A stretch of 46,193 bases of DNA, taken from the NCBI GenBank assembly GCA_012728915.1, contig JAAYEC010000008.1, forward strand, positions 1 through 46,193. The letters run 5' to 3'. Position 1 is the stretch's first letter. Each line of letters starts with the position of its first letter. Of the stretch, positions 1 through 46,193 are shown piece after piece. The translations under genes and the position numbers were made by a program. The notes below the pieces were generated by a model. The model did not search any database, was not told where the DNA came from, and worked only from the letters and a program-made list of their open reading frames with translations. This stretch comes from Deltaproteobacteria bacterium. GTDB taxonomy: Bacteria > Desulfobacterota > Syntrophia > Syntrophales > UBA2192.

Positions 1-119
1 CCATGGGCGTCTTCTCGGATCGAACCAGCATGGAGAGAATCCTCTATGCCATCTTTACCCATGAAAACCTGAAAGAAAATACCATGACCCCTTTCCTGAT
101 CATGACACATAACTCTTGA
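1..119 (+). CDS. C-terminal end of an unrecognised protein, cut by the window edge
   Basis: An open frame enters from the left edge and stops at 117-119. The last 38 residues are visible and include SDRTSMERILYAIF and the C-terminus MTHNS. The stretch is much richer in A+T than the genes to its right (under half G+C by eye against about two thirds), which suggests acquired DNA such as the tail of a transposase. I do not recognise the family and assign no function. Only the reading frame and base composition support it as coding. Confidence 0.4.
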   Translation, partial: MGVFSDRTSMERILYAIFTHENLKENTMTPFLIMTHNS

Positions 120-150
120 CGTTACCCCGGGTTTCGGTGGGCCGGGTACG

Positions 151-183
151 GAAAAAAAAGAAGGCAGGGCGCAAGGCTCTGCC
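151..183 (-). terminator. Rho-independent terminator of the small minus-strand gene
   Basis: Read on the minus strand, an 8-bp stem with one mismatch (GGCAGAGC with GCCCTGCC, 5-nt loop) is followed by TTCTTTTTTTT. It lies 40 nt past the stop of the gene ending at 223, so it fits as that gene's terminator. Confidence 0.75.
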
Positions 184-222
184 TGTGTCTGTCTCGATGC
201 TAAGCGGACGTGGAGCGCGGGC

Positions 223-474
223 TCAGGCCGCCTGTCCGACGCTGCCCCGGGAGGCCCAGCGGGCAAGTCCGACCCTCATGGCGATCAGGTCGCGCCGGAA
301 TTTCCGCTGCGCCCGTTCGCACTGCAGGAGCGCCCGGCTGTAGCTCTTCTTCTGCTCTTCCCGGATTGCGGGGCTGATGAGGGCAAGCTCGAGGGCCTTC
401 CCCACCACCACGAGTCTCCCCAGTTCGCCTTCGAATCTCTCTACGTCGTCCCTTGTGAGAACTCCCCTCTGCAT
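223..474 (-). CDS. Small uncharacterised protein, 83 aa
   Basis: A much longer frame exists on this strand, but the real start is the ATG at 474, which has a strong ribosome site (TAAGGAG, 7 nt upstream). The product is 83 residues, starts MQRGVLTRDDVERFEGEL and is rich in Glu, Arg, Leu and Ala. It has no signal peptide or membrane segment and looks all-helical. It ends in a good terminator (151-183), so it is a monocistronic unit divergent from the alcohol dehydrogenase. I do not recognise a family; function unknown. Confidence 0.7.
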   Translation of the reverse strand: MQRGVLTRDDVERFEGELGRLVVVGKALELALISPAIREEQKKSYSRALLQCERAQRKFRRDLIAMRVGLARWASRGSVGQAA

Positions 475-593
475 CACGTTTCTCCTTAGGCCTGCCGTAT
501 TCTGTTCAAGATCAGAAGCTATACGAGGATGCAAAGCAAGATGCATGCCGGATATCGCCGCATCTTTTGCGTGAAAAGAGGTCCCGGCGGGGC

Positions 594-599
594 TATAAT
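594..599 (+). promoter_or_regulatory. Probable -10 element of the alcohol dehydrogenase gene
   Basis: A perfect TATAAT sits 53 nt before the chosen GTG start at 652. The best -35-like match (TTGCGT at 567-572) is too far away at 21 nt, so only the -10 is supported. An imperfect inverted repeat at about 531-568 lies just upstream. Confidence 0.35.
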
Positions 600-651
600 C
601 CGTAGCCGGACAAGGGGGGCTCCCCTGCGGGCGAAGGGAAGGAAAGCGGCC

Positions 652-1677
652 GTGAAAGCGATGATGCTGGACCGAATTGTAAGCCTCGGCGACGACAGGG
701 CCCCCCTTCGCCCTGCCGCCCTTCCCGACCCCCGGCCCGGACGGGGCGAGATTCTCTTGAAGGTCAGCGCCTGCGGGGTCTGCCACACGGAGCTCGACGA
801 GATCGAGGGTCGGACCCCGCCGCCGAGGCTGCCCGTCATCCCGGGGCACCAGGTCGTCGGCCGGGTGGCGGAGAACGGGCCCGGATCGGCCCGATTCCCC
901 GTCGGGGCGCGCGTGGGTGTGGCCTGGATCTTCTCGGCCTGCGGGACCTGTCCCCAGTGCCTGGCCGGCAACGAAAACCTCTGTCCCGATTTCCGGGCCA
1001 CCGGGCGGGACGCCGACGGGGGGTACGCCGAGTACATGGCCGTTCCCGAGGCCTTCGCCCATCCCGTCCCCGAGGTGTTCTCCGATGCCCAGGCCGCGCC
1101 GCTCTTGTGCGCGGGCGCCGTCGGCTACCGCTCGCTGCGGCTTGCGGGCCTCCGGGACGGGCAGGTCCTGGGGCTCACGGGCTTCGGGGCCTCGGGTCAC
1201 CTGGTCCTCAAAACCGCCCGGCACCTGTACCCCCGGTCGAAGATCTGCGTGTTTGCCCGGAGCGGGGGCGAGCGGGACTTCGCCCGGCAACTGGGCGCCG
1301 CATGGACCGGGAATATCGACGATCGGCCGCCCGAGCCCTGCGACGCCGTCATCGACACGACGCCCGCCTGGGGCCCCGTCGTGGAGGCGCTCGCCAGCCT
1401 GAAGAGCGGCGGGCGGCTCGTGATCAACGCGATCCGGAAGGAGGATGATGACCGGGACCGGCTCTTGCAGCTGGACTATCCGGCCCACCTCTGGCTCGAG
1501 AAGCAGATCAAGTCGGTGGCCAACGTGACCCGGGCCGATGTCGGGGAATTCCTGGAACTGGCTGCCGGCATCCCCATTTTGCCGGAGGTCCGGGAATACC
1601 CGCTCGCCGAGGCGAACCGGGCCCTCGCGGAGCTCAGGGACCGGAGGATCCGGGGCGCCAAGGTCCTGAGAATGTGA
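652..1677 (+). CDS. Zinc-dependent alcohol dehydrogenase family protein
   Basis: A cytosolic medium-chain NAD(P)-dependent oxidoreductase of about 341 aa that would interconvert an alcohol and an aldehyde. Catalytic-zinc ligands are visible in CGVCHTE and GHQVVGRV. The structural-zinc lobe has the four cysteines of CGTCPQCLAGNENLC. The nucleotide-binding turn reads GFGASGH. The frame is open upstream to 529, but GTG 652 is preferred because GGAAGGAA precedes it at normal spacing and the product then begins MKAMMLDRIV, as usual for the family. It is a single gene, divergent from the 83-aa gene. The substrate cannot be told from sequence. Confidence 0.9.
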   Translation: MKAMMLDRIVSLGDDRAPLRPAALPDPRPGRGEILLKVSACGVCHTELDEIEGRTPPPRLPVIPGHQVVGRVAENGPGSARFPVGARVGVAWIFSACGTCPQCLAGNENLCPDFRATGRDADGGYAEYMAVPEAFAHPVPEVFSDAQAAPLLCAGAVGYRSLRLAGLRDGQVLGLTGFGASGHLVLKTARHLYPRSKICVFARSGGERDFARQLGAAWTGNIDDRPPEPCDAVIDTTPAWGPVVEALASLKSGGRLVINAIRKEDDDRDRLLQLDYPAHLWLEKQIKSVANVTRADVGEFLELAAGIPILPEVREYPLAEANRALAELRDRRIRGAKVLRM

Positions 1678-1811
1678 AGATCCGGTGTCAACCGTTCGAT
1701 TTTTAAGACGTTAATACCAACGAAGGTCCCCCCGCGGTCGCCTGTCGCCAGGGGGGCGGGGAGAGAAAGAGTCTGGACCAACGCGCGGCACTGAACCGTT
1801 TCCTGGCCCAG

Positions 1812-2318
1812 GTGGAAAGGCGCGCTTTCGGGATGGCCCGGCTGTCTTGCGGAAGTCCCGATGACGCCCTCGACATCGTGCAGGACACGATGCTCCACTT
1901 TGCCCGGCTCTACTCGGGCAGGCCCGAAGGGGAGTGGAGCGTCCTTTTCTACAGGATCCTGCACAGCCGGATTACCGACTGGTATCGGCGTGCCGCCGTC
2001 CGGCGGAGAGTCCACGACTGGTTCGGCAGGCCGCGCGAGGCGGACGGCGATGAGGAAGACCCGATGGCCCGGGTGGCCGACACGACGTCACCGGATCCGG
2101 CCGAGGGGGTCATGAGGAAGGAATTCACGGAGGCCCTGCGGGGGGCCTTGAAGAAACTGCCCCTGAGGCAGCGGCAGGCCTTCGTGCTGCGCGCCTGGGA
2201 GGGATTCGATACGGCGCAGACCGCCCGGGCCATGGGATGCTCGGAAGGCAGCGTCAAGACGCACTACTCCCGGGCCGTGCATGCCCTGCAGGGCACGCTG
2301 GAGGAATTTCAGCCATGA
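1812..2318 (+). CDS. ECF-type RNA polymerase sigma factor
   Basis: A sigma-70 family protein with region 2 (DDALDIVQDTMLHFARLY, then LFYRILHSRITDWYRR) and region 4 (LPLRQRQAFVLRAWEGF, then a helix-turn-helix ending SEGSVKTHYSRAVHAL). It would direct polymerase to a small regulon. GTG 1812 is the first standard start, but the open frame continues upstream to 1707 and encodes ALNRFLAQV just before MERRAF, which matches the usual N-terminus of this family. The true start may therefore be the CTG at 1773. The stop overlaps the next ATG by 4 nt, so translation is coupled to the following DUF3619-like gene. Targets are unknown. Confidence 0.85.
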   Translation: MERRAFGMARLSCGSPDDALDIVQDTMLHFARLYSGRPEGEWSVLFYRILHSRITDWYRRAAVRRRVHDWFGRPREADGDEEDPMARVADTTSPDPAEGVMRKEFTEALRGALKKLPLRQRQAFVLRAWEGFDTAQTARAMGCSEGSVKTHYSRAVHALQGTLEEFQP

Positions 2319-2692
2319 ACGGCGATCTCGGCGAAAAAGAAACCCGATTCCTCGAAAAGGCCAGGCAGAGCCTTCTGGCCTCCGAAGACCGTCTCGATGC
2401 CTCGACCCTTTCGCGGCTTCGGGAGGCCCGCGCGAAGGCTCTCGAGGCCGCCGACGAGCACAACCGGGGCTTCTTCCGGATCCCGAACTGGATGCGCGTC
2501 GGGGCGTTCGCCACGGCTGCGGCGGCGGTGATGGTCTTTGCGATCTGGGTGGACCCGCCGAAGCCGGAACTTCCCGTGAAGAGCCTGGATGAGTTCGAGA
2601 TGGTCCTGTACGCAGACAACCTGGACATTTATGAAGACATGGATTTCTACGAATGGCTTGCGGAGGCCGGCAACAACGGCGGCAGTGCATAA
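2315..2692 (+). CDS. DUF3619-like membrane protein, probable partner of the ECF sigma factor
   Basis: 125 aa starting MNGDLGEKETRFLEKAR at an ATGA overlap with the sigma gene. A charged helical N-terminal part (about 1-55) with the pattern LDASTLSRLREARAKALE is followed by one membrane segment (about 63-80, ATAAAAVMVFAIWV). A C-terminal acidic tail reads YEDMDFYEWLAEAG. That layout, and the gene order sigma/this/DUF3106, matches a conserved module I know from proteobacteria. By position and topology it could restrain the sigma factor at the inner membrane; this is inference. It is not a ZAS-type anti-sigma, having no HxxxCxxC motif. Confidence 0.75.
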   Translation: MNGDLGEKETRFLEKARQSLLASEDRLDASTLSRLREARAKALEAADEHNRGFFRIPNWMRVGAFATAAAAVMVFAIWVDPPKPELPVKSLDEFEMVLYADNLDIYEDMDFYEWLAEAGNNGGSA

Positions 2693-2718
2693 GGCCTGCG
2701 TTCGGAAGGACACTGGAG

Positions 2719-3294
2719 ATGAACGGGCGGACCGCAATCCTCATCGCGATGTTGATCCTGTTTCTGGCGGGAACGGCCTGGGGGCAGGCCGGCGGCACCC
2801 CCTGGGACCGGCTCACCCCCGAGGAGCAGAAGACGCTCAGGCCGTTCCAGGACCGCTGGAACGGCATGAGCCCCGAGAGGCAGGACAGGCTACGGAAAGG
2901 CGTCGACCGCTGGCAGCGCATGACGCCGGCCGAGCGGGAGCAGGCCAATCAGCGGTATCAGAAGTGGCGGGAACTCCCCCCGGAGCGCAAGGACATGATC
3001 CGCCGGGGATATGAGGATTTCAGGAAGCTGCCTCCGGACGAGCAGCAGCGCCTTCGCGAGCGCTCGCAGTGGTACCGCCAGCTTCCGCCCGATCAGAGGG
3101 AATCGCTCCGCGACACGTACCGCCGGCTTCCCCGGGAGCAGCGGGAATCGCTCCGCGAGAAATACCGGCAACGGTCCGTGGAGCCGCGGCCGGATGCGCG
3201 CGGGGAGATCCATCGGGATCCGGGACCGCGCGGCAATCCCCTGCCGCGCGGCGACAGGGGCACCGGCAACGTCCGGGGGAAAAGACATGACTGA
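2719..3294 (+). CDS. DUF3106 domain-containing exported protein
   Basis: 191 aa starting MNGRTAILIAMLILFLAGTA, a signal peptide cleaved after about residue 22 (AWGQA). The mature part holds several imperfect helical repeats of roughly 16-20 residues built on W..L.PE.R..LR (LTPEEQKTLRPF, MSPERQDRLRKG, LPPERKDMIRRG, LPPDEQQRLRER, LPPDQRESLRD, LPREQRESLRE). A disordered Arg/Pro/Gly-rich tail follows. It is likely periplasmic. It is the third gene of the sigma module; a ribosome site (AAGGA) lies 8 nt before the ATG. Its 3' end overlaps the start of the aldolase gene in another frame. Function unknown. Confidence 0.85.
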   Translation: MNGRTAILIAMLILFLAGTAWGQAGGTPWDRLTPEEQKTLRPFQDRWNGMSPERQDRLRKGVDRWQRMTPAEREQANQRYQKWRELPPERKDMIRRGYEDFRKLPPDEQQRLRERSQWYRQLPPDQRESLRDTYRRLPREQRESLREKYRQRSVEPRPDARGEIHRDPGPRGNPLPRGDRGTGNVRGKRHD

Positions 3295-4348
3295 GATCCC
3301 CCGACAGCCGGGGAAAATCATCGATCTGAGAAGCGACACCGTCACGAAGCCCACCGCCGAGATGCGGGAGGCCATGAAGAACGCCGCCGTCGGCGACGAC
3401 ATCCTCCGTGACGACCCCACGGTGATCGAACTCGAGGAGCTTTCGGCGGGGATGTTCGGCAAGGAGGCGGCCCTGCTGACGATCTCGGGGACCATGAGCA
3501 ACGAGATTGCCGTCATGGCCTTCACGAGGCCCGGCGACGAGATTGTCGTCTTTGCCGACTCCCATCTCTACAACCTCGAAGCCGGGGGCATCTCGGCGCT
3601 TTCGGGCGCTCAGCCCCGGCCCCTGAAAAGCGACACCGGGGTCTACGACACGGATGAGCTCAGCCGGGCGATCATGCCCCCCGGCGTCCAGCGGGCGCGC
3701 ACGCGCCTGATCTGTCTGGAAAACAGTTTCCACCTCGACCGGGGGCTTGCCGTCGAGAGGAGCCGGTATGCCGATACCGTCGAGATTGCCCGCAGGCACG
3801 GGCTGCGCATCTTCATGGACGGAGCAAGGATCTTCAACGCCGCCCTGGCGACGGGCACGAAGGTCGACGAGCTGACGGGTTTCTGCGATGCCGTGGACGT
3901 GTGCCTCTGCAAGGGGCTCGCGGCGCCCCTCGGCTCGATGCTGATGGGTTCGAGGGGGTTCATCGACGAGGCGCGGCGGATCCGTCAACGGATCGGCGGC
4001 GGCATGCGGCAGGCGGGCGTCATTGCGGCCCCAGGCATCCTGGCCCTGACCAGGATGGTCGAGCGCCTGTCCGAGGACCACGAAAACGCAGAGACGCTGC
4101 GTCAGGGCCTCGAGTCCATGGGGCTCCGGACCGACCGGGGAGGGATCCTGACCAATATCGTCAATCTCGATGTGAGCCCCGCGGGCTGGCGGGCGCCCCT
4201 GTTTGCGGAGAGGCTCGCCGGTCACGGGGTCCGGGTCAAGGTCTGCACGGAACAAACGCTGCGGATGGTGCTGCACAACGACATCGGCGCCCGGGACGTT
4301 TCGTTTGTCGTGGACCGCGTCGGGAAGATCCTCCTCGGGCGAGGGTGA
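3287..4348 (+). CDS. ltaE: Low-specificity L-threonine aldolase
   Basis: A 353-aa PLP enzyme that splits L-threonine or allo-threonine into glycine and acetaldehyde. The N-terminal family signature IDLRSDTVTKPT and GDDILRDDPTV are clear. The PLP-binding lysine lies in DVCLCKGLAAPLGS, with the fold-type I aspartate in FMDGARIFNA. The start ATG 3287 overlaps the end of the DUF3106 gene by 8 nt and has a GGGGGA ribosome site. A hairpin follows at 4395. It would link threonine to glycine supply; note that a threonine synthase gene lies at the other end of the window. Confidence 0.93.
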   Translation: MTEIPRQPGKIIDLRSDTVTKPTAEMREAMKNAAVGDDILRDDPTVIELEELSAGMFGKEAALLTISGTMSNEIAVMAFTRPGDEIVVFADSHLYNLEAGGISALSGAQPRPLKSDTGVYDTDELSRAIMPPGVQRARTRLICLENSFHLDRGLAVERSRYADTVEIARRHGLRIFMDGARIFNAALATGTKVDELTGFCDAVDVCLCKGLAAPLGSMLMGSRGFIDEARRIRQRIGGGMRQAGVIAAPGILALTRMVERLSEDHENAETLRQGLESMGLRTDRGGILTNIVNLDVSPAGWRAPLFAERLAGHGVRVKVCTEQTLRMVLHNDIGARDVSFVVDRVGKILLGRG

Positions 4349-4394
4349 TGCGCCCCGACAGAAAAACCGTGATCAGAACCCCCGTGACCGGCAT

Positions 4395-4433
4395 GGCCGC
4401 CCCTCGTTCGAGCGGGCGGCCCGTTTCGTTTCC
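4395..4433 (+). terminator. Strong hairpin after ltaE
   Basis: Arms GGCCGCCC and GGGCGGCC (8 bp, perfect) extend inward by CTCG/CGAG around a TT loop with one bulged C. Only short T runs follow (CGTTTCGTTT), so termination may be partial. Confidence 0.6.
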
Positions 4434-4450
4434 GGTCCTGGCGGGGCAAC

Positions 4451-4478
4451 TTGACATTTCTCCTCGGGCTGATAGGAT
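4451..4478 (+). promoter_or_regulatory. Sigma-70 promoter for the 92-aa protein and PAS-LuxR gene
   Basis: TTGACA at 4451-4456 and TAGGAT at 4473-4478 are separated by 16 nt. It lies between the ltaE terminator and the two-gene unit starting at 4613, leaving a leader of about 130 nt. Confidence 0.6.
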
Positions 4479-4612
4479 CAGACGACCAGGTTTCGGCAGA
4501 CAGGCTCCAGGTATCGGCAGGCGAAGGATCAGGCAGGCACGGGACGACAGGGCATGGATATCCCTTGAGCTCCCGGGCGGTATGCCGTGGGCCGTGGAAA
4601 GGGCTTCGCGCC

Positions 4613-4891
4613 ATGAAGATTCGTGTCGAAAGCTATGACGGGTACAGGTCCGGCGAGAGGCCTCTTCGGTTTCGGCTGGGCGAGAAGCGCCGCGAGGTCG
4701 TGGAGATCCTGGACCGCTGGTTCGGCGAGGACCACGACTACTTCAAGGTGCTTGCCGATGACGGCGGGGTCTATGTCCTGCGCTGCGGCCGCGGCGCCGA
4801 CGGCTGGGAACTCACCCAGTACCGGGCCGCCGGGGCGGAGAACGCAGGGGGGCCGCCGGGGCGGAAGAACCCCCGGGGGCCGTTGAACTGA
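4613..4891 (+). CDS. Conserved small protein of unknown function, 92 aa
   Basis: Starts MKIRVESYDGYRSGERP at ATG 4613 behind GGAAAGG. The core (FRLGEKRREVVEILDRWF, YFKVLADDGGVYVLR, GWELTQY) is a pattern I recognise from small soluble deltaproteobacterial proteins without an assigned role. It looks like a small beta-rich domain. The last 20 residues are Gly/Pro/Arg-rich and probably disordered. The next gene begins 10 nt after the stop, so the two are probably co-transcribed. Confidence 0.75.
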   Translation: MKIRVESYDGYRSGERPLRFRLGEKRREVVEILDRWFGEDHDYFKVLADDGGVYVLRCGRGADGWELTQYRAAGAENAGGPPGRKNPRGPLN

Positions 4892-4901
4892 AGGCGGACG
4901 C

Positions 4902-6221
4902 ATGGCGAAGCGCGGAGAAAAGCGGGTGAAGGGAGACCGCGGGGCCGATCCCTCCCGGCCCGGCGCGGTCGCGGACCCGGAGGCGCGGTACCGGGCGATC
5001 TTCGAGACGACGGGCGCCGCCATGATGATCTCCGAGGAGGACATGACCATCTCCATGGTGAACGCCGAGTTTGAGAAACAGTCCGGCTTTTCCAAGGCGG
5101 AAATCGAGGGCAGGAGGCGCTGGACCGAGTTCATCCACGAGGAGGACCTGGAGCAGATGCTGACATTTCACGCCCGCCGCCGGGTCGATCCGGACTCGGC
5201 GCCGCGCAGCTACGAGGTCCGGTTCCGTGACCGCGACGGCAGGGTCCGGATCGTCAGCATGACGGTCTCCATGATCCCGGGCACGAAGAAGAGCGTGGCC
5301 TCCCTCATGGACATCACGGTGCGGAAACGGGCCGAGGAGAAGCTCCGGGAGTCGGAACGGTTTCTCGCCGACGTGATCGACTTTCTGCCGGACGCCACCT
5401 TCGTCATTGACTCCGGCGGGAAGGTGATCGCCTGGAACCGGGCCATGGAGGAGATGACGGGAGTGCCTGCCGGGGAGATGATCGGCAGGGGCGACCTCGA
5501 ATACGCGCTACCCTTCTACGGCGAGCGCCGGCCCATCCTGATCGACCTCGCCCTGAAGCCCGATCCCCGCTTCGAGGGGACCTATGTGACCACGGAGCGC
5601 CAGGACACGATCCTCGTGGGCGAGGCCTACATGCCCGCCCTCAAGGGGGGGCAGCGGTACCTTCACGGCACCGCGAGCATCCTGCGCGACTCCGCCGGGA
5701 ACGTCATCGGGGCGATCGAATCGATCCGGGACATCACCGAGAGGCGCAGGATGGAGGAGGCCCTGCGCAAGCGCGAGGAAGAGCTGGAGCTCAAGTCCCG
5801 GAATCTCGAGGAGATGAACACGGCCCTGCGGGTCCTGCTCAAGCACCGCGAGGAGGACAAGAGCGAACTTGAGGAGAGGATCCTCTCGAATGTCAAAAAA
5901 CTGGTCATCCCCTACGTGGAAAAACTGAGGAAAAGCCGCCTCACCGATGAGCAGGCCTCCTATTTGGATATCCTCGACGATCATCTTCGAGATGTCCTGT
6001 CGCCGTTTTTGCGAAACCTCGGGACGCGGCACCTCAACCTCACCCCGAAGGAGATCCAGGTGGCGAGCCTGATCCGGGAGGGAAAGACAAGCAAGGAAAT
6101 CGCTGACGTGATCGGCGTCTCGGCCCGGGCTGTCGATTTTCACAGGGACAACATCCGGATCAAGCTGGGCATCAAGAACAAGAAGGCCAACCTCCGGTCC
6201 TTTCTCCTGTCCACATTCTAG
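4902..6221 (+). CDS. PAS-PAS-LuxR transcriptional regulator
   Basis: A 439-aa cytosolic regulator with two PAS sensor domains (about 27-140 and 147-280, the second starting RFLADVIDFLPDATFVI). A charged coiled coil (about 280-345) and a LuxR-type helix-turn-helix at the end (LTPKEIQVASLIREGKTS and IADVIGVSARAVDFH) follow. There is no kinase or receiver domain, so it should sense a small ligand or cofactor directly through PAS and bind DNA as a dimer. The frame upstream begins MAKRGEKRVKGDRGAD, a basic linker. Its 10-nt spacing from the 92-aa gene suggests a joint transcript from the promoter at 4451. Targets are unknown; the palindrome at 6297 is a candidate site. Confidence 0.88.
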   Translation: MAKRGEKRVKGDRGADPSRPGAVADPEARYRAIFETTGAAMMISEEDMTISMVNAEFEKQSGFSKAEIEGRRRWTEFIHEEDLEQMLTFHARRRVDPDSAPRSYEVRFRDRDGRVRIVSMTVSMIPGTKKSVASLMDITVRKRAEEKLRESERFLADVIDFLPDATFVIDSGGKVIAWNRAMEEMTGVPAGEMIGRGDLEYALPFYGERRPILIDLALKPDPRFEGTYVTTERQDTILVGEAYMPALKGGQRYLHGTASILRDSAGNVIGAIESIRDITERRRMEEALRKREEELELKSRNLEEMNTALRVLLKHREEDKSELEERILSNVKKLVIPYVEKLRKSRLTDEQASYLDILDDHLRDVLSPFLRNLGTRHLNLTPKEIQVASLIREGKTSKEIADVIGVSARAVDFHRDNIRIKLGIKNKKANLRSFLLSTF

Positions 6222-6296
6222 CCGCCACGGGGCGGTGTTCTACCAGGAAACAGCCTGCCGGGGTCGCAAGGCCCGTTAAAAAACGGCCCCTTATCC

Positions 6297-6323
6297 ATAA
6301 TATCAGCTATAACCTGATATTAT
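6297..6323. repeat. Perfect AT-rich inverted repeat downstream of the PAS-LuxR gene
   Basis: Two 10-bp arms, ATAATATCAG and CTGATATTAT, are perfectly complementary around a 7-nt centre. This composition is unlike the GC-rich surroundings. No T run follows, so it reads more like a protein-binding dyad than a terminator. Confidence 0.6.
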
Positions 6324-6855
6324 GCAGTGCTTAATCTGTTATTGCCTTTTCTCCGCTGCTGGATTAAAAATGTGTCCGGTACGAAGGTGTACCCGGGCTG
6401 ACGCGCCACTGGTCGCGAAGGGTTTAAATGCGAGACGACGCGACGGAGCGGGTCGACCGTTTTCGGGGTTTCATCCATGAAGCATCAAGACCAGGCTTCT
6501 TCCCGGGACTCGGAGAAGAGGCTTCGATTTTCGGGCCGGTACAGACGGATCGGGGACGAAGCCGCCGGAGGGTCAGAGGGAAACGACGGGGAAAAAGACG
6601 GGGGCGATCCCCGTGAGTTGAGCCCCAGTTTGAGGTTTTTCCTGACCAAGTGAGGGCCCTGGCGATCCGGCAGGGGCTCTGGAACACGTCCCGGGGTCTT
6701 GTGGAAATCCCTGACCCTCCGTTCTCCTCATCGCGAATAGTGCCCCCCGCCACCTAAGAGTCCTTCTGCAGGAGAGAGGATCACCAGGGAGATAGGCAGT
6801 TCAAGAAGAGAGAGTGGAGGCGGGGGGCATCCTTTTTGTTTCGCTGCACGACCCG
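6324..6855. other. Gene-free stretch without a recognised feature
   Basis: About 530 nt between the PAS-LuxR gene and the convergent zinc-ribbon gene. Short open frames on both strands (for example plus 6428-6616 and minus 6424-6753) have no ribosome site, domain pattern or plausible protein composition. The stretch may be a decayed gene or an old insertion, but nothing identifiable remains. Confidence 0.5.
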
Positions 6856-8118
6856 TCAGATGTTCAATCCGTACTGGAGCGCCTTCCGCTGGATCCCGAG
6901 GGGGATCCGGGGCTGGATCAGCTCCCCGCCCCTGGCCCGGAAGGGCATGTAGACCAGGACCGCCTCCTTCAGCGTTATCCCGATTTCCTCAAGCCTGGGC
7001 AGCACACTCCTCTTGTCGGCGGCGAGGTCTGCCAGCGCCGTCTTCAGGCTCTCCGCGCCTTCTTCGGCCGGCAGGGTCACGGGGTGGCATTCCAACGGGC
7101 CCATCTGCCGCCCGAATTCCCCCTGCCACTGGTACAGCGTCATCCGGCGGATCAGCCTCAGGTACAGCCCTGCGCCGGTCTTGAAGGCGGGCACCCAGAA
7201 GAAGAAGGGCGCCTCCTCCATGGCCCGTGTGACGGCCCTGGGCAGGTTGCAGAAGCGAACGTAGTCGGCGAAGGTGTCCAGGGGGATCCCGTCGACCGCC
7301 GCGCGGATGCGCCAGAAGGGCAGGCCGACCTGCGGCCCTCCCGAGTCGTCGGGGATCACGCGGAAGTCCATGTCCTCCAGGCCCTCCTGCCCCCGCAGCC
7401 AGGCGCGCTCGCAGTTGCGGCAGGTCAGAACGAGGGTGTCCCTGTCTCCCTCGAGGTCCCATCCGCAGTCGGGGCACGCGGCCGCGAAGAACCGGACCCG
7501 GGATTCGGGCTTGTACACTGCAAGGGCCGCCTTCTCCCACCGGGCGGCGGGCATGACCGGTCTGCCCCGCAGCGCATCGACGACCTCGCCGTTCCTCAGG
7601 GCCAGGGGATAGTACACGAGGCTCACCTGCTCGCCGATCCAGGCGCGGTGATGAGCGGGGGCCGTCCAGGGGGAAACGCCAAGCTGTTTCATGCCGGCCT
7701 CGTATCCTGCCAGGGCTTCTCCGATCGTGACGGAAGGCGAGAAGAATGTCCCCCGGATGCCCGGCGACAGGAGGCGAAGCCTGGCCAGCTGGGGCTGGAT
7801 GCCGAGGGACCAGGGGAGAAACGGGGCGGCGAGCGCGATGTGGCTCAGGTCGACGGCGCCAGCCTCGATCGTGCCGCGGGACAGGCAGGAAAAGGCCATT
7901 CCCTTGAGGCGCCAGTACGGGATGTACAGGATCTCGCCGTCGGGCGGTGCGGGCGGCGGGATGACGCACTCCAGGTGCCCGCGGTGTCCGAGGCAGAGTT
8001 TTACCCGGCACCAGGCGCAGGTGAAGATCCGCTCCGTCTCCTCAAGGCTCACGGCCCCTGCGCAGCGGGGACACTCGAAATCGATCTGCCAGCGCCGGCT
8101 ATCCGATCTTGTTTCCAC
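6856..8118 (-). CDS. Zinc-ribbon protein of unknown function encoded with an SPFH protein
   Basis: 420 aa with two treble-cysteine ribbons: CPRC...CAWC near the N-terminus (about 16-36) and CPDCGW...CRNC in the middle (about 220-243). The rest is mixed alpha/beta without a signal peptide or clear membrane helix, and repeats the phrase IPYWRLKG / LPFWRIR, suggesting an internal duplication. It starts with a GTG overlapping the upstream SPFH gene by 20 nt and lacks its own ribosome site, so it depends on translation of the SPFH gene. A role next to a membrane-scaffold protein is likely but unproven; I know no biochemical function. Confidence 0.75.
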   Translation of the reverse strand: METRSDSRRWQIDFECPRCAGAVSLEETERIFTCAWCRVKLCLGHRGHLECVIPPPAPPDGEILYIPYWRLKGMAFSCLSRGTIEAGAVDLSHIALAAPFLPWSLGIQPQLARLRLLSPGIRGTFFSPSVTIGEALAGYEAGMKQLGVSPWTAPAHHRAWIGEQVSLVYYPLALRNGEVVDALRGRPVMPAARWEKAALAVYKPESRVRFFAAACPDCGWDLEGDRDTLVLTCRNCERAWLRGQEGLEDMDFRVIPDDSGGPQVGLPFWRIRAAVDGIPLDTFADYVRFCNLPRAVTRAMEEAPFFFWVPAFKTGAGLYLRLIRRMTLYQWQGEFGRQMGPLECHPVTLPAEEGAESLKTALADLAADKRSVLPRLEEIGITLKEAVLVYMPFRARGGELIQPRIPLGIQRKALQYGLNI

Positions 8119-9211
8119 AGTGATTGCAGTACACCGAGTCGGGCAGGTTTTCGGCCTTGCACTGCGGGCATGGCTTCGGTCGCGGGGCCTCGCCGGCGGG
8201 ACTGCCGCAGCGGGAGCAGAACTTCGCGTGGGGCGTCAGGTTCTTGCCGCACCGGGGGCACCGGCTGAAGACGAGCAGCTGGTGGCCGCAGCCCGGGCAG
8301 AACTTCGCGTCGGCCGTCACGGGGCCGCTGCACTCGGGGCACGTGATGGCCTCGGCCCGGCCCCCCTGCCTCATGTGTTCCGCGTAGAAGGCCGGCATCA
8401 TGAACCCCAGGCCCATCCCGAGAGCCGCGCCGGCCTCGGTCTTCGTTTCGGCAGCCTTTTCGAGGGCCATGGCGGCCTTGACCTTGAGCAACTTGTTCAC
8501 GTCGTCGAAGACGGCCAGACGGCTCTTGTCGTCGATCGCCTTCTGCACCTCGGCCGGCGGCGTGATGGAGTTGATGTAGAGGGCCTGCAGCCCCAGGCCG
8601 AAGTGGCTGAAGTCCTCCTGGAGCCTCTTCACGAGGCCTGCGGAGAGCTCCTCGTAGCGGCCCGGGAGCTTGAAGACCGTGTCGATCGTCTCTCCCATCA
8701 GGTCGTTGAACCGCGAGACGATGGCCTGGCTCAGGTAGTCCTCGATCTCCGGGGTGCCGTACATGCCCTGCGTGCCGACGAGGCGGTTGACGAGCAGGGC
8801 GGGCTGCAGAACCTGGATGCTGTAGACGCCGTGGGCCCTCAGGCGGATGAGGCCCAGCTCGGAGTCCCGGAAGGCGACGGGGTCGCGGGTCCCCCACTTG
8901 AGGTTGGGGAACAGCTTCATGTTGACGAAGTAGACCTCTGCGCGCAGGGGGCTCGTCATGCCCCAGGGGATGCTGAGCACCTTGGTGAGGATGGGAATGT
9001 TGAGGGTCGAAAGCGTGTGCCGGCCCGGCCCGAAGGCGTCGTAGGCCCTGCCCTGGTAGAAGAACACGGCCGACTGGCTTTCCCGCACGGTGAGCTGGGC
9101 GCCGTACTTGATCTCGCCGGAGCCCTTCCCGGGGATGCGGTGGACGAGTTCCTGTCCCGTCTCGTCGAACCACTCCAGCACTTCCAGGAAAATCAGGTTG
9201 TCGGATCCCAT
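8099..9211 (-). CDS. SPFH-domain protein with C-terminal zinc ribbons
   Basis: 370 aa. The N-terminal two thirds form an SPFH (stomatin/prohibitin/flotillin-like) domain starting at LIFLEVLEWFDETGQELVHR and containing YGAQLTVRESQSAVFF and GPGRHTL. This group is often annotated as similar to a poxvirus virion core protein. A short hydrophobic linker (GAALGMGLGFMMPAF) precedes a series of CxxC pairs (CPEC, CPGCGH, CPRCGK, CSRCG, CPQC, CNHCG) that would make about three zinc ribbons. A good ribosome site (GGGAGG) precedes the ATG. It overlaps the next zinc-ribbon gene. SPFH proteins build membrane-associated oligomers; the cargo here is unknown. Confidence 0.85.
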   Translation of the reverse strand: MGSDNLIFLEVLEWFDETGQELVHRIPGKGSGEIKYGAQLTVRESQSAVFFYQGRAYDAFGPGRHTLSTLNIPILTKVLSIPWGMTSPLRAEVYFVNMKLFPNLKWGTRDPVAFRDSELGLIRLRAHGVYSIQVLQPALLVNRLVGTQGMYGTPEIEDYLSQAIVSRFNDLMGETIDTVFKLPGRYEELSAGLVKRLQEDFSHFGLGLQALYINSITPPAEVQKAIDDKSRLAVFDDVNKLLKVKAAMALEKAAETKTEAGAALGMGLGFMMPAFYAEHMRQGGRAEAITCPECSGPVTADAKFCPGCGHQLLVFSRCPRCGKNLTPHAKFCSRCGSPAGEAPRPKPCPQCKAENLPDSVYCNHCGNKIG

Positions 9212-9364
9212 GGTCTTCTTTCCTCCCGGGTGGATTGCCGCGAAACCTGCGGCCGAACATCAAAATCATGCAATTACCATGCAGCGGGCGGGCCGCCCTT
9301 TTCCCTCGACAGGTATCGGCAGATCGGGTATTTTCCCGTAGACCTTTTTCCACGGGAGGCAGGC

Positions 9365-9979
9365 ATGATCCGGGCGGAGAGGACGATCGCGAAGCTCAAT
9401 GCGGGCAAGGACGTGAAGATCGTCGCCATCGGCGACTCCCTTACCTACGGCTGGCAGGTCAGCAAAGGATACCTCGACTTTCTAAAGGAGATGCTCCGGA
9501 AGCGCTACCCGGAGGCGTCGTTCCAAATTGTCAACAAGGGCATCCCCGGCGACACGGCCTCGGGGGGGCTCGACCGGATCGATTCGGATGTCTACTTCTA
9601 CGAGCCGGACTGCGTCCTTGTCGAGTTCGCCCTCAACGACGCCTTCTGCGGCTACTCGTCGGAGCTCTTCGGCCGCAATATCCAGGAGATGGTGGCCGGG
9701 ATCCGCAAGAACACGAGGGCCGAGGTCGTCCTGGTCACGGCCGTCTGGCTCGATGACCCCGGCTCGTACGATTTCGTCGAGAAGTTCTTCTACGGCAAGC
9801 TCGAGGAGATGGCGGAAAAATTCGGGCTGCCCGTGGCGCGGGTGCACGAGCACTGGAGGCGGCAGGTGCAGTCCGGCGCCGTCGACTTCCAGGAGCTGGT
9901 TCAGTTCGACGGCGTTCACCCGACGGTGGCGGGCTACCGGCTCATGGCCGAGGCGGTGATGGAGGTGTTCTCGGAATAA
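9365..9979 (+). CDS. SGNH/GDSL-family hydrolase
   Basis: 204 aa starting at ATG 9365 behind GGGAGGC. The SGNH blocks are in order: GDSLT (Ser25 nucleophile), NKGIPGDTASGG, FALNDAF (Asn) and DGVHPT (Asp and His of the triad). There is no signal peptide, so it should act in the cytosol on an ester, thioester or carbohydrate-linked acyl group. It is divergent from the SPFH pair and convergent with the TPR gene, with a bidirectional hairpin at 9991 between them. It sits inside a much longer spurious frame that begins at 7691. Confidence 0.88.
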   Translation: MIRAERTIAKLNAGKDVKIVAIGDSLTYGWQVSKGYLDFLKEMLRKRYPEASFQIVNKGIPGDTASGGLDRIDSDVYFYEPDCVLVEFALNDAFCGYSSELFGRNIQEMVAGIRKNTRAEVVLVTAVWLDDPGSYDFVEKFFYGKLEEMAEKFGLPVARVHEHWRRQVQSGAVDFQELVQFDGVHPTVAGYRLMAEAVMEVFSE

Positions 9980-9990
9980 CCGAGTGGAGG

Positions 9991-10011
9991 AAAAGGGGAC
10001 TGTCCCCTTTT
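9991..10011. terminator. Bidirectional terminator hairpin between convergent genes
   Basis: Two perfect 10-bp arms, AAAAGGGGAC and GTCCCCTTTT, flank a single T. Each strand gives a GC stem followed by a T run, so it can serve both the GDSL gene (ending 9979) and the TPR gene (ending 10032). The GGGGAC/GTCCCC core resembles intergenic repeats common in deltaproteobacteria. Confidence 0.75.
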
Positions 10012-10031
10012 TCCTTCCCGGAGTAATCGCC

Positions 10032-10475
10032 CTATTCCTTCTTTATCCGCTCGAGGATTTCCCGGCGGGTGTCCCGGTACTCCTCCCTGTCCTCGATCGA
10101 GATCGCCTTGTCGATGAGATACTGCGCGTGCTCGAGCCGTCCCTTCTCCATGAGGACCCAGGCGAGGTTGTTGAGCAGGTCGGGGTGATCGCCCTTGGCC
10201 CTCAGGCCCTCGCGGAGGATGTTCTCCGCTTCGTCGAGCCTGCCCTGCCGGTAGTAGAGGTGACCGAGGTTCAGGTAGGGGATCACCCATTCCCGGTTCT
10301 TCCCGAGGGCCTTTTCGTATTCCTTCCCGGCAAGCGCAAAATCGCCCTTCTCCTCGTAGGCAACCCCGAGATCGTTGTGCTGCTGCGCCGTCAACGGGTC
10401 CTCGAGGATGACGATCTTCGGCATCGCACAGGCCGCCAGGACGAGAACGGACAGCAGCAGGATGGATTTCTTCAT
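10032..10475 (-). CDS. TPR-repeat lipoprotein
   Basis: 147 aa beginning MKKSILLLSVLVLAACAMPK, a lipoprotein signal with Cys16 as the lipid site (LAAC). The rest is about three tetratricopeptide repeats (NDLGVAYEEKGDFALAGKEY, YLNLGHLYYRQGRLDEAENI, NNLAWVLMEKGRLEHAQYL). It follows the C39-like peptidase gene on the same strand, separated only by a 34-nt heptamer array. In Pseudomonas PA2778-type proteins a C39-like peptidase and TPRs are on one chain (recalled knowledge); here they are two genes, so this protein probably works with the peptidase at the outer membrane. Confidence 0.85.
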   Translation of the reverse strand: MKKSILLLSVLVLAACAMPKIVILEDPLTAQQHNDLGVAYEEKGDFALAGKEYEKALGKNREWVIPYLNLGHLYYRQGRLDEAENILREGLRAKGDHPDLLNNLAWVLMEKGRLEHAQYLIDKAISIEDREEYRDTRREILERIKKE

Positions 10476-10509
10476 GTGCCCTTTGCCTTGAGCCCTTCGG
10501 CTTTTGCCA
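10476..10509 (-). repeat. Heptamer array between the C39-peptidase and TPR genes
   Basis: On the minus strand the whole spacer from stop to next start reads as 7-nt units: GGCAAAA, GCCGAAG, GGCTCAA, GGCAAAG, GGCACAT. The last units also supply the ribosome site (AAAGGG) of the TPR gene. It belongs to the same family as the arrays at 26594 and 38869. Confidence 0.6.
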
Positions 10510-10998
10510 TCACCGGTATACGAGAAGGAAAGCGTTCCCCATCTTTTCCCAGATTTCGCCGAAACGGGCGTAGGGGTAATGGTTGCCCGGCGTGTAGCCG
10601 TCGTGTGCCCTGAAGCCCTCGCCGTCGTAGCCGTACACCACCAGGTAGTGAGGTTTCGAGACGACCCAGAACCCGAGATCGACGAGCACGATGACAGGCC
10701 GTCCCCGATCGATCTCGGCCTTGAGCCCTTCCTCGGTCCCCCGGGCGGTGCGGGTTTCGAAGCCCGCGCTCCGCGCGTAGCGCTCCAGGTCGGTGATGAG
10801 GGCACCCTGGAGTTTCTCGCTGTACACCGAGGACGCGACGGTTTTCTGGTCCGTCGGCGCCCCGTAATAGGCCATCACCGAGGCAAGAGAGGCCGGGCCG
10901 CAGAACCTGGTGTCCTGCCGGATGAAAGGAACGCCCTCGATCTCGAGAGCGAGGGCGTTCGAAGCCATCAATAGAAGGAGGACGACGATTCGTTTCAA
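10510..10998 (-). CDS. Exported C39-like cysteine peptidase (PA2778 type)
   Basis: 162 aa with a signal peptide (MKRIVVLLLLMASNALA). The papain-like C39 fold is shown by the catalytic cysteine in TRFCGPASLASVMAYYG and the histidine in SKPHYLVVYGYD. It is probably periplasmic or surface-exposed. The gene starts 5 nt after the stop of the PA2779-type gene and precedes the TPR lipoprotein, forming a three-gene unit. In known PA2778 proteins this domain carries its own TPRs; here they are encoded separately. The substrate is unknown. Confidence 0.85.
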   Translation of the reverse strand: MKRIVVLLLLMASNALALEIEGVPFIRQDTRFCGPASLASVMAYYGAPTDQKTVASSVYSEKLQGALITDLERYARSAGFETRTARGTEEGLKAEIDRGRPVIVLVDLGFWVVSKPHYLVVYGYDGEGFRAHDGYTPGNHYPYARFGEIWEKMGNAFLLVYR

Positions 10999-11003
10999 GC
11001 GCC

Positions 11004-11396
11004 TTACTTGATCACGATGCTCTTGTCAGTCAGTTTCAGGATCAGGATCACGAGCAGGATGATCACCAGGATGGCGATGACAACACCCAGACCGTCCCCG
11101 CCGGCCAGCACCCGGTCCGAGGCCTGGGCGAGCAGGTGGATCTGGTCGTCCGAGAGGCCCTCGAGCTTCTGCTCGATCTCCCCGGGGCTCAGGCCGTGCG
11201 CCTTGAGCCTCTCCTTCACGATCTCCGTTTCCAGCGCCCGCTGGATCCGGCTGATCTCGTCCTGGCGGGTCTCGACCGCTCCGCCCTGGGATGTCACCGT
11301 TCCCACCATGCCGGCAAGGGCAGGCGAAACCATGAGGCAGGACAGGTACAGGGCAATGCCCAGTGCAAGGAGGGGTTTGCGAAGTCTGGATACCAT
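11004..11396 (-). CDS. PA2779 family protein
   Basis: 130 aa. The start is set to ATG 11396, which has AAAGGAG 8 nt upstream; an in-frame ATG at 11432 is less likely. A signal peptide (LLALGIALYLSCLMVSPALA) is followed by a charged helical stretch with the family phrase LKAHGLSPGEIEQKLEGLSDDQIHLLA. A C-terminal membrane helix reads VVIAILVIILLVILILKL. Known family members sit beside PA2778-type peptidases, as here. Function unknown, likely envelope-associated. Confidence 0.88.
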   Translation of the reverse strand: MVSRLRKPLLALGIALYLSCLMVSPALAGMVGTVTSQGGAVETRQDEISRIQRALETEIVKERLKAHGLSPGEIEQKLEGLSDDQIHLLAQASDRVLAGGDGLGVVIAILVIILLVILILKLTDKSIVIK

Positions 11397-11863
11397 TGGC
11401 TCTTCTCCTTTGTGCGTTTTTCCGATCGACATGCGGGATGTCCGCTTCCCGCCGGCGGTCCTGCAGGATCTGATCGGATGATTCCCAAGTTATTTCGGGA
11501 TGGTACGCTTGAATACGGCCGTCCGAGGCGCGCACTCGACGGGGGAAGAATAGAGCACTCGGCCCGGTCTGTCAAGATGGCCTCTCCGATGGCCTCTGGC
11601 ACGATTCTGGCAAATCTCATGATCCCGGAAGGCTCGTTTTCGCACACTCCCTAAAGGTCGGGCCCGGAACGGCCGATAATAGGGTCGAAGAGAAAATGAT
11701 GCTCCCGCTAGCTTCAGCACCTCACGATGAACCCGGACAGTACCCCGGGAGGGGTCAAGGCGGTTACCATTGAAAGAGGAAGCTACCGACTGGGAGCTCA
11801 TGAGCTGACTGGGGTATTCGTCCGGCACGGTATCCTGGTTGGCCTTTGTCAATAACCGGAGGC
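11397..11863. other. Intergenic stretch holding a sigma-54-like promoter
   Basis: 467 nt between divergent units. Besides the sigma-54-like site at 11597-11612 it contains a 12-nt palindrome AGCTCATGAGCT at 11795-11806. I see no credible gene: the open frames crossing it lack ribosome sites and conserved composition. Confidence 0.5.
11597..11612 (+). promoter_or_regulatory. Sigma-54-type promoter candidate
   Basis: TGGCACG, 4 nt, TGGCA matches the -24/-12 consensus (TGGCACR-N4-TTGCW) at all but one defined position and keeps the GG and GC pairs and their spacing. It points to the small membrane-protein gene 250 nt downstream. A single match of this kind can occur by chance. Confidence 0.4.
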
Positions 11864-11869
11864 ATGGAC

Positions 11870-11944
11870 GTGTACGAGTACCTCTTCGTGATAACGGTCA
11901 GCTTTTCGATTGTAGGCGCCTGGCTCTACGCCATCATCGAGTAG
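11870..11944 (+). CDS. Very small membrane protein, 24 aa (26 aa from the upstream ATG)
   Basis: A short gene whose product is almost entirely one membrane helix (YLFVITVSFSIVGAWLYAIIE). GGAGG at 11858-11862 is 7 nt from GTG 11870 but only 1 nt from ATG 11864, so GTG is preferred. The stop is followed within 34 nt by a strong terminator (11978-12028), and a sigma-54-like promoter lies upstream. Ribosome site, hydrophobic helix and terminator together make it a credible gene. Size and layout recall small subunits such as KdpF or CydX, but no sequence match to them is evident and no partner complex is nearby. Confidence 0.6.
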   Translation: MYEYLFVITVSFSIVGAWLYAIIE

Positions 11945-11977
11945 GCGCACCCGGACATTCTCTCTTCTCCTTGACGT

Positions 11978-12028
11978 GCCGCGGATCACCGGGGGGAGCC
12001 GGTGGAATCGCGGCGCGTTTTTTATTTT
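11978..12028 (+). terminator. Rho-independent terminator of the small membrane-protein gene
   Basis: Stem GCCGCG/CGCGGC, a small internal loop, then CACCGG/CCGGTG around GGGGAG, followed by TTTTTTATTTT. Confidence 0.85.
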
Positions 12029-12074
12029 GTTCTTTGCCCCGCGCCTTTGGCCCAGTGTCTTGCGCCCGTCCTTT

Positions 12075-12533
12075 TCACATCCACTGCGCGAAGTGCTCCT
12101 CGTACTCCTTCTCCAGGATCTCCTTGTGCCGCGTCTCCTCCCGGACCAGACGGCTGAAGAGGGCCTCGAGGCCTGTCCCGCGATACTGATCGAGGAGCCC
12201 TCCGTAGAAGTCCATGGCTTTCTTCTCCATCTGCATGGCGAAGACCATGATGTCCTGGGGGCTGCTGTCCGGGGTCAGTTCGATCTCCACCATGTAGTCC
12301 GAGACCCGGATGTCTCGGCCCGACGCCTTCGCCCCGATGCCCTCGACGGAACCGCTGTCGAGCGCCTCCCGGATCATCTTCCAGTGCCCCATCTCCTGGT
12401 CCGCCAGTTGCTGCAGCAGGGCCTTGGCCGCGCCGTCCTTTACCTTGTCGCGAAACTGCAGGTAGAGCTCGTTGGCCTTCTTCTCCTTGTCCAGGGCCAG
12501 AAAAAGCGCCTCCTTCAGCGTCACAAAGTTCAT
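12075..12533 (-). CDS. Ferritin-like/rubrerythrin-type diiron protein
   Basis: 152 aa, four-helix bundle. Iron-ligand motifs fit the ferritin-like fold: ALDKEKKANELYLQF in helix 1, ADQEMGHWKMI in helix 2 (ExxH), AMQMEKKAMDFYGGL in helix 3, and REETRHKEILEKEY in helix 4 (ExxRH). There is no rubredoxin-like CxxC tail, so it is a stand-alone bundle. It would bind a diiron centre and act in peroxide or iron handling in an anaerobe. The start ATG 12533 has GGAGGG close upstream. It is transcribed alone, convergent with the small membrane-protein gene. Confidence 0.85.
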   Translation of the reverse strand: MNFVTLKEALFLALDKEKKANELYLQFRDKVKDGAAKALLQQLADQEMGHWKMIREALDSGSVEGIGAKASGRDIRVSDYMVEIELTPDSSPQDIMVFAMQMEKKAMDFYGGLLDQYRGTGLEALFSRLVREETRHKEILEKEYEEHFAQWM

Positions 12534-12633
12534 GATCCCTCCTCTGAACAGGCCTGTGGCAAAAGGCCAGGGGTGCATGGCGAAGATTCGGGAAAAAACA
12601 TTCTTCCACGCGTTTCTGCCCGATGCCCGGCGC

Positions 12634-14277
12634 CTATTCTTTATAGTAAATTCTGTAGATCGCCCCGGCCCGGTCGTCGGAGACGAGCAGGGCGCCGTCG
12701 GGCATGACCAGCACGTCCACGGGCCGCCCCCAGGCCGAGATCCCATCGAGCCATCCCTCGGCGAACGTCTCGTAGCGGACGGCCTGGCTGCCGTCGAGGC
12801 GCACGAGGGTGATCCGGTAGCCGACGGGCTTGCTGCGGTTCCACGAGCCGTGCTCGGCGATGAACACCTGGTTGCGGTACTGCGCCGGGAACTGGCGGCC
12901 GGTATAGAACTTCATGCCCAGGGCGGCCACGTGCGGGCCCAGCTTGATCGACGGCGGCGTGAACTCGCCGCAGTCGCGGTTCCTCCCGTAGGAGGAGTCC
13001 AGAATGTCCCCGTGACAGTAAGGGAACCCGAAATGGAGCCCCTTCTTCGGGGCGCGGTTCAGCTCGTCGGGCGGCTGGTCGTCGCCCATCCAGTCCCGCC
13101 CGTTGTCCGTGAACCAGAGCTCTCCGGTTTCCGGGTGCCAGTCGAAGCCCACCGTGTTCCGCACCCCCGAGGCGAAGATTTCCGGGTCTCTTCCGTCCGG
13201 TCTCATCCGCATGATCGAGGCGTAGCGCCCGTCCTTCTTTTCGCAGACGTTGCACGGGGCCCCCACGGGGACGTAGAGCAGCCCGTCGGGGCCGAAGGCG
13301 ATATATTTCCAGCCGTGGTGCTGGTCCTTGGGGAAGGCCTTGCTCACGATGACGGGCTTCGGCGGGTTGTAGAGGCGGCCGGCGATGTCGTCGAACCGCA
13401 GGATGCGGCTCACCTCCGCCACGTACAGGGCGCCATCGCGGTAGGCGACCCCGTTGGGCATGTTGAGCCCGCGGGCGACGGTGATGACCTCATCGGCCTT
13501 CTGATCGCCGTTCTTGTCGATGACGGCGTAGACCTTTCCCTCGCTTCGCGTTCCGACGAACAGCACGCCCTCGGGCCCGAGAGCCATCGATCGGGCGCCT
13601 TCGATCTTCGAGGCGTACAGCTCGATCCGGAAACCGGGCGGCAGCTTGATCGTCTCCAGCGCGGGTCCCGGCGCCTTCAGCGTCGGCATGATCGCGGGAA
13701 GTACGGGCAGGGCCCAGAGCAGCAGGCGCGAGGGCCGCGGCCTCGGGATCAGCATGGGCGTCCGCACCCGGTACTCCCTGTAGGCATCGCCCAGTCTGCG
13801 TTCCAGCTCGGGCTCCTCGATGAGCTTGAACTCCAGGAGGGCCGCGAGGATGAACAGCGGGGTGAAGACGCAGGCGAGCGACCACGACCGCATCAGCAGC
13901 CCGAGCCCCAGGAGCATGAGGAACACGCCGCCCAGCATGGGGTTGCGGACGTGGCGGTAGGGGCCCTCCTGGACGAGGCGGGGCGGCGGATCGAGCGGGA
14001 TGGGGGTCCCCTTGGCCCGGACGAACTGCGCGGCGGACCACAGCCACAGGACCCCGCCGGCGCCCAGCAGGGGCAGGGCGAAGAGGAGCGAGCCGGGCCA
14101 TGACCCGAGCGGAGGGAGCGCGAGGAGGCGATCGGCGGCGAGCGCGGCGGCGATCACGAGCAGGACCGAGCCGAGGAAAAAGGCCCCGCCCAGGGGGGCG
14201 AGCCGTTTGCGGACGGGGGCGGGCCCCGTGGCCGTCCGGTAGATGAAGTCGATAATGGATTCCCTCAGGGATGTCAT
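12634..14277 (-). CDS. Fusion: membrane ICMT-like methyltransferase and PQQ-type sorbosone/glucose dehydrogenase
   Basis: 547 aa in one frame. Residues about 1-205 form a polytopic domain of the isoprenylcysteine-methyltransferase/PEMT group, with its signature VQEGPYRHVRNPMLGGVF and EYRVRTPMLIP. A further helix (LLLWALPVLPAIMPTL) leads into a beta-propeller of the sorbosone-dehydrogenase family, with repeated blades such as GARSMALGPEGVLFVGT, HGWKYIAFGPDGLLYVP and VGFDWHPETGELWFTDNGRD and the family phrase EHGSWNRSKPVGY. The propeller would be periplasmic and may use PQQ to oxidise sugars. Start ATG 14277 follows CGGGAGC. In relatives I recall, these are separate genes. Confidence 0.85.
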   Translation of the reverse strand: MTSLRESIIDFIYRTATGPAPVRKRLAPLGGAFFLGSVLLVIAAALAADRLLALPPLGSWPGSLLFALPLLGAGGVLWLWSAAQFVRAKGTPIPLDPPPRLVQEGPYRHVRNPMLGGVFLMLLGLGLLMRSWSLACVFTPLFILAALLEFKLIEEPELERRLGDAYREYRVRTPMLIPRPRPSRLLLWALPVLPAIMPTLKAPGPALETIKLPPGFRIELYASKIEGARSMALGPEGVLFVGTRSEGKVYAVIDKNGDQKADEVITVARGLNMPNGVAYRDGALYVAEVSRILRFDDIAGRLYNPPKPVIVSKAFPKDQHHGWKYIAFGPDGLLYVPVGAPCNVCEKKDGRYASIMRMRPDGRDPEIFASGVRNTVGFDWHPETGELWFTDNGRDWMGDDQPPDELNRAPKKGLHFGFPYCHGDILDSSYGRNRDCGEFTPPSIKLGPHVAALGMKFYTGRQFPAQYRNQVFIAEHGSWNRSKPVGYRITLVRLDGSQAVRYETFAEGWLDGISAWGRPVDVLVMPDGALLVSDDRAGAIYRIYYKE

Positions 14278-14373
14278 GGGACCGCTCCCGGAGCTGTGGA
14301 CAACGCTCACGTTCTTATAGCACAGGCGGGCGCGGGGAGAAAAGAAGTTCGAAGGAGAGGGCCCGGGAACGGT

Positions 14374-14724
14374 TCAGGCGAGGATGTCGAGCAGGGTGCC
14401 CTGCATTTCGTCTTCCGCCTGGATCGTCTTGACGCCGGCGGCGAAGGCGTGACGGGTCGTGATCAGGTCGACGAGTTCCTCTTCCACGGAGACGTTGGAC
14501 ATCGCGTGGCCTTCCCCGAGGACCTCGTCGGGGGGCAGGGGGGTGCCCGGCGTCTCGACGCGTGTGAGGGTGACCTTCACCCCCGCCGGGGCCGCCTCTT
14601 CGAAGGAGGCCCTGCCCTTCTTGAAGTCGTGCGTGTTGGCGTTGGCGAGATTGTCCGCCGTGACGTCGAGTTTCCTGAGGTTTGCCCTCAAGGCCGAAAG
14701 GGCCGTGTGGATCGCTTCCGACAT
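14374..14724 (-). CDS. Orphan flagellar basal-body rod-like protein
   Basis: 116 aa. The N-terminal rod signature (ALRANLRKLDVTADNLANANT, then DFKKGR) and the C-terminal helix (SNVSVEEELVDLITTRHAF) match FlgB/FlgC-type rod and hook proteins. The middle is much shorter than in FlgC. No other flagellar gene occurs in the window. It begins at ATG 14724 with a G-rich ribosome site. It could be a relic or a rod-like protein used elsewhere. Confidence 0.78.
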   Translation of the reverse strand: MSEAIHTALSALRANLRKLDVTADNLANANTHDFKKGRASFEEAAPAGVKVTLTRVETPGTPLPPDEVLGEGHAMSNVSVEEELVDLITTRHAFAAGVKTIQAEDEMQGTLLDILA

Positions 14725-14788
14725 GCCGTAACCCCCGGGTCTTCCTTCACACTGCCTATCGGCAGCGGCGGGGCAACCTTGAGGGGAT

Positions 14789-15013
14789 TCAGCATTCCTC
14801 CCAGTCGGCGAGGCAGGCCGGGCAGGGGCTTTCCTTCTCCCGGTCCCAGTCCGGCCATCCCGTTTCGCGCTTCGTGACGGCGCGGGCCGCATCCTCGGCG
14901 GTCTCGAACGAGGCAAGCCAGAACCCCCCGATGCAGAGCTTGACCCTTTCCCAGTCCGCCTCGTCGGGCTCGATCGTGAACGTGCCGGCCGGTGTCCTCA
15001 GGATGTGCGCCAT
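14789..15013 (-). CDS. Small uncharacterised protein with a C-terminal cysteine pair, 74 aa
   Basis: Begins MAHILRTPAGTFTIEPDEAD at ATG 15013 behind an ideal AAAGGAGG. The sequence has a strand-rich N-terminal half (WERVKLCIGGFWLASFETAEDAARAV) and ends CPACLADWEEC, which could bind metal or form disulfides. The soluble composition suggests a cytosolic protein. It lies 64 nt upstream of the rod-like gene on the same strand, so the two may share a transcript. I do not recognise a function. Confidence 0.75.
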   Translation of the reverse strand: MAHILRTPAGTFTIEPDEADWERVKLCIGGFWLASFETAEDAARAVTKRETGWPDWDREKESPCPACLADWEEC

Positions 15014-15096
15014 GGTTTGCCTCCTTTCTTCCCTGTCGGGGAATGACACTCCTACCACATTCCCCGCGGGAATTCCACGAGCCGCCGCGCAAGGCG

Positions 15097-15126
15097 TTGA
15101 CAGCAAAGCCGGGTTTCGTCTATAGG
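15097..15126 (+). promoter_or_regulatory. Sigma-70 promoter of the LytR_C lipoprotein gene
   Basis: TTGACA (15097-15102) and TATAGG (15121-15126) with an 18-nt spacer, 38 nt before the ATG at 15165. Confidence 0.7.
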
Positions 15127-15164
15127 AAGACACAGTCGACACCGAACACCAAAGGGGGTGCCTC

Positions 15165-15803
15165 ATGCCGAACCGATCCCTGTGTCTTGTGACGCTCGTG
15201 CTGCTCGTGATGGCCCTGTCGGGCTGCATGGTCACGAAAAGCGCCTACGACCGGAAGGAGGCGGAAGCGAACACGCTGGCCAAGACCGTTGCCGATCTCG
15301 ACAGGAAGAACAGGGACCTCGCCGCCCGGAACGAGACGCTGCAGGCGGAGAACGACGAGCTGAACAGGCAGGTCGCCGCGAAGGACGATCAGCTGCGGCT
15401 CAAGTCCGAGGAGATCGCGAAGCAGGATGCCAGGCAGGCGGCCATGGTCAGCGAGGTGGAGCGGATGAAGGCCCAGCAGGCAAAGCCGGCTGCGCCGGAC
15501 ATCCGGGAGGCCGCCCCCGCGGGCAGGGCGGCGGGCCTCAAGGCCATCCGCCTGAAAGTGCTTTCCGGCGAGGGGAAGATCGACTCTGCCCGGAAGATGG
15601 CCAAGCGGCTGGCGGCCATGGGGTACAAGGTGGAGAGCGTCGGGATGGCCGAGAGCTCCGATTACCCCGCCAACACGGTGTACTTCGCCGCCAACCACAA
15701 GAAAGACGCGAGGGCGCTTGCCGCCAGGCTCGGCAAGGACACCATCGTGAAGCCCCTGACCTGGAAGTCCGTCTTCAGTCTCATCGTCGTCACGGGGGGA
15801 TGA
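15165..15803 (+). CDS. Lipoprotein with coiled coil and LytR C-terminal domain
   Basis: 212 aa. The lipoprotein signal (LVLLVMALSGCM) places the lipidated Cys at residue 21. A long charged coiled coil (about 28-105: AKTVADLDRKNRDLAARNET and similar heptads) leads to a LytR_C domain (IRLKVLSGEGKIDSARKMAK, MGYKVESVGMAES, VYFAANHKKDARALAARLG). It is probably anchored in the outer or inner membrane and reaches toward peptidoglycan; that placement is inference. It has its own promoter, and a heptamer array begins 4 nt after the stop. It is divergent from the 74-aa gene. Confidence 0.83.
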   Translation: MPNRSLCLVTLVLLVMALSGCMVTKSAYDRKEAEANTLAKTVADLDRKNRDLAARNETLQAENDELNRQVAAKDDQLRLKSEEIAKQDARQAAMVSEVERMKAQQAKPAAPDIREAAPAGRAAGLKAIRLKVLSGEGKIDSARKMAKRLAAMGYKVESVGMAESSDYPANTVYFAANHKKDARALAARLGKDTIVKPLTWKSVFSLIVVTGG

Positions 15804-15807
15804 AAGA

Positions 15808-15838
15808 GGGTATCGGGTATAGGGAATCGGGTATCGGG
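15808..15838 (+). repeat. Heptamer array of GGGTATC type after the LytR_C gene
   Basis: Five GGG runs spaced exactly by 4-nt linkers (TATC, TATA, AATC, TATC) make a 7-nt period. It begins 4 nt past the stop codon. The pattern also satisfies the G3-N4 rule for a G-quadruplex on the coding strand. The spacer to the MFS gene continues to 16051 with a GGCCGG/CCGGCC-type hairpin around 15868-15893 and nothing else recognised. Confidence 0.7.
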
Positions 15839-16051
15839 AAAGGCGGGAACCACGAAGATGAAGAGGCCGGGGGAATGACCCTCCGGCCTTTCGCGCATTG
15901 GCTTCCCAGCGGGCGGTCCGCAACGGGGGATGGGATCCGCTTGCCCTTTTCCCGTCGTCTTGTCGGCGCTCGCAATCCTCAGGAGCTTTTCTTGACAGGG
16001 CCGGGGCGTTCCCGTAGGTTAATCGAAACGCGTTTTGCGAAAACAGCGTCC

Positions 16052-17218
16052 ATGACCGAACCGCCGAAAAAAGCAAACATCCGGGTTCTCTTCGCCCTCA
16101 CCCTCATCCACTTCACCGGCGATTTCTACAATGCCTTCACGACACCGCTGCTGCCGGTGTTTGCCGGCGTCTTCGCCCTGTCGCTCACCGAGGTGGGCGT
16201 CATCAGCGGCCTGGGCCGCTTCCTGTCCTTTGTCGTCCAGCCCAACGTGGGCTACTTCGCCGACCGATACCGCACGCGGTTCTTCATCCTCGGCGGCATC
16301 TTCCTGTCGGTGACCGCCGTGCCCCTCACCGGGGCGGCGCCCTCCTATGCCGTCCTGCTGTGCCTCACGGCGCTGGGCTCCATCGGGTCGGCCATGTTCC
16401 ACCCTTCCGTGGCGGGGATGGTCTATCCCTATGCCGGCTCGCGACCCGGGTTTGCCTACTCGATCTTCAACATGGGCGGCACCTTCGCCTTCGCCATCAG
16501 CCCCCTGTTCATCACGTGGTACGTGAGCGACCGGGGGCTTGCGGCGATGCCCTGGCTCATGGCGCCGGGGTTCGCGGTCTTGGCCTACCTGTTCTTCACG
16601 GTGCCCGTACCCGAGGGCGAGAAGCTGGAGAGCGATACCTTTTTCGGTACCCTGCGGGAGGCCTTCGGGCAGGTCTGGCAATGGATCGCCCTGATCTGGG
16701 TCATCATGGTCTTGCGCGCCTTCGTGGCTCACGTCTTCCGGACGTACCTTCCCGTGCTCTACGTCGAGGAGGGCTTCAGCCTCGTTTCCGTCGGGGCCAT
16801 GATCACCCTCTTCTCCCTGGCCGGGACGGCAAGCGGAATGATCTTCGGCTATTGCTCGGACCGGATTGGGTTTCGGAAGCTCTTCTTCTGCAGTTTCATC
16901 CTGGCGTCGCCCTGCCTTCTGCTTCTCGTCTGGGCCGGGGGCCTCTGGGTCTACCCGCTCATGTTCCTGTCGGGGTTCTTCATCATGGCCACCCTGCCGC
17001 TGGGCGTGACCCTCGCGCAGACCCTGGCTCCCAAAGGCCGCTCCATGGCGTCGAGCCTCATGATGGGCTTCGCTTTCGGGCTCGGGGGCACCATGACGCC
17101 CATTGCGGGGGCCTTCGCCGACGCTTTCGGCATCCGGCCGGTGCTCGCCTGCGCGGCCCTGATCCCGGTCATGCTGCTGCTTTTCGTCTCGCGCCTTCCC
17201 GAACCGCGGAAAACGTGA
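16052..17218 (+). CDS. MFS transporter, fosmidomycin-resistance (Fsr)-like
   Basis: 388 aa with about 12 membrane helices. The N-terminal part FALTLIHFTGDFYNAFTTPL and GSIGSAMFHPSVAGMVYPYA (a Fsr-like GxxxFHP block) and the loop FADRYRTRFFILGG support a drug/metabolite exporter of the Fsr type in the inner membrane. ATG 16052 begins MTEPPKKANIRV; the ribosome site is weak. The frame runs much further upstream, but that part belongs to the antisense of no gene and overlaps the LytR_C gene in another frame. The substrate is not evident. No regulator is adjacent. Confidence 0.82.
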   Translation: MTEPPKKANIRVLFALTLIHFTGDFYNAFTTPLLPVFAGVFALSLTEVGVISGLGRFLSFVVQPNVGYFADRYRTRFFILGGIFLSVTAVPLTGAAPSYAVLLCLTALGSIGSAMFHPSVAGMVYPYAGSRPGFAYSIFNMGGTFAFAISPLFITWYVSDRGLAAMPWLMAPGFAVLAYLFFTVPVPEGEKLESDTFFGTLREAFGQVWQWIALIWVIMVLRAFVAHVFRTYLPVLYVEEGFSLVSVGAMITLFSLAGTASGMIFGYCSDRIGFRKLFFCSFILASPCLLLLVWAGGLWVYPLMFLSGFFIMATLPLGVTLAQTLAPKGRSMASSLMMGFAFGLGGTMTPIAGAFADAFGIRPVLACAALIPVMLLLFVSRLPEPRKT

Positions 17219-17302
17219 TAGGAAAACCGGTACCCTGCATCAGGGACAGTCGGCAGGTGCAGGATTGAACGATTTCAAAGAATCTCTTGGACGGAGCCGC
17301 CA

Positions 17303-18268
17303 ATGAACTACTCCCTGGTCGTCAACGGATTCGGCAATGCCTTCCTGCAGGAGTTCGGCTGTCCATGCCCGCGCTGCGCCCGCAAGGAGCCGGTGGCGAA
17401 CGTCTCCGTCTCCATCCTCGGGCGGGAGGATGACGGAAGGATTGCGTGGCATGTTCTCGTCGACGTGGGACTGGGCGTGGTGAACAGCCTCCGCAACACC
17501 TTCCGCGCAGACGAGGCCCGCGTCGACTGGCTCCTCTTCACACACTGGCACCCGGACCACAGCCTGGAGCTCAACCGTCTCGGCGAGACGATGCGGAGGA
17601 CGGCCCGTCGGCGGGGGGAACCATTTTCCAGGATCCCCACGTGGTGCCGGGAAGGGACCGGCAAGTGGCTGGCGAAGAACTTCTCCTACGAGTGGCACCG
17701 CTGCCTCGACGGCCGGCCCACGAAAGAGTCCGAGCCGCCGGGGACGCTCCTCGACCCGGTTCCCCTCGGGGCGAAGGGCATCGCGATCACGCCCGTCTCC
17801 GTTTCCCACGCCGGCGCCGACATCAGCGCCGAGAACTTCAAGGAGCGCCGGTACAACTGCGCCTGCTTCGTCGTGCAGACCGCGACGAAGAAGACGGCGC
17901 TTCTCTGGGACCTGGACGGCGGCAATACCTGGATTGCAAACCCTGAAACGGAGGCGCAGCGGAAGGCCGTGCGGCTCCTGTCCGGGGCCGACTATCTCCT
18001 GCTCGACTGCTTCTCCTGGAGCGTGGAGGAAGTCGCCGGGTTCGGCACGGGACACCTGTCCTTCGCGACGGCCCGGGAATTCGCGAGGGCCCTTCGGCCG
18101 CGGGAAACGCTGCTCGTCCACATGGGCGGGCATGAGGATGGGGAGGGCAACCCCGGGTGGGGGTGGACGGACAGGCAGTGGGAGGACGAAGCGCTGAAGC
18201 TCTGGAGGCGGGACGGCCTTCCCGGCACGGTGCGCGTTCCCGTGCTGGGCGAGGAGATCACGATCTGA
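17303..18268 (+). CDS. MBL-fold metallohydrolase (PhnP/PqqB-like)
   Basis: 321 aa. The metallo-beta-lactamase motif THWHPDH is at about residues 80-86; further ligands are probably in SVSHAGADIS, LLDCFSW and LLVHMGGH. An N-terminal CPCPRC pair resembles the zinc knuckle of PhnP-like hydrolases. The domain contains the phrase WDLDGGNTW. It should be a cytosolic di-metal hydrolase of a phosphodiester or similar ester. ATG 17303 is preceded by GGAG. The 50-aa gene follows 14 nt downstream, so they form an operon. Confidence 0.83.
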   Translation: MNYSLVVNGFGNAFLQEFGCPCPRCARKEPVANVSVSILGREDDGRIAWHVLVDVGLGVVNSLRNTFRADEARVDWLLFTHWHPDHSLELNRLGETMRRTARRRGEPFSRIPTWCREGTGKWLAKNFSYEWHRCLDGRPTKESEPPGTLLDPVPLGAKGIAITPVSVSHAGADISAENFKERRYNCACFVVQTATKKTALLWDLDGGNTWIANPETEAQRKAVRLLSGADYLLLDCFSWSVEEVAGFGTGHLSFATAREFARALRPRETLLVHMGGHEDGEGNPGWGWTDRQWEDEALKLWRRDGLPGTVRVPVLGEEITI

Positions 18269-18282
18269 CGGAGGAGAGCGGA

Positions 18283-18435
18283 ATGGACGAGCTGCTGAAG
18301 AAGATCAAGGAGATCACGGGCGCCGGCGACGAGGCGGCCCGGAAGGTCGTCGACGAGGTCGTCGCCTTTGCCAAGGAGAAGGTGCCCGGCCCCTTCCAGC
18401 ACTTCGTGGACCAGATCTTCGAGAGAGACGAATAA
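18283..18435 (+). CDS. Small helical protein, 50 aa
   Basis: Starts MDELLKKIKEITGAGDEAAR behind GGAGGAG, 14 nt after the MBL gene. It is predicted helical and acidic/basic-mixed, with no membrane segment. The ordered pattern KVVDEVVAFAKEKVPGPF and an acidic end (FERDE) look like a real small soluble protein. The heptamer array begins 2 nt after its stop. Function unknown. Confidence 0.72.
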   Translation: MDELLKKIKEITGAGDEAARKVVDEVVAFAKEKVPGPFQHFVDQIFERDE

Positions 18436-18437
18436 TT

Positions 18438-18508
18438 CAGGGTAACGGGTACCGGGTACAGGGCCTGGAGGAATGGGATTTCTTAACCGGACCCTGGACC
18501 CCGAACCC
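18438..18508. repeat. Inverted pair of heptamer arrays between convergent genes
   Basis: Left array on the plus strand: four GGG runs with linkers TAAC, TACC, TACA (18438-18461). Right array on the minus strand: units GGGTTCG, GGGTCCA, GGGTCCG, beginning inside the stop codon of the minus gene (TAG at 18510-18508). The two point toward each other and are partly complementary, so the spacer may fold as one long hairpin and end both transcripts. Confidence 0.65.
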
Positions 18509-18717
18509 TAATCTATGGCGCTGCCCCAGGGGTTGATCCAGGGGTTGTTTGCGCAGGCCAGGCAGAAGACTTTCGTGGGGATGGAGCCGCAGCCCTGCTG
18601 CCACATGTCGAATTTCCGGCAGGAGCGGCACAGGGGCTTGTCGCAGCCGTCGCAGTAGATGATCGATGGGACTTGCTTGCAGACCTGGCAGATCTCGGTT
18701 CCGTCGGTGACACGCAT
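18508..18717 (-). CDS. Small double zinc-finger protein, 69 aa
   Basis: The start is set at ATG 18717 (MRVTDGTEICQVCK) because GGGAGG precedes it; the open frame continues to 18771. Cysteine pairs CQVC, CDGCDKPLCRSC and CLAC could bind two zinc ions in a B-box or FYVE-like cross-brace. There is no signal peptide. The motif WINPWGSAID closes the protein. It faces the MBL unit across the inverted arrays. Function unknown, possibly a protein-protein adaptor. Confidence 0.72.
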   Translation of the reverse strand: MRVTDGTEICQVCKQVPSIIYCDGCDKPLCRSCRKFDMWQQGCGSIPTKVFCLACANNPWINPWGSAID

Positions 18718-18910
18718 GGCAGACTCGGCCTCCCGGCAGCGGTGATGTTCCCGTTCAGGGTACCGGCCCATATCGCGCCTGTCAAGCCGGGTTTCGCGGA
18801 GGGGAAAGGGGCTTTAAATGCCCCTGTCTTTTGTGATAAGCTGCGATCGTTTTAACCCCGGGAGAAGCGTTTCCGACATGCGCGCCACCCGGGAAAAAGG
18901 AAGACGGGAC

Positions 18911-19747
18911 ATGACGCCACTACCCAACCCCGTGGATGAGTCCCGCCGGTCTCCGCTCCGGTGGCTGGCGGACCCCTTCGCCGCAACGGGCCGCAGGGCG
19001 ATCAACTGGGTCAACAACCTGGGCGCCTCGACGATCTTTCTTTTCCTGGGTTTTCTGAGGATCTTCCGTTCCAGGCAGATCATGAAGGTCCTGGAGCAGC
19101 TCTACCTGATCGGGGCGGGATCCGTCCCGATTATTGTGCTGGTGGGGCTCTTTACGGGCATGGTCCTGGGGCTGCAGTCCTACCATGCGCTGGTGAAGTT
19201 CGGCTCGCAGGGCGCCCTCGGCACCCTGGTGGCCCTTTCGCTGATCCGCGAGCTGGGCCCGGTGCTCACGGCCATCATGATCACGGCCCGGGCGGGTTCG
19301 GCCATCACGGCCGAAATCGGAAGCCAGCGCATCTCTGAACAGATCGACGCGCTGGGGACGATGCGCATCGACCCGCTGCGGTACCTGATCAGCCCGCGGA
19401 TCGCCGCCTCCGTCATCAGCTTTCCCCTGCTTACGGCCATCTTCGACGTGGTCGGGATCATCGGCGGGTACATCTCGGGCGTGGTCCTGCTGGGCGTCAA
19501 TGCCGGCACGTATCTCTACCGCGTCGAGTCCAGCGTGGACATGAAGGACGTCACCGACGGCTTCATCAAGGCGATGGTCTTTGCGGTGATCGTCACCACC
19601 GTGTGCTGCTACCAGGGATACTTCGCGCACATGCGGACAGACAGCTACGGCGCAAGGGCCATCGGACGCTCCACGACCGCCGCGGTCGTGATCTCTTGCG
19701 TGCTGATCCTGATCGCGGATTACGTGGTGACGTCGCTGCTGATCTAG
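18911..19747 (+). CDS. mlaE: MlaE: permease of the phospholipid transport ABC system
   Basis: 278 aa inner-membrane permease with about five helices. Family phrases are visible: GAGSVPIIVLVGLFTGMVLG, SLIRELGPVLTAIMI, ARAGSAITAEIGSQRISEQI (the coupling-helix region contacting the ATPase) and DALGTMRIDPLRYLISPR. ATG 18911 is chosen for its ribosome site (GGAAG); earlier in-frame starts at 18818 and 18878 are possible. It is the first gene of the Mla operon. It moves glycerophospholipid with MlaF and MlaD. No mlaB (STAS) gene is in the operon. Confidence 0.93.
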   Translation: MTPLPNPVDESRRSPLRWLADPFAATGRRAINWVNNLGASTIFLFLGFLRIFRSRQIMKVLEQLYLIGAGSVPIIVLVGLFTGMVLGLQSYHALVKFGSQGALGTLVALSLIRELGPVLTAIMITARAGSAITAEIGSQRISEQIDALGTMRIDPLRYLISPRIAASVISFPLLTAIFDVVGIIGGYISGVVLLGVNAGTYLYRVESSVDMKDVTDGFIKAMVFAVIVTTVCCYQGYFAHMRTDSYGARAIGRSTTAAVVISCVLILIADYVVTSLLI

Positions 19748-19794
19748 AAAATCCCTTCCTCCCCCTTTGTAAAAGGGGAAACGAGGGGAATTTG
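19748..19794. repeat. Palindromic intergenic repeat between mlaE and mlaF
   Basis: AAATCCCTTCCTCCCCCTTT and a near-complement AAAGGGGAAACGAGGGGAAT plus TT fold into one long imperfect hairpin. It resembles a C-rich/G-rich palindromic repeat common in deltaproteobacterial intergenic DNA. A half copy lies at about 26649-26669. Confidence 0.6.
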
Positions 19795-19818
19795 AGAGAA
19801 GAAAAACCAGGGTAGAGC

Positions 19819-21063
19819 ATGGCAACCCCGCTGATCGAATTCAAGGACGTCTCGAAGCGCTTCAACGGCAAGACGGTGCTCGAGCGCGTCAACCTTCAGA
19901 TCTACGAGGGCGAGGTCACGACCATCATCGGGCTGAGCGGCACGGGGAAGACGGTGCTGCTCAAGCACATCATTGGCCTGCACAAGCCCGACGAGGGGAC
20001 CATCCTCTTCCGGGGACAGCCCCTGGACCGGATCCGGAGAGGCGATCTGCCCATGAGCTACATGTTCCAGGGCAACGCGCTGTTCGACTCCATGACGGTG
20101 TTCGAGAATATCGCCCTGCCTCTCCAGGAAACGACGAACCTGGGCCATGACGAGATCCGGCGGCGGGTCATGACCCGCATCGAGCAGATGGAGCTGGCCG
20201 ACGCCGTCCACAAGTACCCCTCGGAGATCTCCGGGGGCATGCAGAAGCGCGTGGCCCTGGCAAGGGCCCTCGTGACGGATCCCCAGATCGTGCTTTTCGA
20301 CGAGCCGACGACCGGCCAGGACCCCGTCCGCAAGAACGCCATCCTCGGCATGATCGCCCAGTACCAGCGCTCCTTCGGTTTCACGGCGATCCTGGTGAGC
20401 CACGAGATCCCGGATGTGTACTTCATCTCGAACCGCATTCTCGCCCTCTACGGCAAGAGCATCGTGTTCCAGGGGACGCCCGAGGAGTTTGAAGAATTCG
20501 ACCACCCCTTCAAGGAGGAGGTGGTGAACAGCCTCGAGGGGCTGCAGCGGGAGCTGACGGGGCTGCACTCCAGGCGGCAGTTCAAACTGAGGTACCAGGG
20601 ACAGCTGCGCGGCGGGGCCCTCGGGGACGCCTACGCGGTTGCCGTGTTCTCCCTGGACGGGCTCGACGCCGTGGCGGGGCATCTGGGGCACGACGCGGCG
20701 CAGGAGGCCCTCCGCAGCCTGGGCATCTTTCTGGGCAAGCACTTCGGGGCCGTCGGCGGCTTTTCCACCCGGCGAAGCATGAACGAGTACGTCACGGTCC
20801 TGCCCTCGACGGACCGGGCCGAGGCGGAGGGCATCCTGGGGGAGTACATCCGGGACTTTCAAGGGCAGGAACAGGCCATCCTGGACATCTGGGCCTCGGC
20901 GCAGAGGCATTCGGGCACCGAGCTGTGCGTGGAGCTCACCCTGCTGGCGGGGCTCGCCCAGGGCCGGCCCGATGAAGATATCGACGGGGTGATCGAATCC
21001 GCGAGACGGGACCGGCGCGTCATATCCCGGATCCGCTGCATCAACCAGGGAGAAGGCACATGA
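19819..21063 (+). CDS. mlaF: MlaF: ATPase of the phospholipid ABC system with a C-terminal GGDEF-like extension
   Basis: 414 aa. Residues 1 to about 245 are a complete ABC ATPase: Walker A GLSGTGKTV, signature SGGMQKRVALARAL, Walker B IVLFDEPTTG and the switch histidine in LVSHEIPD. The usual family length is about 250-270 aa. From about 270 a second domain reads AVAVFSLDGLDAVAGHLGHD, then GGFSTRRSMNEYVTVLPSTD, which follows the GGDEF fold; SMNEY at 320-324 replaces GGDEF, so it should lack cyclase activity. Its ATG 19819 follows the palindromic spacer; its stop overlaps mlaD by 4 nt. Confidence 0.92.
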   Translation: MATPLIEFKDVSKRFNGKTVLERVNLQIYEGEVTTIIGLSGTGKTVLLKHIIGLHKPDEGTILFRGQPLDRIRRGDLPMSYMFQGNALFDSMTVFENIALPLQETTNLGHDEIRRRVMTRIEQMELADAVHKYPSEISGGMQKRVALARALVTDPQIVLFDEPTTGQDPVRKNAILGMIAQYQRSFGFTAILVSHEIPDVYFISNRILALYGKSIVFQGTPEEFEEFDHPFKEEVVNSLEGLQRELTGLHSRRQFKLRYQGQLRGGALGDAYAVAVFSLDGLDAVAGHLGHDAAQEALRSLGIFLGKHFGAVGGFSTRRSMNEYVTVLPSTDRAEAEGILGEYIRDFQGQEQAILDIWASAQRHSGTELCVELTLLAGLAQGRPDEDIDGVIESARRDRRVISRIRCINQGEGT

Positions 21064-21530
21064 AAAAGTACGCCATGGAAACCGCCGTAGGCATTTTCGT
21101 TGCAATAGGGCTTCTGTGCGTGGGGTATCTCACCGTGAAGCTCGGCAACATCGGCATCCTCGAGGGCGACCAGTACCGCGTCCTGGCGAAGTTCAGCTCC
21201 GTCTCGGGCCTGCGGGCCGGGAGCACCGTGCAGATGTACGGTATCGAGGTGGGACGGGTGGACAAGCTCGGCATGGATGCCGAGGCCCAGCAGGCGCAGG
21301 TGGAGATGCTCATCCGGAAGGATATCAGGATCTACGAGGATGCCCTTGCGGCGATCAAGACGGAGGGGCTCATCGGCGACAAGTACGTGAGCATCGACCC
21401 GGGCGGCATCGGAGAGCCCCTCAAGCCGGGCGGCTCCATCATCCAGACCCAGGCCGCCGTGGACGTGGGCGACCTGATCAGCAAGTATGCCTTCGGGGAC
21501 GTCAAAAAGGAGGAGCCGGAAAAGAAATGA
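21060..21530 (+). CDS. mlaD: MlaD: MCE-domain lipid-carrying subunit
   Basis: 156 aa starting at an ATGA overlap with mlaF. One N-terminal membrane helix (VGIFVAIGLLCVGYLTVKLG) anchors it in the inner membrane. The MCE domain (YRVLAKFSSVSGLRAGSTVQ, then VGRVDKL) follows, with the conserved IKTEGLIGDKYVSIDPGG stretch and a short charged C-terminal tail. It should form the hexameric periplasmic ring that passes lipid between MlaC and MlaFE. Length is normal for the family. Confidence 0.94.
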   Translation: MKKYAMETAVGIFVAIGLLCVGYLTVKLGNIGILEGDQYRVLAKFSSVSGLRAGSTVQMYGIEVGRVDKLGMDAEAQQAQVEMLIRKDIRIYEDALAAIKTEGLIGDKYVSIDPGGIGEPLKPGGSIIQTQAAVDVGDLISKYAFGDVKKEEPEKK

Positions 21531-22135
21531 CAAGCAAGACGATGACGAAACGGTTGGCGATCGCGGTGAGCCTGCTTGCGCTCGTACTGGGCGCCGGGCC
21601 GGCGCGGGCCGCAGCCCCCCTCGAGACGGTGCGCGCCGAGGTCAACAAGGTGCTCGAGGTGCTGCGCAACAAGTCGCTCAAGGAGGAGGCCAAGCGCGAG
21701 AGGCTGCGGGTGATCTACGGCGAGATGTTCGACCAGGAGGAGCTCTCGAAGTGGTGCCTGGGCCGCAACTGGAACAGGCTGAGCGAGGACCAGCGCAAGG
21801 AGTTCCTGCCGCTGTTCCAGCAGGTCCTGGAGAAGACCTACGGTGACCGGATCCTCGCCTACTCCGACGAGAAGATCGTCTTCGACAGGGAACTGCCCAT
21901 CTCGAACAACCGGGTCGAGGTCCAGACACGGGCCGTCACGAAGTCCAAGGAGATCCCGATGCACTACCGGGTCTTCAAGAACAAGGGCGGGGCGTGGAAA
22001 TGCTATGACATCGTCGTGGAGAACGTGAGCCTCGTGATGAACTATCGCTCGCAGTTCAACGAGATCCTCGCCAAGAACAGCCCCGGCGAGTTGCTCAACA
22101 TCCTCCGGAAAAAGGTGAAAGACCAGAAATCATGA
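21527..22135 (+). CDS. mlaC: MlaC: periplasmic phospholipid-binding protein
   Basis: 202 aa. ATG 21527 overlaps the mlaD stop (ATGA). A signal peptide (RLAIAVSLLALVLGAGPARA) is followed by the Tol-Ttg2/MlaC fold with YGEMFDQEELSKWCLGRNW, EFLPLFQQVLEKTYGDRIL and the C-terminal phrase IVVENVSLVMNYRSQFNEIL. It shuttles phospholipid across the periplasm between MlaA at the outer membrane and MlaD. Its stop overlaps mlaA by 4 nt, so the last four genes are translationally coupled. Confidence 0.94.
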   Translation: MTSKTMTKRLAIAVSLLALVLGAGPARAAAPLETVRAEVNKVLEVLRNKSLKEEAKRERLRVIYGEMFDQEELSKWCLGRNWNRLSEDQRKEFLPLFQQVLEKTYGDRILAYSDEKIVFDRELPISNNRVEVQTRAVTKSKEIPMHYRVFKNKGGAWKCYDIVVENVSLVMNYRSQFNEILAKNSPGELLNILRKKVKDQKS

Positions 22136-23106
22136 GGCGTCTGCTCTGTGTCTTCGCCCTGTCCGTCTTCCTCCTCCCCGAGTTCGCCCACGGAGCCCCG
22201 GACTCGTCTCCCCCGGTATCCCCGGGCGAGGCGGCGGCGCCCGCCGCGGCGTCCGGTGCCTCGATCGTCACCCCCGCAGCGCCCGAACCGGCCGTGCGGG
22301 AGGCGGCGACGGCCCCGCCGGCGGGCAAGGACGGGGCGGAGGGGGACAGCGAGGCCGCAGAGGACGACTTCGACTACGACATGGAGGACGTCCCCGCCGC
22401 GGAGCAGGTGACGATCGCGGATCCCTGGGAGCCCTTCAACCGGGCCATGTTCACCTTCAACGACCGGCTCTACTTCTGGGTCCTCAAGCCCGTGGCGGAG
22501 GGCTATAGCGCGGTGGTGCCCGAGCCGGCGAGGGTCAGCGTGGGGAACTTCTTCTCCAATCTCCGGGCCCCCATCCGGTTCGTCAACTGCGTGCTGCAGG
22601 CCAACCTCATCGGCGCCTCCACGGAACTGTTCCGCTTCATGCTGAACAGCACGATCGGGCTGGCGGGCCTCTTCGACCCGGCCGGGGGCGAGGAGATCGG
22701 TCTGTTGAGGCAGGACGAGGACTTCGGCCAGACCCTCGGCGTCTACGGGGTCGGGCAGGGGTTCTACATCGTGTGGCCGTTCTTCGGGCCCTCGAGCCCC
22801 CGGGACACCGTGGGGATGGTAGGGGACTTCTTCAGCTACCCGATTTCCTACCTCGATCCGTGGTACGCTTGCACGGCCGTCCGGGGATACCAGGCGATCA
22901 ACGACACCTCCCTGCAGATCGGCGACTACGAGGCGATCAAGGACGCAGCCATCGATCCCTACGTCTCCATCCGCAACGCCTACATCCAGTACCGGCAGAA
23001 GAAGGTCGAGGAGCGAGGCGCGACCATTCCCAGGTCCGAACCCGACGTGCCCGGCGCGGGCACCCCGGCGCGAGGCGTGGGGACGGAAGCCGTCCCGCAG
23101 CAGTGA
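22132..23106 (+). CDS. mlaA: MlaA (VacJ): outer-membrane lipid removal protein
   Basis: 324 aa. Signal peptide (LLCVFALSVFLLPEFAHG) without an obvious lipobox cysteine, then an Ala/Pro/Glu-rich disordered stretch (about 22-95), then the MlaA core: DPWEPFNRAMFTFNDRLYFW, FFSNLRAPIRFVNCVLQ, RFMLNSTIGLAGLFDPA and LPFFGPSSPRDTVG-like FFGPSSPRDTVGMVGDFF. Classical MlaA is a lipoprotein; the missing lipobox is unusual. It would extract misplaced phospholipid from the outer leaflet. It ends the operon, with the intron remnant 129 nt downstream. Confidence 0.93.
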   Translation: MRRLLCVFALSVFLLPEFAHGAPDSSPPVSPGEAAAPAAASGASIVTPAAPEPAVREAATAPPAGKDGAEGDSEAAEDDFDYDMEDVPAAEQVTIADPWEPFNRAMFTFNDRLYFWVLKPVAEGYSAVVPEPARVSVGNFFSNLRAPIRFVNCVLQANLIGASTELFRFMLNSTIGLAGLFDPAGGEEIGLLRQDEDFGQTLGVYGVGQGFYIVWPFFGPSSPRDTVGMVGDFFSYPISYLDPWYACTAVRGYQAINDTSLQIGDYEAIKDAAIDPYVSIRNAYIQYRQKKVEERGATIPRSEPDVPGAGTPARGVGTEAVPQQ

Positions 23107-23665
23107 GAGGTTCAGGGAAGGGCAGGGGCATTGCAGGCCCGAGCCTCGCGAGGCGTGGCGATCTGCGATTGAGAAAGATCCCCCATGGCAAACACCTGAA
23201 CGCTTCCCCGCGCAACCCTGCCGGCATAGAAAAGGTGCAACCTGTGAGGGTTGCGCCTTCCTGTGGTGCGCCCAGCATGGGCGCAGTCTTGGAGGTGGAA
23301 GTTCTCCCACGAGTTGACCACGACGAGTGAAGCGAAGCGCAGCTGCGCGAGGGCGACCGAACGCGGGAAGGAAGCGTGGAGCGAAGCCGCGGGCCGACGA
23401 ACAGAAACCGGATAGGAGGCGACGCCCGGCAGGGCGAGCGGGCCAATGACCGCAAAGCTCTCGTGGTCGAGTCCGAGGCGGCATAAATCCGGCGGTCGTG
23501 CGGGGAAGGGCTGCGTTCTTACCTGGGGAGATCTCGCCTTGCGGCTGAAGGGCCGACGTGGCGACACGGAGCGAGAAGTCAGCAGAGACCGTAGTAGCGG
23601 AGGCGCGAAGGGCCGAACGGTGAGGAGAGCGAAACGGACGTGCGCCACGAAGGCAAAAGGCCCAG

Positions 23666-24129
23666 ATGACCGATGAGACGGAGCGGCCGCAAGGGAAGAG
23701 GGGTGAAGCCCCGAAGGCCCGGGAGGGACGGTGAAGCACCGCGTGGCCCCCAAGGTCATGACCGCCATGAAGGACCGGGTACGAGCCATCACCCGACGAA
23801 ACGGGGGACGGAGCATGGAGCGAGTCATTGAAGAACTTCGGGGGTATCTGAGCGGTTGGAAAGCGTACGTCGACCCGGCGGATACGCCCGGCGTCTTCCG
23901 GGAACTCGATCAAGGGATCCGTCACCGTCTCCGAGCGGTGCAACTCAAACAGTGGAAACGGGGTCGGACCGTCTATCGCGAACTTCGCGCCCGAGGGATG
24001 TCGAAGATCAACGCGGCAAAGGTGGCCGCCAATGCCCGCCGCTGGTGGAGGAACTCGGCCATGAGCCTGAATGCGGCCCTTCCGAACCGCTACGTTGATG
24101 GGCTGGGGCTTCCCCGGCTCGGAACGTAA
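23666..24129 (+). pseudogene. Group II intron-encoded protein, reverse transcriptase deleted, frameshifted
   Basis: A reading frame at 23666 gives the usual N-terminus (MTDETERPQGKRGEAPKARE) and stops at 23734. From 23731 another frame gives the maturase (domain X) and C-terminus: MERVIEELRGYLSGWKAYV, QLKQWKRGRTVYRELRARG, ARRWWRNSAMSLNAALPN and GLPRLGT. The full reverse-transcriptase part, roughly 250-300 residues in relatives, is missing and the frame changes at the join. The maturase part alone starts with a GTG and could still be translated, so a small splicing factor is not excluded. Confidence 0.83.
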
Positions 24130-24141
24130 CCTCAACTTACC

Positions 24142-24220
24142 GAACCGCCCGGTGCGGACCCGCATGCCGGGTGGTGTGGCAGGGGGCGGCGGGGGTTACC
24201 CGTCGCCCCTATGCCGATTT
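24142..24220 (+). ncRNA. Domains V and VI of the group II intron
   Basis: Domain V: GAACCGCCCGG pairs with CCGGGTGGT around an inner GCGG/CCGC hairpin (24142-24177). Domain VI: an 11-bp stem GGGGCGGCGGG with CCCGTCGCCCC (one G-U) followed by an unpaired A in CCCCTATGCC, the expected branch-point arrangement. Confidence 0.75.
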
Positions 24221-24332
24221 TATGCAAGAAACGCGAGTCCACAGAGCATCATGGGCCAATAGCATCGAATGGAAGGGGAGGGTGGAAAAGTTCTTAATGG
24301 TGTCGATTCTCGTTAGCTATACGTTAGCAATT

Positions 24333-24368
24333 AAGAAAAAGGGGCTAACCTCGAATGGCCAACCCCTT
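24333..24368 (-). terminator. Rho-independent terminator of tRNA-Thr
   Basis: Minus strand: 10-bp stem GGGGTTGGCC with GGTTAGCCCC (three wobble pairs), 6-nt loop, then TTTTTCTT. It lies 8 nt past the tRNA 3' end. Confidence 0.85.
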
Positions 24369-24376
24369 GAGTTTAC

Positions 24377-24452
24377 TGGAGCCGATGTGGGGATTCGAAC
24401 CCCAGACCTGCTGATTACGAATCAGCTGCTCTACCGGCTGAGCTACATCGGC
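24377..24452 (-). tRNA. tRNA-Thr (anticodon CGU)
   Basis: 76 nt including encoded CCA. Acceptor GCCGATG pairs with CATCGGC, D arm GCTC/GAGC, anticodon stem GCTGA/TCAGC with loop TTCGTAA giving anticodon CGU (codon ACG), and T arm TGGGG/CCCCA with TTCGAAT. It stands alone with its own promoter and terminator. Confidence 0.97.
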
Positions 24453-24475
24453 ATGCCGTCGATTTGGAAGGGAAA

Positions 24476-24504
24476 CATATAAACCCATCCCCTGCCTTTG
24501 TCAA
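24476..24504 (-). promoter_or_regulatory. Promoter of tRNA-Thr
   Basis: Minus strand TTGACA (24504-24499), 17-nt spacer, TATATG (24481-24476). The match to the sigma-70 consensus is near perfect and it sits about 23 nt before the mature 5' end. Confidence 0.85.
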
Positions 24505-24622
24505 GACGGAAACTATCTTGACCCCTTGCAATCCCCGCATTTTCTGGTAACGTTTCGGGCAACGTATCCGGGTGAATTCGTGCGGCATTTCCAAGCAATA
24601 ACCCCAGGGTGACGGGAACGGG

Positions 24623-26593
24623 ATGGGCGCTCAGAAGGGAAACGGGCTCAACTACCGGAGCTGGGTCGAGGTCGACCTGGACAACTTCACGCACAACTGG
24701 CACGAGATGCGCAAGCTAGTAGGGCCCGACGTGAAGATCCTCTCCGTCGTCAAGGCCGACGCCTACGGCCACGGCGCCATCGAGATCTCCAACGTGGCCG
24801 TCCGGAACGGTGCAACCTTGCTGGGGGTGGCCAACGCCGACGAGGGCGTTCAGCTGCGCGTGGGCGGCATCGAGGCGCCGATCCTCATCCTGAGCCCCTC
24901 CATGGGCCTCGAGATCGACGAGATCATCAAGTACAGTCTCACCCCGTCGGTCTCCGATCTCGGCTTTGCCCGGGAGCTCCAGAAGAAGCTCAAGAAGGCC
25001 CAGGCCCGGATGCCCATTCACATCGAAGTCGACACGGGCATGGGCCGCGGCGGCACGATCCACAGCGAGGCCTTCCGCACGATCGAGGAGGTCCTCGAGC
25101 TGCCGAACCTCTCTGTCGAGGGCCTCTTCACGCACCTCTCCTCGAGCGAGGTCGAGGGGGACGACTACAACGAGAAGCAGTGGAATCTGTTCAGGGCGCT
25201 TCTCCAGAAGCTCGAGGAGAGCCGGATCTACATTCCTGTCAAGCACCTGGCCAACAGCGGCGGTCTGCTGAACTTCAAGGAGTTTCACCTGGACATGGTT
25301 CGCCCCGGCATCATGTCCTACGGGATCTACCCCGCCGAGAGCCTCAAGGGGAAGGCCGACCTGCAGCCCGTGATGAGCTTCAAGACGAAGGTGCTGCTGC
25401 TCAAGGAGTTCCCCAGGGGCTACGGGATCGGCTACAACCGCACCTACGTGACGACGAAGCCCACCCGGATCGCCACGATCCCCGTGGGCTACGGCGACGG
25501 CTACGGCGTCATCCTGTCCAACCGGGGCGAGGCCCTGATCCGCGGAAAGAGGGTGCCCCTCGTGGGCCGCGTCTCCATGGACATGTGCACCCTCGACGTC
25601 AGCCGCCTGCCCGAGTGCGAGGTGGGCGACGAGGTGGTGCTGCTGGGCAGGCAGGGCGGTGAGTACATCCCGGCAAACGACATCGCCGCCAAGGCGAAGA
25701 CGATCAGCTACGAGGTGCTCTGCGCGCTGGGCAAGCGGGCCCCGCGCGTCTTCATCCAGAAGGGCCGCGCCGATGCGGTGGAGCCGAGGCTGCGGCGCAT
25801 CTTCATCCCCGACGAGGTGAAGTCGATCTCCCGGATCGACAGCGTGATCCGCCGCTGCTTCCAGACGCGCGCGCGCAGCTCCGAACTGGGGGACGCCATC
25901 TTCTACGAGATGTTCGAGGCCCTCTTTGGCAAGGAGGACCGCCAGCTGGAGCTGCGGACGAACTTCCGCTACGACATCAGGGTTTCCGACTTCACGGCGG
26001 CGGAGAAGGCGAAGGACCCCCAGGCGGAGAACTTCTTCAAGGTCTCGACGCACATCGAGTACACGAAGACCCTGCGCAACTCGATCTTCCTCATCGGCTG
26101 CGCGCTCAACAACCGGCAGCTCTCGCTGCTGTTCGACGAGCCCCGCTGTGAGTACCGGTGGCTGCTGACGGCGAAGGACGAGGGGTTCAAGGAGAGCGAT
26201 TTCCGCGTAGTCCGCGTCTGCGTGGACAACGAGGCGGTTCCCATCCTCCGCTCGGAGACGACGGAGCGCGGCTTCGAGATCTGGTGCGGCGGCGGGGACT
26301 CGCTTCGAAAGAAGCTCAACCGGCAGGTCCGCATGAAGATCGAGATCGAGACGAAGAAGTTCCGCAGCAACAACCTTTTTTCCGTCTTTCTCGTCTACCC
26401 CACGCGGGGCCTCGACATCGATTTCGACTACGAGGGGATGAACCTGAAGAACGTCCGGGAGATCAGCTTCTTCGCGGGCAAGCATCCCTACCCAGAAGTG
26501 ACGAAGGAGGCGGGAAAGCGGATCCGCCTCAAGATCCGCGACGACGAGTGGATCTTTCCAAACAGCGGCGTGACGTTCCTGTGGGATCTCTGA
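24623..26593 (+). CDS. alr: Alanine racemase with a large C-terminal extension of unknown function
   Basis: 656 aa; ordinary alanine racemases are about 370-390. Residues 1 to about 375 are a complete fold-type III PLP racemase: PLP lysine 44 in VVKADAYGHG, DTGMGRGG, HLANSGG, VRPGIMSYGIYP, catalytic Tyr in RGYGIGYNRTY, VGYGDGY and GRVSMDMCTLDV. It makes D-alanine for peptidoglycan. About 280 further residues, starting near FIPDEVKSISRIDSVIRRCF, form a mixed beta-rich soluble domain ending GVTFLWDL that I do not recognise. A heptamer array begins directly after the stop, and two Ddl genes follow on the same strand. Confidence 0.9.
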   Translation: MGAQKGNGLNYRSWVEVDLDNFTHNWHEMRKLVGPDVKILSVVKADAYGHGAIEISNVAVRNGATLLGVANADEGVQLRVGGIEAPILILSPSMGLEIDEIIKYSLTPSVSDLGFARELQKKLKKAQARMPIHIEVDTGMGRGGTIHSEAFRTIEEVLELPNLSVEGLFTHLSSSEVEGDDYNEKQWNLFRALLQKLEESRIYIPVKHLANSGGLLNFKEFHLDMVRPGIMSYGIYPAESLKGKADLQPVMSFKTKVLLLKEFPRGYGIGYNRTYVTTKPTRIATIPVGYGDGYGVILSNRGEALIRGKRVPLVGRVSMDMCTLDVSRLPECEVGDEVVLLGRQGGEYIPANDIAAKAKTISYEVLCALGKRAPRVFIQKGRADAVEPRLRRIFIPDEVKSISRIDSVIRRCFQTRARSSELGDAIFYEMFEALFGKEDRQLELRTNFRYDIRVSDFTAAEKAKDPQAENFFKVSTHIEYTKTLRNSIFLIGCALNNRQLSLLFDEPRCEYRWLLTAKDEGFKESDFRVVRVCVDNEAVPILRSETTERGFEIWCGGGDSLRKKLNRQVRMKIEIETKKFRSNNLFSVFLVYPTRGLDIDFDYEGMNLKNVREISFFAGKHPYPEVTKEAGKRIRLKIRDDEWIFPNSGVTFLWDL

Positions 26594-26649
26594 AGACAGG
26601 CTAAAGGCTAAAGACAAAAGGCAAAGGGCGAAAGGCGAAGGGCAGAATG
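26594..26649 (+). repeat. Heptamer array directly after alr
   Basis: Eight consecutive 7-nt units with no gap, from the first base after the stop codon: AGACAGG, CTAAAGG, CTAAAGA, CAAAAGG, CAAAGGG, CGAAAGG, CGAAGGG, CAGAATG. CGAAAGG and CGAAGGG are shared exactly with the array at 38869. A half copy of the palindromic repeat of 19748 follows at about 26649-26669. Confidence 0.75.
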
Positions 26650-26684
26650 CCCCTCGTCCCCCTTGTAAAGACCGGACGGACGGA

Positions 26685-27740
26685 ATGGACAAATTACGAG
26701 TCGGCATCATCTTCGGCGGGATGTCCTCCGAGCGGGAGGTGTCCTTGAACAGCGGGCGAAACGTCTACGACAACATGGATCGGGAGCGTTTCGAGCCGGT
26801 CCCTCTTTTCATGGCGCCCGGCGGCCGCCTGTGGATCCTGCCCTGGCAGCTCGTCTCCCAGAACACGACAACGGACATTGCGGAGCGCCTCGAGACGGAG
26901 GCCGAGCCGGTCGCCTACGAGTCTCTGAAAACGCGGATCGATTTTGCCTTCATCGCCCTGCACGGCAAGTACGGCGACGACGGCTGCATCCAGGGCCTCC
27001 TGGAGCTTCAGCGCATCCCCTACACGGGGCCGGGCATCCTGGCCTCGGCCATCGGGATGGACAAGGACATCCAGCAGAAGATCCTCCGCGCCGAGGGCCT
27101 CGGGGTGCCGCGGAGCACCGTCGTCGAGCAGCGGTGCTGGGAGGAAGACCGCGATGCCGTGAGGGAGCGTCTCGTCGGGGAGTTCGGCCTTCCCCTGGTG
27201 ACCAAGCCCGTCCGCGAGGGCTCGAGCATCGGCGTCACCGTGGTGCGCAGGGCGGAAGACCTCGACGGGGCCATGGCCGCGGCTCTGAAATGGGACCGGG
27301 CGGTCCTCGTGGAGGAATTCCTCGACGGGACGGAGTTCTCCTGCATCGTGCTGGAGGACGAGGGAGAGCCCCGGCCGCTTTCGCTCACCGAGATCCACCC
27401 CCAGAGCGAGTTCTTCACCTACGACGACAAGTACATGCCCGGCCGCTGCCGGAAGTTCACCCCGCCCAAGACGATCCCGAAGGACATCGCGGAGACGATC
27501 AAGGTCGACGTCGTGAGGACCTTCAGGGCTCTGGGCTTCCGCTGCTACGGGCGCATCGACGGCTTCGTCCTCAAGGACGGCCGGGTCCTCATCACCGACC
27601 CGAACTCCTCGTCGGGGATGGCGCCCTCGTCCTTCTTCTTCGAGCAGGCCGCCGAGCAGGGGATGCTGCCCGGCATGATCGTCTCGAAGCTCATAGAGAT
27701 CGGGATGCGGATCCACGGGGAGAAAAAGGGGCCGCTGTAA
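26685..27740 (+). CDS. D-alanine-D-alanine ligase family protein, paralogue 1
   Basis: 351 aa ATP-grasp ligase. Motifs in order: IIFGGMSSEREVSL, LHGKYGDDG (family HGxxGEDG), YTGPGILASAIGMDK, KPVREGSSIGV, EEFLDGTEF, the omega loop EFFTYDDKYMP, and FRCYGRIDGFVL. The omega-loop Lys-Tyr pair of dipeptide-forming Ddl is kept. The last active-site motif is DPNSSSGMAPSS where E-N-T-x-P-G-M-T is usual, so the substrate pocket differs. ATG 26685 follows the heptamer array. It acts on D-Ala or a similar D-residue in the cytosol. Confidence 0.85.
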   Translation: MDKLRVGIIFGGMSSEREVSLNSGRNVYDNMDRERFEPVPLFMAPGGRLWILPWQLVSQNTTTDIAERLETEAEPVAYESLKTRIDFAFIALHGKYGDDGCIQGLLELQRIPYTGPGILASAIGMDKDIQQKILRAEGLGVPRSTVVEQRCWEEDRDAVRERLVGEFGLPLVTKPVREGSSIGVTVVRRAEDLDGAMAAALKWDRAVLVEEFLDGTEFSCIVLEDEGEPRPLSLTEIHPQSEFFTYDDKYMPGRCRKFTPPKTIPKDIAETIKVDVVRTFRALGFRCYGRIDGFVLKDGRVLITDPNSSSGMAPSSFFFEQAAEQGMLPGMIVSKLIEIGMRIHGEKKGPL

Positions 27741-27782
27741 AGAAGCGTATCGGGGCAGGGGGGATGCTGGAGAAACCCGCGC

Positions 27783-27811
27783 TTTACATCCCTTCGATTT
27801 CTAACTATAGT
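27783..27811 (+). promoter_or_regulatory. Promoter in front of the second ddl paralogue
   Basis: TTTACA (27783-27788), 17-nt spacer, TATAGT (27806-27811), 32 nt before the ATG at 27844. It suggests the second ligase can be transcribed separately from alr and the first ligase. Confidence 0.6.
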
Positions 27812-27843
27812 TCCGCCCAATAAAACAAGACAGGGGCCGGTGC

Positions 27844-28908
27844 ATGACAGCAGAGAACGGAGCGAAGCTCAGGGTTGGTGTCGTCATGGGGGGTGTCTCC
27901 TCGGAAAAGGAGGTCTCCCTCGAGAGCGGCCGCAACATCTTCAGCAAGATGGACCGGAAGAAATACGACCCCCTTCCCCTGTTCATGGACAGCCGCTGCT
28001 CCCTCTGGGAAATCCCGCTGAAACTACTGATGCGCAACAGCACGGCCGACATCGAGATCGACCTGGTCGAAGAGGCCAAGCCTCTTCCCTACGAGGCCCT
28101 GAGAGGCCGTGTCGATTTCGTCTACATCGGGCTGCACGGCAAGTACGGCGAGGACGGCACTATTCAGGGACTCCTGGAGCTACTCGGGATCCCCTACAGC
28201 GGTTCGGGCGTTTTGGGCTCGGCCCTCGGGATGGACAAGTACACGTCGCGCAAGGTGCTCGCCATGAGCGGGATCGATGTTCCGAAGACGGTTGCCGTGG
28301 ACCGGCGGGCCTGGGACGGCGCGGAGCGCGACTCCCTGCTGAAACGAATAGAAACGGAACTCGGCTTCCCCTGCGTCGTAAAGCCCACCCGCGAGGGCTG
28401 CAGCACGGCGGTGAAAAAAGTGGTCTCCGCGGCGGGCATCCCGGATGCCCTGGCCTCGGCCTTCGAGTGGGACAACGTGGCCGTCGTGGAGGAGTTCATC
28501 ACGGGGATGGAGGTGACCTGCGGCGTCCTCGGCAACGACGAGCCCCGGGCTCTCACGCCCTCGGAGACGATCCCCACGCAGGAGATCCTCTCGCTGGAGG
28601 ACAAGTTTCTCTACGGCCAGGGGGAGAACAAGACCCCTGCCAGGGTGCCCGCAGAGCTGCTGAGGCAGATCCGGGACACGGCCGTGCGGGCCTACAGGGC
28701 CCTCGGCCTGAAGGCCTACTCGCGCATCGACATGTTCGTCTGCGACGGGCGCGTCCTCGTGCTCGAACCCAACACCCTGCCCGGCATGACGCCGTCCACG
28801 GTGCTCTTCCACCAGGCGGCGGCCGAGGGCCTGAGCCAGGCCGATTTCATCAGCCGGGTGATCGAGTATTCCCTGCAGGCACACAGGGACAAAAAGGGCC
28901 CCCTGTAA
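27844..28908 (+). CDS. D-alanine-D-alanine ligase family protein, paralogue 2, Phe-type omega loop
   Basis: 354 aa ATP-grasp ligase. VVMGGVSSEKEVSLESGRN, LHGKYGEDG, KPTREGCSTAV, EEFITGMEV, AYSRIDMFV and the canonical EPNTLPGMTPST are present. The omega loop reads LEDKF: the Tyr after the conserved Lys (Tyr216 of E. coli DdlB, recalled) is Phe, as in D-lactate-accepting ligases of some lactic-acid bacteria. Product may therefore be D-Ala-D-Ala or a depsipeptide; sequence alone cannot decide. It has its own promoter and follows paralogue 1 by 103 nt. Confidence 0.87.
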   Translation: MTAENGAKLRVGVVMGGVSSEKEVSLESGRNIFSKMDRKKYDPLPLFMDSRCSLWEIPLKLLMRNSTADIEIDLVEEAKPLPYEALRGRVDFVYIGLHGKYGEDGTIQGLLELLGIPYSGSGVLGSALGMDKYTSRKVLAMSGIDVPKTVAVDRRAWDGAERDSLLKRIETELGFPCVVKPTREGCSTAVKKVVSAAGIPDALASAFEWDNVAVVEEFITGMEVTCGVLGNDEPRALTPSETIPTQEILSLEDKFLYGQGENKTPARVPAELLRQIRDTAVRAYRALGLKAYSRIDMFVCDGRVLVLEPNTLPGMTPSTVLFHQAAAEGLSQADFISRVIEYSLQAHRDKKGPL

Positions 28909-29049
28909 CAGACCGGCAGGTCGAAACGAGATCGTTTAAAGGCGGCCCTTTCCTTCCTCCTCGTGCCGGACGGGCAACCCGCCGGGATTCCCCCCGAATG
29001 TCGCCCCCCCCGTTTGCGCGATGTCCCGTTGACGGCAGCCCGAAAGGTC

Positions 29050-29099
29050 TTGACAAACAGTTGACGCATCAACTATATTGATCGCAAATGTAAGCGATC
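29050..29099 (+). promoter_or_regulatory. marR promoter with two operator-like dyads
   Basis: TTGACA (29050-29055) and TATATT (29074-29079, 18-nt spacer) form the promoter. A perfect dyad AGTTGA/TCAACT (29059-29074) fills the spacer and a second, GATCGC/GCGATC (29080-29099), covers the start region. Placement fits autorepression by the MarR protein encoded 14 nt downstream. Confidence 0.7.
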
Positions 29100-29112
29100 C
29101 CGCAGGGGAGCC

Positions 29113-29550
29113 ATGAGCAACGACGAGCGCCTGATCTATCTTCTCTCCATCGCCCAGCAGGCCCTGAAAGATCACACGAACAGGGCACTTGCAGAGGGGG
29201 GCGGGAGGGTGACCCTCGCGCAGGCGGCCATCCTGCTGCTTCTCAGGGAGAAGGACGGGCGATACATGTCGGAGATGGGACAGGTGATCGGGGTCGACAA
29301 CTCGGCGATGACGCGCCTGGTGGACCGGCTCGAGAAAGCCGGGCTGGCCGTGCGCCGGGTGGACCCTGACAACCGGCGGGCGATTTCGATCCTGCTGACG
29401 ACGGCGGGCCGCGAGGAGGCGGCCGGGGCGCTGACCGTCATCAGGCGCATCAACGAGGAGATCCAGAGGGGTTATTCGCCTGCTGAAGTGGATGCCTTCA
29501 AGAAGGTCTTGCGGGGTATTCTGCACAAGTTCAAGGCGCCGAAGGAGTGA
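29113..29550 (+). CDS. MarR-family transcriptional regulator
   Basis: 145 aa winged helix. Recognition region YMSEMGQVIGVDNSAMTRLV, then wing and following strand with LEKAGLAVRRVDPDNRRAISILLTTAG, are typical. Helices at both ends would make the dimer. A ligand-responsive repressor is likely. It has its own promoter with two overlapping dyads upstream. The DUF169 gene starts 4 nt after its stop, so the regulator probably controls this unit. Confidence 0.9.
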   Translation: MSNDERLIYLLSIAQQALKDHTNRALAEGGGRVTLAQAAILLLLREKDGRYMSEMGQVIGVDNSAMTRLVDRLEKAGLAVRRVDPDNRRAISILLTTAGREEAAGALTVIRRINEEIQRGYSPAEVDAFKKVLRGILHKFKAPKE

Positions 29551-29554
29551 GACC

Positions 29555-30325
29555 ATGGAGGAATGGCAAGACTTGGGAAGGCAACTGAAGGGCTACATCA
29601 ACGTAGACACATTTCCGGTGGCAATCCGCTTTTTGAAAAACAAAGAAAACATGCCCGAAGGGACTCGAACCCCCCTGAAGCACATGAAGGTGAAAATGGC
29701 CCACTGCCAGGCCCAGGCTGTCGCCCGAAAGTACGGCTGGACGATTGCGATGGCCAAAGACGACCTGGGATGCGCAATTTCAGGTCATACCTACGGGTGG
29801 GAAACGGCCGATCCGGATGCCGTCGTGAAGTTTCTCACCAAAATGAATTATGCGGGCGGCAGCGAGGCCGCGAAGACCGTCTATCAATCCTTGCGATGCC
29901 TGAAGCCTGGAGAATGTGAAGCCGTTGTCTACTCGCCGCTGGAGCGGACCAGGATCAAGCCGGATGTCATCCTGATCTATCTCAACCCGGCACAGCTCAT
30001 GCGTTGCCTCCACGGCAGCACCCATCATACGGGCATGCCGATCACCTGCTCGTTTTCCGGTCGCGCGGCCTCCTGCACGGAAGGCGTCATCGGCGCTTTT
30101 CTGGACCAGTGCCCGAAAGTCGTTGTGCCCGGAAACGGCGATCGGGTCTGGGCAACGGCGCAGGATCACGAAATGGTCTATGCGCTGCCCGCGTCCCATC
30201 TGAAGCAGCTGGTGGAGGGTCTTGCCCGGACGCATGAAACGGGAATCCGCTATCCCATCCCATCGTTTCTGCGGTACCAGCCCGAAGTGGGACTGACCCT
30301 TCCTTTAACAGACATCTTCAAATGA
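29555..30325 (+). CDS. DUF169 domain-containing protein
   Basis: 256 aa starting at ATG 29555 with AAGGAG 8 nt upstream. The family start DLGRQLKGYINVDTFPVAIRF, the cysteine-containing stretches CQAQAVARKYGWTI, DDLGCAISGH and ASCTEGVIGAFL, and a C-terminal IPSFLRYQPEV support DUF169. There is no signal peptide or membrane helix. Function is unknown for the family; several conserved cysteines suggest metal or redox chemistry. It is part of a unit with marR, a 53-aa protein and a thioesterase. Confidence 0.87.
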   Translation: MEEWQDLGRQLKGYINVDTFPVAIRFLKNKENMPEGTRTPLKHMKVKMAHCQAQAVARKYGWTIAMAKDDLGCAISGHTYGWETADPDAVVKFLTKMNYAGGSEAAKTVYQSLRCLKPGECEAVVYSPLERTRIKPDVILIYLNPAQLMRCLHGSTHHTGMPITCSFSGRAASCTEGVIGAFLDQCPKVVVPGNGDRVWATAQDHEMVYALPASHLKQLVEGLARTHETGIRYPIPSFLRYQPEVGLTLPLTDIFK

Positions 30326-30352
30326 GTAGAGACACATGGGTCGGAGGCAGAT

Positions 30353-30514
30353 ATGCATCACTATCACAGGCTGAAGGGAAAACCCGATGCGCATCCCATC
30401 GGAGCACCCCGGAGCGACGAATTCCTTGTCAAGCGGGACAGCTACCGCGCCCCGCCTGCCGGTCTGGACGAGCTCGTGAAGACGATCTCGGAAAAGAAAG
30501 GGAAACGGGCCTGA
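30353..30514 (+). CDS. Small uncharacterised protein, 53 aa
   Basis: Begins MHHYHRLKGKPDAHPIGAPR at ATG 30353 behind GGAGG (6-nt spacing), 27 nt after the DUF169 gene. It is basic and contains SYRAPPAGLDELVKTISEKK. No membrane segment. Ribosome site and operon position support it as real; I do not know the family. Confidence 0.6.
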   Translation: MHHYHRLKGKPDAHPIGAPRSDEFLVKRDSYRAPPAGLDELVKTISEKKGKRA

Positions 30515-30591
30515 GGGCTTGCGCTGAGCCGGCGTTTTCCCTGCAGCGTGCGCGGGCTTTCGGCAAACGATCATGCAACAGGAGTTTTTTT

Positions 30592-31026
30592 ATGGAAACC
30601 TCTGTCGAGAAGCGCGTCAAGGAGAGTTTTGCCCGTCAAACCGTGATGGCAACGATAGGGGCATCCATCACCGTGGTTGAACCGGGTGAAGTAACCATCG
30701 AGCTGCCGTTTCGGTCGGATCTTGCACAACAGCATGGCTTCATTCATGGTGGGGTGGTAACCATGATTGTCGATACCGCCTGCGGCTACGCCGCGCTGAC
30801 CCGGATGTCTGCCTCTGCCGCGGTGCTGACGGCCGAATATAAAATCAACTTCCTGTCCCCTGCCGAGGGCGAGAAACTGATTGCCCGGGGCCGAGTCCTC
30901 AAACCGGGCCGGGCCCTGACGGTTTGTTACGGAGACGTGCATGCGGTAAAGGACGGGCAAGAGAAACTGGTGGCCACCATGCTGGCCACCATGATGACGC
31001 GCGAAGAAACGGGGCTGAAGGACTAG
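30592..31026 (+). CDS. PaaI-family hotdog thioesterase
   Basis: 144 aa hotdog-fold protein. The active-site block HGFIHGGVVTMIVDTACGYAA (N/HxxxHGG... with D), plus EYKINFLSPAEGEKLIARGR, fits the PaaI/YbgC-like acyl-CoA thioesterases. It should hydrolyse an aromatic or fatty acyl-CoA in the cytosol. ATG 30592 has AACAGGAG 8 nt upstream. It ends the marR-DUF169 unit and is followed by a separate promoter at 31103. Confidence 0.9.
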   Translation: METSVEKRVKESFARQTVMATIGASITVVEPGEVTIELPFRSDLAQQHGFIHGGVVTMIVDTACGYAALTRMSASAAVLTAEYKINFLSPAEGEKLIARGRVLKPGRALTVCYGDVHAVKDGQEKLVATMLATMMTREETGLKD

Positions 31027-31102
31027 CCAGCCGTCCTGCAGCGGACCTTACCGGACCATCCGTGCGGAAATGGACAACGTTTGCGCCTGGGAGAACCGTC
31101 TC

Positions 31103-31130
31103 TTGACAAAAAACGATAAATTTTTATATT
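31103..31130 (+). promoter_or_regulatory. Promoter of the HExxH protein gene
   Basis: TTGACA (31103-31108), 16-nt AT-rich spacer, TATATT (31125-31130), 43 nt before the ATG at 31174. Confidence 0.8.
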
Positions 31131-31173
31131 ACCGTTGACTTCCTGAAGTCCGCATGGGAGGCGTCTGTCTGTC

Positions 31174-31698
31174 ATGTACTTCAACCCCTTTCAAGTGTCG
31201 AAGATAAAAGGGGTATTTGATCAGGCGGAGCGGCTTGCGGGCCGCTATTTCCACCTGACCGAGGACCAGATGAGGGCCCAGCGCTACGATGTGCGGACGC
31301 TGGCCCATCTCGAGGAGCACGAGGTGGACGGGAAAGCCTTCGCTCACCTGTGCAAGTACACGATCCGCAAGGAGGAGAACGCCGGAAAACCCCGGAGCTA
31401 CGATTTTTACCGGATCTGCCTGCAGGACAACCGGATCCTCGGCGCCGTCGAAAGAGCCCACTCCTTCATTCGGCTCGAGTCCCTCATGCTCTACATTGCC
31501 GTGCACGAGCTGGTGCACGTCATCCGGTTTGCAGGCGGGCAGGCCGATTTCGCGGCCCCGCGCGCCGAAAGGCTGCAGGAGGAGGAAACGGTCGATCAGA
31601 TCACGCGGACGGTTCTCCGCCCTTCGGCCGACAAGGACCTGGGCCTCGTGCTCGACTGCTTCAGCAGCCGCTACAGTTTGCTCGAATCCTACGGTTGA
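31174..31698 (+). CDS. Uncharacterised protein with an HExxH metal-binding motif
   Basis: 174 aa without signal peptide or membrane segment. It contains IAVHELVHVIRFAG (HELVH), the zinc-metallopeptidase type motif, and a later acidic stretch (LQEEETVDQ) that could give a third ligand. The N-terminal part MYFNPFQVSKIKGVFDQAE is well structured but unrecognised. It has its own promoter and precedes an FmdB-type gene. Peptidase activity is possible but not established. Confidence 0.75.
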   Translation: MYFNPFQVSKIKGVFDQAERLAGRYFHLTEDQMRAQRYDVRTLAHLEEHEVDGKAFAHLCKYTIRKEENAGKPRSYDFYRICLQDNRILGAVERAHSFIRLESLMLYIAVHELVHVIRFAGGQADFAAPRAERLQEEETVDQITRTVLRPSADKDLGLVLDCFSSRYSLLESYG

Positions 31699-31743
31699 GG
31701 CCCTTTCGATCGGGCTTCGACGTTTTGTCCAGGAGGGTTTGTC

Positions 31744-32028
31744 ATGCCGATCTACGAGTATCGATGCAGGAAATGCAACAGGGAGTTCGAGGTGGTTCAG
31801 TCCATCACGGCCCCCGAGCTGAAGAGCTGCAAGTTCTGCAAGGGCCCCGTGACGAAGCTGGTGTCGGTTTCCTCGTTTCACCTGAAGGGCAGCGGCTGGT
31901 ACGTGACGGATTACGGCGGACGCCAGGCGCCGCCGAAGGAGACCGCGGCAAAGAGCGAGACCGCTGCCGAAACACCCGCGCCGGCCACCGAGACGGCATC
32001 CTCGTCGACATCGGACGGCAAGTCCTGA
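31744..32028 (+). CDS. FmdB-family zinc-ribbon protein
   Basis: 94 aa. MPIYEYRCRKCNREFEVVQS and CKFCKGPVTKLVS give the CxxC...CxxC zinc ribbon typical of FmdB-type regulators. A Ser/Thr/Ala/Pro-rich tail (about 63-94) is disordered. AGGAGGG precedes the ATG. It follows the HExxH gene by 45 nt, probably on one transcript ending at the terminator 32050. Confidence 0.88.
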   Translation: MPIYEYRCRKCNREFEVVQSITAPELKSCKFCKGPVTKLVSVSSFHLKGSGWYVTDYGGRQAPPKETAAKSETAAETPAPATETASSSTSDGKS

Positions 32029-32049
32029 GAACGGACATCCCGTTGCAGC

Positions 32050-32085
32050 GGGCGGCCTCCCGGAAGGGCGGCTGCCCTATTTTTT
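32050..32085 (+). terminator. Terminator after the FmdB gene, overlapping the convergent kinase gene
   Basis: Stem GGGCGGCC with GGCTGCCC (8 bp with one G-U), then TATTTTTT. The T run contains the stop codon (TAG, minus strand) of the histidine kinase gene. Confidence 0.8.
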
Positions 32086-34044
32086 GTCCAGCACCTGCCG
32101 GATCGTCATGGACAGGTCGCTGATGCTGAAGGGCTTCTGGATGAAGGCCTGGCAGCCCTTTTCGAGGATGGCCTTCGCCTGCTCGTTCTTGCTGTACCCG
32201 CTCGACAGGATCACCCGGACGTCGTCGTCGACCTTTCGCAGGCTGTCGTAGGTCGCCTCGCCGTCCATCCCGGGCATGATCATGTCCAGGATGACGAGGC
32301 CGATCTTGCCGCGGAGCTTCCGGTAGATCTCGATGGCCTCCTGGCCGCTCTTGGCGGCCACGACCTTGTAGCCCAGCGATTCAAGGATCTCCCGGTTCAC
32401 ATCGATGATCACATCCTCGTCGTCGACGAAGAGGATGGTCTCGCTTCCTTCCAGCAGTCCCCTGGGCGGGACCGTCTCCTTGACGGCCGCCTTGTCCGTG
32501 GCGGGCAGGAAGAGGTTAAAGGTCGTCCCCTGGCCCTCCTCGCTGTAGATGTTGATGATTCCCTGGTGTCCCCGGATGATCCCGTAGGCCGATGCGAGCC
32601 CCAGGCCGCGCCCCCGCCCCATCTCGCGGGTGGTGAAGAAGGGCTCGAAGATCCGCTCCTTCGTCCGTTCGTCGATTCCCATCCCCGTGTCCGTGACGGA
32701 GACCATCACGTAGTCGCCGGGCCTGACCCTGTAGTTGCGGACGTAGGCCTCGTCGAGGGTCACGTTCCGGGTCTTCAGGGTTAATTCCCCTCCGTCCGGC
32801 ATGGCCTGTTGGGCGTTGACGTACAGGTTGACGAGGACCTGCTCCACCTGCACCTGGTCGATCTCGACGGCCCAGATGTCGTGCTCGAGCGATTTCCGGA
32901 TCGTGATGTCCTTCCGGGTCTGCCCGAAGGCGTTCGAGGTCTTTTCGATGATGTCGTTCAGGTTGCAGGGTTTGACCTCGTAGCGCCCGCCGCTGGAGAA
33001 CGCCAGGAGCTGGTTCGTGAGATCGGAGCCGCTCTTGACCTGCTGCTCGATCCGTTTGAGCCGGCCGTAGGCCGGGTGATCGGCTTTGGTCTCGGAGATC
33101 ATGAGCGCCGTGTAGCCCTGGATGCCCATGAGGATGTTGTTGAAGGCGTGCGCGATCCCTCCGGCCAGGGTGGCCACGGCCTCCATGTTCTGCGCGTGGA
33201 ACAGCTCGGCCTCCATCTTCTTGAGGTCCGTGATGTCCTCGTAGGTCATCAGCTGCTTGCCGTTGCCGAGAACCACCATGCGGGAGTGCATGATCCGGTC
33301 GGCGCCGCCGCGGGCGCGGACCGTCACGACGCGTTCCCCCGCCTTGCCGTGTTGCGTGAAGTTCTCGAGATCCTCGCGGTAGAAGTATCGCACGAGGTCC
33401 CGGTACGAGGGGTTCGGGAAAAGCCGCTTGAGGAACGCCTCGCTGTCGGGGAGATCGTCGATGGAGTATCCGAAGATCTCCGTGAAGCGGGGGTTGAGGT
33501 ACTCGAATGTCCCGTCGGGCCTTGCCAGTGCAATGCCCACGGGGGAGTTGTCGGAGAGGATCCGAAAGCGTTCCTCGCTCTCGATGAGCGCGTGCTCGAT
33601 GCGCTTGCGGTCCGTGATGTCCGTCAGCATGACCATGGCTCGCCGCTCGTCGATGCGCGCCGCCCGGAACTCGAGAATCTTCGCGTTGCCGTCCCGGCAG
33701 GTTACGTGGAAAACCCGCGCGCTGCCCCTGACGTTGGCCGCCATGTCGGCCTTCCAGGTCTCGATCACCTTCTTGCGGTACTCCCCGTCGGGAAATGCCT
33801 TCCGGAACCACTCCTTTCCCGTCGGGATGTCCTCGAGGGCGTATCCGGTGACCCGGACGAACTCCGGGTTGGCGTAGATGAATTTCCCCCTCTCGCCGAG
33901 CAGCAGGACGCCGTAGGGCGATTTCTGAATGATGGTCCCGAAGGTCTCCCGCTCGTTCTGGAGAGTCTTCTCCAACTCGGCGACACGCTTTTTCAGGGCC
34001 GCCAGTTCCTGGCTGGGGTCGTCCTTTTCTTTTTCCCTGGCCAT
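32077..34044 (-). CDS. PAS-PAS hybrid histidine kinase with receiver domain
   Basis: 655 aa, no membrane segment, so a cytosolic sensor. Order: coiled coil (about 1-40), PAS (about 40-150), PAS (about 160-280), dimerisation/phosphoacceptor helix with His in LAGGIAHAFNNILMGIQGY, ATPase with N box NLYVNAQQAM, G1 DTGMGI, F box FFTTREMG and G2 GRGLGLA, then a receiver with DDED, phospho-Asp in LDMIMPGMDG, SSGYS and QKPF. The residue after the phosphoacceptor His is Ala where Asp is usual. ATG 34044 is preferred over TTG 34062. It is a single gene; partners are unknown. Confidence 0.9.
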   Translation of the reverse strand: MAREKEKDDPSQELAALKKRVAELEKTLQNERETFGTIIQKSPYGVLLLGERGKFIYANPEFVRVTGYALEDIPTGKEWFRKAFPDGEYRKKVIETWKADMAANVRGSARVFHVTCRDGNAKILEFRAARIDERRAMVMLTDITDRKRIEHALIESEERFRILSDNSPVGIALARPDGTFEYLNPRFTEIFGYSIDDLPDSEAFLKRLFPNPSYRDLVRYFYREDLENFTQHGKAGERVVTVRARGGADRIMHSRMVVLGNGKQLMTYEDITDLKKMEAELFHAQNMEAVATLAGGIAHAFNNILMGIQGYTALMISETKADHPAYGRLKRIEQQVKSGSDLTNQLLAFSSGGRYEVKPCNLNDIIEKTSNAFGQTRKDITIRKSLEHDIWAVEIDQVQVEQVLVNLYVNAQQAMPDGGELTLKTRNVTLDEAYVRNYRVRPGDYVMVSVTDTGMGIDERTKERIFEPFFTTREMGRGRGLGLASAYGIIRGHQGIINIYSEEGQGTTFNLFLPATDKAAVKETVPPRGLLEGSETILFVDDEDVIIDVNREILESLGYKVVAAKSGQEAIEIYRKLRGKIGLVILDMIMPGMDGEATYDSLRKVDDDVRVILSSGYSKNEQAKAILEKGCQAFIQKPFSISDLSMTIRQVLDKK

Positions 34045-34066
34045 TCTCCCCGCTCCCCGCAAGAAT

Positions 34067-34178
34067 AGAGGTTAAGAGGTTGAGAAGTTAAGAGGTTGAG
34101 ATGGTTCGCTCCGGCGGAGGAGCCTTGTTTGGCTGCTGCTTCTCCGACCTTCTTACCCTCTCACCTTCTCACCTTCTT
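34067..34178. repeat. Inverted pair of octamer arrays between hydrolase and kinase genes
   Basis: Left: plus-strand 8-nt units AGAGGTTA, AGAGGTTG, AGAAGTTA, AGAGGTTG (34067-34098). Right: minus-strand units of the AGAAGGTG/AGAGGGTA type (34178-34147), beginning within the last Arg codons and containing the stop codon of the hydrolase gene. A GCTCC/GGAGC hairpin lies between the two arrays. Confidence 0.7.
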
Positions 34179-34972
34179 CCGAGCGTTTCCGATATAAACC
34201 CCGCCATGGCCTCGAGGACCTCATCCCGCGCCTCGGCGTGCGGGACGTGGCCGCAGCGGACGAGCATCGTCTCCGCCCGCCCGGAGATCTGCCGCTCGAT
34301 GGCCCTGACCTGCGCCGGCGTGCCGTACCGGTCGCCGGTGCCCTGGATGACGAGGACGGGGCACCGGACCCCCGGCAGGAACTCCTCGATGTTCCAGCTT
34401 CGGAATTCCGGCGAGAGCCACGTATCGGCCCAGCCGCGAAAGACGAGATCCGTCTTGTTCCCATGGTAGCGGGCGAGCCGCTCGCCGAGATCCGTCGAGG
34501 CGTAGAGCTCGACGGCCTCCCGGATCCCCTCGATGGTGACATCCTCCACGAACACGTGGGCGGCTTCGGTAATCACCGCGCGCACTCCCCGGGGGTGGGC
34601 CGACGCGTAGATCAGCGCAATGGAACCCCCGTCGCTGTGCCCGACGAGAACGGCGCTGCCGATATTGCACGCGTCGAGCACGTCCGGCAGACCGCTCAGC
34701 GCCTCGTCGTGAAGATAACGGGCACTGCGGGGAAGGGTGAAAGGCTCCGAGTTGCCGTATCCCCAGCGATCGTACACCAGGGCCGGGAGGCCCGTCCTTT
34801 CGCTCAGGCGCAACGGGAAATCCCGCCACTGGCCGATACTGCCGAGCCCTTCATGCAGGAAGACAAGCGTCGCTCCGTCGGCGCCCGCGTTGACAGGATC
34901 GGGGTCGAGTCGTTCGGCGTGGAGCCGGCGCCCCGCTGCCTGAATCTGGAAGCTCTTCCTGGAAACGCCCAT
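34169..34972 (-). CDS. Alpha/beta-hydrolase
   Basis: 267 aa with the canonical fold: LVFLHEGLGSIGQWRDF (oxyanion loop), YDRWGYGNSEP, nucleophile Ser in LVGHSDGGSIAL, acid in VIQGTGDRYGT and His in CGHVPHAEARDEV. It should hydrolyse an ester or similar bond in the cytosol. Its 3' end is embedded in an octamer array, and another such pair lies upstream, so the gene is bracketed by these repeats. The substrate is unknown. Confidence 0.9.
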   Translation of the reverse strand: MGVSRKSFQIQAAGRRLHAERLDPDPVNAGADGATLVFLHEGLGSIGQWRDFPLRLSERTGLPALVYDRWGYGNSEPFTLPRSARYLHDEALSGLPDVLDACNIGSAVLVGHSDGGSIALIYASAHPRGVRAVITEAAHVFVEDVTIEGIREAVELYASTDLGERLARYHGNKTDLVFRGWADTWLSPEFRSWNIEEFLPGVRCPVLVIQGTGDRYGTPAQVRAIERQISGRAETMLVRCGHVPHAEARDEVLEAMAGFISETLGRR

Positions 34973-35140
34973 GATCAGAGGGTTTGTGCCGGGTCAAACG
35001 CATCCGGAAACGGGAACCTCGCGCGCCCGTCGTCAGGGGTGCGGGCGTTCCCATCTTACATTTCCTGGACAAGGGGTCAAGGCCATTTTATCGTCCTTGA
35101 CGGGTGAAGGGCGCGCCGGTAGACTCCGCCCGTAAAGACG

Positions 35141-35230
35141 AGAGGGTAAGAAGGTAAGAGGATGAGAAACATACGAAGGGCATCCGTCCGATACTCCAAC
35201 CTTCTCACCTTCTCAACCTCTCACCTTCAT
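35141..35230. repeat. Inverted pair of octamer arrays in the divergent hydrolase-MFS spacer
   Basis: Left units on plus: AGAGGGTA, AGAAGGTA, AGAGGATG (35141-35164). Right units on minus: AGAGGTTG, AGAAGGTG, AGAAGGTT (about 35199-35226). A 27-nt centre separates them. Same unit family and same inverted layout as at 34067. The remaining spacer 34973-35140 holds nothing recognised. Confidence 0.7.
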
Positions 35231-35268
35231 CCCCTCGCCGGGATCACCGCTTTTGAAGGCACGAAACC

Positions 35269-36531
35269 ATGCACGATCAACCTGCATCGGAGGCCGGCAC
35301 CAACCGGCGCTGGCCCGTCCTGTGGGCCGCCTTTGCGGCCTACCTGCTGGACAGCTACGACCTGATCGTTCTGGCCATCGCAATGCCCGTCCTGCTGAAG
35401 GTGCTCGACATCACGCTGCCCCAGGGGGGGCTCATCGGTTCGGCCACAATGGCGGGAGCCATGATCGGCAGCGTCGTCTTCGGGCTGATCGCCGAGAACC
35501 GGGGGCGCCGCGTCGCCCTCATCGCGGCGCTGCTGTGGCTCGGAGCCGGGATGGGCGCAGTGTACCTGGTCCACAGCCTGGGCATGTGGATGGCGCTGAG
35601 GGGCCTGACAGGTCTTGCCATCGGCGGCATCTGGGGCCCCTGCTCGGCCCTCATCGCCGATCACTGGTCGCCGCGGTACCGGGGAAGGGCGGCCTCGTTC
35701 GTCCTGAGCAGCTTTGCCGTCGGTGCCGTGATGGCCTCCTTTGCGGGCAGGATCGTCCTCGATACGGACTGGAGGCTCCTGTTTCTCCTGGGGACGGCCT
35801 CGATCCCCTTTGCCCTTGTCGCGGCCCGGCTCGTCCCGCGGGACCGTCCCGCCGGAAAGACTCGGGACGGCGGCGCGGAGACCGGCCGGGTCGGCATCGC
35901 CGACATCTTCCGGGGCGGGGTGGGAAAGACCACGCTTCTGGCCACCCTGGTGAGCCTCATCAATCTGGCGGGCTACTGGGGCGCCGCCTACTGGATTCCC
36001 ACCTTTCTCACCCGCGAACGCGGCCTGAGCCTCACCAGGATGGCCGATTTCTCGCTGGTCATGTACGCGGGGATGTTTTTCGGCTTCCAGTTCTTCGGGT
36101 TCCTGGCGGACCGCGTCGGCCGCCGCAGGGCCATGATCGCCGCCTTCGGCACCATAGCGGGCGCCGTATGGGTTTACATCGTCGTGAAGGACCCGATCTT
36201 CCTGTTCTGGTGGGGCATCGTCGTGGGCTTCGGACTCCCCGGCGTGGGAGGGGTGCTCGGGGCGTACTTCGCGGAGCTTTTCCCGGAGCGCATACGGGCC
36301 TACGCCGGAGGCTTCTGCTGGAACATGGGCCGGATCGGCGCCGTGCTGGCCCCCTACACGATCGGCGAGATCGGGAGCCGTTACGGCCTTTCCACGGGCC
36401 TTGCCGTCACGGGGGCGGTCTACGTGATCGGGGCGTTCTCGCTGCTTCTCCTGCCGGAGACCTTCGGGGGCGCAGCCAGGGAAAAAACGGGCGGCCCGGC
36501 TGAGGGCGAAGTCGAGAAGAGCGGAGGTTAG
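35269..36531 (+). CDS. MFS transporter, aromatic-acid:H+ symporter-like
   Basis: 420 aa with 12 predicted helices. The D-S-Y-D motif in AAYLLDSYDLIVLAIAMPVL on helix 1, the loop 2-3 motif AENRGRRVALI, RGLTGLAIGGIWGP and the second-half loop LADRVGRRRAMI match acid-uptake MFS families (AAHS/sialate-type). ELFPERIRAYAGGFCWNMGR is also typical. It probably imports an organic acid with protons. The tail is charged (GEVEKSGG). Regulation is not evident. Confidence 0.87.
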   Translation: MHDQPASEAGTNRRWPVLWAAFAAYLLDSYDLIVLAIAMPVLLKVLDITLPQGGLIGSATMAGAMIGSVVFGLIAENRGRRVALIAALLWLGAGMGAVYLVHSLGMWMALRGLTGLAIGGIWGPCSALIADHWSPRYRGRAASFVLSSFAVGAVMASFAGRIVLDTDWRLLFLLGTASIPFALVAARLVPRDRPAGKTRDGGAETGRVGIADIFRGGVGKTTLLATLVSLINLAGYWGAAYWIPTFLTRERGLSLTRMADFSLVMYAGMFFGFQFFGFLADRVGRRRAMIAAFGTIAGAVWVYIVVKDPIFLFWWGIVVGFGLPGVGGVLGAYFAELFPERIRAYAGGFCWNMGRIGAVLAPYTIGEIGSRYGLSTGLAVTGAVYVIGAFSLLLLPETFGGAAREKTGGPAEGEVEKSGG

Positions 36532-36587
36532 GAAGGGCGGAGTGGAAGAAGAGTGGTTGCGTGCATACCCTGAATAGAGGAACGGTC

Positions 36588-38225
36588 ATGAACGGTCGAG
36601 ATTATCTCGACAGGAAAACGCTGATCCTGGGCGACGTCAACTCGGGGAAAACGACCCTTTGCCGGGAAATCCTGGAGGATTTCTGCAGGCGCGGGCTGGC
36701 GGGGCGGATCGTCGTCATCGATCTCGCGCCGCAGATCCCTGAGGAGAGCCTGCGAGACCGGGGGCTCAGGGGGGTGGGGGGACGACTTGCGCCGCCGGAG
36801 GGCGCGGGCGTTGTCTATCTGCACGCGCCCGTCGTTGCTCCCCGCCTTACCTCGACGACCGAGGCGGAGGCGCTGGACAAGGCACGCCGGAACCGGGATG
36901 CCGTCGAAGGCCTTCTCCGACAGGCCGAGACGTCGGGGCGGGACATCCTTTTCATCAACGACGTGAGCCTCTACCTGCAGGCAGGCGATCCGGGGCGGCT
37001 TGCGGCGATTCTGGAAAAAACGGACACGGTCGTGGTGAACGGCTACTTCGGGGAAACGTTTGGCTCGGGGGAACTCTCCCGGCGCGAGCGCGACGCCATG
37101 GAGAGACTTGCCGGATGGTTCGCCTCCCGGGGGGCGGTCCTCACGATGCCCCGCGCGCCGGCCGCCTCCGGAAAAATCCTCGTGGCCATGAGCGGCGGCG
37201 TGGACAGCTCCGTGGCGGCGCTGATCCTGGCCGAACGGGGGGTTGACATTGCCGGGCTCACCCTGTTCCGGACGGGCGGGGGAGGCGCGGGCTACGGACC
37301 AGGGGATGCGGAGGATGCGGCGAGGGTCTGCCGCCTGCTGGGGATTCCCCACCACACGGCCGATTTCACCGCCGACCTCGACCGGCTCGTCATCGAGCCC
37401 TTCCTGGCGGAATACCGACAGGGGAGGACCCCGAATCCCTGCGTGCTGTGCAACCGGGACATCAAGTTCGGGATGGTTCTCGAAAAGGCCCGCGAGCTGG
37501 GCTTCGAGGGGCTGGCCACGGGGCATTACGCGCGCATTGTGGACCGGGGGGGCAAGCCGGCGCTGGCCGTTCCGAGAGACCGCCGGAAGGACCAGACCTA
37601 CTTTCTCTGGCGCGTAAGACGGGAATCCCTCGGACGGATACGCTTCCCGCTGGCCGAGCACACCAAGCAGGAGGTCCGGGAGCTGGCGGCGCGTGCCGGT
37701 CTGCCCGTCTCGCAGCGCGAGGACAGCCAGGACGTCTGCTTCATTCCCCGGGGCGGGATCGGGCCGTTCCTGGAGGCCCGCCTTCCCCATCCGGCCCCGG
37801 GAAGGATCGTGGACTGCCGGGGACATACCGTCGGAACGCACCGAGGCATCGTTCACTATACGATCGGCCAGCGGGCCCGGCTTTCGGCCGGTCGGGGGGA
37901 ACTCCTGTATGTCGTCTCCATCGACCCCGCGGAGAACCTCGTCGTCGTCGGCCCGAAGGAAGCCCTTCGGTCCGGGGGCCTCGAGGCCGGGGACGTGAAC
38001 CTGCTGGTCGACGGATTGCCCGACGCGGCCCATGCGAAGATCCGCTATGCGCACCGGCCGGCGGCATGCCGGGTGACGGCGGGTCCCGGCTTTCTCCGTG
38101 TCGTTTTCGACGAGCCGCAGGAAGCCGTGACCCCCGGCCAGTCGGTCGCCCTTTACGGTGACGGGGTCTTGCTGGGCGGCGGCACGATCCGCAGGGCCCT
38201 GGAGGGCATCGAATCGAAGGATTGA
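36588..38225 (+). CDS. mnmA: Fusion of an N-terminal P-loop ATPase with MnmA tRNA 2-thiouridylase
   Basis: 545 aa; MnmA alone is about 360. Residues about 1-190 are a P-loop NTPase: Walker A LILGDVNSGKTT, hydrophobic strand DILFINDVSLY. The MnmA part follows from about 200: PP-loop VAMSGGVDSSVAAL, NPCVLCNRDIKFGMV with its catalytic cysteine region, ATGHYARI, KDQTYFLW and the second catalytic Cys in DSQDVCFIP. It would thiolate U34 of tRNA for Lys, Glu and Gln. ATG 36588 has AGAGGAA upstream. The partner role of the ATPase domain is unknown. Confidence 0.88.
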   Translation: MNGRDYLDRKTLILGDVNSGKTTLCREILEDFCRRGLAGRIVVIDLAPQIPEESLRDRGLRGVGGRLAPPEGAGVVYLHAPVVAPRLTSTTEAEALDKARRNRDAVEGLLRQAETSGRDILFINDVSLYLQAGDPGRLAAILEKTDTVVVNGYFGETFGSGELSRRERDAMERLAGWFASRGAVLTMPRAPAASGKILVAMSGGVDSSVAALILAERGVDIAGLTLFRTGGGGAGYGPGDAEDAARVCRLLGIPHHTADFTADLDRLVIEPFLAEYRQGRTPNPCVLCNRDIKFGMVLEKARELGFEGLATGHYARIVDRGGKPALAVPRDRRKDQTYFLWRVRRESLGRIRFPLAEHTKQEVRELAARAGLPVSQREDSQDVCFIPRGGIGPFLEARLPHPAPGRIVDCRGHTVGTHRGIVHYTIGQRARLSAGRGELLYVVSIDPAENLVVVGPKEALRSGGLEAGDVNLLVDGLPDAAHAKIRYAHRPAACRVTAGPGFLRVVFDEPQEAVTPGQSVALYGDGVLLGGGTIRRALEGIESKD

Positions 38226-38334
38226 TTCTTTTGTGCCTTGGCGCTAGATTGGAGCGGAACCGTTAAAGAAAACGGCGGATGCAGTCGATAACCCCTTTTG
38301 AAGATTTATCGATTACCGACAGGGAGAGATGACC

Positions 38335-38868
38335 ATGAGCAAGCACCCCGCGAGATTGCCGGCTGCCGTCCTCGTTTCCGCTTGGATCGTGAGCCTGCTG
38401 CTGCCCGGCGATTCCCAGGCCCAGCTCTACCGCTATACGGACAGGGACGGCAGGGTCGTCATCACCGACAACCCTCCTCCGGGAGTGCGCTCGGAGCTCC
38501 TCGATCATCAGGACCCCGTCCCCCGGGAAAGGATTCCGGAAACGCAGGGCACAGCGCCCATGCCGGTGCCGGGGAGCCGGGATCAGGCATCGCCCCCCAT
38601 GCCGGTGCCCGGACAGAGGGACCAGGCCGCTCCCCCGGAGAAGCCCGGGGACGCCGAGATGAGGAAAGTCGCCGACGAGGAGATCCAGAAACAGCAGGAA
38701 GAGGTGCAGCGGAAGCTGCGGGAGAGAGAGCAGGAAAAACAGCGCCGCCTCGAGGAGGCCGATCGTCTGGAGAGGGAAGCCCGGAAACCCGTTCAGCCCA
38801 CCCAGGAAAACATAGACCGGCAGCGCAAGCTGATGGACGAGGTGCAGCGGCTGCGGGAGATGCAATAA
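38335..38868 (+). CDS. DUF4124 domain-containing exported protein 1
   Basis: 177 aa. Signal peptide ending near DSQAQ, then the DUF4124 core QLYRYTDRDGRVVITDNPPP. A Pro-rich linker with a repeated phrase (APMPVPGSRDQ, PPMPVPGQRDQ) and a long charged coiled coil (KQQEEVQRKLREREQEKQRR) follow. Periplasmic. ATG 38335 is preferred because GGGAG is 8 nt away; ATG 38329 is too close. It is a paralogue of the next gene. Confidence 0.83.
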   Translation: MSKHPARLPAAVLVSAWIVSLLLPGDSQAQLYRYTDRDGRVVITDNPPPGVRSELLDHQDPVPRERIPETQGTAPMPVPGSRDQASPPMPVPGQRDQAAPPEKPGDAEMRKVADEEIQKQQEEVQRKLREREQEKQRRLEEADRLEREARKPVQPTQENIDRQRKLMDEVQRLREMQ

Positions 38869-38932
38869 GGGGCAGGCGAAGGGCGAAAGGCGAAGGGCGA
38901 AGGGTAAGAGGAAGAAAGAGACAAGAGAAGGG
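38869..38932 (+). repeat. Heptamer array between the two DUF4124 genes
   Basis: From the stop codon on, units CGAAGGG, CGAAAGG, CGAAGGG, CGAAGGG, TAAGAGG, AAGAAAG, AGACAAG, AGAAGGG keep a 7-nt period up to 5 nt before the next start. The first units are identical to units in the alr array. Confidence 0.72.
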
Positions 38933-38936
38933 GCAA

Positions 38937-39422
38937 GTGTCCAGAGACAGGTGCAGGACAAAAACGCTTCGGGACCGCTGGACGGCCCTTGCAATTTTCG
39001 GCTTGGTCCTTCTGGTCGGGATGCCCTCCCATGCCCAGACGATCTACAGGTACACGGACAGGGACGGTTCGGTCGTGCTCACGGACAAGCCGCCGAAAGG
39101 GGTCAAGGCCGAGCCCGTCGTGGCGGGAACGCCGGCTGCAGCCCTGCCGCCGGCAGAGGCGGTGGAGCGTGCTGGTTCAGGGCTCCCGCCGGGCTCCATG
39201 ACGGCCGAGGAAGCCATCCGGCAGAGGGACCGGCAGCTCGACGACGTGGTCAAGACGGTCGAGAAACGCGACGCGGAGCGGGAGCGCGAAAGGCAGAAGC
39301 GGCTCCAGGAGGCGGAACGGCTCGAAGCGCAGGCCCGCGAGCCCATGCCCGCGACGAGGGAAAACCGCCAGCGCCAGTACGAATTGCTGCAGGAGGCGCA
39401 GAGACTCCGGCAGACGGAGTAG
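38937..39422 (+). CDS. DUF4124 domain-containing exported protein 2
   Basis: 161 aa from GTG 38937, which gives a full signal peptide (RWTALAIFGLVLLVGMPSHA). The core QTIYRYTDRDGSVVLTDKPP and the coiled coil (KTVEKRDAERERERQKRLQE) with a C-terminal QRLRQTE mirror the preceding gene, so the pair arose by duplication. The ribosome site (AAGGGG) lies within the heptamer array. Probably periplasmic; function unknown. Confidence 0.78.
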   Translation: MSRDRCRTKTLRDRWTALAIFGLVLLVGMPSHAQTIYRYTDRDGSVVLTDKPPKGVKAEPVVAGTPAAALPPAEAVERAGSGLPPGSMTAEEAIRQRDRQLDDVVKTVEKRDAERERERQKRLQEAERLEAQAREPMPATRENRQRQYELLQEAQRLRQTE

Positions 39423-39435
39423 ACCGCTCGGGACA

Positions 39436-40488
39436 TCAGACGACCAGGATTTTCCCCCGGGGCTCCGCCACGACCTCGCCCACCACGGCCGCATCGGCGA
39501 TGCCGGCCTCGCGCATGTTCTTCACGAGCGTTTCCGCGTCGCCTGCAGGCAGGGCAACCAGCAGCCCCCCGGACGTCTGGGGGTCGAAGAGGATCTCCAG
39601 GAGCCACTCCGGGCAGGATGGCCGGACGTCGATCAGGGGCATCCGGAAGTCCTTGTTCCGATAGAGCCCCCCGGGTACGTACCCGCTTTCCACGAGCTCC
39701 CGCACGCCGTCGAAATACGGGACGGCCGAGGCCTGGATCTTCAACCCCGCATCGCTTCCCTCGATCATCTCGCAGGCGTGCCCCAGCAGGCCGAACCCCG
39801 TCACATCGGTGCAGGCGTGGATCTCGGGCATCTGCGTCATCAGCTCGGCGGCCTTCCGGTTGAGCGTGATCATGGCCCGGACGGCCCTGTCTGCGAGGGC
39901 CGGGTCGGCCTCTTCCCCTTTCAGGGCGGTGCTGACGATCCCCGTGCCGAGGGCTTTCGTCAGGACGAGCCTGTCGCCGACGCGGCAGCCGCGGTTGCGA
40001 AGGACCCGGCCGGGGTGGATGACCCCCGTGACGGAGAGACCGTATTTCGGCTCGTCGTCCTCCACGCTGTGACCGCCCACGAGGGTGACATCCGCCTCGT
40101 GCATCTTGTCCAGCCCGCCCTGCAGGATGCGGTTCAGCACCTCCATGGGGAGCTTCTTCGGGGGAAAACAGATGATGTTCATTGCCGTGACGGGCCGGCC
40201 GCCCATGGCGTAGACGTCCGACAGGGCGTTGGCGGCCGCGATCTGCCCGAAGAGATAGGGGTCGTCCACGACGGGCGTGAAGAAGTCCAGCGTCAGGATG
40301 ATCGCCAGATCGTCCCTCAGGCGGTAGACCCCTGCGTCCTCGAACCCCTCGATCCCCGCGATCAGGTTCGGGTCGGGTCTCACGGTCAGCCCTTTCAGCG
40401 CTCGGTTCAGGTCCTCCGGACCGATCTTGCAGGCTCAGCCGGCCCCGTGGACCATCTCGGTGAGCCGGATTTTCTTTTCCTCCGTCAC
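39436..40488 (-). CDS. selD: Selenophosphate synthase, selenocysteine-containing
   Basis: 350 aa read through one in-frame UGA (40437-40435). Start GTG 40488 has AAAGGAG 6 nt upstream. The N-terminus gives RLTEMVHGAG, Sec18, ACKIGPEDL, matching the SelD active-site motif with Sec in place of Cys and Lys21 retained. DFFTPVVDDPYLFGQIAAAN, SDVYAMGG and TDVTGFGLLGHA are family blocks. It makes selenophosphate from selenide and ATP. Start overlaps the stop of the upstream kinase-like gene by 4 nt. Automatic gene finders will truncate it at 40383. Confidence 0.94.
40410..40437 (-). promoter_or_regulatory. UGA selenocysteine codon and bacterial SECIS-like hairpin in selD
   Basis: On the mRNA, UGA is followed 12 nt later by GGUCC-GGA-GGACC (40422-40410), a perfect 5-bp stem with a short G-containing loop at the distance expected for SelB-dependent recoding. 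Confidence 0.8.
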
Positions 40489-41390
40489 GGTGCGCTCCTT
40501 TCGATTTTCCGGTCCACTGCCTGCCGGGCCCACTTGTCCAGGTGGTCGGCGAATACCCGGGGCAGGGTCTCGATAACCTGCCAGATCCGCGTGGCCGGCG
40601 TGGCCCCGGCGTAAAGACCGGCCGTCCGGTTGGCCCGGACGGCGATGCGGGCCGCCGTGACCGCGTCAAACCCCGCGCTCACCAGGGCCCCGACCATGCC
40701 GCTGATCGTGTCCCCGGTCCCGCCGATGGCCTCGAGGGCGGGGATGTTTGGTTCCGCCAGCCGCTCGACGATCCGGCCGTCCTGCGCGATGTGATCCGTT
40801 GAGCCTTTCACCACTAGCGTCCGGGCGGCGCTGCCGTGTGCGTAAGCGGCGGCGACCAGTTCCGGGATCCGCGAGCTGTCCGATTCGAAGAGGTGGCGGC
40901 TCACGTAGGCGGGGTGGGTCGCCTGCGGGTCCGCCAGGAAAGCGAGCTCCGAGAGATCGGGCGTGAAGAGATCGAACTCGCGGGCGATCCCGGCCGCCTT
41001 GGCCGCGTACATGGCCGCGGCATCGGCAATCATGAAGGGCCGCTTCTTCGCCTTCGAGGCCGACTCGCTCACCTTTCTCATGAGGCCCATGACGGGGAGC
41101 ATGTAGTGGAGCACGACGACCTGCGGGGCGATCCGCGGCAGGTTCCCGATCAGGTGCTCGTAAAGCAGACGGCTTCCCTTGCCGGAGCCGTCGTCGCCCA
41201 CGAGCAGGGTCCGCGGGGCAGGCTGGCGCAGGAAGGCGAGCGTCGCGCCGGCGGCGCTCACCAGCGCCGCCGTGCCCTGGGTGCAGGGGATTTCCGCCCC
41301 GCCGATGCGCAGCGTGTCCCCTTGAAGGATCGCCTCCCCTTCCGTCAACGGGAGGTCTTTTCGGGGTGCAGTGCCGCAGATCAACAGCAT
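40485..41390 (-). CDS. Ribokinase-fold kinase/NAD(P)HX-dehydratase-like protein of the selenium cluster
   Basis: 301 aa. The C-terminal anion-hole motif EAIGGTGDTISGMVGAL and upstream LVVKGSTDHIAQDGRI, DLFTPDLSELAFL resemble YjeF-C/NAD(P)HX dehydratases and ribokinase-like enzymes. The N-terminal 60 residues differ from ordinary dehydratases. It lies between the DUF3343 gene (4 nt upstream) and selD (4-nt overlap), so it is co-translated with SelD and probably serves selenium metabolism. The substrate is unknown. Confidence 0.78.
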   Translation of the reverse strand: MLLICGTAPRKDLPLTEGEAILQGDTLRIGGAEIPCTQGTAALVSAAGATLAFLRQPAPRTLLVGDDGSGKGSRLLYEHLIGNLPRIAPQVVVLHYMLPVMGLMRKVSESASKAKKRPFMIADAAAMYAAKAAGIAREFDLFTPDLSELAFLADPQATHPAYVSRHLFESDSSRIPELVAAAYAHGSAARTLVVKGSTDHIAQDGRIVERLAEPNIPALEAIGGTGDTISGMVGALVSAGFDAVTAARIAVRANRTAGLYAGATPATRIWQVIETLPRVFADHLDKWARQAVDRKIERSAP

Positions 41391-41394
41391 GGTG

Positions 41395-41928
41395 TCACCG
41401 CCCTCCGTTCTTCCAGATCTCGAGGGACTGCACGTAGGCCCTGTCCAGCATGAGCGAGCACAGGGTGTGCCCCATCTCCCGGGGCCGCGGCGCGCGGTCG
41501 AGCGGCTTGGCCAGCATCTCGGCGTGCAGGTAGGGGATGTCGGGGCAGCCGCCGCCCGAGATGTTCAGGACGACGCCCGAGACCTTGTCGAAGGTGAGCT
41601 TCATGTTGCCCGCCTTGACCATGACGGCCTCGCCGAAGTCCGTCACCTGGACGACCTGCAGCAGTTCCGTGCCGCCCCTCGTGGGCAGGATGTCGATGAA
41701 ATGAACCTGCCGGGAGCCGAGCATGCGCTCCACGGCGGGTTTTTCCACGAGATTGATCTCGAGCGCGAGGTCGCAGCCCCGTCGAAGCTCGGGCGGCGGC
41801 GCCACGAGGCGGTTTTCGATCCCTTCGGCCTTGAGCGCGCGCTCGCCGCTCAGGGCCCCTTCCACGCTCTCGAAGAGCACGAGACCGCCGCCTTCGAACC
41901 CGTTGTTCTTTTCCGATTTGAAAAACAT
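41395..41928 (-). CDS. DUF3343-containing protein of the selenium cluster
   Basis: 177 aa. The first part (GLVLFESVEGALSGERALKA, VAPPPELRRGCDLALEI) is DUF3343-like, as found beside YedE/YedF selenium genes. The second half (about 90-177: VQVTDFGEAVMVKAGNMKL, VLNISGGGCPDIPYLHA) is a further domain I cannot name; it has a GGGCPD cysteine. Cytosolic. ATG 41928 lacks an ideal ribosome site. It is followed 4 nt later by the kinase-like gene. Confidence 0.8.
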   Translation of the reverse strand: MFFKSEKNNGFEGGGLVLFESVEGALSGERALKAEGIENRLVAPPPELRRGCDLALEINLVEKPAVERMLGSRQVHFIDILPTRGGTELLQVVQVTDFGEAVMVKAGNMKLTFDKVSGVVLNISGGGCPDIPYLHAEMLAKPLDRAPRPREMGHTLCSLMLDRAYVQSLEIWKNGGR

Positions 41929-41997
41929 GAACGATGGTGTCCCTTCCGAAACGAGTCGGAGCCTCCCTCAGGAAGGCCCCGGTCCGCATCCCTTATA

Positions 41998-42210
41998 CTA
42001 CGTTGCGATTTCGATGACAATGTCCGGGCCCTCCTGGCGGAGCGAGGCCCACAACCTGCGCCGCTTCGCCAGGCGAAGCACGTTTTCCTTCGACACCTCG
42101 TTGTCGACGAGGACGTCCAGGTTCGTCGCGCCCGCCTCGATCGCCCTGTTCGTCAGCACGACGGGCTGCGGGCAGGAAAGGCCGCGGGCATCGATCCGAA
42201 TCGCACTCAT
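41998..42210 (-). CDS. TusA-family sulfurtransferase-like protein
   Basis: 70 aa from ATG 42210 (strong GGAGGAG); an ATG at 42246 overlapping the yedE stop by ATGA is also possible and would add 12 residues. IDARGLSCPQPVVLTNRAI contains the family CPxP cysteine. It would carry persulfide or selenide as a protein-bound chalcogen. Position between yedE and the DUF3343 gene implies a selenium role (YedF-like). Confidence 0.9.
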   Translation of the reverse strand: MSAIRIDARGLSCPQPVVLTNRAIEAGATNLDVLVDNEVSKENVLRLAKRRRLWASLRQEGPDIVIEIAT

Positions 42211-42242
42211 GGGCCGCTCCTCCTCCTTCACGGCGGACGGAC

Positions 42243-43322
42243 TCATCGCGGGGTCCTCTCGCGCATCGAAAATCCCACGGCCAGGCAGAACAGGAGGCCC
42301 ACGACAACGCCTGCCGGCCCGAAGGGGGCCACGCCGGCGGGCGAACTGGCCAGGGCGAAGTTGTGCGACACGCCGGCCCCGACGATCATCCCCAGGACGA
42401 AGATGCCGGCATCGAGGTCTCCCTCGCCGGAGAGGAACAGCTGCCGGCCGGGGCAGCCGCCGGCCAGTACGAAGGCCAGGCCCGCCAGGGCCATGCCCAG
42501 GAAGTTCCAGAGGTGATCCGTATGGGCGATCGGCTGGCCCGCAAAGCCGGGCCTGAACTGTCCCAGGACGAGGTTCATGGCCGTGGCGGCGACGAGCAGG
42601 CCCGCCACGCCGCTCATCAGGTGAACGTCCCTGAGGAGGATGACGTCCCGCAGGGCTCCCATGGTGCAGAAGCGGCTGCGCTGGGCGATCGCCCCGACGG
42701 CGAGGCCCGCCCCGAGGCTGACGAGCAGCGGGGCGTGCTGCGAGCCGGGCCCCGTCCTGCTGAAGAAGATGGGGCCGCCCTCGGCGAAGGTGACCTGGAA
42801 GACGAGAAGCAGGAGGAGCCCCGCCATGAAGGCCGGGAAGAGAATCCCCGCCGCGGCGTTTTGCGTCTGCGCCCGGCCGAGGCTATACCCCGACTTGAGG
42901 AAGAACACGCCGATCCCGATCCCCGCGGCCAGTCCCGCAAGGCCCGTGACGGCGTTCCCATCGCCGCCGGCAAGCCGCAGGAGCGCCCGCCAGGGGCAGC
43001 CGAGGAACACGAGGGCGCCGATCATGGCGAAGACGCCGAGGAAGAAGCGCACCAGCGGCGCAGAGCCGCCCCGGGGCCGGTACTCCTTCGCGATCAGGGC
43101 GGCGAGGAAGGCCCCGACTGTCAGCCCGATGATCTCCGGGCGGATGTACTGCACAGCCCCCGCCCGGTGCAGGCCGAGGGCGCCCGCGATGTCCCTCTCG
43201 AAGCAGGCGACACAGATCCCCATGTTCGGGGGGTTCCCGGAGTACTGCAGCAGCACCGCCGTCACGCCGATGGCGCAGCCGACGGCGACGATTCCCGCTC
43301 GGGCTGCAAACGGGTTGGCCAT
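42243..43322 (-). CDS. yedE: YedE-family putative selenium transporter
   Basis: 359 aa with about nine or ten membrane helices. The YeeE/YedE cysteine motifs are present: MGICVACFERDIAGALG, FLGCPWRAL, AQRSRFCTMGALRDV and AGGCPGRQLFL. ATG 43322 (GGGAG upstream) is chosen over the longer frame to 43385. Proteins of this group are proposed to import selenium in SelD-encoding genomes. It heads the cluster and is divergent from lysR. Confidence 0.92.
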   Translation of the reverse strand: MANPFAARAGIVAVGCAIGVTAVLLQYSGNPPNMGICVACFERDIAGALGLHRAGAVQYIRPEIIGLTVGAFLAALIAKEYRPRGGSAPLVRFFLGVFAMIGALVFLGCPWRALLRLAGGDGNAVTGLAGLAAGIGIGVFFLKSGYSLGRAQTQNAAAGILFPAFMAGLLLLLVFQVTFAEGGPIFFSRTGPGSQHAPLLVSLGAGLAVGAIAQRSRFCTMGALRDVILLRDVHLMSGVAGLLVAATAMNLVLGQFRPGFAGQPIAHTDHLWNFLGMALAGLAFVLAGGCPGRQLFLSGEGDLDAGIFVLGMIVGAGVSHNFALASSPAGVAPFGPAGVVVGLLFCLAVGFSMRERTPR

Positions 43323-43390
43323 GCAGGCTCTCCCTTCCGCCGCGGGTTGCGAGGCGACGCGGCACCGGGAGAATTCGTAGCGCACTTTTC

Positions 43391-43416
43391 TGAATAGTTC
43401 AAATTCATATTATTCA
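43391..43416. promoter_or_regulatory. Dyad in the yedE-lysR divergent spacer, candidate LysR site
   Basis: TGAATA and TATTCA, perfect 6-bp arms with a 14-nt AT-rich centre, lie between the two divergent starts in an otherwise GC-rich region. The position fits a LysR-type operator controlling both directions. Confidence 0.5.
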
Positions 43417-43461
43417 TAAAAGACCCTTGATTATCGAAAGAAGTCATGGTACGGGCAGGCC

Positions 43462-44388
43462 ATGCGGGCGGACATGAAAAATGTCAATCTGCTTCAACTC
43501 GAGGCCCTGGTGCGCCTCGTGGAGGAGCGCAGCTTCAGCCGGGCGGCCAAGAGGATGTTCCTCACCCAGCCGTCGCTCACCAAGCATATCCGCAACCTCG
43601 AGGACGTCCTGGGATCGAAGCTTGTTCATCGGGGCAGCCGGACCCTCACGCTCACCCCGGAGGGCCGCGTGATCTGCGATTACGCGCGGCGGATTCTGAA
43701 ACTCCGCGAGGAGGCCGGGGACCGGGTGATGCGCCTGCGCGAAACCGAAGCAGGGGATCTTCTCATCGCGGCCAGCACGATCCCGGCCACGTACATCCTG
43801 CCCCGCGCCATCGGCGGGTTCCGGGAGCGGTATCCCGGGGTCCGGGTGACGATCCGGACGGCCGACAGCAGCGCGGTGGTCGAGATGATCCTCGAAAACG
43901 AGGCCGAGATCGGCTTCATCGGGAAAATGCCCCCGGCCGGGAAACTCGTGTCCGAGGCCCTCTGGAAGGACCGGCTCACGCTGGCCGTCCCCGCGGCGCA
44001 CCCCTGGGCAAAGCGGAAGGTCGTCCGTTTCCGGGAGATCGGGAAGCAGCCTTTTGTGATCCGCGAGAAAGGATCGGGCACCCGGGAGGCCGTCGAGGGC
44101 TGCCTGCGGGGGGCGGGCAGCCCCGGCCCGGTGGACCTCAACGTCGTGGCGGAGCTGGGCAGTTCCGAGGCGGTCAAGGAAGCGATCCTGGCGGGGCTGG
44201 GCGTCTCGGTGATCTCGGCCCACGCCATCCGGCGGGAGCTCGAGTCGGGCCTTCTGGCGGCCGTCTCCATCGGGGATTGCCGGATGGAGCGCGCTTTTCA
44301 TTTGATTTATCGGCGGCAATTCGATTTAATGGCGCACCATAGACTCTTCCTCGACTACATCCGGGAATATCGGCCGGAGAGCCCGTGA
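43462..44388 (+). CDS. Selenium metabolism-associated LysR-family regulator
   Basis: 308 aa. N-terminal winged helix LLQLEALVRLVEERSFSRAA, FLTQPSLTKHIRNLE, then the two-lobed effector domain (GDLLIAASTIPATYILPRAI, GLGVSVISAHAIRREL). Divergent from yedE, as for the LysR group linked to SelD/YedE clusters. ATG 43474 is an alternative start. It should control the cluster in response to a selenium compound; that ligand is inferred. Confidence 0.9.
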   Translation: MRADMKNVNLLQLEALVRLVEERSFSRAAKRMFLTQPSLTKHIRNLEDVLGSKLVHRGSRTLTLTPEGRVICDYARRILKLREEAGDRVMRLRETEAGDLLIAASTIPATYILPRAIGGFRERYPGVRVTIRTADSSAVVEMILENEAEIGFIGKMPPAGKLVSEALWKDRLTLAVPAAHPWAKRKVVRFREIGKQPFVIREKGSGTREAVEGCLRGAGSPGPVDLNVVAELGSSEAVKEAILAGLGVSVISAHAIRRELESGLLAAVSIGDCRMERAFHLIYRRQFDLMAHHRLFLDYIREYRPESP

Positions 44389-44583
44389 GGGAGGACCGCA
44401 GCAGGAGGCGCATCTTCACATTGCAGCGCGCGTGTCGAGTATTGGCTCATGAAGATCGATCTTCCAGCCACGCCGAGCTTCCGCTCTTCATAACTTCCTG
44501 GCTTCGCAATCGGCGGCGAGGGCTTTGCATTTGACCGATGATGAAAGAGTCCCGGATTCGCTAGAGAGGCCCGAAGGCAACCC

Positions 44584-45972
44584 ATGATCCGCTACTACAG
44601 CACCAATCGCCGCCTCGCGGGGGTGGACGGCATCACGCCGTTCAAGGGGCAGGTCTCCTTCCGCGATGCCCTGATCCAGGGGCAGGCGCCCGACGAGGGG
44701 CTCTTCATGCCGGAGCCCATTCCGGCGCTTTCCATCGGCGAGGTCCTCGCGCTCAAGGGGGCCCCATACGCGGAGACGGCCCTTCTTGTGGCCGAGGCGT
44801 TTCTAAAAGACGAGCTGCCCCGGGAAGCGCTCAGGGAGATCGTCGAGGATTCCTACAACTTCGACGTTCCCCTGGAGCGGGTCAGCGGCCGCCTGTATAT
44901 CATGCGGCTCGACCGGGGCCCCACCGCCTCCTTCAAGGATTTCGCCGCCCGGATGATGGCGCGGCTCATGAGCCGGATGCGCGACCGGGGCAAACGGCTC
45001 AACGTGCTCGTGGCCACCTCGGGAGACACGGGCAGCGCCGTCGGCGAGGCCTTCAAGGGCGTGGAGGGAATCGGCGTAACCATCCTCTACCCGCGCGGCG
45101 AAGTGAGCGGGATGCAGAAAAAGCAGCTCGACACGATCGGCGGCAACGTCCTGGCGCTATCCGTGGACGGCAAGTTCGACGACTGCCAGGATCTCGTCAA
45201 GCAGGCCTTCTCCGATCCGGGCCTTGCGCACCTCAACCTGACTTCCGCCAACTCGATCAACTTCGGCCGGATCCTGCCGCAGAGCGTCTACTACGTCTAC
45301 GCCTATGGCCGGCTGGCCGAACCGGGCGAGGAGATCGTCTTCTCCGTTCCCTCGGGGAATTTCGGCAACGCCCTGGGCTGCGAGTACGCACGGCGCATGG
45401 GCCTACCCGTGCGGATGCTCGTCATGCCCACCAACGAGAACGACGAGTTCCCCGACTACCTCCGAACGGGAGTCTACGAGAAGGTCTCGCCGTCGAGGGC
45501 CTGTCTCTCCAACGCCATGAACGTGGGCCACCCGAGCAACTTGGCCCGGTTCTTCGAGCTCTACGGGGGCACGGTGGACCGCACGGGGCTCGTGCACGCC
45601 TATCCCGACATCCGGGAGATTCGGAAACGCATCTTCTCCGTGAGCGTCTCCGACGAGGAGACGAAGAAGACGATCCGGCGCGTCTACGAGCAGCACCGCG
45701 TCCTGCTTGAGCCCCACGGCGCCGTGGGCTGGAGGGGCCTGGAGCTCTACCTGGAGTCCTGCCGCGGTCCCGTCGCCTGGCCATGCGTGAGCCTCGAGAC
45801 GGCGCACCCGGCCAAGTTCCCCGACGAGATCGTCGGGCTGCTGGGGATCACCCCCGAGGTGCCGCAGAGCATGAGGGACCTGGAGAAACGGACGGGGGAG
45901 CCCGTGGAGCTTCCCGCCGACTACGGCCGTCTGCGCGCCTTCCTGCTGGATACCCTGAAAGGGACGGACTGA
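44584..45972 (+). CDS. thrC: Threonine synthase
   Basis: 462 aa PLP enzyme that converts O-phosphohomoserine to threonine. MIRYYSTNRRLAGVDGITPF, PLP lysine in DRGPTASFKDFAAR, VATSGDTGSAVGEAF, GMQKKQLDTIGGN, LTSANSINFGRILPQ and VPSGNFGNALG are all canonical, and the length matches the bacterial long form. It is transcribed alone. The 195-nt leader 44389-44583 shows no recognised riboswitch or attenuator. A hairpin lies at 45983. Confidence 0.96.
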   Translation: MIRYYSTNRRLAGVDGITPFKGQVSFRDALIQGQAPDEGLFMPEPIPALSIGEVLALKGAPYAETALLVAEAFLKDELPREALREIVEDSYNFDVPLERVSGRLYIMRLDRGPTASFKDFAARMMARLMSRMRDRGKRLNVLVATSGDTGSAVGEAFKGVEGIGVTILYPRGEVSGMQKKQLDTIGGNVLALSVDGKFDDCQDLVKQAFSDPGLAHLNLTSANSINFGRILPQSVYYVYAYGRLAEPGEEIVFSVPSGNFGNALGCEYARRMGLPVRMLVMPTNENDEFPDYLRTGVYEKVSPSRACLSNAMNVGHPSNLARFFELYGGTVDRTGLVHAYPDIREIRKRIFSVSVSDEETKKTIRRVYEQHRVLLEPHGAVGWRGLELYLESCRGPVAWPCVSLETAHPAKFPDEIVGLLGITPEVPQSMRDLEKRTGEPVELPADYGRLRAFLLDTLKGTD

Positions 45973-45982
45973 GCCGCCGCGT

Positions 45983-46011
45983 GCGCCGGGACGGGGAAAT
46001 CCCCCCGGCGC
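45983..46011 (+). terminator. Hairpin after thrC
   Basis: GCGCCGGG and CCCGGCGC (perfect 8 bp) with inner GGGG/CCCC. No T run follows, so it may be a pause or a Rho-assisted end rather than an intrinsic terminator. Confidence 0.55.
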
Positions 46012-46072
46012 CGACATCGGCGTGAGCCTCACCCGGGATGAGGCCGACCCCGCGATGCCGGCACCCCCTAGC

Positions 46073-46193
46073 AGGGTGTTGAAAATCTGACTTCTTTTTC
46101 TCGTTTGTCCTTTATTATCGGGTCAAACGAGTGTGCGGATGGCTTAAACTGTGTTTTTTGCTCTTTCACATGGCTGATTCATAGGGCCTCAGC
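46073..46193. mobile_element. Probable end of an insertion sequence running off the window
   Basis: Composition changes to AT-richer DNA at CTAGCAGGGTGTTGAAAA. The string GGGTGTTGAAAA resembles terminal inverted repeats of insertion sequences. An 8-bp dyad CTCGTTTG/CAAACGAG (46100-46107 and 46124-46131) follows. No gene is visible before the window ends, so family and orientation are open. Confidence 0.4.

Follow-up and report, generated by a model that had tools for sequence, protein, structure and literature searches.

The window analysed here, a stretch of 46,193 nucleotides from a bacterium of the order Syntrophales, carries an mla operon whose MlaF ATPase is 414 amino acids long, compared with 269 in E. 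coli and about 250 in the short MlaFs of the Desulfobacterota. As a preliminary description of this DNA had noticed, an ordinary MlaF ends before the C-terminal part of the window protein (hereafter the tail), which raises the question of what this tail is and what it does on a transporter ATPase. The genes are ordered mlaE-mlaF-mlaD-mlaC-mlaA, with four-base ATGA overlaps at the F/D, D/C and C/A borders, and the features of the locus are as follows.

18818..19747, plus strand: mlaE, permease (PF02405, E 7.8e-78)
19819-21063, plus strand: mlaF, whole open reading frame of 414 aa, from the translation
19819..20529, plus strand: ATPase domain of MlaF, residues 1-237 (PF00005 at residues 21-165, E 1.9e-33)
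20503..20583, plus strand: junction helix and start of the GGDEF domain, HPFKEEVVNSLEGLQRELTGLHSRRQF, residues 229-255, from the alignment with E. coli MlaF
20533..21048, plus strand: degenerate GGDEF-fold domain, residues ~239-410 (PF00990, Foldseek, VIA)
20650..20652, plus strand: Ser278 at the position of the catalytic metal Asp (PleD D327), from the alignment of 64 homologues
20776..20790, plus strand: SMNEY in place of GGDEF, residues 320-324, from the same alignment
21060..21530, plus strand: mlaD, short MCE protein (PF02470, E 8.2e-21)
21527..22135, plus strand: mlaC, periplasmic lipid carrier (PF05494 match at 21641-22111, E 2.6e-44)
22132..23106, plus strand: mlaA, outer-membrane lipoprotein (PF04333, E 9.1e-74)

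Just 3' of mlaA lies the remnant of a group II intron, in which Rfam D1-D4 are matched over 23347-23518 and 23536-23613, and 23731-24129 encodes part of a maturase domain; the sole tRNA detected in the window, a tRNA-Thr (CGT), follows on the minus strand at 24377-24452.

The ATPase half of the protein retains all catalytic motifs of MlaF in its translation, namely Walker A (GLSGTGKT), the signature (SGGMQ), Walker B (LFDEP) and the switch His, and over 231 aa it shares 37% identity with E. coli MlaF. The top NCBIfam match is the MlaF equivalog model, but at 180 bits against a cut-off of 441; the intact ABC motifs together with operon neighbours matching PF02405, PF02470, PF04333 and PF05494 identify the protein as MlaF.

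C-terminal to this ABC ATPase, the mlaF product carries a complete GGDEF-fold domain. When the tail was searched alone against Pfam, GGDEF (PF00990) was the single family matched, with 25.7 bits against the curated cut-off of 23.8 and a match beginning at residue 246, while the full-length protein scored 23.5 bits, slightly below that cut-off. Searched one by one, 60 of 64 homologous tails match the same family (best E 1.1e-21, from a member of a divergent sister group), which, together with the predicted fold, argues that the match of the window tail is not due to chance. GGDEF domains canonically start with LTGLxNRRxF, and the tail contains ELTGLHSRRQF at residues 245-255 (LTGLHSRRQF, 246-255). 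The fusion of MlaF to a degenerate GGDEF domain proposed in the preliminary description is thus borne out, as is its reading of SMNEY as the counterpart of GGDEF, although the domain begins near residue 239 (~20533), about 30 residues ahead of the start at ~265-270 given there. A structural model of the tail, predicted with the 64-sequence alignment as input, has a mean pLDDT of 77.5. All 50 Foldseek matches listed for this model are GGDEF proteins, with PleD first (E 2e-7), and in the VIA alignment the model superposes on PleD over 166 residues with a Z of 15.5 and an rmsd of 4.0, so that the predicted fold is GGDEF. A model of full-length MlaF shows the same order of structural elements, but its overall confidence is low (pTM 0.51) and it therefore does not fix where the tail sits with respect to the ATPase.

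An active diguanylate cyclase requires GG(D/E)EF, a metal-binding Asp and Glu, and a guanine-binding Asn and Asp, and the I-site is an RxxD motif five residues ahead of GGDEF. We mapped these positions through an alignment of the 64 homologous tails to active cyclases. The metal Asp position holds Ser in the window (S in 26, T in 20 and D in 5 of the 64), the guanine-binding Asn position Ala (varied elsewhere, with Asn in at most 3 of 64) and the guanine-binding Asp position Gln, as in 54 of the homologues. Both glycines of the motif are exchanged for varied residues across the alignment, so that no GG loop remains; the I-site reads AVGG, with Ala at the Arg position in 49 and Gly at the Asp position in 56 of 64 tails. 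The domain is therefore very probably inactive, as the preliminary description had supposed, its catalytic residues being gone in the window and similarly in nearly all homologues. An active diguanylate cyclase was rejected as a candidate on account of SMNEY and the Ser, Ala and Gln substitutions, and a c-di-GMP receptor acting through the I-site on account of the lost RxxD. Since the metal Asp, the guanine-binding residues, the GG loop and RxxD have all disappeared, c-di-GMP synthesis by the tail, or c-di-GMP binding at the classical I-site, appears very unlikely, and classical binding of GTP or c-di-GMP, which had been suggested for this domain, appears unlikely.

Conservation in the tail lies elsewhere. 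About half the positions of the junction segment (residues 229-255) are more than 85% conserved among the 64 homologues, and conservation is highest in the junction helix SLEGLQ-ELTGL, in the GGFSTR turn and at a handful of structural positions; no recognisable nucleotide motif appears in the top-conserved columns of these 64 tails. Arg318, just upstream of SMNEY, is invariant (64/64), and the motif Glu (Glu323) is retained in 50 of 64.

The fusion is widespread among relatives of the window genome. Of 60 Syntrophales genomes sampled, the window's own among them, 28 have it, and in all 28 the fused mlaF adjoins one class of mlaE, two of these mlaE copies being incomplete where their contig ends. 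When 84,980 species genomes were scanned, 50 loci were returned, mostly in Syntrophaceae, Smithella and Syntrophus. Among 198 sampled genomes of the phylum, 19 genomes from 11 families contained 20 tail copies, each scoring at least 153 bits with a tail profile, compared with at most 84 bits for ordinary GGDEF proteins in the same sample. Wherever the extent of the contig allows, the tail-bearing mlaF lies within an mlaE-F-D-C(-A) operon. An assembly artefact or a one-off fusion is ruled out by this recurrence in many independent genomes.

In a tree built from 107 MlaF ATPase domains, every tail-bearing sequence falls into one group of 37 with a support of 100/100. Two members of this group have no tail: the MlaF of L122 ends soon past the first helix of the GGDEF domain, with mlaD directly 3', and that of L170 has a short C-terminal end unrelated to the tail. 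Because all tail-bearing MlaFs share one fully supported clade, the fusion most likely arose once, in an ancestor of several Desulfobacterota lineages, and was then lost twice. The tail-bearing branch is old and made up mostly of Syntrophales and other Desulfobacterota; among its members are also a contig binned as Nitrospirota (L080) and another, nested among Syntrophales, binned as WOR-3 (L078), and for these mis-binning is possible. One genome (G191) carries two tail-bearing mlaF genes on a single contig (L127:477 and L127:4731), one from each main subgroup of the clade. Pairwise dN/dS between same-genus pairs is about 0.16-0.26 for the tail and 0.09-0.19 for the ATPase; being well below 1, these values indicate that the tail is constrained by purifying selection.

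Genes of a nucleotide-signalling type were observed near Mla operons whose MlaF has no tail. One supported clade of the 107-domain tree (100/99) comprises 11 MlaFs without a tail, and in nine of their operons mlaC adjoins a PF00027 gene, which encodes a cyclic-nucleotide-binding-domain protein of ~155 aa (L141:4980-5450, L144:5281-5775, L150:5389-5856, L163:6310-6783, L174:5047-5511 and four more). Three tail-less Mla operons have a gene for a PilZ domain, a family of c-di-GMP receptors, in their vicinity (L143:4680-5183, L177:7160-7600, L169:9118-9585). Neither type of gene was found immediately beside tail-bearing operons among the small neighbouring frames, and L046 has one weaker cyclic-nucleotide-binding-domain match ~3 kb downstream of mlaC. 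These neighbours, as predicted from gene content, may be a coincidence or a sign that the transporters tend to acquire nucleotide-type modules.

What might an inactive GGDEF domain do on MlaF? GGDEF domains of cyclases work as dimers. In our alignment, the tail begins exactly where the short C-terminal extension (CTE) of E. coli MlaF (residues 247-269) begins and thus occupies the site of the CTE. In E. coli the CTE wraps round the partner MlaF; a protein that lacks residues 247-269 is non-functional, but function returns to a substantial degree when a GCN4 dimerisation domain is attached at the C-terminus instead (PMC7367683). Mycobacterial MceG likewise has a C-terminal extension, of ~120 aa, which touches the adjacent MceG and is required for function (PMC9882608). 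Among degenerate GGDEF domains, those of PdeK and PdeR dimerise (PMC5635695), and BcsE uses its own to bind BcsQ (PMC7439463). Together, these results suggest that the tail may be a built-in assembly or dimerisation module, an inactive GGDEF fold fused once to MlaF in place of the CTE, a reading that we favour and to which we give about an even chance. A GGDEF domain was most likely joined once to the C-terminus of MlaF, displacing the short CTE, and has since lost its cyclase activity and classical ligand sites, yet it is kept folded and constrained. The two domains would hang from the last helix of each ATPase and touch one another or the adjacent ATPase, and these contacts would hold the MlaF pair on MlaE, which is the job of the 'handshake' made by the E. 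coli CTE; the tail might also offer a regulatory site. The earlier proposal that the domain acts as a dimer part is accordingly plausible from its position at the CTE site, and we infer that, by dimerising or by binding the partner ATPase, the tail would drive assembly.

Several observations count against such a module. Strong dimerisation was seen in only two of seven degenerate GGDEF domains of E. coli (PMC5635695). The L122 and L170 lineages dropped the domain and retained the operon, so the tail is dispensable at least there, and the short MlaFs of other Desulfobacterota, which have only a short CTE-like end, presumably work, so that a strong dimeriser is not generally required. The low confidence of the full-length model also weighs against this reading.

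The preliminary description proposed instead that the tail stands in for the STAS protein MlaB, and its observation that the operon has no MlaB was correct, no STAS gene being found among mlaE, mlaF, mlaD, mlaC and mlaA. The tail would then fold back onto the helical subdomain of MlaF, the site of MlaB in E. coli, and stabilise it; in E. coli, the stability of MlaF needs MlaB, and the CTE is part of the MlaB site (PMC7367683). However, Pfam and the predicted fold assign the tail to GGDEF rather than STAS, and operons of the phylum that have mlaC and a short MlaF likewise revealed no STAS gene nearby. Among small frames beside mlaC-type loci (80-170 aa, no overlap with larger frames), STAS is not among the best 25 families listed for 15 tail-bearing loci (21 frames) or for 36 tail-less loci (34 frames), families outside these lists being weaker than E 0.017 and E 0.05, respectively. 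MlaB is, moreover, missing from most diderms (PMC10665443). The absence of MlaB therefore neither predicts nor calls for a tail, a survey of MlaF length against MlaB did not bear out the proposed replacement, and we regard a stand-in for MlaB as rather unlikely. The possibility that MlaB is encoded elsewhere finds a weak echo: other MCE operons of the order combine a short MlaF either with no STAS at all or with an MlaE to which STAS is fused. The window's genome has a separate system of the latter kind, with an MlaF of its own, and its remaining STAS proteins resemble anti-sigma antagonists, so that no obvious MlaB partner was seen among them. L103 (G000:C6), together with L104-L117, represents this second MCE system of these genomes, with STAS fused to the N-terminus of MlaE and its own short MlaF.

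Alternatively, the remodelled active site or another pocket of the tail could bind a small molecule and tune the MlaF ATPase, linking lipid transport to nucleotide signalling. The invariance of Arg318 and the retention of Glu323 would suit a sensor of this kind, as would the predicted cyclic-nucleotide-binding-domain genes adjoining mlaC in nine operons of the related tail-less clade and the PilZ genes near three others, from which it follows that nucleotide-type modules recur around Mla operons. The loss of every classical ligand residue and the lack of a recognisable nucleotide motif in the top-conserved columns speak against it, and we consider it unlikely, if worth keeping in mind. A broader version, in which MlaB-less Mla transporters of the Desulfobacterota repeatedly took up nucleotide-signalling modules so that a nucleotide signal gates phospholipid traffic, with a new ligand site on the fused domain, strikes us as distinctly doubtful. 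Degenerate GGDEF domains commonly mediate protein-protein contacts (PMC5635695; PMC7439463), and the tail might thus recruit another cytoplasmic protein, such as an active cyclase or an envelope-stress regulator; we hold this to be improbable, as no conserved partner gene lies beside the tail-bearing operons, whose small neighbours match unrelated families, once each. That the tail is a decaying passenger without function would be consistent with its two losses, its decayed catalytic motifs and its faster protein evolution relative to the ATPase, but its complete predicted fold, its dN/dS well below 1, strongly conserved residues across 11 families and the recurrence of the fusion in 28 of the 60 Syntrophales genomes sampled make this very improbable indeed.

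For the Mla complex of E. coli, the control parts described on the cytoplasmic side are MlaB and the CTE; that most diderms lack MlaB raises the question of how their Mla transporters are held together or regulated. As an assembly module, the GGDEF fold at the CTE site would, by analogy, suggest a third solution to the same need, besides the E. coli CTE and the MceG extension. A conserved domain on MlaF, placed precisely at the point where E. coli MlaF accepts a dimerisation domain as a substitute, permits a direct test. Our full-text literature search, which left subscription papers and preprints largely outside its reach, returned no paper describing MlaF and GGDEF in one protein, nor a description of a GGDEF domain recruited as a non-catalytic part of an ABC transporter.

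Compared with known systems, the window protein joins a known transporter ATPase to a domain that is likewise known, though degenerate; what is new is their combination and the position of the domain. It shares with MlaF of the E. coli MlaFEDB complex a homologous ATPase, the partners MlaE, MlaD and MlaC and the starting point of the C-terminal addition, but E. coli has a 23-residue CTE and MlaB, whereas the window has a GGDEF fold of ~170 residues and no MlaB. Mycobacterial MceG is also an MCE-type lipid transporter ATPase with a long C-terminal extension contacting the neighbouring subunit (PMC9882608), although that extension consists of helices and flexible linkers rather than a GGDEF fold. 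The tail resembles the diguanylate cyclases PleD, WspR and SadC in fold and overall sequence pattern, yet it lacks their active-site and I-site residues and is placed behind an ABC ATPase. BcsE, PelD and CdgI are dead GGDEF folds that serve regulation or protein contacts (PMC7439463, PMC5635695), but unlike the tail these three retain an I-site that binds c-di-GMP. A transporter polypeptide with a GGDEF-like region is also found in an ammonium transporter (PDB 8qj3, 8qj4, 8qpf; weak sequence match, E 0.012), where that region is carried by the ammonium transporter rather than by an ABC ATPase.
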